Origin: an uncultured Candidatus Saccharibacteria bacterium
Lineage (GTDB): Bacteria > Patescibacteriota > Saccharimonadia > Saccharimonadales > Saccharimonadaceae
NCBI GenBank assembly: GCA_946548715.1
Contig: CAMNPZ010000004.1
Location: 1-55,119 of the forward strand
Direction of reading: 5' to 3'
Length of the DNA stretch: 55,119 bases
Part shown: positions 1 through 55,119 of the stretch, piece by piece
Numbering within the stretch: the stretch's first letter is position 1
Layout: each line of letters begins with the position of its first letter
Translations under genes and position numbers: made by a program
Notes under the pieces: model-generated
Told to the model about the DNA's origin: nothing
The model's database searches: none
The model's input: the letters and a program-made list of their open reading frames with translations, nothing else

Positions 1-196
1 CATATAAGAAAAAGCAGATTAAGAAGTGATTCTCATATGTTCGTTTATCCTACAGAGTGCCAATTGCACCTTAAAGCTTACCCTTTACTTTTTTGCAACA
101 CTGTGCTAATATATAACAATGCAATTCCAAGAATTGCCATAGTAACTATCGTCGGGCATTCAAGCCCTAGTACTTTTTCAGAAAGGGGAGCGAATC

Positions 197-451
197 ATGA
201 AAAACAAAGATATTCGCAAGGATAACAATAAAAAGAGGGTACCCACACGGAAAAACCATTCCGAGTCTCTCCATATTTACTCCGAAGGCGCCAATTATCT
301 AATCTTATATGACAACTATAGCGCCACGGTTTATCGTGAGAATACAGACGGAGCAATTGCCGTCTATCGGGCAGCCGACCGTAGCTGGAAAATCATTCCA
401 GACCTCTTTTCATATAGCATCCGGGCTGCAGTAGAAAAACTCTACTCGTAA
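197..451 (+). CDS. Small unknown protein, 84 aa
   Basis: I do not recognise this protein. It begins with a strongly basic stretch (about residues 1-22, rich in Lys, Arg and Asn) followed by a compact segment with aromatic and beta-strand-like character. It has no membrane segment and no signal peptide. The start is supported by a GGGGAG Shine-Dalgarno about six bases before the ATG, and a strong terminator lies 30 bases after the stop, so it looks like a single-gene transcript. It belongs to the leadered class of genes here, unlike the gene that follows it. A longer overlapping frame starting at 37 has no ribosome site and is not supported. Confidence 0.6.
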   Translation: MKNKDIRKDNNKKRVPTRKNHSESLHIYSEGANYLILYDNYSATVYRENTDGAIAVYRAADRSWKIIPDLFSYSIRAAVEKLYS

Positions 452-482
452 CCTGGAGATTCATTACTCCTTCCCTTATACA

Positions 483-512
483 CCCCAGCATTTCCATTGC
501 TGGGGTATTTTT
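483..512 (+). terminator. Rho-independent terminator after the 84-aa gene
   Basis: An 8-bp perfect stem (CCCCAGCA with TGCTGGGG) and a 7-nt loop are followed by TATTTTT. The next gene's -10 box begins five bases downstream. Confidence 0.85.
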
Positions 513-528
513 ATGTTATTATAGTATC

Positions 529-1143
529 ATGGAAGACAAAATAACTGCAATCAAACAATGGCTCGACACAGGCAGCATCAACATATTTGGATTGCCTATG
601 TCCGGCAAAGACACTCAAGGCATCAGACTCGCCGAAGCATTAGGGGCAAAATTCCTTTCCTCCGGTATGATTATCCGCGCCATGGAGTCCGAGACCAAAC
701 AAAACCTCACTGGCACTGGCAATCTTATCCCCACCAATGTGTTTTACGAATGGGTACTCCCTTATTTTGAACGTCGCGATTTATTCAATTATCCGTTAGT
801 CCTCTCTTCAATCGGTCGCTGGCAGGGTGAAGAGAACCAAGTCATGTCCGTCGCCTCTGGTGCCGGTCATGAAATCAAAGCCGTCATTATTCTCAATGTC
901 AGTGAAGCCGATGTCGAAGAACGCTTCAAAACCGCCCAAACCCTTCAAGACCGCGGAGAGCGCCAAGACGACAAAGATATCCAAGTTTTCCGCAATCGCC
1001 TCCAAGAGTTCCGCACCAAGACTCTCCCAGTTATTCAACATTATCAATCTCTCGGGTTGCTCATTGAAGTCAAAGGCGACCAATCTCGCGAAGCCGTCTT
1101 CAACGAAATAATCGACAAGCTCTACCTCAAAGCAACTGCATAA
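529..1143 (+). CDS. Adenylate-kinase-like nucleoside monophosphate kinase, 204 aa
   Basis: Probably transfers phosphate between ATP and a nucleoside monophosphate in the cytoplasm. A P-loop of the adenylate kinase type (GLPMSGKDTQG) lies near residues 20-30, followed by the NMP-binding region with SSGMIIR, and an Arg/Asp-rich LID-proximal segment (RGERQDDKDIQVFRNRL) near residues 140-157. The length fits a short-form kinase, without the zinc-finger LID. The P-loop is less canonical than GxPGxGKGT, so AMP specificity is uncertain. An extended -10 box (TGTTATTAT, hexamer 517-522) ends six bases before the ATG, so the mRNA is predicted to be leaderless. It converges on the gene at 1175. Confidence 0.75.
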   Translation: MEDKITAIKQWLDTGSINIFGLPMSGKDTQGIRLAEALGAKFLSSGMIIRAMESETKQNLTGTGNLIPTNVFYEWVLPYFERRDLFNYPLVLSSIGRWQGEENQVMSVASGAGHEIKAVIILNVSEADVEERFKTAQTLQDRGERQDDKDIQVFRNRLQEFRTKTLPVIQHYQSLGLLIEVKGDQSREAVFNEIIDKLYLKATA

Positions 1144-1174
1144 TCCATCACAACAGCAGCTCAACGTCAATACA

Positions 1175-2554
1175 TTACTTCACAACTCTTCTCCAAGCTT
1201 TTGCAATTGAATGTCGAAATTCATATATTAAATACGCCATTCCCACTGTAATCACCCCAATCACCGCATAAAGCGCCACAAAAGATGACTTCTCTTCGAA
1301 CTTTTCTGGTTCAATTCCATAATCTGCGCTTTTATTTTCGATAATTTTTCTACACCGCCCCGTCTCCGGATTCAGATAATATCCTTCTTTACATGTTTTT
1401 TCGGTCGTAGTCTCAATCTTCTTACATCTTCCAGTCAAGATATTTAAATAATAACCCTCCTGACATATCTTTTCAGTTATCGATGTTACCTTTACACAAT
1501 TTCCAGTCGCTTCATTGATTACTCTACCAGCCTCGCACGTCCGGAACTCTTGATAATTATTACCAGCTCCCGGCGTTGGCGCATAGGTCGTCCTCCAAAT
1601 CTCTCCCCCAGTCGCATCATACCCAATCAAAGCATACGCTGTCCCTTTTCTTTGACCATTAGGGTAGCTCATTTTATACACTACCGCTCCATCCGTATCG
1701 ATAATTTCCAAAGTATTCTCGTTAGTCGGATTCTTTGTCAAATTAAAACCCACAGGATAATAAACCAAATATTCCTCTGGCTTTACAATGCCATTTAATT
1801 CATATTCCTTATTTTTATATCTTATCCGACAACCATTCAATAAAACTTGTTCCGAGCCACTATTATACAACTCAATAAACTGTTCCGCTTGTGCTGTTTC
1901 GTAATAACTTAATACCTCCGTAATTATCATCTTCCTACATTGACTTGGTTTCATCTCGCTCTCGTCGTTGTCCTCTTTTACTTCATCAACTCTATAATTA
2001 TCCGCATCGAACAACGGTACATAATCTACAGTATGCTCAAAGTTCCATTTTTCTACATTTCTCACCAAAGTACTCGGCGCACTAGAAACAAAACTTTTAT
2101 AACACCCCTCTTTTCCCGACCAACATACTTTGTCCACTTCTTCCCCATCCCTTAACAATGTCAGTGTTCCGCTCATCGCTAAAGTCTTGCTATAATGTAC
2201 ATTAGCTAGCTCACTATCTGGCGAGCTAGCTAAACGAAGGAGTATCAACTCGCCGGCCATATAGCTGTTGTCAGGGAAGTCAAACAAGTCAAAATCCTTC
2301 CCACTTGAATTAGTATAGCGCACAGCTATTCCAGCGAGCGAAATCGGTGCGTCGGAGCTTTTGCGGCCTATCTCTATCATCTCTCCGACATTACTTTTAC
2401 CATCAATTGTGTATCCAGGATTAATGGCTTTAATATAGACCTCCGGCATAATTTCATCCGTCTCCGCCATCACTGAGCCATCCAATAACACTAACTGTAT
2501 TACCGAACACAACATTATGCCTATTATTATCCACACTACTCTAAATATTTTCAT
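1175..2554 (-). CDS. Secreted lamin-tail-domain surface protein, 459 aa
   Basis: Predicted to be exported and held in the membrane by its C-terminus. Residues about 9-30 form a signal peptide. Two lamin-tail (LTD-like) beta-sandwich regions follow, roughly residues 36-165 and 205-330, the second beginning MIITEVLSYYETAQAEQFIELYN. Then come three near-repeats of the form C-x-G-x3-N-x2-TG-x-C-x-K between about residues 337 and 405. A transmembrane helix and basic tail close the protein (about 425-459). The paired cysteines in each repeat suggest disulfides. LTD proteins are often associated with extracellular or nucleic-acid-related roles; the role here is not known. Its -10 (TGCTAGTTT on the minus strand, 2561-2566) ends six bases before the ATG. 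Confidence 0.7.
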   Translation of the reverse strand: MKIFRVVWIIIGIMLCSVIQLVLLDGSVMAETDEIMPEVYIKAINPGYTIDGKSNVGEMIEIGRKSSDAPISLAGIAVRYTNSSGKDFDLFDFPDNSYMAGELILLRLASSPDSELANVHYSKTLAMSGTLTLLRDGEEVDKVCWSGKEGCYKSFVSSAPSTLVRNVEKWNFEHTVDYVPLFDADNYRVDEVKEDNDESEMKPSQCRKMIITEVLSYYETAQAEQFIELYNSGSEQVLLNGCRIRYKNKEYELNGIVKPEEYLVYYPVGFNLTKNPTNENTLEIIDTDGAVVYKMSYPNGQRKGTAYALIGYDATGGEIWRTTYAPTPGAGNNYQEFRTCEAGRVINEATGNCVKVTSITEKICQEGYYLNILTGRCKKIETTTEKTCKEGYYLNPETGRCRKIIENKSADYGIEPEKFEEKSSFVALYAVIGVITVGMAYLIYEFRHSIAKAWRRVVK

Positions 2555-2613
2555 ACCGTCAAACTAGCACGGTTTTTCCAAAAATGCAACCCTTTTTATG
2601 ATATAATTTAAGC

Positions 2614-3327
2614 ATGAATGCTTTGGCCTCTATTGGAATCGTCGTTTTGGCTATGCTTATCATGGCTTCCTTGCAATTAGTGCCCGGTGTTTTTGCTCTT
2701 TTTTTTCATTACGCTCGTGGTAAATATTCATTCAAAAAAGCCTCTAGCCTCAGTCTTTTTTTCATTCTTGGTTCTGAAATCATTTCCGCTCTCTTCTTCA
2801 TATCCTCATTTTACGTTTCATATATTCTCTTTCTAAATGACCTCGACCCCCGCAACAATGTTTTAACTTGGATTTTTATCGGGGTTTTTCTTTCGCTTTC
2901 CGTTGCCTGCTTCTTTTTCTATTACAAACACCCGCATTCCAAACAAGACACCGAGCTTTTCATCTCGCGCAAACTAGCTCGCAATATTGATGCCAGAGTC
3001 CAATCCGCCAAAACTCCGTCCGACGCTTTTGCTATTGGCGCCTTAAGCAATGTCTGCGAACTCCCTATCACTCTGCCACTCTATATCGTTACCGCCACCG
3101 AAATCATGTATATGCACACCGAATACTTCGCCGACAACATCATGACAATACTATATATATTGGTCTCATCTATTCCACTGATATATTTATATTGGCGATT
3201 TCGCATCGGTCAAAACCTTGCCACCATCCAACGCTCACGCATCAAAGACAAATCTTTTAGTTGCCTCGCCATTAGTCTCAGCTTTTTTACCATTGCTATA
3301 TTAATAATATGTTTTAGGATTTTCTAA
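2614..3327 (+). CDS. Polytopic membrane protein, 237 aa, function unknown
   Basis: About six hydrophobic helices can be seen, with a basic, polar loop in the middle (about residues 110-140, with HPHSKQD). A segment NVCELPITLPLY near residues 148-160 sits at the start of a helix and loosely recalls the Cys-Pro turn of CcdA/DsbD- or GAP-type transporters, but that is only a weak resemblance. It heads an operon: the next start codon lies two bases after its stop, and a pyridine-nucleotide oxidoreductase-like gene is third. A redox or electron-passing role is therefore possible but unproven. TGATATAAT (hexamer 2602-2607) ends six bases before the ATG, predicting a leaderless mRNA. Confidence 0.7.
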   Translation: MNALASIGIVVLAMLIMASLQLVPGVFALFFHYARGKYSFKKASSLSLFFILGSEIISALFFISSFYVSYILFLNDLDPRNNVLTWIFIGVFLSLSVACFFFYYKHPHSKQDTELFISRKLARNIDARVQSAKTPSDAFAIGALSNVCELPITLPLYIVTATEIMYMHTEYFADNIMTILYILVSSIPLIYLYWRFRIGQNLATIQRSRIKDKSFSCLAISLSFFTIAILIICFRIF

Positions 3328-3329
3328 CT

Positions 3330-3569
3330 ATGCAAGATTATGACCAAAATAAATTAAAACGCGAATTAATGCTCGATGCTCGCTCCGTCGGTATTCCATC
3401 GGGTGCCGCCGAAGATTTCGTCAACCGTTCTATAGCTGCAGCTACCGAATCTCTCTCAAACAAACATATTATCACCAATGGAGATCTCAAACGTGCACTT
3501 ACAAAAGAACTCAAAAAATATCATCCCGATTTAGCTTATGTTTACCAAAATCGTGATAAAATAATATAA
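3330..3569 (+). CDS. Small helical protein, 79 aa, weakly ATP-cone-like
   Basis: A short soluble protein lying between the membrane protein (stop three bases upstream) and the flavoprotein (start three bases downstream), so it is almost certainly co-translated with them. The sequence is largely helical; the segment from about residue 20 (GIPSGAAEDFVNRSI) to the end (LAYVYQNRDKII) faintly recalls the second half of ATP-cone domains, which end in a helix and a Tyr-rich motif. I would not assign nucleotide binding on this alone. No signal peptide, cysteine pair or catalytic motif can be seen. Confidence 0.6.
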   Translation: MQDYDQNKLKRELMLDARSVGIPSGAAEDFVNRSIAAATESLSNKHIITNGDLKRALTKELKKYHPDLAYVYQNRDKII

Positions 3570-3571
3570 AT

Positions 3572-4945
3572 ATGAGTAAAAAATATGATTTCCAATACGT
3601 AGTAATCGGCAGCGGACCAGCAGGCTCCACTGTTGCAACCACCCTAGCCAAAGCCAAAAAAGGCGTCGCTCTAGTTGAAGGACGTTTCTTTGGAGGCTCA
3701 AATCTCAACACACATGACGTTCCGTACAAAGTTGCACTTGGTATTGCTCATTCTTATGCCAAAATCAATGCATCCCCAGAGTATTCAAATCAAGATTTAT
3801 CTGTCAATTTACCAGCAATTATCAATCAAGAGCTTAAAGCTGTCGTCACCGCAAGTAAACACAACAAACAATCCTACGACGAATCATCCGTAATCTGCCT
3901 AAATGGCTATGCACATTTCCTAGATGCTCATACCATCGCGGTCAAAGACAAGAAAATTACTTCTGCCAATTTCATCTTAGCCACTGGCGCACATCTTAAT
4001 ACTAAAGATATCAGTGGCATCGACACTACTCAATATCTCACTCCAGAAACAGCCATCAAAATCCGCCACCTACCCAAAGTCATCGCCGTCGTTGGCGCTG
4101 GCAGCACCGGATGCGAAATCGCTTCTTTCTTCGCCGAACTGGGGAGCAAAGTCATCCTTCTAGAATCCGCCGATCGCATTCTTCCCCGCGAAGACACCGA
4201 GGTAAGCACCGAAATCACTAAATATTTTACCAAAGAATTAGGTGTCAACATTCTCAACAAGTGCAAGGTCGTCGCCATCGGCCAAGACGCTACTAGCAAA
4301 TACCTCATTTTTCGCTATGGCAACACCGAGAAGATGGTCCGCGTCGAAGAGGTCGCCCTCGCTACCGGCAGTCTCCCCAACACCGACTGTGGCCTAGAAA
4401 ACGCCAACATTAAATATAAAGAAACCGGTATTACCGTCAACAAACTTTTCGAAACCTCCGCCAAGCACATCTACGCCGTCGGTGATTGTATCGGTGGCGA
4501 ATCATCCACCGAACGCGCTTATCAACAAGGACTCACTCTTGCTACAAACATCATCAAAAAAGCCAAAAACCTCGTCAATTATAGCGGCATCACACGCCTT
4601 ATCGATACCCCACTTCAGATTGCAACCGTTGACGCTAATGAACAAGACCTAATCAAACGAGGTCGCAAATTCAAAAAAGTCATCCTCCCCCTCAGCGAGA
4701 CAACCGCCGGCCAAATCGATGGACTCAAATACGGCTTTGTTAAGTTAATCGTCAACAAAAACAACTACATCATCGGAGCCACTATCGTCGCCCCTCATGC
4801 AAGCCTACTGGCAGAAGAAATCGCCGTAGCCATCCGCCACCATCATACCGCCGTCGAACTAGCCAGTACTCCTCACCTCATCAATAGCTACAACCACGCC
4901 ATCAAACTCGCCGCCCGCAACCTCATCATCAAGAAAAAGCATTGA
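3572..4945 (+). CDS. Pyridine nucleotide-disulfide oxidoreductase family flavoprotein lacking the redox disulfide, 457 aa
   Basis: The fold is that of dihydrolipoamide dehydrogenase/mercuric reductase: an N-terminal FAD site (GSGPAG, residues 13-18), an NAD(P) site near residue 170 (VVGAGSTGCEIASF), a second FAD motif (YAVGDC, about residue 303) and a C-terminal dimer domain. The active-site motif that is normally GGxCxNxGCxP reads GGSNLNTHDVP here, so both redox cysteines are replaced (Asn44, Asp49). The C-terminal His-Pro-Thr-x-x-Glu acid/base motif is also not evident (STPHLINSYNH). It cannot work as a normal disulfide reductase; it may still oxidise NAD(P)H with another acceptor. It is the third gene of the operon, and its TGA stop overlaps the next -35 box. 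Confidence 0.85.
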   Translation: MSKKYDFQYVVIGSGPAGSTVATTLAKAKKGVALVEGRFFGGSNLNTHDVPYKVALGIAHSYAKINASPEYSNQDLSVNLPAIINQELKAVVTASKHNKQSYDESSVICLNGYAHFLDAHTIAVKDKKITSANFILATGAHLNTKDISGIDTTQYLTPETAIKIRHLPKVIAVVGAGSTGCEIASFFAELGSKVILLESADRILPREDTEVSTEITKYFTKELGVNILNKCKVVAIGQDATSKYLIFRYGNTEKMVRVEEVALATGSLPNTDCGLENANIKYKETGITVNKLFETSAKHIYAVGDCIGGESSTERAYQQGLTLATNIIKKAKNLVNYSGITRLIDTPLQIATVDANEQDLIKRGRKFKKVILPLSETTAGQIDGLKYGFVKLIVNKNNYIIGATIVAPHASLLAEEIAVAIRHHHTAVELASTPHLINSYNHAIKLAARNLIIKKKH

Positions 4946-4970
4946 CAAATTCCCCCACCCGCTATATAAT
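4942..4970 (+). promoter_or_regulatory. Promoter of the initiator tRNA
   Basis: TTGACA at 4942-4947, a 17-base spacer and TATAAT at 4965-4970. The -35 box overlaps the stop codon of the flavoprotein gene. Confidence 0.85.
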
Positions 4971-4981
4971 ATATACCACAT

Positions 4982-5058
4982 CGTGGGGTAGAGCAGCCTG
5001 GTAGCTCGTTTGGCTCATAACCAAAAGGTCGTTGGTTCAAATCCAACCCCCACAACCA
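4982..5058 (+). tRNA. Initiator tRNA-fMet (CAU)
   Basis: A full cloverleaf with the CAU anticodon and an encoded CCA. Position 1 is C facing A72, the unpaired end that marks initiator tRNAs, and the D stem has A11-U24. The anticodon stem reads UUUGG/CCAAA, so the usual three G-C pairs at 29-31/39-41 are reduced to two, with U29-A41. An 18-nt copy of its 5' end follows at 5065. Confidence 0.95.
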
Positions 5059-5064
5059 ATTTAT

Positions 5065-5099
5065 TCGTGGGGTAGAGCAGCCGAGCGGCTCTTTTTTTT
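5065..5099 (+). terminator. Terminator built on a copy of the initiator tRNA 5' end
   Basis: Bases 5065-5082 repeat 4981-4998 exactly (18 nt: the tRNA 5' end through the D arm). The copied D-stem half GAGC pairs with a new GCTC, and eight T follow from 5092. The copy lacks the rest of the tRNA, so it is not a second gene. Confidence 0.8.
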
Positions 5100-6420
5100 A
5101 TTTACAAGTCGGCTCAGCCACGAATGGCGGGTACTCACACTTTACCGGAAAACTCTTATTCAACACATCGCTACCATTACCGCCCCCATTACCATTTCCT
5201 GTCCCTCCACCAAATAGTTCCAAAGGACCCATAATCGACAATACACTGTCGTCTTTTTCTTCCAATCTTGTCTCAACCCTACGGAACAAATCATTTGCAC
5301 GTCCCGTCGAGTCAACACCCAGCTGCATCCCTTTTAATACCACAGGACCACCACTACCAGTCTCAGCAGTCTCCACTATACTCGAATCACATGCGCCGCT
5401 TCCAGTGCAAAACTGCAATGAGAAATCAGTTGCTGGTTTCCCGTAAGGCAAGGAAACTGCCACTACAAAGTTTTCGTCACTACGCGTCCCCTCAATCGGC
5501 TCAGGCAATTCTATTAATGCACTGCAAAGAAACGTATCCGCATCCGGATCGCAGTCAATCACAAAAGGCATATTCTTGCTCAACTTGTCGTTGGATTTCA
5601 CAAAATCACGTGCCAGTATTTTTCTATCAGCTGGATAAACGTAACCACTCACATTTTCGTTAGATAAACTCTCGTTTTGATTTTTTGGAACCAAGAACAC
5701 CATACCGCGGTTTGTTCTTCCCTCTGCTACTCTATCAAAATCCGACAATTTAAAACTATCACCAGCCTGTAATAATGCAAGACTAATTACTGGAGGATTT
5801 AATATATCGGTCAAATTCGCCGCCGACGGAAATACCGTCTTGGAGTCCAAGAACCGCGACGTCATTCGACTCGTATCCACTGTCCCCCAACTAATTCTAA
5901 TCTGTTTTATATCGCGAGCCGCCACTCCATCAAATCTAGGTCGAATCACTTTCATCTGCTGATCCGAAGACAAAGAAGCCCGGTAATCATGCAATTTTGT
6001 CTGAATCTTCACGCAAGTATATGCTTGAGACATATTATTATTCCCCGCCGATTCTTCAATCATCACCTGCTCGGAACCGTCATTCCTAGCCAAAATCTTT
6101 GCAACCACACCACAATCATTCTCATCCGGAGTCTCCATCAAATAAACAATTTGGCTACAACCCAAATCACCGCCTTCAACCAAAGGCTTCGCCTCGGCAC
6201 CTTGCTCTAAGCAATTCTTGTAACTATAAAAAGCCAGCTTTGCGTCCTCCACACCCGCCATCGCAGAATCATAAGCCGACTGCGCCAAATCCGCATTAGA
6301 CGTTCTAGTAATTTGCGCTACAACCAAAGCCGTAAAACTCGCTGCAATAATCAACAAAATCAACGTCGAGAACACCACAACATAGAACGAAGCTGCACCT
6401 TTCTTGAATTTTGTTTTCAT
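5098..6420 (-). CDS. PilX-like pilus-associated membrane protein, 440 aa
   Basis: The last gene of a three-gene pseudopilin operon. The N-terminus is a short basic stretch followed by one hydrophobic helix (KGAASFYVVVFSTLILLIIA, about residues 8-27) and a long extracytoplasmic domain. This matches PilX/minor-pilin-like proteins, which lack the full GFTxxE cleavage motif. Several cysteine pairs occur in the exported part. The C-terminal region has a Gly/Asn-rich linker (about residues 410-425). The GGAGG ribosome site lies in the final codons of the upstream gene. The stop overlaps the T-run of the tRNA terminator on the other strand. Confidence 0.65.
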   Translation of the reverse strand: MKTKFKKGAASFYVVVFSTLILLIIAASFTALVVAQITRTSNADLAQSAYDSAMAGVEDAKLAFYSYKNCLEQGAEAKPLVEGGDLGCSQIVYLMETPDENDCGVVAKILARNDGSEQVMIEESAGNNNMSQAYTCVKIQTKLHDYRASLSSDQQMKVIRPRFDGVAARDIKQIRISWGTVDTSRMTSRFLDSKTVFPSAANLTDILNPPVISLALLQAGDSFKLSDFDRVAEGRTNRGMVFLVPKNQNESLSNENVSGYVYPADRKILARDFVKSNDKLSKNMPFVIDCDPDADTFLCSALIELPEPIEGTRSDENFVVAVSLPYGKPATDFSLQFCTGSGACDSSIVETAETGSGGPVVLKGMQLGVDSTGRANDLFRRVETRLEEKDDSVLSIMGPLELFGGGTGNGNGGGNGSDVLNKSFPVKCEYPPFVAEPTCK

Positions 6421-6425
6421 TTTCT

Positions 6426-7415
6426 TTATCCTCCAGTTGCCAAAGCGGCAAAATTAAATTTATTAATCGAACAATAATCCAGATTTTCTACCGCGTCATC
6501 TACGCCTTCCGGCGTCGCACAAAAATTTCCACTCGCCCCGATATTAATCCCTCCCTGCACAGTGCCCAGAATGAACGAACTATAATAGTAAGCATTCTTC
6601 GTTATCCCAGACTGTTCCGACACGTATGTATCCATATAATAAATCGCTAAATTATTATCATTATTTTTTTCTGTAGACTGTGCCGCTTCCTCATCCGACC
6701 CAGCTGCTTCATTACCTAAATATTCTATCGGCTCTTCATCTGTATTTGTCAATTTTGCCATATTTATCTCACTCTGAATTTCATTAGCATGATAGATGTT
6801 CTTTACCTCACCACTCGTCTTATCCACTCTAATCGCCGCTTCACACACCTTTCGCAATTCATCCTTAATTTTCAACAGCTTAAACCCAGTCGCTACGCGT
6901 TCACTACCATTTCCGACCCGATATTTCAATGACGCCATTTCCACACCTTCCTGCACCGCATAATCATTTAAATTAAAGAAATACCCAGAGTTCCAGATGT
7001 ACGAGTAAGTACCCGTACAAAGAGCGCCAAAAACCGGCAAAGTTTCCTTGGTATCTGTTTTTTTATTCGTCGTCACCTCAGCCCTACGCACTACCATCGC
7101 GAAATTCTTCCCTCCATCAGCATGACAATCCTTAGCAGCCTCAGTATCAGAATAGCTGTCTACGCATAACCTATCCAAACTCTTCGCCGAAGCCATTCGA
7201 ATCGAAGACCTAATATCCCCCACTAAACTTGAACCAACGTTTTCAACTTTACCCAAAGTAATAGCTCTATGATAAGAAGAAATCGCACTCGTCATCACCA
7301 ATACCACAGTTATCGACAGTATCGCAATAAAAAGCAAAGACAACGATAGCTCTACCATAGTAAAACCTTTCCTGCAACTATGTTTTATTTCCATCTTACT
7401 ATGTTTCTCTATCAT
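6426..7415 (-). CDS. Type IV pilin-like protein with prepilin N-terminus, 329 aa
   Basis: The class III signal sequence RKGFTMVELSLSLLFIAIL (about residues 15-33) contains the Gly-Phe-Thr cleavage site and Glu5 of type IV prepilins, followed by a hydrophobic helix. A PilD-type peptidase would cut after the Gly; none is in the window. The exported domain has at least four cysteines that could pair. It is the middle gene of the minus-strand operon, with a GGAG ribosome site overlapping the upstream stop region. A second ATG seven codons in (MEIKHS) is an alternative start. Confidence 0.75.
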   Translation of the reverse strand: MIEKHSKMEIKHSCRKGFTMVELSLSLLFIAILSITVVLVMTSAISSYHRAITLGKVENVGSSLVGDIRSSIRMASAKSLDRLCVDSYSDTEAAKDCHADGGKNFAMVVRRAEVTTNKKTDTKETLPVFGALCTGTYSYIWNSGYFFNLNDYAVQEGVEMASLKYRVGNGSERVATGFKLLKIKDELRKVCEAAIRVDKTSGEVKNIYHANEIQSEINMAKLTNTDEEPIEYLGNEAAGSDEEAAQSTEKNNDNNLAIYYMDTYVSEQSGITKNAYYYSSFILGTVQGGINIGASGNFCATPEGVDDAVENLDYCSINKFNFAALATGG

Positions 7416-7424
7416 AATTCTATA

Positions 7425-8228
7425 TTACTCCGTCGCCCTACAAGCATAACTCTCATTATCAAATGAAATTACCTCTATTCCAGAAACATCGTGGGCACCT
7501 TTAGTGATTCTAACATCCATTCTAGTATTCGTAGGCTCATTCCCGTTCGGATTCACACAAAAATCGACCGTCTTAGCACTGAATGTGTTCAAGTAGTTTT
7601 GTCCATCTCCATAAGCAAACACGTTCAAAACACCGCTAGTGTATTTATCCAAAGAGTCTTGTACAGGAATAGCTATAGGACTATAATATGTCTGCACTAC
7701 ACCATTCTGCGCATTTCTCACTATCAACAATGAACCCACAAAATCCTCAAACTTATCAGTCTTTTCAATCTTTGCCGCCCATCTTGGCGTATAATCCTCC
7801 GATATGTCTGCCAACTCATAAAGACCCTCGTCATTCACTCTCACCACATTCGTCCCCATACTATCGGCTTTCAACAGTTCCAATGTGCTCAGATTTCCAA
7901 CCTCCCACGAATTCACTGCCTTAGCCAATACGTCGTATGTATGTATTATTTGCTTAGAAGTATCCGCATCTTCAGTTTTATAATCACCAAACGTGATCAA
8001 CTTACCATAAATCGCTTCGTCGCTCCGCCCATTGCCATTACTCTGCACACTCACCACCTCAGAATACATATTACTCAAAAAATCCACAAAACCTTGCACC
8101 ACATCGTTATATCTCTGCTGATAAATTGAATTCTGCACTCCAATTGTCACAGCAGCAAACAATGCCCCAGTTACGGCCAAGAAAATCGCTACCTCTATCA
8201 AAGTAAAACCAGTTATACTCCTCTTCAT
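7425..8228 (-). CDS. Type IV pilin-like protein with prepilin N-terminus, 267 aa
   Basis: The first gene of the pilin operon. Its N-terminus MKRSITGFTLIEVAIFLAV is a classic prepilin signal: short basic leader, Gly-Phe-Thr-Leu-Ile-Glu, then a hydrophobic helix. It would be processed by a prepilin peptidase and assembled by a PilB-type ATPase such as the one at 19666. The globular part is long for a major pilin, so a minor pilin or pseudopilin role is more likely. TGGTATAAT on the minus strand (8235-8240) ends six bases before the ATG; no ribosome site is visible, so a leaderless mRNA is predicted. Confidence 0.8.
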   Translation of the reverse strand: MKRSITGFTLIEVAIFLAVTGALFAAVTIGVQNSIYQQRYNDVVQGFVDFLSNMYSEVVSVQSNGNGRSDEAIYGKLITFGDYKTEDADTSKQIIHTYDVLAKAVNSWEVGNLSTLELLKADSMGTNVVRVNDEGLYELADISEDYTPRWAAKIEKTDKFEDFVGSLLIVRNAQNGVVQTYYSPIAIPVQDSLDKYTSGVLNVFAYGDGQNYLNTFSAKTVDFCVNPNGNEPTNTRMDVRITKGAHDVSGIEVISFDNESYACRATE

Positions 8229-8260
8229 ATAAACATTATACCATAAACATTTTTATAAAA

Positions 8261-8692
8261 CTAATATTTTGGAAACAAAAAGCTCATCCATTTTTCAATG
8301 TTAGATTTCTCTTCTTTCACATCCTCCGCCCGTTCGGTATCCTTATGTTTATTCATTGCGACCTCCGAGTTCTCAGGCAATACAACCATCTTCTCTCCCG
8401 GCAACTGTTTATCTAAATATTTTCGCGCCATCAATTCCTGGTATTCATTCGATTTGAAGTATTCATTCTCCAACTCTGCCATTTCATTCTCAATTGTCAA
8501 AAGCTCCAATTGTTTTTTCTCGGTAGTTAACCTCTCGGACAATTCCCAGTTTCGCGACATTGCCGTTATCGACTGATATGTCCACACAAAACACAGCACA
8601 ATAGCCAATAATAATACCACATTTTCAACCACCATGAAATCATGCTTCAAATAATACCTCGCCCGCCTTATCCAAGTCCTCATCTTGTTCAT
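8261..8692 (-). CDS. FtsB/DivIC-like septum protein, 143 aa
   Basis: A bitopic membrane protein with a short basic cytoplasmic N-terminus, one transmembrane helix (about residues 20-38), a heptad-rich coiled coil (about 50-85) and a short ending with YQELMARKYLDKQLPGEKMV. That arrangement and the closing motif are typical of FtsB/DivIC-type divisome proteins, which bridge FtsL and FtsQ. I chose the ATG at 8692 rather than the one nine bases upstream because TATAAT (minus strand, 8700-8705) overlaps the upstream ATG and lies seven bases before this one. The acidic/basic tail is longer than usual. Confidence 0.7.
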   Translation of the reverse strand: MNKMRTWIRRARYYLKHDFMVVENVVLLLAIVLCFVWTYQSITAMSRNWELSERLTTEKKQLELLTIENEMAELENEYFKSNEYQELMARKYLDKQLPGEKMVVLPENSEVAMNKHKDTERAEDVKEEKSNIEKWMSFLFPKY

Positions 8693-8731
8693 GCTTATCA
8701 TTATACCATTTTTATGATAAAATAAAAACGC

Positions 8732-8808
8732 GGGGGTATAGCTCAGTTGGTTAGAGCATGCGTCTTATACACGCAGTGTCCTTGGTTCGAGTCCAAGTAC
8801 CCCCACCA
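8732..8808 (+). tRNA. tRNA-Ile (UAU)
   Basis: A complete cloverleaf with GGGGGTA/TACCCCC acceptor pairing and encoded CCA. The anticodon loop is CTTATAC, giving anticodon UAU, which reads AUA directly. Most bacteria instead use a CAU tRNA modified by TilS. The antisense frame across it (ending LGLEPRTLRV) is a well-known spurious ORF. Confidence 0.9.
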
Positions 8809-8940
8809 GATTATATATGAGTCGGCATTTTCGCCAATTCTTTAGTAGTAAATTTCTGTTAAGTACCTTGCCAACAATAGGATGCAAGAATTGTGCATTT
8901 TTACGACAGAAAACTGCAAAAAACATGCATTTTGCCCCTG

Positions 8941-8973
8941 TCAAAATGTCTGTTAATACCCTAAACATTTTGA
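8941..8973. repeat. 9-bp inverted repeat in the tRNA-Ile/9000 spacer
   Basis: TCAAAATGT at 8941-8949 and ACATTTTGA at 8965-8973 can form a hairpin with a 15-nt loop. The whole spacer 8809-8999 is AT-rich and holds no supported gene. Confidence 0.4.
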
Positions 8974-8999
8974 TATTCCCCCTACAAGAGTAGGTTAGC

Positions 9000-9031
9000 A
9001 AAAAGCCCCGACTGGCTGCCGGGGACTTTTT
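9000..9031 (-). terminator. Terminator of the 9095 gene; mirror of the one at 10670
   Basis: A 32-bp hairpin with A5 on one side and T5 on the other, so it could work both ways. Its reverse complement differs from 10670-10701 at only one base, so the two genes of the divergent pair end in the same terminator. Confidence 0.8.
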
Positions 9032-9032
9032 A

Positions 9033-9080
9033 AGGTGTTGCGTGAGCTAGGTGTTGCGTGAGCTAGGTGTTGCGTGAGCT
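9033..9080. repeat. Three tandem copies of a 16-bp unit
   Basis: AGGTGTTGCGTGAGCT is present three times with no mismatch and no spacer (9033, 9049, 9065). It lies between the stop of the 9095 gene and its terminator, so it would be part of the 3' UTR. Confidence 0.9.
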
Positions 9081-9094
9081 AACAGTTGTCCCAA

Positions 9095-9712
9095 TCAATA
9101 CTTTGAGGTGAGATTAAAAGTCATCTGACTTGTAACTCCGTTTTCATAGTATGTCTTGATGTAGGGCTCTTGTTTGTCGCTCTTAGTGTAGCCGATGAGA
9201 TACTTTTCACCGTGACCTTTAACCATGACGCCAAATCTGGCTTCATCGAGATTGCGGTTCAAGAGAAAACTTTCATCGACGCCAGCAGCCTTCAGCTCTT
9301 CAGAACACCTGAAATTGATTTCGATGATGCCGTCACCACCCTCAACGATACAGACGCTGTCTGGTATCATATTAGGGTCTTTGCCGGCGAAAATCTCGTC
9401 AATAGAGTGTTCTGTCAGATACTTGATGGTTGAATCATTCTCGGGATCTTCGTAGAACGAAAGATCGAAAAGACTGATTTTCTCGTCAAGATCGGTGAAA
9501 AGTCGAATTGTTGCACCATTACCGCCGAGCATCCAGAACACCTTCGGCTCGTGGTAAAAAGCATCGAGAAGCCTTTCCTCGGGAGTCTTTGCATCGTCAT
9601 CGACTCTCCTAGAAGTTTTCCTCGGTTCCAACTTCAGCAAGAGCCTCTTCTGAATCCAATAGTTGGAATCAGAAATTTCTTTTGCGGACATGTTGAAAAT
9701 TTTCTCGCTCAT
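9095..9712 (-). CDS. Unknown protein, 206 aa, leadered
   Basis: I do not recognise this soluble protein. It is acidic overall with a basic patch near residues 27-40. It has no membrane segment and no evident catalytic motif. The start at 9712 is set by an AAAGGAGAT ribosome site; an upstream in-frame ATG at 9775 has none. A consensus promoter lies about 170 bases upstream, giving a long leader that contains a large hairpin (9777-9834). It is divergent from the 10201 gene and shares its terminator sequence, so the two may be regulated together. This is quite unlike the leaderless style of most neighbours. Confidence 0.65.
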   Translation of the reverse strand: MSEKIFNMSAKEISDSNYWIQKRLLLKLEPRKTSRRVDDDAKTPEERLLDAFYHEPKVFWMLGGNGATIRLFTDLDEKISLFDLSFYEDPENDSTIKYLTEHSIDEIFAGKDPNMIPDSVCIVEGGDGIIEINFRCSEELKAAGVDESFLLNRNLDEARFGVMVKGHGEKYLIGYTKSDKQEPYIKTYYENGVTSQMTFNLTSKY

Positions 9713-9776
9713 AGGCTTTGATCTCCTTTCAATTAAATCAGCATTGTACAATGTATCACTACGGAAAAGAGTCACC

Positions 9777-9834
9777 CTTAACCGCAGATATCAGGGCCGA
9801 ATTAAAGAATTAAGCCCTCAAATCCGCGGTTAAG
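9777..9834 (-). promoter_or_regulatory. Structured leader hairpin of the 9095 gene
   Basis: CTTAACCGC (9777-9785) pairs with GCGGTTAAG (9826-9834), and inside it AGGGC (9793-9797) pairs with GCCCT (9814-9818). It is transcribed in the predicted 5' UTR, about 65 bases before the start codon. No U-run follows, so it is not a simple attenuator. Confidence 0.55.
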
Positions 9835-9880
9835 CAAGCACCTTTTTTAAAATACGGAATCTTAATGATTCTATACTTAC

Positions 9881-9909
9881 ATTATAGCACAAATACTATA
9901 AAATGTCAA
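9881..9909 (-). promoter_or_regulatory. Consensus promoter of the 9095 gene
   Basis: On the minus strand TTGACA (9904-9909), 17 bases, then TATAAT (9881-9886). The predicted start is near 9874. Confidence 0.8.
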
Positions 9910-9978
9910 TAGTAGAATTACACTTAAAGGTTATCTTTAAGGTCAAAATAATAGCTATTCAAAAAAGCATAAAGAGTA

Positions 9979-10007
9979 TTGACAAATAATATTAAGTATG
10001 CTATAAT
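9979..10007 (+). promoter_or_regulatory. Consensus promoter of the 10201 gene
   Basis: TTGACA (9979-9984), 17 bases, TATAAT (10002-10007) preceded by TGC. It is only 69 bases from the divergent promoter at 9904. The predicted leader is about 185 nt. Confidence 0.8.
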
Positions 10008-10054
10008 GAGAATACTGCTCGAAACTGTGAGTAGCGCATCTTAAAATAATGTTT

Positions 10055-10193
10055 GCGGAGAATCCGAAAGTTTGTGTTGAAAAGATTTGGTAAAGAAGAG
10101 AATTGTCCTAGAAGAATCAAAAGCCTTTAGTCCATGAGAAGATTTATTTGAGTCCAGAGAGAAAAACTACCAACAAACACAAACAAAGGGAGG
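10055..10193 (+). promoter_or_regulatory. Structured leader of the 10201 gene
   Basis: GTTTGTGTT (10070-10078) is complementary to AACACAAAC (10176-10184), which directly precedes the AAAGGGAGG ribosome site (10185-10193). A small hairpin CGGA-GAA-TCCG lies at about 10056-10066. Pairing next to the ribosome site could tune translation; this is an inference. Confidence 0.4.
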
Positions 10194-10200
10194 TACCACT

Positions 10201-10665
10201 ATGGCACTCTACATCCACTACGGCTCCGCAAATTTCAACCCCCGTTACTTTAAGCAGGTCATCAACCTAGATCGCTGGAACAAGCCTTACGGCGGACTCT
10301 GGGCCTCTCGCGTTGATGCAAAATTCGGTTGGCGCAATTGGTGCGAAGGTGGAGAAATCAGGCTTGAAGACCTGAATACTTACTTTCGTTTTCTAATTAC
10401 TCCTGCCGCAAAGGTCGCTCATCTTTACACAAGCAAAGATTTGAGCCGCCTGCCACGTCGTAACGACTGCTTTGATTCATGGGATGGATTCTATCCGGAC
10501 TTTGAACAGATGGCGAAAGATGGCTGGGATGCCATCGAACTCCATCTTTCAAGTACGGATAAGAATTGGGATAAAGATGGTCTGTATTGGCGACTTTATG
10601 GCTGGGATTGCGATTCAATCCTAATCATGAACCCAAAGATTATCTCACCCCTCACCCACATCTAA
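10201..10665 (+). CDS. Unknown protein with GGLWAS motif, 154 aa
   Basis: A soluble, aromatic-rich protein. Visible motifs are an early GLWASRVDAKFGWRNWCEG (about residues 38-56), a middle segment LYTSKDLSRLP, and a C-terminal YGWDCDSILIMNP. The pattern recalls a group of short hypothetical proteins in gut bacteria and phages whose function I do not know; this is recollection, not a search. The start has an AAAGGGAGG ribosome site. It is divergent from the 9095 gene with a long leader, and ends in a strong terminator. Its isolated, heavily leadered setting and the tRNA nearby are compatible with acquisition by transfer. Confidence 0.65.
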   Translation: MALYIHYGSANFNPRYFKQVINLDRWNKPYGGLWASRVDAKFGWRNWCEGGEIRLEDLNTYFRFLITPAAKVAHLYTSKDLSRLPRRNDCFDSWDGFYPDFEQMAKDGWDAIELHLSSTDKNWDKDGLYWRLYGWDCDSILIMNPKIISPLTHI

Positions 10666-10669
10666 GCAG

Positions 10670-10701
10670 AAAAAGTCCCCGGCCGCCAGTCGGGGCTTTT
10701 T
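10670..10701 (+). terminator. Terminator of the 10201 gene; mirror of 9000-9031
   Basis: AAAAAGTCCCCG pairs with CGGGGCTTTTT apart from one bulge. Identical to the reverse complement of 9000-9031 except at one loop base. Confidence 0.85.
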
Positions 10702-10724
10702 ACTATATTATCGCAATATACACA

Positions 10725-11471
10725 CTACGATAAACATACTTCAGCAATCAAAGCTTTATGATCAGAAATCGCCGCATTGATTACATCAAATTTTTCACAC
10801 TTCAATTCATTCGTAATCAAAATATGATCACATGCCACATCTTTAACGAACCGCACATTTCTCAAAGTTGTATTTACATGATTAAGCGCAGTCAAATCAT
10901 TCATAAAATCCAATTCCCGCATAGCGGGAGCCTCTGCAATCACGTTCAAATCTCCACATAGTATCGTCGGACAATAATCGTCCTTAATCAAATCAACCAC
11001 CTTCCGCATGCATTCTACCGAAACCTCATCACCAAGCGGGTCCTTTTTATAATAACCATGATAATTCACAATTGCAACCCCATTATCTAATACGACTTTC
11101 TGTGCCCTATAGCAATGCTTAGTCATCGCATCAAGGTTTGCAATATCCTTGACTACACCATAGTCACCCAAAACCATCACCTCTTTTGTATAAACAAAAG
11201 GTATCCTGCTCATTATTACATTCCCAATCTCGAATCTACCCCCTCCACCTAATACCTTTGTACCATAATTGGAAATCTTATAGACGTAATCAAAGCCCGC
11301 TGCATTTTTTATCTTATCTGCCGTATCGACATACAACTCAAGATAATCATTGCAGTCATCGCTCCAAATTGCCTCTTGCATACATACTATATCATATCCA
11401 CCCTCTGCTACAAATCGGCTTAATCCATCCTTTATTCTACCAGTCCATCCGTTAATCTGTAGTATTTTCAT
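10725..11471 (-). CDS. Endonuclease/exonuclease/phosphatase (EEP) family hydrolase, 248 aa
   Basis: The motifs of the EEP (DNase I/AP endonuclease/sphingomyelinase) superfamily appear in order: LQINGW at the start, the metal-binding MQE (about residue 31), GNVIMSR (about 82), NYHG (about 138), CGDLNV (about 172) and CDHIL...SDHKAL near the end. The phosphodiester substrate cannot be told from sequence; a nuclease or a small phosphodiesterase are both possible. No signal peptide is present, so it should act in the cytoplasm. TGCTATAAT (minus strand, 11478-11483) ends six bases before the ATG, predicting a leaderless mRNA. Confidence 0.85.
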   Translation of the reverse strand: MKILQINGWTGRIKDGLSRFVAEGGYDIVCMQEAIWSDDCNDYLELYVDTADKIKNAAGFDYVYKISNYGTKVLGGGGRFEIGNVIMSRIPFVYTKEVMVLGDYGVVKDIANLDAMTKHCYRAQKVVLDNGVAIVNYHGYYKKDPLGDEVSVECMRKVVDLIKDDYCPTILCGDLNVIAEAPAMRELDFMNDLTALNHVNTTLRNVRFVKDVACDHILITNELKCEKFDVINAAISDHKALIAEVCLS

Positions 11472-11547
11472 TTAATAATTATAGCATGACAGACCAAAGT
11501 GCCGACAAAGTCCATACCCACTACAATATACGACATCTCTACTCATC

Positions 11548-11633
11548 AAAAATCCGCCACAGTGGTGTTTTCTCCGAACGAAGTGCGTCTAATTGACGAG
11601 CGAGTGAGGAAAAACGCCGAGATGGCGGATTTT
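11548..11633 (-). repeat. Long palindrome A; also terminator of the 67-aa gene
   Basis: Outer arms AAAATCCGCCA (about 11549-11559) and TGGCGGATTTT (about 11623-11633), with a second imperfect pair of arms inside (GGTGTTTTCTCC and GGAAAAACGCC) and a 30-base core. On the minus strand it ends in TTTTT just after the 11642 gene, so it can terminate that transcript. Confidence 0.7.
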
Positions 11634-11641
11634 AACAGGAA

Positions 11642-11845
11642 TTATTTCTTCTTTAGGGTTAAGAAGCCATTACGTGGATTCTCACAAACCATACGGTCTG
11701 CAGGAAGATCACAAGGAGTACCCTTGCCACCCTTCTCATCCTTAGTGAAGAAATAAATAGTCTGTGGTTTGCCACCGCGAAGAGTCACCTCGGACTTGTG
11801 TAGATAGTACTTTACACCTTTACTGTTGGTATGTTCGTAAGCCAT
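11642..11845 (-). CDS. Small conserved-type protein, 67 aa
   Basis: A short basic protein with the segments YYLHKSEVTLRGGKPQTIYFF and a C-terminal VCENPRNGFLTLKKK. I recall proteins with this layout (VTLRGG...IYFF...ENxRTGLPxLKKK) in many CPR genomes, with no known function; treat that as memory rather than a search. It has a strong AAGGAGG ribosome site and its own -35/-10 promoter, so it is likely well expressed as a single gene. No membrane segment or cysteine pair is present. It could be a small nucleic-acid-binding protein given its charge, but nothing proves that. Confidence 0.75.
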   Translation of the reverse strand: MAYEHTNSKGVKYYLHKSEVTLRGGKPQTIYFFTKDEKGGKGTPCDLPADRMVCENPRNGFLTLKKK

Positions 11846-11877
11846 TTTAGCTTTCCTCCTTAAGTTAGTATAATCTT

Positions 11878-11906
11878 ATCTTATGACCCCGTTCCTAAAA
11901 TGTCAA
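11878..11906 (-). promoter_or_regulatory. Promoter of the 67-aa gene
   Basis: On the minus strand TTGACA (11901-11906), 17 bases, TAAGAT (11878-11883). Confidence 0.7.
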
Positions 11907-11933
11907 GAGGAATTTTCCTCTTTTTTTATCGAA

Positions 11934-12608
11934 CTACACAAATAACAGAGAAAGCCTAAGCACAATCCAAATCAGCAATCTAATAATTATTACAACAATG
12001 ATTAATAACGTAATCAAAACCATCAACCCCGTCAATGTTGGCGCCCACACCGGCGAAGCAAACTCACGCCGATACAACTCTGTTGACGGCAAACTTGCCT
12101 TTATTGTGTCGTGGAGCTCATTAGCGGCTGGATACTTTTGAATTTCTGAAACCATGCAATTAATATAATTAGGATTATCCCAAGTCCATCCATTTGCCAA
12201 TGCCTGTACTCTACAAGCGTCAGAAGCCATTGCATAAACATTACCATTCGGATTGGCATCACCAGTCAACCGCCCTTCGGCCTCCTCTAGAGCCTTATTC
12301 GCCGCTTTGATATACTGATGTTCGAGATAGAATGGCCCCGTTCCAAACGTCACTTTCTGTTCTCCATTATCATCTACAACATTAATCACCATATTAGCTA
12401 GCACGTACTCGCGTAATTCCTCCAACCGTTTCGTCACTTCTTCATCGTTTTCCGACGCGTCCGCCTCCAACACCGCATCCCTAAGTTCCGTCATCCGCAC
12501 ATGATTCATTCGAAGCAAAGTTGCATCCAGAAACAATAAAGGCACCAAAATTAATACCAGCTGCCACGTCTTTATCTTGTGTATCTTTATTCGCCCACGC
12601 TTTTTCAT
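11934..12608 (-). CDS. Two-helix membrane protein with exported domain, 224 aa
   Basis: I do not recognise a family. A basic N-terminus is followed by a transmembrane helix (about residues 15-32), an exported domain with a heptad-like acidic/basic helix (about 38-75), and a strong C-terminal hydrophobic region (about 190-222) that probably crosses the membrane again. The exported part has two cysteines (near residues 130 and 150). It follows the CBS gene on the same strand, 18 bases downstream. TATAAT (minus strand, 12616-12621) lies seven bases before the ATG, inside that short gap, so it has its own leaderless promoter. Confidence 0.7.
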   Translation of the reverse strand: MKKRGRIKIHKIKTWQLVLILVPLLFLDATLLRMNHVRMTELRDAVLEADASENDEEVTKRLEELREYVLANMVINVVDDNGEQKVTFGTGPFYLEHQYIKAANKALEEAEGRLTGDANPNGNVYAMASDACRVQALANGWTWDNPNYINCMVSEIQKYPAANELHDTIKASLPSTELYRREFASPVWAPTLTGLMVLITLLIIVVIIIRLLIWIVLRLSLLFV

Positions 12609-12626
12609 AACATATATTATATAGTA

Positions 12627-13205
12627 TTAATCCTTCCCTATCAAATAATCCATTAACATCTGCACCGTAAAACACCCCGTCAGCTCTTCTTTTTCATTCT
12701 TCACCAAGAAATAATAACTATTCGTTCGCTCTATCTCATCCACTACGTGTTTCAAACTATCTTTTTCGTATAAGTAGTTAACATTCTTAGCCATATAGTT
12801 TTCTGCTAAATCGGTCTTTTTAATTTCGAGTGTATTCAAAGCTTCCGTATGTATTATGCCCACAACATCACCCCTTTCGTTGACAACCGGAAAATTTGTA
12901 AAGCCAGATTTATATAATTTATCTAGCACCAAAGGCCCCAACACCTCTTTACGTTTCACGAACACAATTTTATTCTTTAACGCCATCAAATCACCCACGG
13001 TTCTATCATTAAAGCTCATCACCGCTGCAATTCTCTCCCTATCCTTTGATGATAGAATACTTTTCGGCGTCCGCTGTATTACTCCAATAAAATCTTCCAA
13101 GGTTTCCGGTACATATTTCCGCACTGGTGTATTCTTTTTCGGACGGTACTTCTCCAGTTTCGGGTCCAATAAACTCACGAATTTTCGCATTAATCTTTCG
13201 AACAT
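12627..13205 (-). CDS. CBS-domain-pair protein, 192 aa
   Basis: Two CBS motifs are seen, about residues 58-125 and 125-190, with GFTNFPVVNERGDVVGIIHT as the clearest segment. The layout is that of the cytoplasmic half of CorC/HlyC-type proteins (a lead helix with SLLDP...KYRP, then PETLEDFIGVI) without membrane helices or the C-terminal CorC/HlyC domain. CBS pairs bind adenine nucleotides and usually regulate a partner; none can be named here. I chose the ATG at 13205 (MFERLMRKF) because the upstream frame extends across the -10 boxes at 13208-13220. It is divergent from the DsbA-like gene, and the two promoters overlap. Confidence 0.8.
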   Translation of the reverse strand: MFERLMRKFVSLLDPKLEKYRPKKNTPVRKYVPETLEDFIGVIQRTPKSILSSKDRERIAAVMSFNDRTVGDLMALKNKIVFVKRKEVLGPLVLDKLYKSGFTNFPVVNERGDVVGIIHTEALNTLEIKKTDLAENYMAKNVNYLYEKDSLKHVVDEIERTNSYYFLVKNEKEELTGCFTVQMLMDYLIGKD

Positions 13206-13207
13206 GA

Positions 13208-13220
13208 TATAATTATTATA
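13208..13220. promoter_or_regulatory. Overlapping divergent -10 boxes
   Basis: TATAAT on the plus strand (13208-13213, preceded by TGA) and TATAAT on the minus strand (13215-13220, preceded by TGT) lie one base apart and serve the DsbA-like and CBS genes. They probably exclude each other. Confidence 0.65.
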
Positions 13221-13277
13221 ACATTGAATTGATAAAAGGTGTATTTTGAGCAAACTCAAAACCAAAAGGAGCTATTT

Positions 13278-14033
13278 ATGAAAAGTCGCAAAGGATTTCA
13301 ATTGGCAGGCGTTATCATCGGCATCATTGTAGTCGTTTTAATCGCCATTGCCGCATTCGTAGTTATTGATGGTAACAACAAAGCCACAGATTTTAATAAC
13401 TATGATTTTTATTCTATCATTGAAGCCGATTCCAATAATGGCAATATCGGCGATCACATCAAAGGCAACCCAGAGGCACCAGTTTTAATCTACGAGTATG
13501 CCGACTACCAATGCCCAGGCTGCGCCTCTATCAACCCCAAAGTCAACAAAGCCATCGAAGAGTCCGACGGCAAACTCGCCGTTGTTTATCGCAACTTCCT
13601 CCTTTCTTATCACAAAAACGGCACCGCCGCCGCCTCGGCCGCCGAAGCCGCCAACCTTCAAGGTTACTGGAAACCATACGCTGATAAACTCTTTGCCGAA
13701 CAAGCCGAATGGGAATACGCTTCCGCCACCGAACGCAGTGAACTATTTGAAAAATACTTCCTCGAAGTTACCGATGGCAAAGGCGACCTCGAACAATTCA
13801 AAAAAGATCTCGCCAGTGATCGCGTTTCTAAGAAAATTAGCTTCGATATGGGTATCGCTCGTCGCATCGACGTCCCCAGCACACCCGCCTTCTACGTAGA
13901 TGGTCAGCACATCAAATGGAACGAAGCCGGCGAGCTTGAAATCAATGGCGAACATATTTCCTGGGATACCGCTCGCTCCGGTGACGATTTTATCAAACTC
14001 CTACAAGAAATCGTGGAGGTCAAGACCAAATGA
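13278..14033 (+). CDS. DsbA-family membrane-anchored thiol oxidoreductase, 251 aa
   Basis: An N-terminal transmembrane anchor (about residues 7-30) places a DsbA-like thioredoxin domain outside the cell. The active site is CPGC (about residues 79-82) in EYADYQCPGCASINPKV, and the cis-Pro loop is VPSTPAF (about 200). Such proteins form or rearrange disulfides in exported proteins, and the neighbouring genes encode many paired-cysteine surface proteins. The start is fixed by an AAAAGGAG ribosome site; an in-frame ATG 39 bases upstream is less likely. The last codons overlap the aspS start by four bases (ATGA), so the two are co-translated. Confidence 0.88.
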   Translation: MKSRKGFQLAGVIIGIIVVVLIAIAAFVVIDGNNKATDFNNYDFYSIIEADSNNGNIGDHIKGNPEAPVLIYEYADYQCPGCASINPKVNKAIEESDGKLAVVYRNFLLSYHKNGTAAASAAEAANLQGYWKPYADKLFAEQAEWEYASATERSELFEKYFLEVTDGKGDLEQFKKDLASDRVSKKISFDMGIARRIDVPSTPAFYVDGQHIKWNEAGELEINGEHISWDTARSGDDFIKLLQEIVEVKTK

Positions 14034-15826
14034 GGACTCTAGCACTTGATTCATCCAAATACATCGGCAAGCCCATCACCGTCTCAGGCTGGGTTAATTC
14101 ACGCCGCGATCATGGCGGACTTATCTTTATTGATCTCCGCGATCATACTGGTATCCTTCAGCTTGTCGTAACACCCGAGACTAAAGATGCCTTCACACTC
14201 GCCGAATCAGTCCGTGACGAATTCGTCCTCACTGCTACCGGCAAAATCCGCGAACGCGCCCCAGAACTAGTCAATCCTAACATCCCCACTGGCACCATCG
14301 AATTAGTGGTCAATGAACTTATCTTGCTCAACAAATCTCTCACTCCACCAGTCAACACTCATGATGATGGCGAAAAATCTAGCGAAGAATTACGTCTCAA
14401 ATATCGCTATCTCGATCTCCGCCGTCCATCTATGCAAAATATCTTAAGACGTCGCTCTGAGTTTTATCGTTTTATTCGCAATTTCATGTACGATCACGAT
14501 TTTACCGAAATCACCACCCCGATTCTTGCCAACTCCTCTCCGGAAGGCGCCCGCGATTTCCTTGTTCCCTCTCGCCTGCATCCAGGCATGTTCTATGCTC
14601 TCCCTCAAGCCCCACAGCAGTTCAAACAACTCCTCATGGTCGGTGGCGTCAATAAATATTTCCAAATTGCTCCCTGCTTCCGCGACGAAGACCCTCGTGC
14701 CGATCGTCTCTATGGTGATTTTTACCAACTCGACTGCGAAATGGCCTTTACCGACGATGGCGAGACGGTTCGCCAAGAAATCGAACCACTCTTTATTCAA
14801 CTTGCTACTGACTTCGGTCACAAAAAACTCGTCTTGAATTCCGAACCAGCCAAACAATATCTAGTCAAAGGTTCTTCCATTCCGCGTCTTCCTTACGATT
14901 TCGCTATGAATACTTATGGCGTTGATAAGCCAGACCTTCGCTACGGACTCGAACTTATCGACCTCACAGATGTATTTAAATCAACTGAATTCAAAGTTTT
15001 CAAACAACCTTGCGTCAAGGCAATTTGCGTCCCTGGCGGAGCTTCCCTCACCCGTCGCGAAATCGACGAATTCACCAATCAGGCTCGCAAACTCGGCGCT
15101 GGCGGCCTCGCTTATATCTTATATACTGACGAAGGCGCCAAGTCCCCCATCCTCAAATTCATGTCCGACGCCGAAATCTCTTCAGTTCAGAAACTCACTC
15201 AGGCCAAGACGGGCGACGCCGTCTTCTTTGGCGCCGACGAGACCGCTAAAGTCAACAAAGTCCTCGGCGAACTCCGCATCGCCTTCGCCAATCATTTCAA
15301 CCTCAAAAATCCCGACGAAGTAGCATACTGTTGGGTTGTCGATTTTCCATTCTACGAATGGGATGATAAGAATCACAAACTCGACTTCGGTCACAATCCT
15401 TTCAGTATGCCTAAAGGTGGTTTAACCGCCCTAGAGCAAGCTACAACCGACGCCGACAAACTCGCTCTCGTCGCCGACCAGTATGATATGGTCATGAACG
15501 GCTACGAAGTTTGCTCTGGCGCTGTCCGTAACTATAACCCCGACATTATGTATAAGGTCTTCAATATTCTCGGCTACAACAACGAATATGTCGAATCTCG
15601 TTTTGGCGGTATGCTTAGCGCCTTCAAATATGGTGCCCCTCCACACGCCGGCTGCGCCCCAGGCCTTGACCGCATTTTCATGGTCCTCGAATCTGTCGAC
15701 AATATCCGCGATATCGTCGCCTTCCCCAAGAACGGTTCCGGCGTCGACCTCATGATGAACTCCCCCTCCGTCGTTGACAACATCCAACTCGAAGAATCTC
15801 ATCTCGCTATTATAGCCGACGATTAA
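14030..15826 (+). CDS. aspS: Aspartyl-tRNA synthetase, bacterial type, 598 aa
   Basis: Charges tRNA-Asp (and possibly tRNA-Asn) with aspartate. The order is typical of bacterial AspRS: N-terminal OB-fold anticodon-binding domain (about 1-110), class II motif 2 (PCFRDEDPRADRLYGDFYQL, about 220-240), the GAD insertion (about 290-410), and motif 3 with GAPPHAGCAPGLDRIFM (about 545-562). The length matches the family. It shares an ATGA overlap with the DsbA-like gene. Whether it is discriminating or not depends on asnS or gatCAB elsewhere in the genome. Confidence 0.97.
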   Translation: MRTLALDSSKYIGKPITVSGWVNSRRDHGGLIFIDLRDHTGILQLVVTPETKDAFTLAESVRDEFVLTATGKIRERAPELVNPNIPTGTIELVVNELILLNKSLTPPVNTHDDGEKSSEELRLKYRYLDLRRPSMQNILRRRSEFYRFIRNFMYDHDFTEITTPILANSSPEGARDFLVPSRLHPGMFYALPQAPQQFKQLLMVGGVNKYFQIAPCFRDEDPRADRLYGDFYQLDCEMAFTDDGETVRQEIEPLFIQLATDFGHKKLVLNSEPAKQYLVKGSSIPRLPYDFAMNTYGVDKPDLRYGLELIDLTDVFKSTEFKVFKQPCVKAICVPGGASLTRREIDEFTNQARKLGAGGLAYILYTDEGAKSPILKFMSDAEISSVQKLTQAKTGDAVFFGADETAKVNKVLGELRIAFANHFNLKNPDEVAYCWVVDFPFYEWDDKNHKLDFGHNPFSMPKGGLTALEQATTDADKLALVADQYDMVMNGYEVCSGAVRNYNPDIMYKVFNILGYNNEYVESRFGGMLSAFKYGAPPHAGCAPGLDRIFMVLESVDNIRDIVAFPKNGSGVDLMMNSPSVVDNIQLEESHLAIIADD

Positions 15827-15827
15827 G

Positions 15828-15989
15828 CGAGGCTCTGAACTTTTTGAATGCATAAAATGATTTGAATTTTTGACACGTATATTCCTGACGGACCGGACAG
15901 GTTCGCCCCAAAGGGGCGGTTCTGCCCGCGTCCCAGCGTATGACGTGCTCAAAAATTCAAGTCCCGCATTCAAAAAGTCCAAAGCCTCG
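15828..15989. repeat. Long palindrome B, 162 bp
   Basis: Fills the aspS/methyltransferase spacer, starting two bases after the aspS stop. The outer 24-nt arms (15828-15851 and 15966-15989) match 22 of 24. Inside, TTGAATTTTTGA and CACGT are also mirrored, and the centre is CGCCCC-AAA-GGGGCG (about 15904-15918). No gene, T-run or tRNA is present in it. Confidence 0.85.
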
Positions 15990-16013
15990 TAAAACCTATG
16001 GTATAATAGAAAT

Positions 16014-16763
16014 ATGAGTGATAAAGTTATTTCTGACTACAATGGTTACGACTACAAAAAAATCTTCTGGGAAGACGCCGATCGCGAATACGAAGACCAA
16101 GCCGATCGTATGGCTATCCGCAAGCTTCTTCCTAAGCGTATGGACAAATTCGCCGACATTGGCGGCGGCTATGGACGCCTTGCCAACGAATATCTCAAAC
16201 GCGCCCATACGGTTATCATTTTCGACTACAGCAAATCCGAGCTCGAACAAGCCAAAGAAATCTACGGCGACCGCATCGAAACTCGCGCCGGCGACATCTA
16301 CAAATTACCATTCAAGGACAACGAGCTTGACGGTCTCATGATGGTCCGCGTTACTCATCATCTCAAAGATATGAATGCCGCTATCGCCGAACTCTACCGT
16401 GTTCTTAAGCCAGGAGGTGTTGCCGTCATCGAAGTTGCCAACAAACGCACTCTCCCCAAGATGGCCCGTTATGTTACTGGTCGCTCAAAAGTCAATCCTT
16501 TCGACCACAAAGTCGCCAATTACAAAAACATCGCCGCTAATGGCTTCTATAATTATCACCCCAAATATGTCGAAAATATTTTCGATAAGACTGGTTTCAG
16601 CATTGAGCGCGTCCTCTCTGTATCCAACTTCCGCAGCAAAGGATTAAAGAAAATCTTCGGTACCAAGAATCTCGTCAAAATGGAAGATGGCGCCCAAAAG
16701 CTCCTTGCCCCCATTCGCTTCGCCCCGTCTATCTATTACAAGTTGCGCAAACCCACCGAATAA
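16014..16763 (+). CDS. SAM-dependent methyltransferase, class I, 249 aa
   Basis: The Rossmann SAM-binding motif I is FADIGGGYGRLANEYLKRA (about residues 46-64), and later motifs follow in order (IFDYSKSELEQAK; GDIYKLPFKDNELDGLMMVRVTHHL; LKPGGVAVIEVAN). That is the Methyltransf_11/25 pattern, used for lipids, quinones and small molecules as well as other substrates; nothing indicates which. TGGTATAAT (16002-16007) ends six bases before the ATG, so it is predicted leaderless, directly after palindrome B. The tRNA-Arg promoter overlaps its stop codon. Confidence 0.85.
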   Translation: MSDKVISDYNGYDYKKIFWEDADREYEDQADRMAIRKLLPKRMDKFADIGGGYGRLANEYLKRAHTVIIFDYSKSELEQAKEIYGDRIETRAGDIYKLPFKDNELDGLMMVRVTHHLKDMNAAIAELYRVLKPGGVAVIEVANKRTLPKMARYVTGRSKVNPFDHKVANYKNIAANGFYNYHPKYVENIFDKTGFSIERVLSVSNFRSKGLKKIFGTKNLVKMEDGAQKLLAPIRFAPSIYYKLRKPTE

Positions 16764-16765
16764 GG

Positions 16766-16771
16766 TATAAT
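16766..16771 (+). promoter_or_regulatory. -10 box of tRNA-Arg(UCU)
   Basis: TATAAT starting three bases after the methyltransferase stop and ending 11 bases before the tRNA. Confidence 0.6.
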
Positions 16772-16782
16772 ATCTATACGGC

Positions 16783-16857
16783 GGGGTCGTCGTTCAACGG
16801 ATAGGACATATCCCCTCTAAGGATACAATGATGGTTCGATTCCATCCGGCCCTACCA
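16783..16857 (+). tRNA. tRNA-Arg (UCU)
   Basis: The acceptor pairs GGGGTCG with CGGCCCT (two G-U), the T stem is GATGG/CCATC, and CCA is encoded. The anticodon stem TATCC/GGATA closes a loop CCTCTAA, giving UCU. Position 33 is C rather than the near-universal U. A 10-nt copy of its T-arm start (16829-16838) recurs at 16863-16872, and with the ACCAT end it can form a small hairpin. Confidence 0.85.
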
Positions 16858-16875
16858 TTTTTTGATGGTTCGCCC

Positions 16876-17631
16876 TTATTCTACTATTTTATATTTATAT
16901 ATAAATTCATAGTTATCCGGTTCCACGCCCGCCCCCGTCAAAAATTCCCGAATCTTCCCCATCGACTCATTCTCAAATGCTTCCACCCGACCACTCAAAT
17001 ATACCGATTCCGGTGGATCAAAAGTAACTACTACAGCATAACCACTCTCCGAAGTTAACGAGTAAGTATACGAAAGCGAATACTCATCAAACGTCCTTGG
17101 TAATATATACTGAATCGGATCAGGTTTCACAAAATCACGATTCGCTTTGCAAGCGAAATTAGCATATATGATTTTGTCAGGATCTTCTATACAATATACC
17201 ATCACCGATGCCGCCCCCTCAGTTTCATGCTGACCATCAAGCTCCCCATAATAGTACTTCATAATATAAGACTGTTGCACTGACGCAATATCCACAATAA
17301 AATCACCGACATGTAATTCTTGAATCGTAAATCCATCCACACTCCCCTCACGAATCACTGCTCCATTTTCGGGCACAGAACCAACTCCAGATAATTCTAC
17401 TTGCGAATATAGCTTTTCCTCAATTCGCCGTCTCGTTTCCGAAGGCACATCAGGTAGCTCCACTTCAAAATTGTCAATTATCAACCTTGGTTCCACTATA
17501 GTCTCCGGCTGAGACAAAACATATATCATTATTAGAATCAGTATAATAATTATAGGAATCGCTAAGGCAAGCACTACTTTCACCCCAGGCGACTGTAAGT
17601 ATTTTTTTATTCCTCTTTCTTTTTTATTCAT
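16876..17631 (-). CDS. Membrane-anchored exported protein, 251 aa, function unknown
   Basis: A short basic cytoplasmic N-terminus, one transmembrane helix (about residues 19-41), then an exported domain of about 205 residues with two cysteines near the middle (CIEDP and FACKANRD). I do not recognise a family. The start at 17631 is fixed by a GAGGAGAGG ribosome site. It follows the three-domain hydrolase by 28 bases on the same strand, so it is probably co-transcribed and might be an accessory of that enzyme, but this is only inferred from position. Confidence 0.7.
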   Translation of the reverse strand: MNKKERGIKKYLQSPGVKVVLALAIPIIIILILIMIYVLSQPETIVEPRLIIDNFEVELPDVPSETRRRIEEKLYSQVELSGVGSVPENGAVIREGSVDGFTIQELHVGDFIVDIASVQQSYIMKYYYGELDGQHETEGAASVMVYCIEDPDKIIYANFACKANRDFVKPDPIQYILPRTFDEYSLSYTYSLTSESGYAVVVTFDPPESVYLSGRVEAFENESMGKIREFLTGAGVEPDNYEFIYKYKIVE

Positions 17632-17659
17632 CCATCCTCTCCTCAAACTTATTATTTTT

Positions 17660-19621
17660 CTATTTACTCACTCCGCGCCATTCACTGCCGATATACGGAT
17701 AAATTTCCATTGGATCCCACTCACGTTCGTTCGTGCCCTGCCCTTTATGTGCACTATCAAAAATCAACCATTTGCCATCATCGGTTATACCTCTAATCCC
17801 AATTACGTGTCCAATTCCCGAAAGCGGCACCGGACCAGTTCCGGCCACTTGGAACATCACTCCATTTTTCAATGCTTGATTAATCTCGGCTATCGATGGT
17901 GAACCGTAATTCGTCACCTTCAAACCATAATCCTTAGCAATCTCTGTCATCGCATGCGCAGAACCACTACCACACACACGGTAACCACGGTCAGCAGACT
18001 TCTTAGCGATTTCGTCCGGCGTTACTTTCTTGCCAGTCAATGCAGTAATAATCATCGCAAGCGACGCCGGTCCGCATCCTGCCTCCGCAATCGTCGCCCC
18101 ACCACAATTACCGTATGGCAAAGACCCCCACGGCTCATCACCTTGATAATAAATCACTAGCTCTCCATTTGTGCTTGGACTACATGTATCCGAAGCCTTC
18201 ACTCCACCAATCGCATCCTTTACCGTCTCCACAAACAGTTTCTGACCCTCCGCTGTCGGGTGTACAGCATACACACTCTCATCCGTCACATAATCTCCAG
18301 GCTGGCCCGCAGCCGTCAACACAGCATTTTTCCAATCAATCACTTCCACATTATTGTTACTAGCCGCTGCCGCTGCAAACACTTTGTTATTATCGTCATA
18401 CTTATTCGTCTTCACTATGTCATAATTCGTCACAAAGAAAACTTGTCGATCTGGTCCTACCACCTTCAATACGGCGTCTACATCACTCTTTGTCACTGTT
18501 CCGTTAGTCCCCAATGCAAACACTACAATGTCCCTCAATTTGCCAGCCGCCTTTAACTGCTCAACAATATCAAGCCCAGAAGGATTCTCCGCCGACCCAC
18601 CACTTGCAAATTGTTTCGAATCCTGCGCTACGATTTCGGCCTTTGGTAGGACCTGCAGCAAAGCCGCCCGCGCTCCATTCGTAATCGAATCACCGATAAT
18701 CGTTACGTTCGACCCATCACTCGATGCACTAGTCGAAGATGACCCGCCACTTGCCATTGGTGCCGAACCGTTTTCTACCGCCGCAAACTCACCAGCTTTA
18801 TACTTTCGCCAATAATCTTCCGCCGATGCCACCCGAGCATTATATTGCGATCCACCCGCCATACACTCGCCACAGATTTCATACGATGCTGACGCCCACG
18901 CTCCATACTCCGCCGCCGTCGAATTATTGAAGAAACCTTTATAATCTCCCTGCATTTCCGTCCAAATAAACTTAATCGCCGCACACCACAAAGCCCAATA
19001 ATCATTTTCCGATCCCGTTTCCGATTTAATCTTCTCTCGTAACTGCTCGTCCGTCAAGCTACCATACTTCTTATATGCATCACCCTCAAAGTATTTAGAC
19101 AGCCCAAGCTCCGCCATTTTAGCAAGATACCCTTCACGTCGACTGTGCGATGACCACTGTACCGGACCAAGTCCTATCCCCACCACTTCACTACCGGCCC
19201 CATAACTACTAATGCACGAACCATGGTGCACTCTATCTGACACGAAATCCGTATGAATGTCATAAGGTTTCCCCTCCGCCGTTGTACAGCCGGCATTTCG
19301 TGCCGCCGTATACGAAAACTCTTGCGTTGTCGGCGTTCCACCTTCGTGTACAATATTCCCAATCAACCCCGCCGTCTGTTCCGGCGTAAACCCCACATGC
19401 CTGAGTGCCGACCACATTCTCTCATCCCATGTATCACCAGCAATATAACAATCTCCACCCGAAGTACAATAATTCTGTGCTCCATCCGGATTAAAGAAAT
19501 ATATCTTATTTAATGCATACTCAATCAAAGTCGCCGCATCCAGAGCTTGCACCGTACTCGACAGCAAAAAAACGCCGCTTATCGACAACAACAAACCGCC
19601 GCGCATCAGCTTCTTAAACAT
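17660..19621 (-). CDS. Secreted three-domain hydrolase: tail-lysozyme-like, SGNH and C39-like peptidase, 653 aa
   Basis: After a signal peptide (about residues 1-27) three catalytic-looking regions follow. (1) About 45-265: a phage-tail-lysozyme-like domain (ERMWSALRHVGFTPEQTAGL...GNIVHEGG), expected to cut peptidoglycan glycan strands. (2) About 300-470, after a Ser/Gly linker: an SGNH hydrolase with GDSITNGA (about 307), GTNG (block III) and a VHPT block V (about 453), like the acetyl-ester domains of OatA-type proteins. (3) About 485-653: a C39-like cysteine peptidase with CGPASLAMI (Cys about 514), GHVIGI (His about 605) and FDSAHKG. ATG 19621 is preferred because TGGTATAAT (minus strand, 19628-19633) ends six bases before it. 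It is divergent from pilB. Confidence 0.82.
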   Translation of the reverse strand: MFKKLMRGGLLLSISGVFLLSSTVQALDAATLIEYALNKIYFFNPDGAQNYCTSGGDCYIAGDTWDERMWSALRHVGFTPEQTAGLIGNIVHEGGTPTTQEFSYTAARNAGCTTAEGKPYDIHTDFVSDRVHHGSCISSYGAGSEVVGIGLGPVQWSSHSRREGYLAKMAELGLSKYFEGDAYKKYGSLTDEQLREKIKSETGSENDYWALWCAAIKFIWTEMQGDYKGFFNNSTAAEYGAWASASYEICGECMAGGSQYNARVASAEDYWRKYKAGEFAAVENGSAPMASGGSSSTSASSDGSNVTIIGDSITNGARAALLQVLPKAEIVAQDSKQFASGGSAENPSGLDIVEQLKAAGKLRDIVVFALGTNGTVTKSDVDAVLKVVGPDRQVFFVTNYDIVKTNKYDDNNKVFAAAAASNNNVEVIDWKNAVLTAAGQPGDYVTDESVYAVHPTAEGQKLFVETVKDAIGGVKASDTCSPSTNGELVIYYQGDEPWGSLPYGNCGGATIAEAGCGPASLAMIITALTGKKVTPDEIAKKSADRGYRVCGSGSAHAMTEIAKDYGLKVTNYGSPSIAEINQALKNGVMFQVAGTGPVPLSGIGHVIGIRGITDDGKWLIFDSAHKGQGTNEREWDPMEIYPYIGSEWRGVSK

Positions 19622-19627
19622 AGTTCT

Positions 19628-19659
19628 ATTATACCATATCATAGTTGTTATGTTATAAT
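19628..19659. promoter_or_regulatory. Divergent leaderless promoters for the hydrolase and pilB
   Basis: Minus-strand TATAAT at 19628-19633 and plus-strand TGTTATAAT with hexamer 19654-19659. Each ends six bases before its start codon, and the two starts are only 45 bases apart. Confidence 0.75.
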
Positions 19660-19665
19660 GTATAC

Positions 19666-21288
19666 ATGGACGAAAGCAACATTCAACAAAAACGCCGCGA
19701 AAACGAAGAACAAGCCACCGCGAACCGCGGTCGCATCCTTGGTCTTCCCTATCTTGATACCCGCGAATTCGAAAATGCAATCCCCCTTACTAAAGACCTC
19801 CTCACTATCGAACAAATGCACCATGATTTTATTATCCCCCTCCAAGCCGGTGGCGGCGAAGAGCATTATCAATTCATGGTCACCAGTCAAACCCCTCGCA
19901 GCGTCATCGAACGCATGCGCCAAGAATACACCAACGAAGGCGAGAAGGCCGACTTCTTCCTTATTTCCGGCTCCGCCTACAAAGTCTTCATGCTCCGCTA
20001 TGATCCACCCAAAGTCGTCCAATATGATGACATCAAAATCGCCGGCGAAGGCGACTCCGCCACCATCGCCGAAGTCTCGCAAACCCTCGCCCGCGTTTCC
20101 ACTGAGAAAGTCTTCGATTATCTCATCGACCAAGCCGACAAACTCGGCGCTTCCGACATCCACATCGAAAACCTCCGCGACGCCATTCGTATCCGTATGC
20201 GTGTTGACGGTATCTTGCATCCAGTCGCCAACATCGACCGCGACCGTTACCGCATCTTTATGGGCGAGCTTTCCTCTCGCGCCAACGTTTCCACCGCCTC
20301 CAATTCGCCCCAGTCTGGCCACATGCAACGTGAAATCCACCGCGACGGCGCCTCGCATCTTCTCAATATCCGTGTCGAGACCATTCCTACCATGTATGGC
20401 CAAGACGCCGTTCTCCGTCTTTTCAACTTCGACGAATCCCTCCTCAACCTCGACCTCCTCGGCCTTTCCGACGAAGAAAAGGCTGAAATCAATCAAGTCA
20501 TTTCTCATCCACGTGGTCTCGTCCTCATGGTCGGTCCTACCGGTTCTGGTAAATCCACCACACTCTATTCCATGTTAAATGCTTTGAACACCACCGAACG
20601 TAAAATCATCACCCTAGAAGACCCCATCGAATACGGCATCACTGGCATCTCTCAGATTCCTATCCACACCAACGACGGCGGCTCCTTCGCCGAAGGTCTC
20701 CGTTCCGTGCTCCGTCTTGACCCTGATGTCGTCATGGTCGGCGAGATTCGTGACGCCGACACCGCGAAGACTGCCATCCAGGCTTCCATTACCGGCCACT
20801 TAGTCTTAAGTTCCTTCCACGCTAATTCCACCTCCGCCGCCTTTGCCCGCATGATTGACCTCATTGGCGTTAATCCTATCTTCGCGAGCTCCATTCGACT
20901 CATCATCGCTCAGCGCCTCGTACGCAAACTCGCCACATCTAAGCAACCTCGCCCCGCCACTACCGCCGAAACCACTTATATCCGTGAAGCCATGAGCTCC
21001 GCTTCACAGGAAATCTTATCAGGACTCAATCTCGACAACATCACCCTCTACGACCCAGTCACCACCGAAGAACATCCCTTCGGTTACGATGGCCGCCTCG
21101 TCATCATGGAGCAACTTATCGTTTCCGAAGATATCCAAGCTTTCATCCGTGGTGACGTCGCTGATATCAACACCAACGAAATCGAACGCGCCGCCATCTC
21201 CCATGGTATGCTCACTCTCGAGCAAAAAGGCATCCTCACCGCCCTCCGCGGCGACACCACACTCGAAGAAGTCTCCCGCGTTATCTAA
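19666..21288 (+). CDS. pilB: Type IV pilus assembly ATPase PilB-like, 540 aa
   Basis: Powers pilus extension on the cytoplasmic face of the membrane. The GspE/PilB order is clear: an N-terminal domain (about 1-130), N2 domain with ASDIHIE, Walker A GPTGSGKSTTLYSML (about 290), Asp box TLEDPIEY, Walker B LRLDPDVVMVGEIRD and His box TGHLVLSSFHAN. The tetracysteine zinc site usual between the His box and C-terminus is absent (RKLATSKQPRPATT has no Cys). The start at 19666 (MDESN) is chosen because the -10 hexamer (19654-19659) ends six bases before it; an upstream ATG overlaps that box. The pilins are at 5098-8228 and 34064. Confidence 0.92.
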   Translation: MDESNIQQKRRENEEQATANRGRILGLPYLDTREFENAIPLTKDLLTIEQMHHDFIIPLQAGGGEEHYQFMVTSQTPRSVIERMRQEYTNEGEKADFFLISGSAYKVFMLRYDPPKVVQYDDIKIAGEGDSATIAEVSQTLARVSTEKVFDYLIDQADKLGASDIHIENLRDAIRIRMRVDGILHPVANIDRDRYRIFMGELSSRANVSTASNSPQSGHMQREIHRDGASHLLNIRVETIPTMYGQDAVLRLFNFDESLLNLDLLGLSDEEKAEINQVISHPRGLVLMVGPTGSGKSTTLYSMLNALNTTERKIITLEDPIEYGITGISQIPIHTNDGGSFAEGLRSVLRLDPDVVMVGEIRDADTAKTAIQASITGHLVLSSFHANSTSAAFARMIDLIGVNPIFASSIRLIIAQRLVRKLATSKQPRPATTAETTYIREAMSSASQEILSGLNLDNITLYDPVTTEEHPFGYDGRLVIMEQLIVSEDIQAFIRGDVADINTNEIERAAISHGMLTLEQKGILTALRGDTTLEEVSRVI

Positions 21289-21357
21289 CCTTTTTCAATT
21301 CTTTTTCACCACATGCCAAACCCATGCTATAATAAAGCAATAACAAGGAGGTTCTAA

Positions 21358-22818
21358 ATGAAAAAATGTTTTGATGCAACCAAATATCTGAAAGTCCAGA
21401 AACGCAAAATCAAGCAACGCATCAAAATGTTCGACAAACTCTACCTCGAATTCGGTGGCAAACTCATCGACGACCAACACGCCGCCCGCACCCTCCCCGG
21501 CTTCCTGCCCGACCTCAAAATCAAACTACTCCAAGAATTCAAAGACGACGCCGAAATCATCCTTTGTATCAACGCCGACGCCATCGAACACGCCAAAATC
21601 CGCGCCGACCACATGATTTCCTACGAGACCGAAATCCTCCGTCTCATCGAATTTCTCCGCGCCCGCGGCCTCTACGTCAGCTCCGTCGTTATCACCATGT
21701 TCAAAGGCCAGAAAAAAGCCGAAGATTTCGCCCGCAAGCTGCAAGATTACAAGATCAACACCTATTTCCACACCTTCACCAAAGGCTACCCCACCGACGT
21801 CGCCACCATCGTATCCGACGAAGGCTACGGCGCCAATCCCTACATCAAGACTACAAGACCCCTCGTCGTCGTTTCCGCCCCCGGTCCCTGCTCTGGCAAA
21901 CTCGCCACCAGCCTCTCTCAGCTCTACCACGAATACAAAAAAGGCGTCAACGCCGGCTACGCCAAGTTCGAAACCTTCCCAGTCTGGTCGCTACCGCTCA
22001 AGCATCCCGTCAACGTCGCCTACGAAGCCGCCACTGCCGACCTTGGCGACATCAACATGATTGATTATTTCCATCTCGAACACTACGGTGAACAAGTCGT
22101 CAACTACAATCGCGACCTCGAAACCTTCCCCGTTCTCAAAGAAATCCTCCACCGCATCACCGGTCGCGACATCTACTACTCACCCACCGACATGGGCGTC
22201 AACGTCATCGGCGAATGTATCACCGACGACAAGGCCATCCAGCGCGCCGCCAAAGACGAAATCATCCGCCGCTACTACCGCGCCATAGCCGATCTCAAGA
22301 AAGGCCTCGTCGCCCCCGAAGTCCCCGAACGCATCAAACTTCTCATGAACGAGCTCGGCATCACCGAAGACGAACGCACCGTCGTCGCCCACGCCTTCGA
22401 CAAACTCAAATCCTCCGGCCACCCCAGCGCCTGCCTCAAAATCGGCAAACGCTACGTCACCGGTCGCCGCACCGACTACCTCTCTCCCGTCTCCAGCACC
22501 ATCTTAAACGCCCTCAAAACCATCAACCACATCCCCGACTCCGTCGACCTCATCGCCCCCGCCGTCCTCACTCCTATTCTCGATATCAAAGACCGCATTT
22601 CCAATTTCAAAGCCCACTACCTCGACCTCAGCGAAGTCCTCATCGCCCTCTCCATTTGCTCCACCACCAATCCCGTCGCCAAGAAAGCCCTCGAGACCCT
22701 CCCAAAACTCGCCGACACCGAACTCCACTCCACCCACATGCTCTCCGATAATGAAATGGTCACCCTTATGAACCTCGGCATCAACGCCACCTACACCCCC
22801 GACCTTGACATCAACTAA
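21358..22818 (+). CDS. DUF1846 family protein, 486 aa
   Basis: The length and segments (GFLPDLKIKLLQEFKDD, DHMISYETEILRLIEFL, PGPCSGKLATSLSQLYHE, GRRTDYLSPVSSTILNAL) match the DUF1846 family, conserved in many Firmicutes and Bifidobacteria. The fold has a Rossmann-like part with a PGPCSGK loop; an enzymatic role is assumed but I know of no proven reaction. It has a leader with an AAGGAGG ribosome site and TGCTATAAT about 35 bases upstream of the start. The coding region is GC-richer than its surroundings. The next genes lie on the other strand. Confidence 0.85.
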   Translation: MKKCFDATKYLKVQKRKIKQRIKMFDKLYLEFGGKLIDDQHAARTLPGFLPDLKIKLLQEFKDDAEIILCINADAIEHAKIRADHMISYETEILRLIEFLRARGLYVSSVVITMFKGQKKAEDFARKLQDYKINTYFHTFTKGYPTDVATIVSDEGYGANPYIKTTRPLVVVSAPGPCSGKLATSLSQLYHEYKKGVNAGYAKFETFPVWSLPLKHPVNVAYEAATADLGDINMIDYFHLEHYGEQVVNYNRDLETFPVLKEILHRITGRDIYYSPTDMGVNVIGECITDDKAIQRAAKDEIIRRYYRAIADLKKGLVAPEVPERIKLLMNELGITEDERTVVAHAFDKLKSSGHPSACLKIGKRYVTGRRTDYLSPVSSTILNALKTINHIPDSVDLIAPAVLTPILDIKDRISNFKAHYLDLSEVLIALSICSTTNPVAKKALETLPKLADTELHSTHMLSDNEMVTLMNLGINATYTPDLDIN

Positions 22819-22828
22819 TAACGAAAAA

Positions 22829-22846
22829 AACGCCAAGATTGGCGCT
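22829..22846 (-). terminator. Terminator downstream of tRNA-Ser and its 3' copy
   Basis: CGCCA/TGGCG stem with a 4-nt loop, followed on the minus strand by seven T (complement of 22824-22830). Confidence 0.7.
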
Positions 22847-22849
22847 CCT

Positions 22850-22923
22850 ATGGCGGAAGGGACAGGATTCGATTGGAACGAAGTGACAAACGAGTCCTGC
22901 TTTTTGAGCATGCTTGTCAAAGC
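22850..22923 (-). repeat. tRNA-Ser 3'-end copy with T-arm-like hairpin
   Basis: Bases 22850-22872 repeat 22924-22946 exactly (23 nt: the tRNA-Ser 3' acceptor strand, CCA and half of the T arm). Between them lies a 51-base linker. On the minus strand the linker's GGACTCG pairs with the copied CGAATCC (one C-A mismatch), giving a T-arm-like hairpin followed by the acceptor 3' strand and CCA. The linker shares GGACTCGT and CTCAAAAAGC with the tRNA-Lys module at 50791. Confidence 0.85.
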
Positions 22924-22924
22924 A

Positions 22925-23010
22925 TGGCGGAAGGGACAGGATTCGAACCTGCGAGACGTTAATCTGCTGGTTTTCAAGACCAGTGCCATCAACCACTCGG
23001 CCACCCTTCC
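22925..23010 (-). tRNA. tRNA-Ser (UGA)
   Basis: An 86-nt class II tRNA with a long variable arm. The anticodon loop is CTTGAAA (UGA), the acceptor pairs GGAAGGG with CCCTTCC, and G73-CCA is encoded. TGGTATAAT on the minus strand (23018-23023) lies eight bases upstream. Confidence 0.95.
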
Positions 23011-23056
23011 ACCTCTAATTATACCATATCTTAACAAAATATGATATAATTACCCC

Positions 23057-23161
23057 ATGGCAAGAAAATTTACAATGAAGCCGGTTTCTAAGCAAAATCG
23101 CAACAATAACCACAAGCACAGCGACAAGAGGAAGCATCCTCGCTTAAAAAACGGCAAATAA
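23057..23161 (+). CDS. 34-residue basic protein with leaderless promoter
   Basis: A very short frame: it starts MARKFTMKPVSKQNRNN and ends KRKHPRLKNGK, with about a third of residues Lys, Arg or His and no hydrophobic segment. TGATATAAT (23045-23050) ends exactly six bases before the ATG, the same geometry as the longer genes here, and a terminator starts at the stop codon. The size and charge recall small ribosomal or nucleic-acid-binding proteins, but I cannot place it. It lies between tRNA-Ser and the cation-efflux gene. Confidence 0.6.
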   Translation: MARKFTMKPVSKQNRNNNHKHSDKRKHPRLKNGK

Positions 23162-23184
23162 GCCCCATCCAGGGGGCTTATTTT
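23160..23184. terminator. Bidirectional terminator
   Basis: AAGCCCC (23160-23166) with GGGGCTT (23173-23179), then ATTTT. It lies between the small basic protein gene and the convergent cation-efflux gene and could serve both. Confidence 0.8.
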
Positions 23185-23188
23185 AATT

Positions 23189-24292
23189 TTAATCTAAATC
23201 CGTATCCGCAATTATATACACCTTGTAGTCAGGATATTTTTCTTTCACCAAGCGTCGAATCTCTTCCACCTTCCCAGCCACATCCTCCTCCGCAAAATCA
23301 AACACCAAATCAAACGACAATTCCCTGTTTTCTTCATCAAGATAAAATCCATGCACTTGTTTCACCGAGCTCACCCCACTCACAATCTCACCAATCTTCT
23401 GTTTCACTGCTTTCGACTTCCCGCTCTCATTCGACGCATACACTCCCAAAGTCAGTATTATCCCGTACTTCTCATAAATCTTCGTCTCAATCCGACGCGA
23501 CAAACGATGAATTTCTCGCGTCCGCATCTGATCGCTTAGCTCAATATGCGCGCTCGCAATTATTTTGTTCGGCCCATAGTTATGAAGTGCCATATCGTAC
23601 ACCCCGAGCACTTCCGGGAACTTCATAATCGCCTGACGCATCTTCACTGCAAGTTCATTATCTGTTCGCGCTCCAATCAAATCATTCACCGAATCATGCA
23701 GAATCTCCACCGCCGTCCGAATAATCATCGCCGCAATCACGATACCGATATATCCTTCCAAACTAATATGCCACACAAAGCTAATTATCGCACCGATTAG
23801 CACCGACAAAGACAGCGCTGCATCCGATATTGCGTCCACTCCACTCGCCACCAAACTGCCAGAGTTTAATTCCTTGCCGCGGCGTTTCACATATCGTCCA
23901 AAGAAGAACTTCACTAGTACCGCCACTGCCACAATCGCTAAAGATAACACCGAATAATCTGCCGCTTCAGGATTAATAATCTTCTCCACCGATTCCTTTA
24001 GCGCTATCACGCCGGCCGCCAGTACGATAATCGCCACAATCACCGCCGAAAAATACTCAATTCTTCCATGACCAAACGGATGTTTCGCGTCTGGCTTTTT
24101 ACTCGCCAGTTTCACTCCCACTATCGTCACAATCGACGACAGTGCATCGGTCAAGTTATTCAACGCATCAAGCACAATTGAAATTGAATTCGCTACCAGC
24201 CCCACCACGGCTTTAAATCCCACCAGAATTAGATTAACAATAATCCCAAGTATACTAATTTTAACGATTTGCCTATTTCGTTGTAGCGACAT
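23189..24292 (-). CDS. Cation diffusion facilitator family transporter, 367 aa
   Basis: Exports divalent metal ions (zinc, iron, manganese or similar) in exchange for protons. Six transmembrane helices occupy about residues 10-200. The metal site residues of helix 2 lie in LDALNNLTDALSS (about 42-54), with an Asn where many CDF zinc transporters have His/Asp, and a GHGRIEYFSA loop follows. The second site is in VASGVDAISDAALS (helix 5). The C-terminal cytoplasmic domain (about 205-300) is CDF-type, with an extra segment to 367 that looks like a second, partial copy of that domain. It starts six bases after yebC stops, so they form an operon. Confidence 0.9.
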   Translation of the reverse strand: MSLQRNRQIVKISILGIIVNLILVGFKAVVGLVANSISIVLDALNNLTDALSSIVTIVGVKLASKKPDAKHPFGHGRIEYFSAVIVAIIVLAAGVIALKESVEKIINPEAADYSVLSLAIVAVAVLVKFFFGRYVKRRGKELNSGSLVASGVDAISDAALSLSVLIGAIISFVWHISLEGYIGIVIAAMIIRTAVEILHDSVNDLIGARTDNELAVKMRQAIMKFPEVLGVYDMALHNYGPNKIIASAHIELSDQMRTREIHRLSRRIETKIYEKYGIILTLGVYASNESGKSKAVKQKIGEIVSGVSSVKQVHGFYLDEENRELSFDLVFDFAEEDVAGKVEEIRRLVKEKYPDYKVYIIADTDLD

Positions 24293-24297
24293 ATCTT

Positions 24298-24999
24298 CTA
24301 CTCAGCGTTCGTATATACGTTAGTTACGTCATCCAAATCATCTATCGCCGCCAACAGTTTCTCCAACTTCTCGGCCGACTCGCCTTCTACTGGCACGTAG
24401 CTCGATGGCACATACTGCAACTCCGCAGAGGTCACAGTCAGTCCACCATCTACTAAAGCCTGTCGCACTTTCATCAAATCCGATGCATCAGTATAGATGA
24501 CCGTACCATCTTCCTCGTCCGACACATCTTCCGCCCCTGCGTCAAGTGCCACCATCATCGCATCGTCGCCCTTCTCGTCAACTTCGATTACACCTTTGCG
24601 CTTAAACTGGAACATCACTGACCCAGAATCCGCCATCCGACCACCGTTTTTATCTAAAGTATGGCGCACCTCCGGCAAAGTCCGATTCTTGTTATCTGTC
24701 GCCACCTCAATCACAATCCCCACTCCCCCGGGACCATATGCCTCATACACTTCTTCAATCAAAGCAGCCGCCGACTTGTCCGCCGCTCTCGCTATCGCAC
24801 GCTCGATATTCGCCTTCGGCATATTCGCATGCCGCGCTTTCTCAAGTACCATCGCAAGCGACGGATTCATCGCTGGATCCGTGCCACCTCGTGCCGCAAT
24901 TGCAATCTGGTTTCCAATCTTCGTGAACAACGCTCCCCGCTTCGCATCCACCACAGCTTTCTGCCGCTTAGTCGTCGCCCATTTACTATGTCCTGACAT
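24298..24999 (-). CDS. yebC: YebC/PmpR-type protein, 233 aa
   Basis: The N-terminus MSGHSKWATTKRQKAVVDAKRG and the segments MNPSLAMVLEKARHANMPK and YEAYGPGGVGIVIEVATDN are diagnostic. YebC proteins were described as transcription regulators and more recently as factors that relieve ribosome stalling at proline stretches. The length (233) is within the usual 235-250. The start has a GGGAG ribosome site, and TAGAAT lies about 35 bases upstream. It is often near ruvC/ruvAB in other bacteria; here ruvB is about 11 kb away. Confidence 0.95.
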   Translation of the reverse strand: MSGHSKWATTKRQKAVVDAKRGALFTKIGNQIAIAARGGTDPAMNPSLAMVLEKARHANMPKANIERAIARAADKSAAALIEEVYEAYGPGGVGIVIEVATDNKNRTLPEVRHTLDKNGGRMADSGSVMFQFKRKGVIEVDEKGDDAMMVALDAGAEDVSDEEDGTVIYTDASDLMKVRQALVDGGLTVTSAELQYVPSSYVPVEGESAEKLEKLLAAIDDLDDVTNVYTNAE

Positions 25000-25078
25000 A
25001 TTTTTCTCCCATCAAAATTATTAATCAACTTCTCTTAATTCTACCACTTTACACGTTAAAAGTAAAACTAGCGATTTT

Positions 25079-26143
25079 TTATTCTTGCGTCGAATTGTTG
25101 GGCTCATTGGCCTGCACCGAAGTGCCATCATCGCGTACTAAAGATTCATTGCTCTGCGCCGTAGGTTCATTAGTCTGTGTCAAAAATTCATCAGTCTGCA
25201 CTGAAGCCTGATTGTCTAAGAAAACATTACCACTAACCCTCGAATCTGTAACTGAAGTATTAGTCTGCACAACAGTGTCCTTCTCTTCCCGTCTTGCTAT
25301 CGGAGGCATATCATCCGATTGCAGTGGAGGTACTATTTCGTTGTTCGCCTTCTCTAGTTCTGTTTTTAATCTTTCCTGTACCTCTTTTTCAATCATTTCC
25401 TGAATTGTAGTTTGTATTTCCTTATCGTCCTGCATTAATACACCATCATTATCGTTCTTAGCATGATTTGTTCTAGAAATAATCAAGGCCGCCAACGCGG
25501 TTATTATAAAAGCCAAAGCGGCTAATCCAGATAATTGTGACCATTTCAACAAGTTTTCGTAATCACTAAGGTTTTCAAAACCAATCATCGTCATCACAAT
25601 TGCAAATCCAGAACAATAAATCTCGCAAATCACAGCAGTTATCTTTAGCGGTTTCACTGGCTTAACGGTTTCTCGAATAGAGAGCACATTAGAAATCCAA
25701 AAACCAGCCATTCCCAAACTCAATACAACCAAAGCCATTTTGGAATAGATTGACGGTACAGCATCTCGAAATGTATAGTTCCTTCCCAAATAACCCGATA
25801 AAGTCTTGTCTACGTATTCAACAACTGGTATTACTTCCCATAACAGCAATATCCCAAATAGTAACGCCACTAGATTAGAGCCTAAGCTCATCCAAGCTAA
25901 TCCTCGCGTCACGCTATCGCCTTTTTCAATTCTTACGAAGTTATTTACACCAACAAACAAATACACCCCTAATAGGAAGAAAGTGAGTTGTGCCCTACCA
26001 ACTTCAATACTCCATCCACCCGTCAAAATCAAGATTGCGCCGAAAACTAGCTCGCCAATCAATATTGTCACCCCAGTCCACAAAAACGCTTTTCTCATTT
26101 TTTCATATTTACTATTATCTGATTTGGCTATTAATTCACTCAT
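25079..26143 (-). CDS. Multi-helix membrane protein with repetitive C-terminal tail, 354 aa
   Basis: About seven hydrophobic helices occupy residues 18-235. They are followed by a coiled-coil-like segment (about 245-270) and a low-complexity tail with recurring S/T-N-E and V/A-Q-T/A-N-E units (about 300-354), which is probably disordered. I do not recognise a family. The start lies inside the end of comEC, overlapping it by eight bases. TGATAGAAT on the minus strand (26150-26155, inside comEC) ends six bases before the ATG, so it can be made from its own leaderless transcript as well as from comEC readthrough. Confidence 0.7.
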   Translation of the reverse strand: MSELIAKSDNSKYEKMRKAFLWTGVTILIGELVFGAILILTGGWSIEVGRAQLTFFLLGVYLFVGVNNFVRIEKGDSVTRGLAWMSLGSNLVALLFGILLLWEVIPVVEYVDKTLSGYLGRNYTFRDAVPSIYSKMALVVLSLGMAGFWISNVLSIRETVKPVKPLKITAVICEIYCSGFAIVMTMIGFENLSDYENLLKWSQLSGLAALAFIITALAALIISRTNHAKNDNDGVLMQDDKEIQTTIQEMIEKEVQERLKTELEKANNEIVPPLQSDDMPPIARREEKDTVVQTNTSVTDSRVSGNVFLDNQASVQTDEFLTQTNEPTAQSNESLVRDDGTSVQANEPNNSTQE

Positions 26144-27587
26144 GCTTATATTCTATCATACTTTTACTTTTATACACAATACTAAGAACAATGCTCGTCA
26201 GCCCTATTATTATATATGTTCCAAACACCCACCACTGATACCGTGGCACCTCCACCACAAATTCCCGCATCCCCGCAAACCACCCTACCACCATCATGTG
26301 ATAATCCAACATCTTTGTCGCGCACCACCCAGCCACCATCGGCACTCCCGGCAACCCCACCACCACACCAGCCACGAACACCAGCCCCATCACCCACGGC
26401 AAAGTCGGCAGTATTAGTAAATTTGCCACCACCGACACCAATGACATCATGCCGTAATGATATAGTATAATCGGCAAAGTCATCGTCGTTGCCGATAGCG
26501 TCGCAATCACGGTTCCGCCAATCAGGCCTGGCCTTTTCGCTCCATAGAAAAAGTTCGTCACCCTCGGTCCAATCATCATTATCCCAGCATAACTCGCAAA
26601 CGACAATTGCCACCCCATATTACCCACAAACCCTGGCTCCACCATCAACGTCACCGCCGCCACCATTAATATCAATCGCCACGCCGCCACTTCCCTTCCC
26701 GAATACCACGCAACCAGCGTCAACAAAGTCATCAATCCCGCTCGCATAATCGACGGCGTCCACCCCACCATCGCCATAAAAAACACCACAAACACCCCCG
26801 CGAATAGCACCCCCGCGAATCGCGACAGTTTCCCAAATATCTTCCTCGCCACCTCCACCAATATCGACAAATGCGTTCCGCTTGCTACCACGATATGCGT
26901 TAATCCCACTATTCGCAAGTTCTCATCCAACTCGTCCGGTAGTCCCGTTTTTAGCCCCATCAAATACGATAGCCCCAGTCGCACCTCCGGCTCTAGTACC
27001 ACCGTCCTCACCCGCTCCGCAAACCAATTCCTCACCTTAAGCACCCATGACCCCGGCTCTGGCCGTTCCCATTTTACTAATTTCGGTCGATACATATATC
27101 CCACATAAGTTCCAAACCCATCCGACATTTCCCCGCTAAGCGTCACCTTATCTTCCCGTGCCAACTCCTCGTTCTCGTTCATCGTAACATATATACTCCC
27201 CGCAGCCCCCATTCCCTCCTCACCAAATCTCAAATCCCCCAGTTTCAATTTCGTCGCATTTTCATCAGTCTCCGGATCGCCTTCCACCACTCCACTCACC
27301 ACCACCTCGTATCCACATAGCCCCCTCACATAATTCTCACCTGCTAGCTCACTCGCAATCCTACCAAACGCCAACACCATCCCAGCCACCACTGCAAATA
27401 CCATCATCACACACCGCGGTCTCAAATACCCAACCACCATCAATACCACGCCAAACACCACCCACACCGGCGACGCAAAATAATTCACTCTAAGCACTAT
27501 TCCAAGCACCACCCCCACTATAATCCCCACGCACATCCACACCACCAACCACGACTGATGCACCTGCTTCCCAAGCCACTTCCACAT
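26136..27587 (-). CDS. comEC: ComEC/Rec2-family DNA uptake channel, 483 aa
   Basis: Moves single-stranded DNA across the membrane during transformation. It has an N-terminal pair of helices, an OB-like exported domain (DUF4131-like, about 55-165), and the Competence domain with GLSYLMGLKTGLPDE and LTHIVVASGTHLSILVE (about 205-240), then many helices. The C-terminal metallo-beta-lactamase-like domain of long ComEC proteins is missing. The ATG at 27587 is chosen over an upstream TTG because a TGATAAGTA box lies six bases before it. With the pilins and PilB this suggests natural competence. Confidence 0.85.
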   Translation of the reverse strand: MWKWLGKQVHQSWLVVWMCVGIIVGVVLGIVLRVNYFASPVWVVFGVVLMVVGYLRPRCVMMVFAVVAGMVLAFGRIASELAGENYVRGLCGYEVVVSGVVEGDPETDENATKLKLGDLRFGEEGMGAAGSIYVTMNENEELAREDKVTLSGEMSDGFGTYVGYMYRPKLVKWERPEPGSWVLKVRNWFAERVRTVVLEPEVRLGLSYLMGLKTGLPDELDENLRIVGLTHIVVASGTHLSILVEVARKIFGKLSRFAGVLFAGVFVVFFMAMVGWTPSIMRAGLMTLLTLVAWYSGREVAAWRLILMVAAVTLMVEPGFVGNMGWQLSFASYAGIMMIGPRVTNFFYGAKRPGLIGGTVIATLSATTMTLPIILYHYGMMSLVSVVANLLILPTLPWVMGLVFVAGVVVGLPGVPMVAGWCATKMLDYHMMVVGWFAGMREFVVEVPRYQWWVFGTYIIIGLTSIVLSIVYKSKSMIEYKHE

Positions 27588-27654
27588 TCCCAATACTTAT
27601 CACACCATCCAAAAAACCACAACCCCCGCGAAAAGCAAAAAGCACAATCAATTC

Positions 27655-27774
27655 ATAGATTCAATTACAGTATTCTGAGGACACTCCGGAGGTTACGACC
27701 GAGGGGTAGGGCGCGAGCCCCGTGACGACGGGCGCGAGCGACCCGCGTCCGAAGAGTACTGTAATTGAATCTAT
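27655..27774. repeat. Long palindrome C, 120 bp
   Basis: Outer 18-nt arms are perfect (27655-27672 and 27757-27774); a further ten bases match partly. The right arm contains the stop codon of the GT8 gene. The GC-rich core shares 25 nt (27713-27737, reverse strand, one mismatch) with the core of palindrome E at 45715-45739. It contains no T-run. Confidence 0.85.
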
Positions 27775-28742
27775 AACTTGATGACCGGCTCTTTACTTTT
27801 CGCGAGCTTTGCGGCTTTTTGGATCAGCGCGTCAACTTTAGCATGGTCAGCTTTTTGCTTCTCAGCATCAAACGCCGCCTGTTGTCGCTTCAAATCCCCC
27901 ATGAACCCCGTCCCTTTCGCCGCATTCCAAAAAATCCTCTCACATGGCACATTTTTATAATGCCACGGTTTATTAAACAAATTAAAATGCACCAATTTCA
28001 CATTCCGCGGCAAATCTTTCACCGGTTCCGCATTCCACACCGGGTTCAAGAATTCAATCTTCCCTCTCAATATCACATTTAGATAATCCTGATCCGGTGC
28101 CACCAAATCCGCATCATACTTCCGGATTAGTTCAATCATCGTCGACAAATATTTGCACTTCCGCATTTTACGAAGGTCCATCACCTGCACCCCCGAATTC
28201 ACATACTCATCATGTGGTATCCCCAGTGCATTGTTAACATAATCCCGAAATTCCGGAATCACCGTTACTTTCGGATCCACCATTGCCGCCATCACATTAT
28301 CGCCTAGTTCAGTATCATAGAGTTCGCCAATGTCGCCCCTCAGAATTGTATCGCTGTCAATATACACCGCCTTCCGATACAACGGGAACATTAACGGAAT
28401 AAATGCCCGATAATAATATACCGCCGACGAGAAGAAATCACCTGCCCCCTTCTGCCGCCGCGTGCAATACGCCACAATCGCCTTCAGATACAAACTCCGC
28501 GACATCTTCTTAAACTGAATCGCCACGTTTCGCGTCACCAGATTCCTCAGCCTCCACCGATTCACCAAATTCAGCCCATCATGCAATATAATCACCCGAT
28601 AATACCGCTTCGGATTAGCGTGTTGCACAAGCGAATGAATCGCCGCCGCCGCATATGGTGCATAAGCACTATTAATCGTCAAAAACACCGGCACCACCTT
28701 CACGTGCTTTTTAATCGGATTGCCTGTATTGAATATACTCAT
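27771..28742 (-). CDS. Glycosyltransferase family 8, 323 aa
   Basis: A cytoplasmic or membrane-associated sugar transferase using a nucleotide-sugar donor. GT8 features seen are VFLTINSAYAPYAAAAIHSL at the start, the metal-binding DSDT (about residue 117) in AVYIDSDTILRGDIGELYD, YVNSGVQVMDL (about 165), PDQDYLNVIL (about 200) and VHFNLFNKPWHYKN (about 245). It is the last gene of a three-gene operon; it overlaps the acyltransferase gene by four bases. Palindrome C begins inside its stop codon. The sugar and acceptor are not known. Confidence 0.88.
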   Translation of the reverse strand: MSIFNTGNPIKKHVKVVPVFLTINSAYAPYAAAAIHSLVQHANPKRYYRVIILHDGLNLVNRWRLRNLVTRNVAIQFKKMSRSLYLKAIVAYCTRRQKGAGDFFSSAVYYYRAFIPLMFPLYRKAVYIDSDTILRGDIGELYDTELGDNVMAAMVDPKVTVIPEFRDYVNNALGIPHDEYVNSGVQVMDLRKMRKCKYLSTMIELIRKYDADLVAPDQDYLNVILRGKIEFLNPVWNAEPVKDLPRNVKLVHFNLFNKPWHYKNVPCERIFWNAAKGTGFMGDLKRQQAAFDAEKQKADHAKVDALIQKAAKLAKSKEPVIKL

Positions 28743-29563
28743 TTTTTCTTGATATACCTAAAATATTCGTAAGTATTCTTCTTACTATATTTTACCATAG
28801 AATCATAAACTTTTTGTGCTAAATTGTCCTGCCGCACTTCATCCGAACCTTTCGTCTCTGGATAAAATGGCCCATCAAGATACACTTCCATCCTCGGCAA
28901 ATCTCCCTTCTTCCGCTTCGTCCGCCGATGATACGTCGTCGTCATCGCATACACCGGCAAATTATTCCGCACCGCATATTTAAATGACCGTCCACCCGCC
29001 GGGAATTTCCGTACTTTTGTCGCATACGGCCACACATGCGCCTCCGGATATATCACTAGCACCTTCTTCTGCGCCAATCTCTTGTCTACCGCCTCATTAA
29101 ACGCTTTTTTCTCCGCCGCCGACTTCCCTAGTGGTAACCCGCCAATATATGGCAATATTGGCCCAATTCCCGGAATCTTCAAATTCACAGGTGAAATAAT
29201 CGTAAAAATCCTTCTATCCGCTGCAATCGCCGGCCCGAACACATCATGAAACGGATTCGTATGGTTCGCATAAATGAGATACCCTTTGCCTTTAGCGGCT
29301 TTCAACTTCTCTCGTCCATGAAACTTCGTCTGCCAATACCACCTCTCGTACCACTGCCCAAATATCCAAAAAATCCGAAACAGCACCGCCGAATACGCTC
29401 TCGTCCACCAATGTTTCGGGATGAACTCATACCCTTCGGGCAGCCCTACTTCAACTTTCTTTTCTTGCTCATCCGTCTTAATCGGATCGTCTGTTTCGTT
29501 CTCATAATAGAATACGCGTTCCTTCTTTGGTATATCTTTCTGAAATAATTCCGCTTTCGCCAT
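28739..29563 (-). CDS. PlsC-like lysophospholipid acyltransferase, 274 aa
   Basis: The acyltransferase core shows YANHTNPFHDVFGPAIA (the His/Asp catalytic block, about residues 96-112, with five rather than four residues between His and Asp), PLGKSAAEKKAFNEAV, and VIYPEAHVWP (the usual PEGTRS block, about 172). The odd spacing and PEAH in place of PEGT mark a divergent subfamily. Substrates could be lysophosphatidic acid or a glycolipid. It is flanked by two GT8 genes with overlaps of one and four bases, so a role in glycolipid or polymer assembly is plausible. Confidence 0.75.
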   Translation of the reverse strand: MAKAELFQKDIPKKERVFYYENETDDPIKTDEQEKKVEVGLPEGYEFIPKHWWTRAYSAVLFRIFWIFGQWYERWYWQTKFHGREKLKAAKGKGYLIYANHTNPFHDVFGPAIAADRRIFTIISPVNLKIPGIGPILPYIGGLPLGKSAAEKKAFNEAVDKRLAQKKVLVIYPEAHVWPYATKVRKFPAGGRSFKYAVRNNLPVYAMTTTYHRRTKRKKGDLPRMEVYLDGPFYPETKGSDEVRQDNLAQKVYDSMVKYSKKNTYEYFRYIKKK

Positions 29564-30438
29564 TAAAGTTTCCCCTTTAGTTTATTATACTCTTCCAATA
29601 TATCATCATATTCCGTAATCTTCAAAACCTTATGCACCTTCTCCACCTCAAATGGTTTCACTTTCTGCACTTTAAAATACGGCCAAAACTTAAAATTATT
29701 CGAAAAATGATGCAACACCGTATCAGCCTTCGGCCGTTCTTCTTGCTCGTTATATTTGCGCGCCACCAACTTTCGTCGCTCAATCGCTTTATTCAGCGCC
29801 GCCTGATCTGCTAACATCATCCGCCTTAACACACATAGTTCTACCGCCCGCTCAAACATCCCCGACCTCAAACATTCCGGCACGTTAAATAACATCACTC
29901 CAGAGTTCATATAATCCTGCACAAACAACCCATGATAGTGATACCACCTCCGTCCATAGATATCGAGCACCCCTGCCGCCTCCACGCCATTCATATCCAT
30001 ATTATAAAACTCCGAAATATCCCCCCGACAAACCACATCATAATCCAAATACAATATTCTATCCAACTTCGCAAGCTCTGGCACTTTATCAATATACAGC
30101 CTCAACATCGAGCACGGCGTAAAATACGACCCCATGTTTTTCTTTGGCAAGTTCGCCTTAAATACATCTGTCGCATCAATCAACTTCACAAAACTTTTCT
30201 TATTGTATTTCTTCACCAGCTCGTCAAAGAACTCCACCGTCTTCGCTTCAAACTGCATGACATTGTCATACGAAATCGTCGCTATATATATATTATATAT
30301 AGGTTCGCAAGCCTCTTTCTGTTCCACCATCACGCCTCGTGCCTCGTCAAATCTCCGCCGCCCATTCATTAGTAGCGATAATATCGATACCAACACCCCC
30401 CGGCTAATTCCCGCATCGCCACAATACAGTATATTCAT
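29563..30438 (-). CDS. Glycosyltransferase family 8, 291 aa
   Basis: Starts the GT8/acyltransferase/GT8 operon. The motifs are MNILYCGDAGISRGVLVSI at the start, LDYDVVCRGDISEFYN (about 105-120, metal site), YMNSGVMLFNV (about 165) and LADQAALNKAI (about 198). It differs enough from its partner at 27771 to suggest a different acceptor. TGGTATAAT (minus strand, 30445-30450) ends six bases before the ATG, so the whole operon is predicted to be read from a leaderless mRNA. Its stop overlaps the next start (TAATG), with a purine-rich ribosome site in its last codons. Confidence 0.85.
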   Translation of the reverse strand: MNILYCGDAGISRGVLVSILSLLMNGRRRFDEARGVMVEQKEACEPIYNIYIATISYDNVMQFEAKTVEFFDELVKKYNKKSFVKLIDATDVFKANLPKKNMGSYFTPCSMLRLYIDKVPELAKLDRILYLDYDVVCRGDISEFYNMDMNGVEAAGVLDIYGRRWYHYHGLFVQDYMNSGVMLFNVPECLRSGMFERAVELCVLRRMMLADQAALNKAIERRKLVARKYNEQEERPKADTVLHHFSNNFKFWPYFKVQKVKPFEVEKVHKVLKITEYDDILEEYNKLKGKL

Positions 30439-30471
30439 ACCCCCATTATACCAAATACCCCCATTTTATGG

Positions 30472-30477
30472 TATAAT
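30472..30477 (+). promoter_or_regulatory. -10 box of the tRNA-Arg pair
   Basis: TGGTATAAT ending eight bases before the first tRNA-Arg and only 21 bases from the divergent minus-strand -10 of the GT8 operon. Confidence 0.65.
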
Positions 30478-30485
30478 ATCACTAT

Positions 30486-30562
30486 GCACCGGTAGCTCAG
30501 TGGATTAGAGCACTAGTCTTCGGAACTAGGTGTCGTAGGTTCGAATCCTATCCGGTGTACCA
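30486..30562 (+). tRNA. tRNA-Arg (UCG)
   Basis: The anticodon stem CTAGT/ACTAG closes loop CTTCGGA, giving UCG, which can read CGA and perhaps all CGN. The acceptor has a G1-U72 wobble; CCA is encoded. Three bases separate it from the next tRNA. Confidence 0.92.
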
Positions 30563-30565
30563 TTT

Positions 30566-30642
<77 letters not shown>

Positions 30643-30651
30643 AAAGTATCA

Positions 30652-30673
30652 AAGGCCAATCTCGGTCTTTTTT
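30652..30673 (+). terminator. Terminator of the tRNA-Arg pair
   Basis: AAGGCC pairs with GGTCTT (one G-U) around a 6-nt loop, followed by a T-run. Confidence 0.75.
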
Positions 30674-30713
30674 AGACTTTTCCACAACCCACACATTTTC
30701 CGCCAAATTATCC

Positions 30714-30741
30714 TTGACTTTTTTAAAAATAAGCGTATTAT
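30714..30741 (+). promoter_or_regulatory. Promoter of the adhesin gene
   Basis: TTGACT (30714-30719), a 16-base AT-rich spacer, TATTAT (30736-30741). A leader of about 35 bases ends in AAGGAAAAC before the ATG. Confidence 0.65.
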
Positions 30742-30783
30742 AAAATTACAACTAGGTCATATTAAATAAACAAGGAAAACAAA

Positions 30784-33700
30784 ATGTTTAAGATTTCACG
30801 TCGACAAACTATCCTACGGGCATCCCTCATTGGGTGTTTCATAGTCGCTGTCTTGTCAACAGCCGCATATTTCATCACCAGTACTAAAGGCGATACGAAC
30901 GCAATTACCCAGGAAGGCGATAATACTCAAATCTTTATCGAAGATGGGACGCCAACGATTTACTATGGTAGCACAAATACAAGATATTACTCGGCAAATG
31001 TCAACGGCGAATCATACGACGCGTACTGTGCTGAACCACCAAAAGCAACTCCACACGGCTGGACATTTCCAGCTACGACAAGTTTTTCAAACTCAAGCAT
31101 AGCCAACAAGATTAAATTAATTATATACCTCAACCAACACAAGCCACAAAACAGTATTTTCAATGGAGTGGCAAATGATTCATCATGGGGGGAAGCTCGC
31201 GGCGGCGAATCGCTAGGCAATAAAACTATCCAACAATATCGTCTTTTTGCCTTTACCCACGCCGTCATTGGCCATTTATTTGGTGGTTATAACTCAGGAC
31301 TTAATTCAGACCAACTAAGCAAGGTTAGAGAAGTTGCAGACAGCAATGGCGATGGTTCTTTAGCAAAAATCATCAATGAGAACACCGGCGGCCTTTGGGA
31401 CGCAGCCAACGCATACCAATTATATCGAACCAACAACACTGGCCATGAAGGTATCCAAATCGTCGTCTGGATTGAACAAAAGCCAAAACCAGCCGGCAAA
31501 ATCATCGTTCGCAAATGTGATACCGAAATCTTCGACAAAAACGGTTCCTGTATCGCACAAGGCGACACTAACTTCAGCGGAATCAAGTTCACTCTTTTCG
31601 ATGGTAATACTCAAGTTGCCACCAAAACCCTAGCAGGCGAAAGCAACACCGTTACTTTCACCGAACTCGACGTCGACAAAACTTACAGAATCGAAGAAAG
31701 TGGCTCCAACACTTATTACAACGTAACCAGTTCCTCCCAATCCACCAAGCCAACCGAAGCAGGTGTAACCGTCACTTTCAAAAATACCATCAAAAAAGGC
31801 AAGCTCACCGTCAATAAAACCGACAAAGACACTGGTACCTGCACCAACTCTGGCGATTTGAGCTTTGCGGGCACCAAATTCACCTTAACCAACATCGCCA
31901 AAACCAACGCCACCTACTACAACGGCTCTATCATTGCCGTCAGCACACCAGTAGCCACCAAAACCATGGCCGCCGGTGAATGTAGCTTCACATTCGAAAA
32001 TCTCCCCTATGGTACATACAGAATACAAGAAACTACTGCAGCTTCCGGCTATGTTGTAGACAGCCCAAACAACAAAACCTTCACCATTCCCACCAACAAC
32101 AACGCAAACATCACCATCAAGTTCGAAAACCAACCCATCCGTGGTGATATTACCTTTACCAAAAAAGACACCACCACCAATACACCCATGGCAAATACCG
32201 TCTTCGAAATCTCTTCTATTAATAGCAGTTACACAGAAAACCACATTGTTGTATCAGATGCCAACGGCGTCGTTGACACTAGAGCCAGTGTCAACCCACA
32301 CACCAATCACACTAACGGCTACGATGAATTATACTATTCATCCGAAGCCCCCATCGCTTATGCCGGTTACGGAACCTGGTTCGGCTTTAAGAGTAAAGCT
32401 ACCACTCCAAGAAACGATGTAGGCGCCTTCCCTGCCGGTACCTACCTCATCCAAGAGCTTAAATGCGACACCAACATGTTCTGCACGAACCTCAACAACG
32501 AAAAGAAAACCTTCACTATTTCTACCAATGGCCAGGTCGTCAATCTTAACGATAGCGGCAAAGATTACTGGGCCAACAATTGTGCTGATTTCTCCATCTC
32601 CACCCAGGCAGTCGACAAAGAGGACGGAGACAAATACCTCAAAGCTGGAGAAAATACCGTCATCAAAGACACCATCGATTACTGTGCAAAATCCGGCTAC
32701 ACCTACACTATTACCGGCACTTTAATGGATAAATCTACTGGTAAACCACTCCTCATTAACGGTAAGACTATTACTCAAAGCCTCACAATTCCGTCAGATG
32801 CCGACGACTGTGGAACCGTCGAAATGCTCTTCCCAGTCAACACCTCCGAAATTGCCGGCAAATCCATCGTCGTCTTCGAAAAGCTCTACTACAAGAACGA
32901 AATCAAAGCCTCCCATGAAGATATTACCGATTCAGACCAAACTGTAGATGTTATCAGCCTCGGCACCATCGCTACAGACAATAGCGACGATGATAAACTC
33001 ATTGTACCTAGCACAGAAACCGCCATCAAAGACACCGTTTCTTACTGTGCAATCGCAGGGCAACCCTACACTATCACCGGCGTGCTCATGGATAAAACCA
33101 CCGGCAGCCCAGTGCTTGTTAACGATGAACCAGTCACCCAAAGCGTCACCTTCACTCCGGAACAAAAATGCGGCACTGTCGAAATGGTCTTCCCAGCCAT
33201 TGATACTACTGCAATCGCTGGACATCCAGTCGTAGTCTACGAAACGCTGTACAAAGTCACTTCCACCAGCGACCCAGATTCTAAGGAACCAATCATTTCT
33301 CACGAAGACCTCGAAGACGAAGACCAAACTGTCTACCTCATCGATATTAGCACTACTGTCCAACCAACCGAAGATGGTACCAAAATCTTCCCAGTTAATG
33401 CCGACGTTACAGTTACCGATATGGTCCACTACTGTCTCCAACCTGGTCTAGAGTACACTGTCACTGGAGTAGTCATGGACAAAAGTACAGGCAACGGTCT
33501 CTTAGTAAATAGCAAACTAGTCGAACAATCCGTCACCTTTACTCCAACCGAATCATGTGGCGAATTCCCAATGGAATATAGCTTCAACACTGAAGGATTA
33601 AGCGGCGCTCAACTAGTTATCTTTGAAAACCTTTACCACGACGGCAAACTCCTTATCGAGCACAAAGACATCGACAACGAACTCGAATCGTTCGAAATCG

Positions 33701-33861
33701 ATATCACGCCACCAGAAACTGGTTTTATTACCAAAAACGCTTCCGGAAGCCAAGAAACTTCACGCCATGAGTTACTAATCATCGCGGCTATCGCCATTTC
33801 GCCAATCGCAGTATACGTCTTCGGTCGCCGCCAAGCTCGAAAGCGCTTCCTAAACAGGTAA
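30784..33861 (+). CDS. Wall-anchored adhesin with TQXA-like, SpaA/Cna-B and VaFE-type repeats, 1025 aa
   Basis: A large surface protein. Residues 1-35 are a signal peptide. About 50-235 resembles a thioester (TQXA) domain, with Cys in YDAYCAEPPKA, but the expected Gln block reads FTHAVIGH. About 238-600 holds three SpaA/Cna-B prealbumin-like units (KGKLTVNKTDKDTGTCT is one start). About 600-973 holds three VaFE/T-Q-ester-type repeats, each with a VVFExLY-like motif and a Cys pair. A sorting-like signal (PPETGF, about 975), hydrophobic helix and basic tail end it, so a sortase probably anchors it. It is likely used for attachment to a host cell. Confidence 0.88.
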   Translation: MFKISRRQTILRASLIGCFIVAVLSTAAYFITSTKGDTNAITQEGDNTQIFIEDGTPTIYYGSTNTRYYSANVNGESYDAYCAEPPKATPHGWTFPATTSFSNSSIANKIKLIIYLNQHKPQNSIFNGVANDSSWGEARGGESLGNKTIQQYRLFAFTHAVIGHLFGGYNSGLNSDQLSKVREVADSNGDGSLAKIINENTGGLWDAANAYQLYRTNNTGHEGIQIVVWIEQKPKPAGKIIVRKCDTEIFDKNGSCIAQGDTNFSGIKFTLFDGNTQVATKTLAGESNTVTFTELDVDKTYRIEESGSNTYYNVTSSSQSTKPTEAGVTVTFKNTIKKGKLTVNKTDKDTGTCTNSGDLSFAGTKFTLTNIAKTNATYYNGSIIAVSTPVATKTMAAGECSFTFENLPYGTYRIQETTAASGYVVDSPNNKTFTIPTNNNANITIKFENQPIRGDITFTKKDTTTNTPMANTVFEISSINSSYTENHIVVSDANGVVDTRASVNPHTNHTNGYDELYYSSEAPIAYAGYGTWFGFKSKATTPRNDVGAFPAGTYLIQELKCDTNMFCTNLNNEKKTFTISTNGQVVNLNDSGKDYWANNCADFSISTQAVDKEDGDKYLKAGENTVIKDTIDYCAKSGYTYTITGTLMDKSTGKPLLINGKTITQSLTIPSDADDCGTVEMLFPVNTSEIAGKSIVVFEKLYYKNEIKASHEDITDSDQTVDVISLGTIATDNSDDDKLIVPSTETAIKDTVSYCAIAGQPYTITGVLMDKTTGSPVLVNDEPVTQSVTFTPEQKCGTVEMVFPAIDTTAIAGHPVVVYETLYKVTSTSDPDSKEPIISHEDLEDEDQTVYLIDISTTVQPTEDGTKIFPVNADVTVTDMVHYCLQPGLEYTVTGVVMDKSTGNGLLVNSKLVEQSVTFTPTESCGEFPMEYSFNTEGLSGAQLVIFENLYHDGKLLIEHKDIDNELESFEIDITPPETGFITKNASGSQETSRHELLIIAAIAISPIAVYVFGRRQARKRFLNR

Positions 33862-33872
33862 ACACAACCGCT

Positions 33873-33904
33873 TGCTATTATACCCCATATGGGGTATAAT
33901 AGCA
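33873..33904. promoter_or_regulatory. 32-bp perfect palindrome carrying TATAAT on both strands
   Basis: Bases 33873-33888 are exactly mirrored by 33889-33904, centred on CCCCATATGGGG, with TATAAT on each strand. The plus-strand box (33895-33900) lies ten bases before tRNA-Met. It can serve as the tRNA promoter, as a hairpin after the adhesin gene, or as an operator. Confidence 0.7.
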
Positions 33905-33910
33905 TTACAC

Positions 33911-33987
33911 GGTACCGTAGCTCAGCTGGTTAGAGCGTGGGACTCATAAGCCCAAGGTCGGTGGTTCAATCCCACCCGGTACCACCA
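33911..33987 (+). tRNA. tRNA-Met, elongator type (CAU)
   Basis: The acceptor GGTACCG/CGGTACC is fully paired, unlike the initiator, and CCA is encoded. The anticodon loop is CTCATAA; the stem TGGGA/GCCCA has an A31-G39 mismatch. An Ile2 (lysidine) identity cannot be excluded by sequence but is less likely because a tRNA-Ile(UAU) is present. Confidence 0.88.
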
Positions 33988-34001
33988 GCACAAGCTCCCT
34001 A

Positions 34002-34024
34002 TAGGCCCAAGGCCTTATTTTTTT
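34002..34024 (+). terminator. Terminator of tRNA-Met
   Basis: AGGCC-CAA-GGCCT followed by TATTTTTTT. Confidence 0.7.
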
Positions 34025-34063
34025 GTCAAAATAAGCATGGATATCTATGATATAATATATGAT

Positions 34064-34453
34064 ATGAATACCAAACGTGGCTTCACTATATTAGAAATCA
34101 TAATCGTAGCGACCTTCGCAGGTCTCCTGCTTCTCCTATTTCTCGTTCAGAAATCCAACCTCGACGCCATGAAACGCGACGACAATCGCAAGACCGCCAT
34201 CAATGCCATGTATTACGCCCTCGAAGAAGATTTCTACAAAGACCATGGCTATTATCCAGAATTTATCTCCGAAGACAATCTCAAAGTCATCGACCCCAGC
34301 CTCTGGACCGACCCTGATGGGCACAACTTAGGTGACCCAGCCAGCTCTTACTCTTACGAGGCCGCCGACTGCAAAAATGGCAAATGCCAAGAATACACCC
34401 TGAAAGCCCGCCTCGAAAAAGAAGACACCTACACCAAATACAACCGCAACTAA
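34064..34453 (+). CDS. Type IV pilin/pseudopilin, 130 aa
   Basis: The N-terminus MNTKRGFTILEIIIVATFAG is a prepilin signal with Gly-Phe-Thr-Ile-Leu-Glu and a long hydrophobic helix. The small globular domain ends in a probable Cys pair loop (ADCKNGKCQEY). Its length suits a major pilin or a GspG-like pseudopilin. TGATATAAT (34051-34056) lies seven bases before the ATG, which sets the start; an in-frame ATG 27 bases upstream precedes the box. Its stop region overlaps that of the convergent PH-domain gene by four bases. Confidence 0.82.
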   Translation: MNTKRGFTILEIIIVATFAGLLLLLFLVQKSNLDAMKRDDNRKTAINAMYYALEEDFYKDHGYYPEFISEDNLKVIDPSLWTDPDGHNLGDPASSYSYEAADCKNGKCQEYTLKARLEKEDTYTKYNRN

Positions 34454-35025
34454 TCTTCTTCTCTCGTATCTTGTTTCGCTGCCGAAATCAGCTCCGTTAC
34501 GCCTCTTAGCTCCTTCGGCGAAATATCTGAATATGGGAAAGTATAAGTAGTTTCTTCCCCTACCGTAGCCAATCTAAAAGTTCCATAATGGAACATTTTT
34601 TGCATAAAATTCGTTTGTCGGAAACTTGCATCTTCCACCGACTTCAAATTAATGATATTGATAGAAGTCGACACCGGCGAATTCATTACCATCTGAATAG
34701 CATGTCTATTGGTAATATATAGTTTATTACCATTGTATATTTTGAGGGCAATCATCCAGATAATCAACGCAGTAGCCAGCAGTGCAAACAAGATAATAAA
34801 CAAGAAATTCTTTCCCATTTCATCTATCACCGTCTGATTCATCAATACAATCAAGAACGCCAACAGTATCAATACCAGACCAATAAACGTAGCGCCCCAT
34901 ATCATCCACAAACAAATCTTCGCCCTTTTAAAAAAATATTCCACATATTCGCCATCTTCCAATTTTAACCCAGGAAAATCCCTTTTACTTCGTTCGTGTC
35001 TGATTTTTGCTAGATTTTCATCCAT
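34450..35025 (-). CDS. PH-domain (bPH2-like) membrane protein, 191 aa
   Basis: An N-terminal cytoplasmic segment, two adjacent transmembrane helices (about residues 37-60 and 72-96), then a bacterial PH-like domain with KLYITNRHAIQMVMNSP (about 102-118) and IINLKSVEDASFRQ. Members of this group are widespread in CPR and Actinobacteria; the role is not settled. It has an AAGGAG ribosome site and a TGGTATAAT promoter (minus strand, 35061-35066) that overlaps the ruvB stop, giving a leader of about 30 nt. Confidence 0.75.
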   Translation of the reverse strand: MDENLAKIRHERSKRDFPGLKLEDGEYVEYFFKRAKICLWMIWGATFIGLVLILLAFLIVLMNQTVIDEMGKNFLFIILFALLATALIIWMIALKIYNGNKLYITNRHAIQMVMNSPVSTSINIINLKSVEDASFRQTNFMQKMFHYGTFRLATVGEETTYTFPYSDISPKELRGVTELISAAKQDTREED

Positions 35026-35061
35026 CTTGACTCCTTTATGGTCCAGTAGTATATAACCCCA

Positions 35062-36081
35062 TTATACCACATTTTCCTTATTTTGTAAATGTTTACGCCC
35101 CTTTTCGGTCACCACTCGCCCCTTAGGTGTCCTTGCAAGTAAGCCCATCTGCATCAAATACGGCTCATAGAAATCCTCAATCGTCGCCGCCTCATCGCCC
35201 GTCAACGCCGCAATCGTCGTCAACCCTACCGGTCGCTCTCCGTAATTCTCATACATCAGCCTCAGCATATTCCGATCTGCCGGGTCCAGCCCCAAGTAAT
35301 CAATCTCCATCATCTTCAGCGCATCCGTCGCAATCGCCACATCCACAATCCCATCCCCATTCACATCCGCATAATCTCGCACTCGCTTGAAAATCCGGTT
35401 TGCAATCCTCGGCGTCAGTCGCGACCGAGTCGCAAGCAACTTCGTCGCTTCCGGCTCAATCTTCGTCGTTAGTATCCCCGCCGTCCGGTTGATAATCTGC
35501 TCAATCTCCGGCTCTTTATAATACTCCAGCCGATGAATAATCCCAAATCTATCGCGCAAAGGCCCCGCGAGCGACCCCGTTCGCGTCGTCGCCCCAATTA
35601 CCGTAAACTTCGGCAAATCCAGCCGCACCGACCGCGCCGCCGGCCCCTTCCCTATTACAATATCTAGCTTATAATCCTCCATCGCCGAGTAAAGCACTTC
35701 TTCCACTGCTCGTCTTAACCGGTGAATCTCATCAATAAACAGCACATCACCATCTTTCAAATTCGTCAAAATCGACGCCAGGTCCCCTGCCCGCTCAATC
35801 GCCGGCCCCGAAGTCACCCTGAGCGACGCTCCTAGCTCGTGCGCAATCACCCCCGCCATCGTTGTTTTACCGAGTCCCGGTGGTCCATATAATAGCACGT
35901 GGTCGAGCGTCGAACCATCCGCCCGCTTCTTCACTGCATCAATCGCCAACTTTAAATTCCGCTTCAAATGTTCCTGCCCGATGTACTCATCAAAATTTGT
36001 CGGCCGAAGCGAAATCTCAATCTTCTCTTCTTCCGCATCCGACCCCGCAACCGTCGGCTCCACTAACCTCTCTATTGCCAT
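35062..36081 (-). CDS. ruvB: Holliday junction branch migration helicase RuvB, 339 aa
   Basis: A hexameric motor that works with RuvA to move Holliday junctions during recombination. It has LRPTNFDEYIGQEHLKRNL (about 26-44), Walker A YGPPGLGKTTMA (about 65), Walker B LFIDEIHRL (about 115), sensor GATTRTGSL (about 165) and the arginine finger region LRDRFG, and a C-terminal winged helix. The length is standard. TGATATAAT (minus strand, 36088-36093) ends six bases before the ATG: leaderless. ruvA and ruvC are not adjacent, which is common in this phylum. Confidence 0.97.
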   Translation of the reverse strand: MAIERLVEPTVAGSDAEEEKIEISLRPTNFDEYIGQEHLKRNLKLAIDAVKKRADGSTLDHVLLYGPPGLGKTTMAGVIAHELGASLRVTSGPAIERAGDLASILTNLKDGDVLFIDEIHRLRRAVEEVLYSAMEDYKLDIVIGKGPAARSVRLDLPKFTVIGATTRTGSLAGPLRDRFGIIHRLEYYKEPEIEQIINRTAGILTTKIEPEATKLLATRSRLTPRIANRIFKRVRDYADVNGDGIVDVAIATDALKMMEIDYLGLDPADRNMLRLMYENYGERPVGLTTIAALTGDEAATIEDFYEPYLMQMGLLARTPKGRVVTEKGRKHLQNKENVV

Positions 36082-36117
36082 GCCTCTATTATATCATAAC
36101 AATATTAGAGCTACATG

Positions 36118-38325
36118 TTAATCAGACGTCGAAATAACACAGCGTATATTCTTGCCATATGCCAAATCATAATAATTTCCACGGAATGGCTGCTCTACCC
36201 CATGATAAGAATCATATTTTATCCCATATGGCAAAGCCGACCAATAATGAGTATAATTTTTTTCCGTCATCGAGTCAGTCTCATTGTTGACACCTCCAGG
36301 AGAATAATATCCTCCGCTATCGCGTTCAGTACGAAGAAAAATACTTGCAGCACGTGAGACAGAACGATAACTATAATACCTAAAATGATTTAACTCCATT
36401 GCTTCATCCGCTGTAAACAAACGCCAACCCGCTGGACAAATATCGGACGGCATAGTCGAAGAGCTAACATTAGTCGCCCCGTCATAACAATATGTACCAA
36501 CGGTAGCAGCACAATAATTATAATACACTCCAATATTCTCATTTTCCGGAAAACTAATAAAAGGCATCGTTGCACCAGAATTGTATGGCCAATCGTTAGG
36601 CTTAGAAACTCCTACGCTGGTCCAACCATCCACATTGCCGCTATTACCACCATGAATATAGTTGTAGATTTCTTCGTTTGAGGCATTTGTATTTAATTCC
36701 GACATACTCGCAGCAACCGTAGAATCGGTCGGGTCCAATCTCAAATCTTCCTTAAACCAACAATTTCCATCATATAGTTTTACAATTTTATACGTATTAT
36801 TATCACGGATATCTACTACAGTAGTCTCCTCCTCTGGCGATACATTATTACACATCTTCACATCCAAATCCTGAATCACATAATAATCATTATTTTTGGT
36901 TTTCCCAGCTTCAGCATACACTTCATCAAAGGTTACAGGGTTATAGGCTCGCAATATAACCTCTGACCCAATTTTATTATAATTTTTCAATAAATAATCC
37001 TTTACTGCCTCTTCCATAGTAGGATAATAATCTATCATTTCACCATAATCTATTGATAGCATTATATCTTTTTCTTGTCCATCAACAGTAGTTTTCCATC
37101 TATCGTGCCATTCAGTAGTTTCGACATAGCTACCCGAAACAGATACAAACGAACAATCAGTACTCGGCAATTCTTCACCAACAGTGTTCGGCTGTTCTGT
37201 ATTATAAACTGGATAAATTCTAACATAGAAACCATAATCATAGCCCGATTCCGGAACACCCCAAGTCTGACTATAAATCGTTATAGTATCACCTTCAAAT
37301 GTAAAAGACTGCTGTCCTTGCATATTGCTCTCAGAGGCTATCTCTGCATAATTCTCACTAGGAGGACCTCCATCCCAAGTACCTTCTATTATCGCCACAC
37401 CAGCAGTTTCAGCAGTAATCCCATAGTCCACTACTACCTTAACTTTATCAGCATTGGGCACAGTAATAGTTTGAGAAATCCTTTCATTATCTGTGTAAGG
37501 AGTACCATTTTGTATGCCGCCGGCAGACAGATTGGAGGTCATTATCTCCTGATAAACATCACCCACGTAGGTATACCTCGCAGGCTTACACACGTTAGTA
37601 TATTTAACAGTATTAGTAGTAGAACCATCTGGGAATATCAAACCATTACCATCAAACACCACCGTAACTGCATCCCTCACTGCAGACTCGCCTACATAGT
37701 TTGGATGCACCAAAACATATTTCACCTGTCCAGTGTAAGTCCCAGCAGATTGAGTAGTTGAAATATAAGTTTGATAAGTAGATTTTAAAGTAGAACCTTC
37801 TGCATTAGTACCTAAATCTGTATTAGCGGCACGCTTAGCGACAAGCGTATAGACATCTGGCACTTCCCGAAATGAATCGAAATTATTCTGAATCACAATT
37901 GGATAAGTCGGTTCTGGAGTAGTGTCAGTGGATAACTTCATGGCCCATTGAGAATCCGCTCCACTAGTCAAAGTACCAGTCACTATATCATAAGCTGCAC
38001 CTAAGTCCGCATTAGTTAAGACGTTCTTGCCATCCGTATTATCGGTATATCCTATAGCATAAATAGCAAAACCTTCAGAATCGTTACAAAAAGCTTTCAT
38101 AGTAGTTTCACCAATAGTAGAGTCATACTGGCCATTATTAATTGTTGCATTATGTGACTGCATACCAGTACCAGACATAGTACAAGAGACTGGGACGGTA
38201 ATGTTGATTTGGTCTACGACGGAAGTATCGTCGGCAGAGACATGAGAAGAGGCAAGAGCCATTCCACTCAACAACGTTATAGTTAATAATAAAACAAGCT
38301 TATTAGAAATGTATGCGCCCTTCAT
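36118..38325 (-). CDS. Secreted FISUMP-domain surface protein, 735 aa
   Basis: A signal peptide (about 1-28) is followed by a beta-rich domain (about 35-215) of a kind common in exported proteins of this group, a long middle region (about 215-480), and a C-terminal FISUMP-like domain (Fibrobacter succinogenes major paralogous domain; about 500-735). The last has YKIVKLYDGNCWFKEDLRL, the CPAGWRLFTADEAMEL block and a closing YGKNIRCVIS. Several cysteines lie outside. No anchoring helix is visible at the C-terminus, so how it is held is unclear. TATAAT (minus strand, 38333-38338) lies seven bases before the ATG. Confidence 0.8.
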   Translation of the reverse strand: MKGAYISNKLVLLLTITLLSGMALASSHVSADDTSVVDQINITVPVSCTMSGTGMQSHNATINNGQYDSTIGETTMKAFCNDSEGFAIYAIGYTDNTDGKNVLTNADLGAAYDIVTGTLTSGADSQWAMKLSTDTTPEPTYPIVIQNNFDSFREVPDVYTLVAKRAANTDLGTNAEGSTLKSTYQTYISTTQSAGTYTGQVKYVLVHPNYVGESAVRDAVTVVFDGNGLIFPDGSTTNTVKYTNVCKPARYTYVGDVYQEIMTSNLSAGGIQNGTPYTDNERISQTITVPNADKVKVVVDYGITAETAGVAIIEGTWDGGPPSENYAEIASESNMQGQQSFTFEGDTITIYSQTWGVPESGYDYGFYVRIYPVYNTEQPNTVGEELPSTDCSFVSVSGSYVETTEWHDRWKTTVDGQEKDIMLSIDYGEMIDYYPTMEEAVKDYLLKNYNKIGSEVILRAYNPVTFDEVYAEAGKTKNNDYYVIQDLDVKMCNNVSPEEETTVVDIRDNNTYKIVKLYDGNCWFKEDLRLDPTDSTVAASMSELNTNASNEEIYNYIHGGNSGNVDGWTSVGVSKPNDWPYNSGATMPFISFPENENIGVYYNYCAATVGTYCYDGATNVSSSTMPSDICPAGWRLFTADEAMELNHFRYYSYRSVSRAASIFLRTERDSGGYYSPGGVNNETDSMTEKNYTHYWSALPYGIKYDSYHGVEQPFRGNYYDLAYGKNIRCVISTSD

Positions 38326-38390
38326 GCTTATGATTATAGTGAATTAAACGAAAAAAATCAAGTTTTTCAAGAGACAATTATTACTTCATG

Positions 38391-38415
38391 AAAAATCGGC
38401 GCCCCTCCGCCGATT
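38391..38415 (-). terminator. Terminator of dnaK
   Basis: AATCGGCG (38394-38401) with CGCCGATT (38408-38415); on the minus strand it ends in TTTTT. Confidence 0.7.
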
Positions 38416-38438
38416 AATCTACTTTTTAGTAACAAACC

Positions 38439-40343
38439 TTACTTATCAACCACTTCCCCTTCGACTGGCTCATCCGAGTCGCTACCCGAAGATTTACCAT
38501 CAGACGATTTCTTATCATCCGACTTAGCATCATCAGCACTAGCCTGATATAATTTCGCACCGATCGGCATAATCTTATCCGACAGCTCCTTCGTCGCTTC
38601 CTCGAACTTATCCTTATCCGCCGACTCGTCATTCAATACTTTACGAGCTTCCTCTACCGCCTTCTTAATCGTCTCCTTATCCTCATCGCTAATCTTATCC
38701 TTATACTCCGACGGCATTTTCTCGGCCTGATAAATCGTATTTTCTAGGTGGTTCTTTGCATCAATCGCGTCTTTTTTCTTCTTGTCTTCCTCGGCATACA
38801 TCTCGGCTTCCTTCTGTGCCTTCTCGATATCATCCTTGCTCATATTGCCAGAGTTCTGAATCGTAATTGACTGCTCCTTACCAGTTCCCTTGTCCTTCGC
38901 CGTCACATTCAAAATACCATTCGCATCGAGGTTAAACGTCACCTCAATCTGTGGCACTCCGCGTGGCGCTGGTGCAATTCCGTCCAGGATAAAGCGCCCA
39001 AGCGACTTATTATCCTTCGCGAACTCACGCTCACCCTGCAACACGTGGATTTCCACCTGTGGCTGGTTATCCGATGCGGTCGAGAATACTTCCGACTTCG
39101 ACGTTGGAATCGTAGTGTTACGATCAATCAGCGGCGTACGCACACCGCCCATCGTCTCAATACCAAGCGTCAGAGGCGTCACATCGAGTAGCAATACATC
39201 TTTCACATCACCCTGCAACACGCCACCCTGAATCGCAGCACCCACAGCCACGACTTCGTCTGGATTCACACCCTGCATTGGGTCTTTACCAAAGATTGAT
39301 TTCACTTTCTCAATCACGGCCGGCATTCTTGTCATACCACCAACCATCACGACCTCGTTGATATCCTTAGTCGAGAGCTTTGCATCCTTCAAAGCCTTCT
39401 CCACTGGTTCAGCTAGCCTGTCAAGCAAATCCGCCACCAATTCTTCTAGCTTCGCCCGTGTCAAAGTGTATTCAAAATGCTTAGGACCGTCCGCATCCGC
39501 CGACAAGAACGGCAAGTTAATATCGGTCGAGGTCGAAGACGAAAGCTCCTTCTTTGCTTTCTCGGCTTCATCCTTCACACGCTGCATCGCTGCTGCGTCA
39601 CCCTTAATGTCAATCCCAGACTCCTTCTTGAATTCGTCTACTAAGAAATTCACCAAGATATTATCAAAGTCCTCACCACCTAGGTGTGTATCACCATTGG
39701 TCGAAAGCACTTCAAACACCCCATCGCCAATATCCATGATTGATACATCAAATGTACCACCACCGAGGTCGAACACGGCAATTTTCTCATCTTTCTTACC
39801 CTCGAGACCATAAGCTAGCGCTGCTGCTGTCGGCTCGTTAATAATTCGCTTTACCTCGAGTCCAGCGATTTTACCCGCATCCTTAGTTGCTTGACGCTGC
39901 GAATCGTCAAAATACGCCGGCACTGTAATAATAGCTTCGGTTACCGGTTCACCCAAGAATGCTTCTGCATCTGCTTTAATCTTCGATAGCACCATTGCCG
40001 AGATTTCCTCTGGCGTGTATTCCTTGCCGTCCATCTCTACCGCGACACCGTTGCCTTTCTTCACAATCTTGTACGGGCTGATTTCCTTATCACGTTCGAC
40101 TTCTTTATCAGTAAATTTACGCCCAATCAAACGCTTAATCCCATAAATCGTATTCTTCGGATTCGTCACACGCTGACGCTGAGCTACTTTACCGACTAGA
40201 CGCTCGCCTTTCTTCGTCACAGCTACCACTGATGGCGTAGTTCTATCACCCTCAGCGTTCGTAATCACTTCCGGCTTACCTGCTACCATATAGGCAAATG
40301 CCGAGTTGGTTGTACCAAGGTCAATTCCAATGATTTTACTCAT
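38439..40343 (-). CDS. dnaK: Chaperone DnaK (Hsp70), 634 aa
   Basis: ATP-driven chaperone of the cytoplasm. It opens with [16 protein letters not shown], and has [15 protein letters not shown] (about 168-182), [16 protein letters not shown] (about 190-205) and the linker [18 protein letters not shown] (about 378-395). The C-terminal tail is acidic and ends EGEVVDK. The start has a GAGGAAAT ribosome site. A consensus promoter and a CIRCE element lie upstream, so it should be repressed by HrcA. No grpE, dnaJ or hrcA is in the window. It is one of few housekeeping genes here with a leader. Confidence 0.98.
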
Positions 40344-40380
40344 ATTTCCTCACTTTCCTTTACTTTCATGTTACTTTTCG

Positions 40381-40407
40381 TTGGCACTCACACGCATCGA
40401 GTGCTAA
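40381..40407 (-). promoter_or_regulatory. CIRCE operator of dnaK
   Basis: TTGGCACTC (40381-40389), nine bases, GAGTGCTAA (40399-40407): one base away from the consensus inverted repeat bound by HrcA. It begins just after the predicted transcription start. Confidence 0.93.
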
Positions 40408-40416
40408 TTACCCTCT

Positions 40417-40445
40417 ATTGTAGCGCACTAGCACTCACTTGTCAA
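40417..40445 (-). promoter_or_regulatory. Promoter of dnaK
   Basis: On the minus strand TTGACA (40440-40445), 17 bases, TACAAT (40417-40422). The start is predicted near 40410, so the CIRCE repeat is at the 5' end of the mRNA. Confidence 0.85.
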
Positions 40446-40563
40446 GACCGCCAAGTAGAGATTAAAACACGACAATTATTCACACGCACAAATAATTCCG
40501 ACAAGAATAAAACATCTTCATAAATCCATCATCATCCCTTCGCTAACATGATATAATTATTCC

Positions 40564-41310
40564 ATGAAAATCATCTTTCCCGAACTCACCACTAATCAAA
40601 TCGCGCAAAACGCCGCCAGTCATTTTGAAGACATCGAATTCCTCCCCGCCGACTCTCTAGAACAAGCCGTCGCAATGCTCGCCGCTGGCCAAGCCGACTC
40701 CATGCTTTCCGGCCTCGACTATTCCTCACGCGACGTTGTCCTCGCCTATAAAAGCACCCTCCCTCTCGAATCAAAATACTTCTCCAGTTCTTTCATCTGC
40801 GAGAAAGCCGACCAGCTCTTAGCCCTCGCCGATGGCGGCATTAATAAACAACCCACCACCGAGCAGCTCATCACCATTGTCAAAGACACCGCCAAAACTT
40901 TCCAAGCCTACGCCGACACCACCCCACGCATCGCCATGCTTTCCTATTCCACCAACGGCTCCGGCGGTAAAAACCCCGACCTCGCTAAAATCCGCACCAC
41001 TATTACCCAAATTCGCCAAAACCACCCAAACTGGGTAATCGACGGCGAAATGCAACTCGACGCCGCCATCGACCCAGAAGTAAGCCGCAAGAAATTCCCC
41101 ACCTCAGCCATCGCAGGCAAAGCCAACATCCTCATCACTCCAGACCTCAATTCTGGCAACATCCTCTACAAATCCCTCGAACGCTTCGGCGGTTTTCACA
41201 TCGCCGGCCCCCTCATCCAAGGCTTCAAAATCCCCCTCGCCGACCTCTCCCGCGGTAGCACTATCGATGATGTTATACTAACTATTAAAGTACTAAGGAG
41301 TTTATTATGA
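40564..41310 (+). CDS. Phosphate acetyltransferase-like protein, short, 248 aa
   Basis: Belongs to the PTA/PTB fold. The C-terminal half carries the family blocks MLSYSTNGSGGKNPDLAK (about 125-142), DGEMQLDAAIDPEVSRKKFP (about 160-178), GKANILITPDLNSGNILYKS (about 185-203) and GPLIQGFKIPLADLSRGSTI (about 217-236). The usual length is about 330 residues; here the N-terminal domain is about 80 residues shorter. Pta makes acetyl phosphate from acetyl-CoA; ackA is not in the window. TGATATAAT (40552-40557) ends six bases before the ATG. Its stop overlaps the glmM start (ATGA). Confidence 0.8.
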   Translation: MKIIFPELTTNQIAQNAASHFEDIEFLPADSLEQAVAMLAAGQADSMLSGLDYSSRDVVLAYKSTLPLESKYFSSSFICEKADQLLALADGGINKQPTTEQLITIVKDTAKTFQAYADTTPRIAMLSYSTNGSGGKNPDLAKIRTTITQIRQNHPNWVIDGEMQLDAAIDPEVSRKKFPTSAIAGKANILITPDLNSGNILYKSLERFGGFHIAGPLIQGFKIPLADLSRGSTIDDVILTIKVLRSLL

Positions 41311-42620
41311 AATATTTCGGTACCGACGGTATCCGCCAAGAAGCAACCAAATTCACCCCCGACTTCCTCGCCGCCATCATCAAAGGGCTAGTCGACTACA
41401 CCAACGATAGCATCAAAATCCTCATCGGCGGCGACAACCGCGAATCCACCGAATGGATTCTCCAAGACCTCGAGACCGCTCTCGAAACTTTCGGCATCGA
41501 ATACGCCAACGTCGGCATCCTTCCTACCCCCGCCATCAATCACTGTTTCTATCACATGGGTTTCGATTTCGCCATCGACGTTACCGCCAGCCATAACCCT
41601 TACACCGACAACGGCATCAAAATCTTCGAACGCGGCGACGACTCCGGCGTCAAACTCAGTGCCAAAGGCTGCGAGTCAATTGAGCAAGCCCTCGAATCTC
41701 CAATTTCTTACACTCCCATCTCAACCAGCCTTCGCGAGGACCTCCACGACGAAGCCCTCGCTACTTATCTTGAACATCTCCGCGATTACATCGGAGACGT
41801 CAATTTTGATTCGCTTCACGTTGGCCTCGACTGCGCCAACGGCGCCACCAGTATCATCGCAAAAGAAATCTTCGAACAGCTCGGCGCCGAAGTCACCCCC
41901 ATCCACATCGACAAATCCTACAATACCAAAATCAACAAAAACTGCGGCAGCACCCACCTACACTCCCTCCAACGTCTTGTCTCCGATAAGCATCTAGGCT
42001 TCGGCATCGCTTTTGACGGCGACGGCGATCGCTGTATGCTCATCAATGAAATCGGCGAAGAAATCGACGGCGACCAAATCCTCGCCATCCTTGCAGATTA
42101 TCTCAAGCTGGACACCATCGTTACCACAGTTATGGTCAACCAAGGCCTCCTAAACTGGGCCAAGAAAAAGGGCATTAATATCGAGGTTACTCAAGTTGGC
42201 GATGCCAATGTCAAAGCCGCCATGGACAAATCCCACATCTCGCTCGGCGGGGAACAATCCGGCCACATTATCCTCCCGGGTGAACCTACTGGCGATGGCA
42301 TCCTCACTGGTCTCATAATCGCCAAAATCATCGCCGAATCGCACAAATCTCTCGGTGAATTCACTAGCAGCCTTACCAAATATCCTCAAATTACCGTTAA
42401 TATGTCCGCTACCCCCGAGCAAAAAGCCGCTCTCGGCAAGTCCAAAGCCAAATCTCTCATCGAAGATTACAATGCCAAACTCAAAACCGTCCAAGGTCGC
42501 GTCCTCGTCCGCCCCTCCGGCACCGAACCGCTAATCCGCATCACTATCTGGGGCAACGATAAAAAAGCCATTGACACCATCGCTCATAAATTGGAAAAGG
42601 AACTAAAAGGAGTTTTATGA
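41307..42620 (+). CDS. glmM: Phosphoglucosamine mutase-like, 437 aa
   Basis: Converts glucosamine-6-phosphate to glucosamine-1-phosphate for cell wall precursors. It has YFGTDGIRQEA at the start, the phosphoserine loop VTASHNPYTDNGIK (about 91-104), the metal loop FDGDGDRCMLI (about 235-245), the sugar loop GGEQSGHIILP (about 313) and the phosphate loop RPSGTEPLIRI (about 400-410). The length matches GlmM (about 440-450). It overlaps genes on both sides by four bases: pta-like before, GNAT after. glmS is at 47894, so the pathway's first two steps lie in this window. Confidence 0.9.
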   Translation: MKYFGTDGIRQEATKFTPDFLAAIIKGLVDYTNDSIKILIGGDNRESTEWILQDLETALETFGIEYANVGILPTPAINHCFYHMGFDFAIDVTASHNPYTDNGIKIFERGDDSGVKLSAKGCESIEQALESPISYTPISTSLREDLHDEALATYLEHLRDYIGDVNFDSLHVGLDCANGATSIIAKEIFEQLGAEVTPIHIDKSYNTKINKNCGSTHLHSLQRLVSDKHLGFGIAFDGDGDRCMLINEIGEEIDGDQILAILADYLKLDTIVTTVMVNQGLLNWAKKKGINIEVTQVGDANVKAAMDKSHISLGGEQSGHIILPGEPTGDGILTGLIIAKIIAESHKSLGEFTSSLTKYPQITVNMSATPEQKAALGKSKAKSLIEDYNAKLKTVQGRVLVRPSGTEPLIRITIWGNDKKAIDTIAHKLEKELKGVL

Positions 42621-43063
42621 TAATACAACAATTCAACAGCTATGACGAAACAACCGCTACCCGTATCAGGGAATTATTAATCCAGCTCTCCCGCAGTGGC
42701 CGCGACCGCGGGGAAATACCACGCGAATGGTTCGAAGATCTCATCTCTTCCCCTTACCACGACATGTTACTCGCCCTCGACGACAATGACCGCATCATCG
42801 GTATCGCCACCCTCTCTATCATCATGGGGCCCATCGTCCGCCGTGTCGCCTATCTCGAAGACTTCGTCACCGACCAAGATGTCCGCGGCCAAGGCGTCGG
42901 CTCTGCCCTCTGGGACGCTATGCTCGACTGGGCCCGCTCCAAGCACTGCACCGAGCTCTGCTTCACCTCCGGCCAAGGCCGCGAAGCCGCCCAACAATTC
43001 TACTTAAACAAGGGCGCCGAAATCTACGACACCAACTATTTCCGCCTGCCAATCATCCAATAA
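42617..43063 (+). CDS. GNAT family N-acetyltransferase, 148 aa
   Basis: The acetyl-CoA-binding core reads DQDVRGQGVGSALWDAMLDWA (about residues 91-111), followed by CTELCFTSGQGREAAQQFYLNKGAEI. A segment just before (VRRVAYLEDFVT) and the overall size recall GNA1-type and GNAT acetyltransferases. An AAAGGAG ribosome site and a four-base overlap tie it to glmM. Because of this coupling, a glucosamine phosphate or a similar amino sugar is a candidate substrate; this is inference, and bacteria usually use bifunctional GlmU for this step. Confidence 0.8.
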   Translation: MIIQQFNSYDETTATRIRELLIQLSRSGRDRGEIPREWFEDLISSPYHDMLLALDDNDRIIGIATLSIIMGPIVRRVAYLEDFVTDQDVRGQGVGSALWDAMLDWARSKHCTELCFTSGQGREAAQQFYLNKGAEIYDTNYFRLPIIQ

Positions 43064-43094
43064 TCCATCTCGCCCATATCGTATTCAGTATTAT

Positions 43095-43117
43095 AAAAAG
43101 GCGTCATCAGGCGCCTT
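43095..43117 (-). terminator. Terminator of the ASCH gene
   Basis: AAGGCG (43098-43103) with CGCCTT (43112-43117); on the minus strand TTTTTAT follows. Confidence 0.7.
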
Positions 43118-43130
43118 AGCTAAATCACGG

Positions 43131-43466
43131 TTATTCTTTTCTAACCATTCTAATCAAATAAACCCCCTCGTGTCCATCCGAGTCATACGAATCTCTTAAC
43201 ACATCTAATGCCCAATCAAATGGCATTCCCGGCATAACCTCATTCACACCTTCTACGACAAGCAATTCCTCAAAGTTCGCATAACGCTTTTTCTCCGTTA
43301 TTCTCAACCAGCTTTCCGTTCCATCCTTGCAGAGTACCCCTTCATCACCCACCTCTATACTGTCCGTCAAATCCGAAGTCAGGCAAATCATCATAGTCTC
43401 TTTTCCACATTCTCGATAATAACCAAAGCCTCTTACTCTTTTATATTCCCCATCACGTTTCGACAT
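43131..43466 (-). CDS. ASCH-domain protein, 111 aa
   Basis: The segment RITEKKRYANFEELLVVEG followed by VMPGMPFDWALDVLRDSY and GVYLIRMVRKE has the beta-helix-beta order of ASCH (PUA-like) domains, which bind RNA or modified nucleotides. One ASCH member, YqfB of E. coli, is an amidohydrolase of N4-acetylcytidine; nothing shows that activity here. The start at 43466 is an ATG with a GAAGGGAAG ribosome site about ten bases upstream; a TTG seven codons earlier is less likely. It is a single-gene unit with its own terminator. Confidence 0.65.
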   Translation of the reverse strand: MSKRDGEYKRVRGFGYYRECGKETMMICLTSDLTDSIEVGDEGVLCKDGTESWLRITEKKRYANFEELLVVEGVNEVMPGMPFDWALDVLRDSYDSDGHEGVYLIRMVRKE

Positions 43467-43560
43467 TGCATGAACACTTCCCTTCAAAAAGTACTAAACC
43501 CATAGTTCCATCTTTTATTATGTCTCATTTTTTACTATAATACAAGCATAATCCCATCAT

Positions 43561-45189
43561 CTAGATAAGCGTTAGAATCAGAAGTAGTAAATAGACATGC
43601 AACGCATTAGGAAGCCCCGAGAAGAACATCAAGCTTATTCCATACGCAACCAGCAAACCCAAAACCATCATTCGCATAGGTTTCTCCCAAACCACCCGCA
43701 AAACAAGTATAATCATCAATACAAACAGGGAAACACCAACTAGTCCAGTCTCCAGCAGTAGTGACGCGTACTCATTCTGTACAATCTCCCTCGGCGCCGG
43801 CGACAATCCATTATCATATAGCGCCTGACCAGCACCGCCCAGTCCTACTCCTAACAGAACATTCTTCGGATTCTGCGACCATACCGATACCGCCGCACCA
43901 GACAGCCTCACCCTTGTATCTGTCGACTCCGCCACGTATCCATCAAAAATCGCCTCCTCCTTCTCAGAGTTTTCCTCAAAGTTTTCCACAGGTTTTTCCA
44001 CAACCTCAAATCTGTCCTCGACCAATTCCCCCTCTGTATTTTCCTTTTTCTCCACCTCGCGAACCTCATCATCACCCTTCAAGTCAATCACCCCAAGCGA
44101 CAAATGATTCACCACCTTCGCCACCCCATCGAAATACGTATCATCCGTCGGCCCCACCTCCGCCATCAATCCCTGCAAATTCAGCGCCATCACAAATGCC
44201 AGCACCACCACTCCCCACGTTAGTCCCATCCGCTTCCATAGCCCACCACGCTCCCGTTTCTTCGTACTGAACACCATAAACCCCGACATAAACAACATCC
44301 CTACCGTAAACGCATAAATCGCCCCCCTCGAAAACGTCAGAAACAGCGTCGCGGTTATAATGAAGAAACAGAATAGCAAAAAATTAGAGCATAAAAAGAG
44401 CAAGCCGGTTGTGGTTTCTACAACGGCAACGGACGAGGAGCTGGTACTGCAATACCAGGCCGAGTCCGACTTCGCCGTTGTAGAAACTACACCGCGCGAG
44501 CGTGAACGCTCTGATTTTTTGCTATTCTGTTTCTTAAGACACAACCACGCCGCTGCAATCGCTGGCGCGAGGAGCAAATTCCCCATAAACTGCGGCTCTA
44601 TCGCAAACCCATTCGGATGCGGAAATCCAAACATCCGATACGTACACCCATCACACATTAGGGAATAGTCCTGTCCCACCCCCGCAAGATCCAGTACACA
44701 CTGCACCACACACCATCCACATACAAATAGCGTCGCTCCGAAGAACCACTTCCACCACACCTTCCAGAATCGAGCATTCAATTCATCCTTCAACACCCAC
44801 ATCGCATATCCAGCCAATATCACCAGCCACATCATCCCCGCCGTCAATACACCTCTGACCATATTCAATGACCATACCACAGACAATGTCAGCCACACAG
44901 GGAATAATAACCACATCCACCATCGCTTCTGCCGTAGCCCCACGAACAACTTTTTCCGTCGCACCATCTCCGCCACTGCTACCGCATCAAATACCACCAA
45001 CCAAATCTCCGCCACCGACAACTCAAAATACATCGTTTCACTCTCACCCAACTTGAGCACCGGATGATACGATAAAAACAAACACAACGGCAGCACATAC
45101 AAGAGAAACTTAAATAGGCAAAACAATCCGTTGTAAAAATGACTATCGCGTGAGCGCTCCCGTCCTAATTTACTATTTAAGCTTCTCAT
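43561..45189 (-). CDS. O-antigen ligase/polymerase-like membrane protein with in-frame palindrome, about 542 aa
   Basis: About ten to twelve transmembrane helices surround a large exported loop (about residues 345-430) rich in Glu and Asp, the usual layout of WaaL/Wzy (O-antigen ligase) proteins that link or polymerise sugar chains outside the membrane. Palindrome D is inserted in frame near residues 220-275, adding a basic and Ser/Thr-rich stretch (KKSERSRSRGVVSTT) before a transmembrane helix. The N-terminus holds a related NSKLGRERSRDS. The ATG at 45189 has a GAGGAAG ribosome site and overlaps the GT4 gene. It is the last gene of the polysaccharide operon. Confidence 0.8.
   Translation of the reverse strand: MRSLNSKLGRERSRDSHFYNGLFCLFKFLLYVLPLCLFLSYHPVLKLGESETMYFELSVAEIWLVVFDAVAVAEMVRRKKLFVGLRQKRWWMWLLFPVWLTLSVVWSLNMVRGVLTAGMMWLVILAGYAMWVLKDELNARFWKVWWKWFFGATLFVCGWCVVQCVLDLAGVGQDYSLMCDGCTYRMFGFPHPNGFAIEPQFMGNLLLAPAIAAAWLCLKKQNSKKSERSRSRGVVSTTAKSDSAWYCSTSSSSVAVVETTTGLLFLCSNFLLFCFFIITATLFLTFSRGAIYAFTVGMLFMSGFMVFSTKKRERGGLWKRMGLTWGVVVLAFVMALNLQGLMAEVGPTDDTYFDGVAKVVNHLSLGVIDLKGDDEVREVEKKENTEGELVEDRFEVVEKPVENFEENSEKEEAIFDGYVAESTDTRVRLSGAAVSVWSQNPKNVLLGVGLGGAGQALYDNGLSPAPREIVQNEYASLLLETGLVGVSLFVLMIILVLRVVWEKPMRMMVLGLLVAYGISLMFFSGLPNALHVYLLLLILTLI
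44363..44535. repeat. Long palindrome D, 173 bp, inside the O-antigen ligase-like gene
   Basis: Outer 28-nt arms (44363-44390 and 44508-44535) match 27 of 28. A second pair of arms lies inside (about 44411-44434 and 44464-44490, sharing TTTCTACAACGGC), and the tip CTGGTA/TACCAG is near 44441-44458. The reading frame of the gene stays open through it. Confidence 0.92.
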
Positions 45190-46411
45190 CAACAAACTTC
45201 CTCAGTTCCTTATCGAATCTCCCCGCGCCAAACTTCTCGGCCGATTTCACCACCTTCTCAGTATCAAACTTCAATTTTTCAAACTTTTCCATCGCCTCCG
45301 ACAGCGATTTCACCGTCTGTTTATCAAAAAGCACTCCATTCACTCCATCCTCAACATAATCGCGCGCCCCGCCTTCACCGTAAGCAATCACCGGACACCC
45401 AGCCGCCAAAGCTTCCACCGGCGCAATCCCAAACGGCTCCAAACTAGGGAAGAGATAACCCTTCGCCCCAGCTAGCAGTTCCGCTAATTCCCTCTTCCCT
45501 TGTAGCGGCAGAAACTCTACCCATTTCGACCCATTTGACATTTTCATCAAATTATTGTGTTCCGGCCCCTCCCCCACCACTAATAGTTTCCTGCCCAGCT
45601 TCATACACGCCTTCACCGCCAAATCAATCCTCTTCCAATTCACCTGCCGCGAAGTAATGATAAAGTACTCCGGATGAGATACCGCCAAAACAGAGCCTCT
45701 CGTCGCCTCCTCGTTCGCGCCCGTCGTTACGGGGCTCGCTTCGGAGTTCGCTCCCGTTGTCGCGAATGCTCCTCGAGACTCTGTTTTGACAGTATTCATC
45801 CGGAATTCATCAACCTCCACTGGCGGATGAATCACCACAGCTTCTCGATCATAGTATTTAGCCATAAGCTCCTTCGCATACTCACTAATCGTCACATAAT
45901 AATCCGGTGCCTGCGCCGCTTTATAATCCCCTCGCCTCAGCGGCCTCACCATCAACTTAAAGAAAAACCTCACCACCGGATTCAACACCCCAAACCCCGG
46001 ATTCTCCACGTATTGATCGTACATCTGCCAATAATACTGTGTCGGCACATGGCAATACGACACGTGAATCCCCTTTGGATTCTTTGAGTGTTTCCCTTCT
46101 TCGTGAAGTCTCCGCCCCGACTTTACACCCTTCGCCTCCGCCCCCGTCACCGAAATTATCAAATCATACTCCGACAAATCCAAATGTGCAAACCACCTCT
46201 GTCTCAGCGGCGCAAGTAGCCTTCGCATACAAGTCGGAAATATTTGCAGCCAGCCCGTCCTCACATCCGCATCGTCAAACCAATCAATTCCCTTTCTCGA
46301 ATATTTCGACGTATATATCGGCGCCTTCGGATACAACCGATGCACCTCCAGTAGCACCTTCTCCGCTCCCCCCACATTCGTCAACCAATCGCAAACAATT
46401 GCGACTTTCAT
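45173..46411 (-). CDS. Glycosyltransferase family 4 with in-frame palindrome, 412 aa
   Basis: A retaining GT-B sugar transferase. The N-domain starts MKVAIVCDWLTNVGGAEKV (acceptor side), and the C-domain has FIITSRQVNWKRIDLAVKA, LLVVGEGPEHNNLMKM, VEFLPLQGKRELAELLAG and the EPFGIAPVEALAAGCPVIAY donor motif (about 325-345). Palindrome E is inserted in frame between the two domains (about residues 203-248), adding two near-repeats ATTGANSEAS and VTTGANEEAT. It overlaps the sugar transferase upstream by four bases (ATGA) and the ligase downstream by 17. Confidence 0.88.
   Translation of the reverse strand: MKVAIVCDWLTNVGGAEKVLLEVHRLYPKAPIYTSKYSRKGIDWFDDADVRTGWLQIFPTCMRRLLAPLRQRWFAHLDLSEYDLIISVTGAEAKGVKSGRRLHEEGKHSKNPKGIHVSYCHVPTQYYWQMYDQYVENPGFGVLNPVVRFFFKLMVRPLRRGDYKAAQAPDYYVTISEYAKELMAKYYDREAVVIHPPVEVDEFRMNTVKTESRGAFATTGANSEASPVTTGANEEATRGSVLAVSHPEYFIITSRQVNWKRIDLAVKACMKLGRKLLVVGEGPEHNNLMKMSNGSKWVEFLPLQGKRELAELLAGAKGYLFPSLEPFGIAPVEALAAGCPVIAYGEGGARDYVEDGVNGVLFDKQTVKSLSEAMEKFEKLKFDTEKVVKSAEKFGAGRFDKELRKFVDEKLK
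45669..45804. repeat. Long palindrome E, 136 bp, inside the GT4 gene
   Basis: Arms 45669-45695 and 45779-45804 match apart from a one-base gap and two mismatches (shared CAAAACAGAG and TCCGGATGA). The core holds 25 nt (45715-45739) also found, with one mismatch and on the opposite strand, in palindrome C. It adds about 45 codons without breaking the frame. Confidence 0.92.
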
Positions 46412-47832
46412 TTTGCTCCTTCGCCCCGTAGCACCACCACGATCGTCTTAAAGAATATCGACAAATCCAGCATCAACGACCAATTTCGTACGTAATATGT
46501 ATCCAGCGCCCGTCTCTCCTCGAACGGAATATCCCGCCGTCCCGACACCTGCGCAAACCCAGTCAACCCCGACCTCACCGTCAAAATCAAAGACCTATCA
46601 CCATAATCACGTAACTCCCCCGGCAGTAGCGCCCGCGGTCCAATCAGCGAAATATCCCCCTTCAGTATATTGAACAACTGCGGCAGCTCATCCAAAGAAG
46701 TCTTCCGCAAAAACCCTCCCACCTTCGTAATCCGCGGATCATTTTTCATGTAATCCCCCGCCTTGCGATATTTTTTAATCAGCTGCGGCTTCCCCATCTT
46801 GATAAATGCCTCCTCCGCCGTCATTCCAGAGTATTCCGGCTTCATCGTCCGAAACTTATAACACTTAAATCTCCGATTATACTGCGTCAGCCGCTCATCT
46901 GTATAAAACGCCGAGTGCCGCACATCCGACAACTTCAACACAATCCACACAATCAACATCGGAATCGCCGCCACTGCTATCGCCACTAGCGCAAACACTA
47001 TATCAAACGCCCGCTTAATCGCCGCATTCATTCCCGCAAGCGGCGTCGTCATCACTAGCACCGCCGGCGTATTTCCAATCAGCTCCATCTCCCCGAAATG
47101 CGATGACAGCGCCGTTTCGGAAGGCACAAAATAATACAACATATGCCGATTCACCGCCTGTTTATATACATACTCCGTCGACTTTTCATCCGTCTGAAAA
47201 ATCACATCCACTTTTGTTTTTCTCAAAGCATCCTTCAGTGACGAATACTGATGCGCCTTCAAATCTTTCGGCACATACTTCCGCCCCGCCACGACACCAG
47301 CCAATCGATAACCCGACTCCGGCGTCGATGCAATGTAGTCCGCCAAATATTCCGTATTCTTCGCATTTCCCACAATCAACGCCCGTCGCACCGCATAATC
47401 ATTTCGGAAAATCATCCGAATCACGAACCTTACCGCAATCCGTTCAAGTAGCAAAAACACAAACGACAACACCATCGCCGTAATCGCCATCACCCGCACC
47501 GGGAAGATCTCTTCCCCTGTAAAGAAATCATACACAATCAACGCCGCCACTGACAAAATCGCTGCCATCACTAGTCTTCCCCGCTCTGGCAATCGCGATT
47601 TATTAATCACAATCGCCTTCCGATATAGCCCCAGCGAAGCAATAATAATCAACATCATCGGCACCACCCACACTACCGTCTGCACAAAATCCGCCAACTG
47701 CGATTGAAACATATACGGCCTCGGGTCCACATGTACCCGTATTGCATATGCCGCTGCAAAAGACAACATCAAAGCCACCGCATCACCGATAATCAAGCAT
47801 AATCGTAAAACAAAATCCGACTTTTTCCGCAT
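46408..47832 (-). CDS. Polyprenyl-phosphate sugar-1-phosphate transferase (WbaP/WcaJ-like), 474 aa
   Basis: Starts surface polysaccharide repeat units by moving a sugar phosphate onto undecaprenyl phosphate. Four N-terminal transmembrane helices (about 10-130) and a CoA-binding-like Rossmann segment (ALIVGNAKNTEYLADYI, about 140-156) are followed by a re-entrant helix and the catalytic domain: KCYKFRTMKPEYSGM (about 312), TSLDELPQLFNILKGDISLIGPRALLP (about 385-410). The start at 47832 (MRKKS) is set by TGATATAAT (minus strand, 47839-47844) six bases upstream; a nearer ATG lies inside that spacing. It is the first gene of the polysaccharide operon. Confidence 0.92.
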   Translation of the reverse strand: MRKKSDFVLRLCLIIGDAVALMLSFAAAYAIRVHVDPRPYMFQSQLADFVQTVVWVVPMMLIIIASLGLYRKAIVINKSRLPERGRLVMAAILSVAALIVYDFFTGEEIFPVRVMAITAMVLSFVFLLLERIAVRFVIRMIFRNDYAVRRALIVGNAKNTEYLADYIASTPESGYRLAGVVAGRKYVPKDLKAHQYSSLKDALRKTKVDVIFQTDEKSTEYVYKQAVNRHMLYYFVPSETALSSHFGEMELIGNTPAVLVMTTPLAGMNAAIKRAFDIVFALVAIAVAAIPMLIVWIVLKLSDVRHSAFYTDERLTQYNRRFKCYKFRTMKPEYSGMTAEEAFIKMGKPQLIKKYRKAGDYMKNDPRITKVGGFLRKTSLDELPQLFNILKGDISLIGPRALLPGELRDYGDRSLILTVRSGLTGFAQVSGRRDIPFEERRALDTYYVRNWSLMLDLSIFFKTIVVVLRGEGAK

Positions 47833-47893
47833 AACCATATTATATCATTATAGATACAACCCCGCAACTAAAACCAAGACTACACCACCAGCA

Positions 47894-49720
47894 CTACTCT
47901 ACCGTCACGCTTTTCGCCAAATTCCTCGGCTGATCCACATTCAGTCCTTTCGCCACCGTCACATAGTACGCAAATAACTGCGACACCAAGTTCATCAACA
48001 GCGGCGCAAAAATCTCAATCTCGCCACCGAGCCGAATCACGCTTTCCACCGGCAAATCAAACCCATCAGCATTCGTCACCACTACCACGTGCCCACCTCG
48101 TGCCAACACTTCCTGGATGTTCGAAACCGCCTTGTCATATAACACCCCAGCCGGCAACAACACCATTTCAAAGAATCTATCATCCACTAACGCCAGTGGC
48201 CCATGCTTCAACTCACCAAAAGCATACGCATTTGCATCCACATACGACACTTCCTTTAACTTCAAAGCCCCCTCCATCGCCGTTGGATACGCCGTATCGC
48301 GCCCTAGATAAATCGCATGCTCATACTTGGCATACTTCTTTGCAATCTTCTGCACCTCCTTCGGCACCACATCTAGCACCATTCGAATCGCCTCCGGCAA
48401 CGCGGCAATTTCTTTTACATACGGCCCCAATACAGCACTTTTCACACCCTTTGCCTGCGCTATCGTTAGCCCGAACATCACCATCGCAATCACCTGCGAC
48501 GTAAACGCTTTCGTCGACGCCACCGATATCTCCGGCCCCACATGTACATAAGTTCCCCCGTCCACTTCCCGCGCAATTGTCGAACCAATCGCATTCACTA
48601 TCCCCACCGTTCGCACCCCCTGCTTCTTAATCTCGCGTAGGCACGCCAGCGTGTCAGCCGTTTCACCCGATTGCGACACAATCAAAGCCACCGAATCTTC
48701 CGGAATGTACGCCGACCGATACCGATATTCCGACGCAATCACCACTTCCACCGTCACCTCTGGTGTAAACCGCTCAATATAATACGACGCCAAGAGTCCC
48801 GCATGATACGCCGTTCCACATCCCACTATCACGAGATGCCGAATTTTACGTAACTCCGCTTCCGACAGCCCCGGCCCACCTAAATGCACGGTTCCCTCCT
48901 CCGCGTTTACACGTCCACGTAAAGTCTCTTTTAACGATTCCGGCTGCTCCATGATTTCCTTCAGCAAGAAATGATCGTAGCCGCCCTTCTGTATCGCCGC
49001 CAAATTCGTCTCAATCTCCTCCACTTTAGCCGACACCGGTTCCGCATTCAAAGTCTTAATCTCAACACTATTTTTCCCTATCACCGCTACTTCACCGTCA
49101 TTCAGATAAATCGCCCGCTTCGTATGCCCCAGCAGTGCCGACGCGTCCGATGCCACCAAAGTCTCATCGTGCCCCACACCAATCACCAAAGGCGACCCAC
49201 TTCTCGCCACCACCATTTCTTCCGGCGCCAACTCCGACACTACCGCAATCCCGTATGTCCCTTTCACTAATTTCAACGCCTGCACCACCGCATTTGCCAA
49301 AGGGTACTTCCCATCTTGATAAAACGAGTTAATCAGCGCCGCCAACACTTCCGAATCCGTCTCCGATTTGAACTCAAAATCCGTCAGTTCCGCCTTCAAC
49401 TCCTTATAATTCTCGATAATCCCATTATGCACCACATAAATCGGTCCCGCCTGATGTGGATGCGCATTTGTTTCCGATGGCTCACCATGTGTCGCCCACC
49501 GCGTATGCCCAATTCCGATATGGTCCTCACGCTTCGCTTTTGCCAGTTTCTCTTCCAAATTCGCAATTTTCCCCTTCGCCCTAAGCAGCGTCGCCTTGCC
49601 CGAATCGTCCAAAGTCACAATTCCCGCCGAATCATACCCCCGATATTCCAAACGCTTGAGCCCCGATATCAAAAAATTCTGCGCATTTTTATCGCCAATA
49701 TAGCCTACAATCCCACACAT
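47894..49720 (-). CDS. glmS: Glutamine-fructose-6-phosphate aminotransferase GlmS, 608 aa
   Basis: Makes glucosamine-6-phosphate from fructose-6-phosphate and glutamine, the entry to amino sugars. The N-terminal glutaminase begins MCGIVGYIGDKNAQ (Cys2 nucleophile), with YRGYDSAGI and HTRWATHGEPSETNAHPH; two SIS domains follow (SQSGETADTLACLREIKKQG; ISVASTKAFTSQVIAM) and the C-terminus ends NLAKSVTVE, the family signature. It has a GGAGG leader and a TGATATAAT promoter about 30 bases upstream; I saw no glmS ribozyme in that short leader. Confidence 0.98.
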   Translation of the reverse strand: MCGIVGYIGDKNAQNFLISGLKRLEYRGYDSAGIVTLDDSGKATLLRAKGKIANLEEKLAKAKREDHIGIGHTRWATHGEPSETNAHPHQAGPIYVVHNGIIENYKELKAELTDFEFKSETDSEVLAALINSFYQDGKYPLANAVVQALKLVKGTYGIAVVSELAPEEMVVARSGSPLVIGVGHDETLVASDASALLGHTKRAIYLNDGEVAVIGKNSVEIKTLNAEPVSAKVEEIETNLAAIQKGGYDHFLLKEIMEQPESLKETLRGRVNAEEGTVHLGGPGLSEAELRKIRHLVIVGCGTAYHAGLLASYYIERFTPEVTVEVVIASEYRYRSAYIPEDSVALIVSQSGETADTLACLREIKKQGVRTVGIVNAIGSTIAREVDGGTYVHVGPEISVASTKAFTSQVIAMVMFGLTIAQAKGVKSAVLGPYVKEIAALPEAIRMVLDVVPKEVQKIAKKYAKYEHAIYLGRDTAYPTAMEGALKLKEVSYVDANAYAFGELKHGPLALVDDRFFEMVLLPAGVLYDKAVSNIQEVLARGGHVVVVTNADGFDLPVESVIRLGGEIEIFAPLLMNLVSQLFAYYVTVAKGLNVDQPRNLAKSVTVE

Positions 49721-49821
49721 ATTTCCTCCATGTTAGATACCAACATTATATCATAAACATCCCTTTCATGGCACCATTGCCCAGTTTTAATTAAGCGAAG
49801 CGTCATGGTATAATACTAAAC

Positions 49822-50751
49822 ATGGTAATACCAATTATTCTAAGTCTTCTTGCAGCCATTTTCTACGCAGCGACTAATCATATAGACAAATACCTCATTT
49901 CTAAAGTCGTTAAAAAAGCCGACTATCGTGCTCTAATCTTAGTCTCCTCGATTATTGCTGGTGGCATCATGACACTAATCTACCTGTTTATTTGCAATTT
50001 TCAATTAGCCTTTGACATTCCGAGCATCCTATTATTACTATTTAATTCGGTACTTTATACAGTTGCAAACATTTTCTGGTTTAAAGCATTAAACAGAGAT
50101 AACACCACCATAATCGTCATTATGCTACAGCTCATTCCCGTCTTCACGCTCTTACTATCGCCACTCATATTACAAAATCAACATATTAGCGTACTGCAGC
50201 TCATTGGTGGCCTATTAATTACACTCGCCGCCATCATTCTTCCCTACGAACCAACACACAAGAAATTCAATCCCAAAAAACTCCTCACGCTCGCAATTAT
50301 GACTTTTGTATCTTTAGCTTACGCGGCTTGGTCCATCATTGAGCGATATGTCAATCAAGACCACGATTTTAATCAAACCATCTTATGGTCCAATATTACA
50401 TTGCTCCTTGTTGGTCTATTTATTTTTGTATTTATAAAATCGTATCGCAAATCTTTTTCGAAGCTTTTCCAAACCAACAAAACAAAAGTCATCAGCCTAA
50501 ATCTAATCAACGAAATACTCAACTCATTCGGCGATGTCTTCTCGACCCTTGCCGGGACGCTCGCATCTGTAGCCCTTGTCTCCTTCATTACACAAGGCAT
50601 ACAGCCATTCATAGTCATGTTAATGGGATTATTCATCACAAAACTATTCCCTAAAATTGAAAAAGAAAAAACCACCAAAACTGATATCATCAAAAGAACC
50701 ACCACTATCACGATGTGTCTCATCGGACTAGCGCTTATTGAATTCGGTTAA
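49822..50751 (+). CDS. EamA/DMT-family transporter, 309 aa
   Basis: Ten transmembrane helices arranged as two five-helix halves (about 1-140 and 150-305), the drug/metabolite transporter pattern, with an EamA-like segment ALNRDNTTIIVIMLQLIPVFT (about 90-110) and a partial repeat near residues 225-270. The substrate is unknown. TGGTATAAT (49809-49814) lies seven bases before the ATG. The gene is more AT-rich than most neighbours. The stop is followed by the tRNA-Lys module on the other strand. Confidence 0.78.
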   Translation: MVIPIILSLLAAIFYAATNHIDKYLISKVVKKADYRALILVSSIIAGGIMTLIYLFICNFQLAFDIPSILLLLFNSVLYTVANIFWFKALNRDNTTIIVIMLQLIPVFTLLLSPLILQNQHISVLQLIGGLLITLAAIILPYEPTHKKFNPKKLLTLAIMTFVSLAYAAWSIIERYVNQDHDFNQTILWSNITLLLVGLFIFVFIKSYRKSFSKLFQTNKTKVISLNLINEILNSFGDVFSTLAGTLASVALVSFITQGIQPFIVMLMGLFITKLFPKIEKEKTTKTDIIKRTTTITMCLIGLALIEFG

Positions 50752-50790
50752 AATCAAAAATGCCGCATCAGTGGCTTCCAATTCGAATTT

Positions 50791-50857
50791 TGGTGATCCG
50801 GGTGGGACTCGATTGGTAACAACGAGTCCAGCTTTTTGAGTTTTTGTGCAACAAAAA
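50791..50857 (-). repeat. tRNA-Lys 3'-end copy with T-arm-like hairpin
   Basis: Bases 50791-50812 repeat 50858-50879 exactly (22 nt). On the minus strand the tRNA is followed by a 45-base linker ending in GGACTCG-(11 nt)-CGAGTCC, a perfect 7-bp stem whose 3' half is the start of the copy, followed by the acceptor 3' strand and CCA. The linker shares CTCAAAAAGC and GGACTCGTT with the tRNA-Ser module (one mismatch over 20 nt). Confidence 0.88.
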
Positions 50858-50934
50858 TGGTGATCCGGGTGGGACTCGAACCCACGACACCAAGCTTAAG
50901 AGGCTCGTGCTCTAACCAGCTGAGCTACCGGACC
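50858..50934 (-). tRNA. tRNA-Lys (CUU)
   Basis: The acceptor GGTCCGG pairs with CCGGATC (one G-U), the anticodon loop CTCTTAA gives CUU, and CCA is encoded. TGATATAAT on the minus strand (50948-50953) lies 13 bases upstream. Its neighbourhood 50935-51081 holds nothing else that I can support. Confidence 0.95.
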
Positions 50935-51081
50935 AACCGTGTATATCATTATATCACGAAACCCAACTTTTGAAAAGCCCCTACATCACCAAACTCAAAT
51001 CACCAAGTTCAAATCGCCAAACCCATACCACCAATTCTGAAGCACTGCCCACTCCCAAGTCACCATCCCCACGCCAAACGG

Positions 51082-51963
51082 TTACACTTCTACCAGCTCA
51101 TACTCTCGCGACCCTAGCCCTAGCTTCTCGGCATACGGCAAAATCTCGCGCCCCAGTCTCGAATCAATCCGCTCCTTAAGTTCCGCCGCTCCGGGGTCAT
51201 CGCTTGCCCAAATCATATCAATAAACGCCTGATCATTCGCCACCGGGTCTAACGAAGCCACAATCCCAAGATCCCCCATCACTGGCTCCCCCTGTTTAGA
51301 ATCACAGTCACAATCCACCGATAGCGCATTCATCACCGTAATATACACAATCGGTCGCCCCTTCTCGCGCAAATAATCTGCCACTGCCGTCGCCGCTTCT
51401 GCCATTGACTCAATAAAATCAATCTGCTCAGGTTTCGACATCCAACATAGCCGCGGACTCTTCGTCTTCCCGCACGAATGAATATATGCCTTCCCATCCC
51501 TCGACGCAAACCCAATCGACTGATTCTTGAGATTCGCACCAAATCCCCCCATTGCATGCCCCTTCCCATGCGCAAGATTCACAAAAGCATCATAATCATC
51601 AAAATGCGACCCCACCAAATCGTACTTCAAATGCTTGCCTCGATCAAACGGAATCTCAATCTCCCCCTCCGCATCCATAATATCCACTTCCGCAAACGAC
51701 GTAAACCCATGTTCTTCCGCCACCTTCATATGGTCCGACGCCTTATTGCGCTCCCCAGGATAAGCCGTATTGCATTCCACAATCGTCCCGCCAAGTTCCT
51801 TCACGAACGGTCCAATCAGGTCCGCCTTCAAATACCCCTTCGCCCCCTTTTCTCCGGTCGAGACTTTCACCCCTACCTTGCCAGAAAGCTCCACTCCCAG
51901 TGCCTTGTATACCCGCATCAAGCCTTCCGGTGTAATCTCTTTCGTAAAATAAACTTTTGCCAT
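51082..51963 (-). CDS. DUF362-domain protein without ferredoxin domain, 293 aa
   Basis: The start MAKVYFTKEITPEGLMRVY and blocks LADLIGPFVKELGGTIVECNTAY-like (about 50-70), FVNLAHGKGHAMGGFGANLKNQSIGFASRDGK (about 130-160) and VVYITVMNALSVDCDCDSKQG-like (about 205-225) match DUF362, a widespread family of uncertain role that often binds an iron-sulfur cluster. The 4Fe-4S ferredoxin domain many members have is absent; a few cysteines (HSCGKTKSPRLCW, DCDCDS) could bind metal. It has an AAAGGAG ribosome site and a short leader. Confidence 0.8.
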   Translation of the reverse strand: MAKVYFTKEITPEGLMRVYKALGVELSGKVGVKVSTGEKGAKGYLKADLIGPFVKELGGTIVECNTAYPGERNKASDHMKVAEEHGFTSFAEVDIMDAEGEIEIPFDRGKHLKYDLVGSHFDDYDAFVNLAHGKGHAMGGFGANLKNQSIGFASRDGKAYIHSCGKTKSPRLCWMSKPEQIDFIESMAEAATAVADYLREKGRPIVYITVMNALSVDCDCDSKQGEPVMGDLGIVASLDPVANDQAFIDMIWASDDPGAAELKERIDSRLGREILPYAEKLGLGSREYELVEV

Positions 51964-51996
51964 ATTTCTCCTTTCTTATATCTTATCAAATCTCAC

Positions 51997-52066
51997 CAAA
52001 TCCCGCCACCCCACTAGTCGCACGTCTACGTCAAATCCCGCCACCCCACTAGTCGCACGTCTACGT
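51997..52066. repeat. Two tandem 35-bp copies at a gene 3' end
   Basis: The 35-bp unit at 51997-52031 is repeated exactly at 52032-52066, and five bases of a third copy follow. The second copy contains the last codon and stop of the 52061 gene on the minus strand. There are no spacers between copies, so it is not a CRISPR array. Confidence 0.95.
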
Positions 52067-52726
52067 CAAATACTTCCACCCTAATCCTCGATAAAACTCC
52101 ATAGCGTCCGGCCAATCAAAGAATTTCGACGCCAGCAAATTGTACACTTCATCCGCCATCACTATCGCAAACATCGAAATCGCCAGCACCAAAAACGCCC
52201 GCCGCGACATCTTCCGTGACAACCATATCACTACCGGCACCACCGCATACATCAAAAACAGCGCCGACACCCCGAAAAACAGCACCGACCTTAAGCACAC
52301 AAAACCTCCAATATTCCCAAAATTCAAAATCTCCGTATTATAATCCCAATACCGCGTCCCATTCCCTATCGAATACACCAACCATCCCCCAACGAACTCC
52401 ACTACACCAGCCACCACCATCGCGAGTAAAAACACCGCCCACGGATACCGCCTCAATTTCCAGCAGCAAAGCACAATTAGTACCGCCCCAATCGCGTAAA
52501 TATTTATCCACGGCAAAAAGTTCCCTCCCTGCATATAAAACTCCCCCGTTCCTCCATCGAAATAATAAAAAATAAACTCATACACCCATCCAAAGAACCC
52601 TGCAAACACTGCCAATACCATCAAAAGCCCCACCCATCGCCATCTCTCCAACCTCATCGCATCCTTCATATACTCATCAAAAACCATTTTCAAGCGTATT
52701 TTTCGCCCATCTTTTTTCTTGCTCAT
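52061..52726 (-). CDS. CmpB-type (ABC_trans_CmpB) membrane protein, 221 aa
   Basis: A helix-rich protein with about six transmembrane segments. FFGWVYEFIFYY (about 43-54), NFLPWINIYAIGAVL (about 68-82) and EFVGGWLVYSIGNGTRYWDYN (about 108-128) are the blocks of the family annotated as putative ABC transporter permease (PF06541/CmpB), common in Firmicutes and gut bacteria; transport has not been shown. TGGTAAAAT (minus strand, 52733-52738) ends six bases before the ATG. The 35-bp duplication begins inside its stop codon. Confidence 0.72.
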   Translation of the reverse strand: MSKKKDGRKIRLKMVFDEYMKDAMRLERWRWVGLLMVLAVFAGFFGWVYEFIFYYFDGGTGEFYMQGGNFLPWINIYAIGAVLIVLCCWKLRRYPWAVFLLAMVVAGVVEFVGGWLVYSIGNGTRYWDYNTEILNFGNIGGFVCLRSVLFFGVSALFLMYAVVPVVIWLSRKMSRRAFLVLAISMFAIVMADEVYNLLASKFFDWPDAMEFYRGLGWKYLT

Positions 52727-52768
52727 GTTTTAATTTTACCACATTTAACCAAAAACCACCCACAAGTA

Positions 52769-52796
52769 TTGACAAATAAAGCATATATGCTATAAT
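52769..52796 (+). promoter_or_regulatory. Consensus promoter of the 52879 gene
   Basis: TTGACA (52769-52774), 16 bases, TGCTATAAT with hexamer 52791-52796. The leader (about 75 nt) holds a CCTCTA/TAGAGG hairpin near 52830-52852. Sequence around both boxes closely resembles the promoter at 9979. Confidence 0.8.
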
Positions 52797-52878
52797 TAAA
52801 GCATAGTCCAATCACGGACAAAACAACGCCTCTATATGTATATATTAGAGGTAGCACATTAAGAAAGGAGGTATTCGG

Positions 52879-53244
52879 ATGAATACCAACAAAGAAAGAG
52901 TTTACGACATCGTTAACGGTCCCAACAAGGACACCATCTTTGACGCCTGCAAATACGCCTACGTCAAAGGCGCCCAGATACCGATTAGCTTCGACATCGC
53001 TGTAGGCTACACAATGCCCAAGTCGGACCCCAACTGTGCTTACATCCCGTTAAGCACGCGCGACTTTAAAATCACATCCATCGAAAACGAAGACGGCAGC
53101 GGAGAATCCTTCAATTTAGAAGGATATTGCACCGCAGGATTTAAACGCCATCCTACCGGTCTCGACATCTACGGTACCTACGATTTCAGTGCTTATTACA
53201 ACACGAAACATAGAACCGGAACCATCACGTTTCGCAAGAGATGA
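52879..53244 (+). CDS. Unknown protein, 121 aa, leadered
   Basis: A soluble protein I do not recognise. The first half holds VYDIVNGPNKDTIFDACKYA and the second half is beta-rich with several aromatic residues (GLDIYGTYDFSAYYNTK). It has three cysteines and no signal peptide. An AAGGAGG ribosome site, a consensus promoter and a strong terminator frame it as a single-gene unit. In promoter, leader and terminator style it matches the unknown genes at 9095 and 10201 rather than the leaderless majority. Confidence 0.65.
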   Translation: MNTNKERVYDIVNGPNKDTIFDACKYAYVKGAQIPISFDIAVGYTMPKSDPNCAYIPLSTRDFKITSIENEDGSGESFNLEGYCTAGFKRHPTGLDIYGTYDFSAYYNTKHRTGTITFRKR

Positions 53245-53264
53245 TAAACGCCCCCTTTCACCCC

Positions 53265-53289
53265 GCCCGAGCACCAGCTCGGGCATTTT
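53265..53289 (+). terminator. Terminator of the 52879 gene
   Basis: GCCCGAGC-ACCA-GCTCGGGC followed by ATTTTT. It also lies at the 3' end of the convergent 53290 gene. Confidence 0.9.
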
Positions 53290-54198
53290 TCATTTCTCCC
53301 CCAACGTTCTAATCTTCCGAAAATTCACTTTCTCCACCGCCGCTCGTAGCTTCTCTTCACTTCCATAATGCGTCCTCTGCCCTGGACTATCGCTCAGCAT
53401 GTGCTGCGCATAAGGAAAACTCGCCGCTCGCTCAAGCACTCCCCCAACTCGCCCCACATTACAGTAAACATCCGCAAGACTCACATCCGATAGCGGCACC
53501 TCAAGCGCCTGCTTCATCTCTTCTGGAAAGAACGTCAGCGAGAACAAATCCCCATCCGCTTCCCCCGAGGTCCGCCCGTAAGCAATCGAAGTGTTCCCTT
53601 CTATCCACAGCCGCTGATTCAGCGGTTTCATTTTAGCCGCCGTCAGGTTCATCTCGCATTTTGCATATTTTCGCCCTGTCGCATCCTTCATCTCGCATAC
53701 AAAATCCCCCTCGCACGTCGTCGTCATCACCGCCCGTTTAGCGTCCGGTGATTTTAATCCATGCTTCTCGTCATACGAAATCGTATCACTAATATAATCG
53801 CACATAATCCACGACAGCAGCCCCGTCTCCGTATTCTCCGCCACCAGGTAAAACTCCGTCCTTGCGCCCCAAAACACACTCGTATGAATCCGAAACATCG
53901 TCACAATTCCGTAGTATTTCTCCGGTCCACCTTCAAATACCGCCGTCTTCGCCGGCACAAACCCCGCCGGCAAATACCGTACGATTCTCTCCGCCTCCGG
54001 AATTTCATAAAATAGAAACGTACAGTACGGCTCCACCACAAACGGCATTTTGCTGGCCTTTTTCGCCGCCCCAGTCACAATCTTCTTTTGCAACCATACC
54101 GGCAACTTACGAAGCTTGGTCTGCATATAATGTACTTTCCCGACTTCCATCGGGTCCACCAATTTTTCTACCCCCTTGCTATATTCCAAAACGTTCAT
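53290..54198 (-). CDS. Unknown protein, 302 aa, weakly acetoacetate-decarboxylase-like
   Basis: A soluble protein with a beta-rich central part. The segment YCTFLFYEIPEAERIVRYLPAGFVPAKTAVFEG (about 58-90, quoted in part) and the following YYGIVTMFRIHTSVF recall the start of acetoacetate-decarboxylase-fold proteins, but no catalytic lysine motif can be named, so the call is weak. TATAAT (minus strand, 54205-54210) ends six bases before the ATG, predicting a leaderless mRNA. It lies downstream of rny on the same strand, separated by a terminator. Confidence 0.6.
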   Translation of the reverse strand: MNVLEYSKGVEKLVDPMEVGKVHYMQTKLRKLPVWLQKKIVTGAAKKASKMPFVVEPYCTFLFYEIPEAERIVRYLPAGFVPAKTAVFEGGPEKYYGIVTMFRIHTSVFWGARTEFYLVAENTETGLLSWIMCDYISDTISYDEKHGLKSPDAKRAVMTTTCEGDFVCEMKDATGRKYAKCEMNLTAAKMKPLNQRLWIEGNTSIAYGRTSGEADGDLFSLTFFPEEMKQALEVPLSDVSLADVYCNVGRVGGVLERAASFPYAQHMLSDSPGQRTHYGSEEKLRAAVEKVNFRKIRTLGEK

Positions 54199-54233
54199 AG
54201 CTTAATTATACACCCACCGACAAAAAATATCCC

Positions 54234-54262
54234 ACAAAAAACCGCCACTTTCTTGTGGCGGT
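54234..54262 (-). terminator. Terminator of rny
   Basis: ACCGCCAC (54241-54248) with GTGGCGGT (54255-54262); on the minus strand a run of six T follows (complement of 54235-54240). Confidence 0.88.
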
Positions 54263-54274
54263 TTCTCGCATAAT

Positions 54275-55119
54275 CTACTTCGCGTACTCCACCGCTCTCG
54301 TTTCCCTAATCACATTTACCTTGATGATACCAGGATAACTCATGGTAGCTTCAATTTTATTCGCAATATCACGCGCCAATTTCAGAGCAGACAAATCATC
54401 AATCTGCTTTGGCTCTACAATCACGCGAATCTCACGGCCAGCCGAAATAGCGTAGGCCTTATCAATACCTGGAAATGAAGTAGCAATATTCTCGAGATCT
54501 TTCATGCGTTCAGCAAAGTTCTCCGCCGAGATATTACGGGCCCCAGGTCTAGCTGCGCTCATCGCATCCACAATCTTCACGATAATCGCCTCTGGAGTAG
54601 TAGGCTCAATATCATCATGGTGCGCCGCAATCGCATGTACTACTGGGTCTGGCATACCGTACTTTTTGGCGAGTTCCGCACCAATATCGGCATGCTTACC
54701 TTCAATCTTATGAGTTACGGCTTTGCCCATGTCATGTAGAAGAGCTGCGGTTTTAGCTACGCGCTTATCTGCACCGATTTCCTCAGCAATCATACCAGCC
54801 ACATGTGCCATCTCAATAGAATGAAGGAGCACATTTTGTCCATAAGAAGTCCTAAACTTCAATTCGCCCAACAGGTGTAAAATTTCACGTGGAATACCCA
54901 CCACGCCTACCTCGCGAGCCGCATCTTCACCGGCACGCACTACTTCTTTTTCAATCTCTTTCTCAGCCTTAGCTACAGCGTCTTCAATCGAAGATGGATT
55001 AATACGGCCATCTTTCATCAAACGCTCAAGAGCATACCTTGCTACCTGGCGACGAATCGGGTCAAAACTAGACAACACCACCATCCCTGGCGTATCATCT
55101 ACCATAATATCTACACCAG
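54275..55119 (-). CDS. rny: Ribonuclease Y, 3' part (cut by the window edge)
   Basis: A membrane-bound endoribonuclease that starts mRNA decay. The visible part begins inside the KH region (GVDIIVDDTPGMVVLSSFDP-like, reading into the edge) and contains the HD domain with NVLLHSIEMAHVAGMIAEEIG (about 90-110 of the visible part), AALLHDMGKAVTHKIEG, the second metal residue block IAAHHDDIEPTTPEAIIVKIVDA and the C-terminal conserved tail. The N-terminal membrane helix, coiled coil and start codon lie beyond 55119; the ATG at 55105 is internal. It is well conserved in CPR. Confidence 0.96.
   Translation of the reverse strand, partial: GVDIMVDDTPGMVVLSSFDPIRRQVARYALERLMKDGRINPSSIEDAVAKAEKEIEKEVVRAGEDAAREVGVVGIPREILHLLGELKFRTSYGQNVLLHSIEMAHVAGMIAEEIGADKRVAKTAALLHDMGKAVTHKIEGKHADIGAELAKKYGMPDPVVHAIAAHHDDIEPTTPEAIIVKIVDAMSAARPGARNISAENFAERMKDLENIATSFPGIDKAYAISAGREIRVIVEPKQIDDLSALKLARDIANKIEATMSYPGIIKVNVIRETRAVEYAK

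Follow-up and report, generated by a model that had tools for sequence, protein, structure and literature searches.

What places an exact copy of a tRNA gene's own 3' end a short distance behind that gene, and why should two unrelated tRNA genes that carry such copies share the linker in between? The question is raised by a 55,119-nt stretch of DNA, referred to here as the window, which is contig 4 of the 781-kb, 26-contig genome (G000) of an uncultured Candidatus Saccharibacteria bacterium. A sequence-only reading of its tRNA-Lys locus had offered two answers, a sequence-specific insertion into tRNA T arms or a conserved RNA element that must match its tRNA. Linker and copy together are termed a module below, and the features of the Lys and Ser loci are as follows.

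50858..50934, minus strand: tRNA-Lys (anticodon CTT), CCA encoded (ARAGORN; Rfam RF00005, 67.3 bits)
50841..50857, minus strand: hairpin 1 of the Lys module, directly abutting the CCA, TTTTTGTTGCACAAAAA (sequence)
50831..50837, minus strand: A-tract AAAAAGC of the Lys module, the conserved portion of the common linker
50823..50829, minus strand: Lys arm GGACTCG, reverse complement of the tRNA's own T-loop/T-stem strand (56-62)
50813..50822, minus strand: loop of hairpin 2 of the Lys module, TTGTTACCAA (sequence)
50791..50812, minus strand: exact 22-nt copy of the tRNA-Lys 3' end, including CCA
50755..50775, minus strand: putative intrinsic terminator past the Lys copy, GCC..GGC ATTTTT (read from sequence)
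22925..23010, minus strand: tRNA-Ser (anticodon TGA) (ARAGORN)
22911..22924, minus strand: hairpin 1 of the Ser module, TGCTTTGACAAGCA (sequence)
22889..22908, minus strand: common linker motif CTCAAAAAGCAGGACTCGTT of the Ser module, including the arm (22891-22897)
22851..22872, minus strand: exact copy of the tRNA-Ser(TGA) 3' end
22824..22845, minus strand: putative intrinsic terminator past the Ser copy, GCGCC AATCT TGGCG TTTTTTT (read from sequence)

On the minus strand, the Lys module runs from the CCA through the TTTTTGTTGCACAAAAA hairpin, CTC, AAAAAGC, T, GGACTCG and a 10-nt loop to TCGAGTCCCACCCGGATCACCA, which repeats the final 22 nt of tRNA-Lys (source 50858-50879) exactly, 67 bases on and behind a linker of 45 nt. 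In hairpin 2 the 3' strand comes from the first 7 nt of the copy after T55, giving a perfect 7-bp stem in which GGACTCG (50829-50823) pairs with CGAGTCC (50811-50805); both the displaced copy and the perfect stem had been described in the sequence-only reading and were borne out. Because the putative terminator comes after the copy, the Lys module would lie within the transcribed trailer. The layout behind tRNA-Ser(TGA) matches that of the tRNA-Lys module, with its own 3' end copied. The 20-nt motif that the two linkers had been said to share, CTCAAAAAGC(A/T)GGACTCGTT, indeed occurs at exactly two sites in the window (50821-50840 and 22889-22908), against 0.00 expected from 100 shuffles, and the remaining six window tRNAs have no copy of their own 3' end of the module kind. 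The claim of a common linker joined in each case to the tRNA's own 3' end stood, but the genome as a whole carries four such short modules and not two, behind Lys, Ser-TGA, Ser-CGA (contig 15) and Gln-CTG (contig 3). A single 20-mer is common to all four, Gln differing at three of the 20 bases, and the arm GGACTCG is present in each, where it is perfect for Lys and has one C.A mismatch in Ser-TGA, Ser-CGA and Gln. None of the other G000 tRNAs has the short unit, and four have the longer kind described below as type iv.

Other self-similar trailers were seen in the window. Behind tRNA-Met (4982-5058) lies an exact 17-nt copy of its own 5' end, CGTGGGGTAGAGCAGCC (5066-5082, plus strand), which runs into the terminator hairpin GAGCAGCCGAGCGGCTC TTTTTTTT. 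tRNA-Arg(TCT) is followed immediately by a T-run and then by TGATGGTTCG, which repeats the 5' half of the tRNA's own T-arm (16863-16872, plus strand).

The sequence-only reading had allowed for a one-off duplication, with the linker at two sites only and absent from close relatives; the modules instead proved to be widespread in the genus. A linker-blind search pattern (T-loop, 3' end, 32-62 nt, T-loop strand, 3' end) had matches in 29 of the 40 genus genomes and its reversed control gave 0 matches; some matches were neighbouring tRNAs, and after a check of copy identity genuine modules stood in at least 21 of the 40. No module was found in about 60 other genera of the same family, and a phylum-wide search returned few matches, which resembled other things such as tRNA-like 3' halves. 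When 84,980 GTDB genomes were scanned for an exact 19-mer, one tRNA-linked site came up, in a Candidatus Saccharibacteria MAG (L025) with stacked modules behind tRNA-Ser(CGA); the other 8 matches had no own-tRNA copy at the match. Among the 279 distinct tRNA-plus-trailer sequences collected, 125 copies occurred at 109 loci of 30 tRNA species, exact over 18 nt in 98 cases and with the CCA intact in 121. Where the copy has the form running from C56 to the CCA, 93 matched their own tRNA and 0 matched another; the copy always corresponds to the tRNA upstream. Some copies are shortened or differ by 1-3 substitutions, and an exact CCA end is therefore not required.

Other sites were noticed as well. 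Two Ser(CGA)-type modules form an array by themselves (L108; genome G012, contig 33, around 16824) with no recognisable tRNA upstream, possibly the remnant of a lost tRNA gene. The right half of a module, consisting of a loop and an exact tRNA-Tyr 3' end with no arm, lies about 1.2 kb past a tRNA-Tyr module on its downstream side, closely behind a protein gene (L213; G026, contig 3, 24097-24118). In other Patescibacteria families, short tRNA-like 3' halves that read ..GCGGGGC...GGTTCGAATCC...CCA sit closely behind tRNA genes (L126, L131, L142 and L146); they do not copy the tRNA in front of them, and may be fragments of tRNA genes that are unusual or interrupted.

Modules can be sorted into types by the order of their parts. 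Those of type i run from a CCA-abutting hairpin 1 through an A-tract and hairpin 2 to the copy; in 43 of the 47 modules hairpin 1 has a perfect stem no shorter than 5 bp, compared with 12% of shuffles, and it has 34 different sequences among the 47. Type ii begins with a real terminator hairpin (often GCGCCTCCAGTGGGCG TTTTTT AGTTGGG), followed by hairpin 2 and the copy, and its linker is common to Arg, Leu, Gln, Ile and Asn tRNAs across several genomes. Type iii, on Ser tRNAs, has a 13-15 bp hairpin that pairs T-stem and acceptor strand. In type iv a structured core some 130 nt long, GACGAGAACCGTAGGTTCGGACG...CGACGCCC, is closed by an arm that pairs with the copied T-stem of its own tRNA; in G000 the core occurs only behind tRNA-Tyr, Val-GAC, Glu-CTC and Glu-TTC (contigs 3, 2 and 5; L071, L068-L070 and L075), about 55-130 nt from the tRNA 3' ends. 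The type iv element has no Rfam match, and Rfam scans of the modules gave tRNA and sub-threshold matches only. Units may be repeated in tandem, as identical (L254, L264), near-identical (L240) or different, stacked units (L216, L265), and often duplicate the terminator too (L038, L055 and L119, and also Escherichia coli lysV). Another element, a long palindrome of about 110 bp that contains an internal terminator, is scattered for the most part immediately downstream of tRNA genes, in G000 behind tRNA-Tyr, Ser-GCT, Leu-TAA and Leu-GAG, and a diverged copy lies at 11555-11643 of the window, far from any tRNA.

The relationship between arm and tRNA was examined in the 104 distinct modules with a copy that begins at C56 of the T-loop. 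In 60 of them all 7 nt of the arm are complementary to the module's own tRNA, against 5.8 expected under permutation of the tRNAs; on average 6.44 of 7 positions match, compared with 5.57 (sd 0.06) for permuted tRNAs. All four Watson-Crick pairs are found at position 59 (G-C 52, A-T 27, C-G 11, T-A 6), and the tRNAs with A57 have T in the arm in 7 of 7 cases. This covariation supports the second of the two original answers, a conserved nucleic-acid structure obliged to match its tRNA, and shows a module fold that comprises a CCA-abutting hairpin and a second hairpin of the arm and the copied T-strand. Hairpin 2 is far more stable than its shuffles (median z -3.3), with a loop of about 8 to 27 nt, and in around a quarter of arms, mostly in modules with the A-tract, one extrahelical purine occupies a constant place. 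Partition-function folding gave distal acceptor pairing of 0.90 with native and 0.88 with shuffled linkers; its dominance even with shuffled linkers is probably a multiloop artefact of the energy model, and folding in silico did not show the tRNA fold to be shielded by the native linker. Of 18 substitutions in the copied acceptor strand, 15 leave it able to pair with the 5' strand of the tRNA; this hints at selection for pairability, but C-to-T bias accounts for most of it. Of the three functional predictions examined, namely this one, protection of the fold and reverse termination, none received clear support.

The trailers turn over quickly. In about 80 sequences of the tRNA-Tyr and tRNA-Ser(TGA) loci the tRNAs are conserved and the trailers hypervariable, and many module-bearing tRNA species have empty sites in relatives. 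For tRNA-Tyr, the empty site of G000 reads CCA|AAATTCGAATTG (elsewhere written AAATTCGAATTGAAAGGCGCC) and the occupied site of G037 reads CCA|linker+copy|AATTCCGAATTG (elsewhere AATTCCGAATTGAAAGGCGCC). At one locus where tRNA and copy differ (L217), it is the copy that keeps the form of the base common in relatives. In many type i modules the sequence past the distal copy is not a repeat of that past the proximal CCA, and simple tandem duplication therefore does not cover all modules.

The sequence-only reading had known of no described element like this, which is mistaken as to kind. The RtT RNA, or rttR repeats, of the E. coli tyrT operon are described in Rfam RF00391 and by Bosl and Kersten 1991 (as quoted in PMC2965389 and PMC4986893). 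In E. coli K-12, the tyrT trailer contains three tandem 178-nt units; each finishes with AATCCTTCCCCCACCACCA, identical to the tRNA-Tyr 3' end (19/19), and has a core opened by an arm, GGGGAAGGAT, that is complementary to the copied end. The lysT, lysW, lysY, lysZ, lysQ and lysV trailers of K-12 likewise each repeat the 3' end of their own tRNA exactly, and the Rfam RtT model matches the Tyr and the six tRNA-Lys trailers. Among E. coli strains, lysV alleles differ by exactly one unit and have 0, 1 or 2 units, each of which includes the terminator, as in several Saccharibacteria type ii modules. RtT-like units with an exact own 3'-end copy (16/16) were also observed in the K-12 argQ, argZ and argV trailers (L276), where the Rfam RtT model scores below threshold; the Arg and most Lys units have a common core, GGATAACGTTGC...GCAACGGCCCGAAGGGCGAG, and tRNA-matched arms such as CCAGGGAGGAT for Arg. 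Since the Tyr, Lys and Arg trailers of E. coli show the same plan, the combination of a shared linker with the 3' end of each tRNA itself is of a known kind.

Like RtT repeats, the Saccharibacteria modules sit in the tRNA trailer, end in a copy of the 3' end of their own tRNA and are closed by an arm complementary to that copy. They differ in that type i and ii units measure 60-80 nt, with an arm that pairs over 7-10 bp with the T-loop/T-stem strand from C56, in often adding a CCA-abutting hairpin, and in occurring on about 30 tRNA species. The argQ, argZ and argV repeats share with them the exact own 3'-end copy and the tRNA-matched arm, but have a longer core and neither A-tract nor CCA-abutting hairpin. 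The RtT covariance model, which matches its E. coli control, matches none of seven genus genomes at E<=1, so the modules are not members of the RtT family by sequence. By analogy of architecture, and not by sequence homology, they are an RtT kind of tRNA-trailer repeat.

Integrative elements targeted to tRNAs (attL/attR; Islander, PMC4383910) also have the tRNA 3' end, from the T-loop onward, as a direct repeat. Unlike these, the modules have no element, integrase or cargo inside the repeats and a gap of mostly 35-60 nt, together with tandem units and an inverted arm matched to the tRNA. A tRNA-integrated genomic island was rejected for the Lys module, given its 45-nt gap and a genome with only one, near-universal, tyrosine recombinase. 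An integrase-type att core geometry was rejected as well, because T-loop bases form part of the arm and loop length is variable.

The idea of a sequence-specific mobile insertion with its own enzyme found no support in the enzyme search, G000 having no Y1 transposase, no reverse transcriptase and a single tyrosine recombinase. The latter is of a kind present in 38 of the 40 genomes; the recombinases seen amount to one Xer-like protein in nearly all genomes, none of them module-linked. Y1 (HUH) transposase (PF01797) is absent from 39 of the 40 genomes, G000 included, and its absence there led to rejection of the modules as IS200/IS605 or REP/RAYT elements. Reverse transcriptase (PF00078) is absent from nine module-bearing genomes (G000, G004, G010, G018, G020, G025, G026, G029 and G039), of which G010 and G029 are module-rich, and an origin as a retroelement or retron product was rejected on this ground. 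None of these genes, whether integrase, HUH or reverse transcriptase, follows the distribution of the modules.

The modules lie in tRNA trailers, with a terminator beyond them, have a conserved structure, copy exclusively their own tRNA, occur as tandem units and vary in presence and absence. We consider it most likely, with confidence about evenly balanced, that they are RtT-type, co-transcribed, structured trailer RNAs spread by tandem duplication. A tRNA 3' end would have been duplicated in tandem, sometimes with its terminator, through replication slippage or template switching, and the direct repeats would then expand, contract and stay matched through recombination. Related linkers sit on unrelated tRNAs, so this explanation needs some route of spread. 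Maturation of the pre-tRNA would release the module as a small RNA with a tRNA-like CCA end. An arm kept complementary would lock the second T-strand in a hairpin of its own, sparing the real T-arm, and the free acceptor-like tail could serve as a spare or decoy 3' end.

A possible, though rather doubtful, alternative is that the modules are a non-functional by-product of replication, in which template switching at the tRNA 3' end and terminator, which are rich in hairpins and partly palindromic, writes the inverted arm and the direct copy, and recombination between direct repeats homogenises, expands and deletes units. Inverted T-arm pieces and direct 3' ends do recur across architectures (types i-iv), but so do loops such as TTCTTCGAAT and GACCTTCGGTG, the A-tract and the extrahelical purine, on different tRNAs and in different genomes, which chance switches would not be expected to produce. 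Hairpins would on this account persist because palindromes keep regenerating, yet hairpin 1 is nearly always perfect while its sequence is free, as selection would give, and the other genera of the family are without modules. The lack of any enzyme that tracks the modules, the frequent duplication of the terminator (L038, L055, L119 and lysV) and the fast turnover that leaves many tRNAs empty in relatives all fit such a by-product.

Because related linkers are found on unrelated tRNAs and foreign 3' ends are not, some weight, if small, attaches to a mobile hairpin that writes its own target. A conserved linker would be inserted behind a tRNA, the same event writing the copy of that tRNA's 3' end and the complementary arm; that Saccharibacteria and Enterobacteria share such a process in principle, without a dedicated transposase, is similarly improbable. 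No enzyme for it was found.

Integron attC sites are hairpins of variable sequence with an extrahelical base and a variable terminal stem. Module hairpins have these same properties, and it is conceivable, though distinctly unlikely, that the modules are site-specific mobile cassettes, a recombinase recognising the T-arm or the folded hairpin 2 and inserting the linker into the T-loop, so that the tRNA 3' end is left duplicated. The attC-like hairpin 2, with its extrahelical base and variable apical stem, the start of the copy at C56 in most of the modules collected, the linker common to unrelated tRNAs and the clean insertion right after the CCA would all suit this mechanism. A circular cassette, however, would import a tRNA 3' end of its own, and 0 foreign ends were seen; in contrast to attC, no module-linked integrase or cassette genes were seen and the stem sequence is dictated by the tRNA. 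Nor do an arm with T-loop bases and a variable loop resemble the fixed 6-8 bp overlap of tyrosine recombinases, and hairpin 1 has no conserved end sequence. The sole tyrosine recombinase of G000 is near-universal, G028 carries modules with no tyrosine-recombinase match, and two hairpin-2 cores found no match among IMG/VR viral contigs.

A reverse-strand terminator, in which the A-tract and hairpin 2 read on the opposite strand (stem, then GCTTTTTG) stop convergent transcription into the tRNA, has in its favour the A4-A7 immediately 5' of hairpin 2 in type i (47 of the 104 modules) and the window gene at 49822-50751 that points toward tRNA-Lys, but is very improbable, since neighbour orientation is not enriched (type i, 18 convergent and 11 codirectional; no module, 59 and 48), 25 of the 57 modules of other types have a T-run rather than an A-tract ahead of the arm, and the tRNA-specific copy is left unexplained.

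The copying of a tRNA's own 3' end together with a matched arm had looked like a peculiarity of E. coli tRNA operons. With the modules, RtT repeats become a comparative and testable problem in which covariation predicts structure, and the natural lysV alleles of E. coli with 0, 1 or 2 units provide ready-made genetics in strains of the laboratory. By analogy, the Saccharibacteria trailers are a new and unusually varied relative, in kind, of the RtT oddity, with a putative function. The presence of the same plan in unrelated sequence, on about 30 tRNA species of ultra-small bacteria from a distant phylum, argues for a general mode of tRNA gene evolution or regulation.
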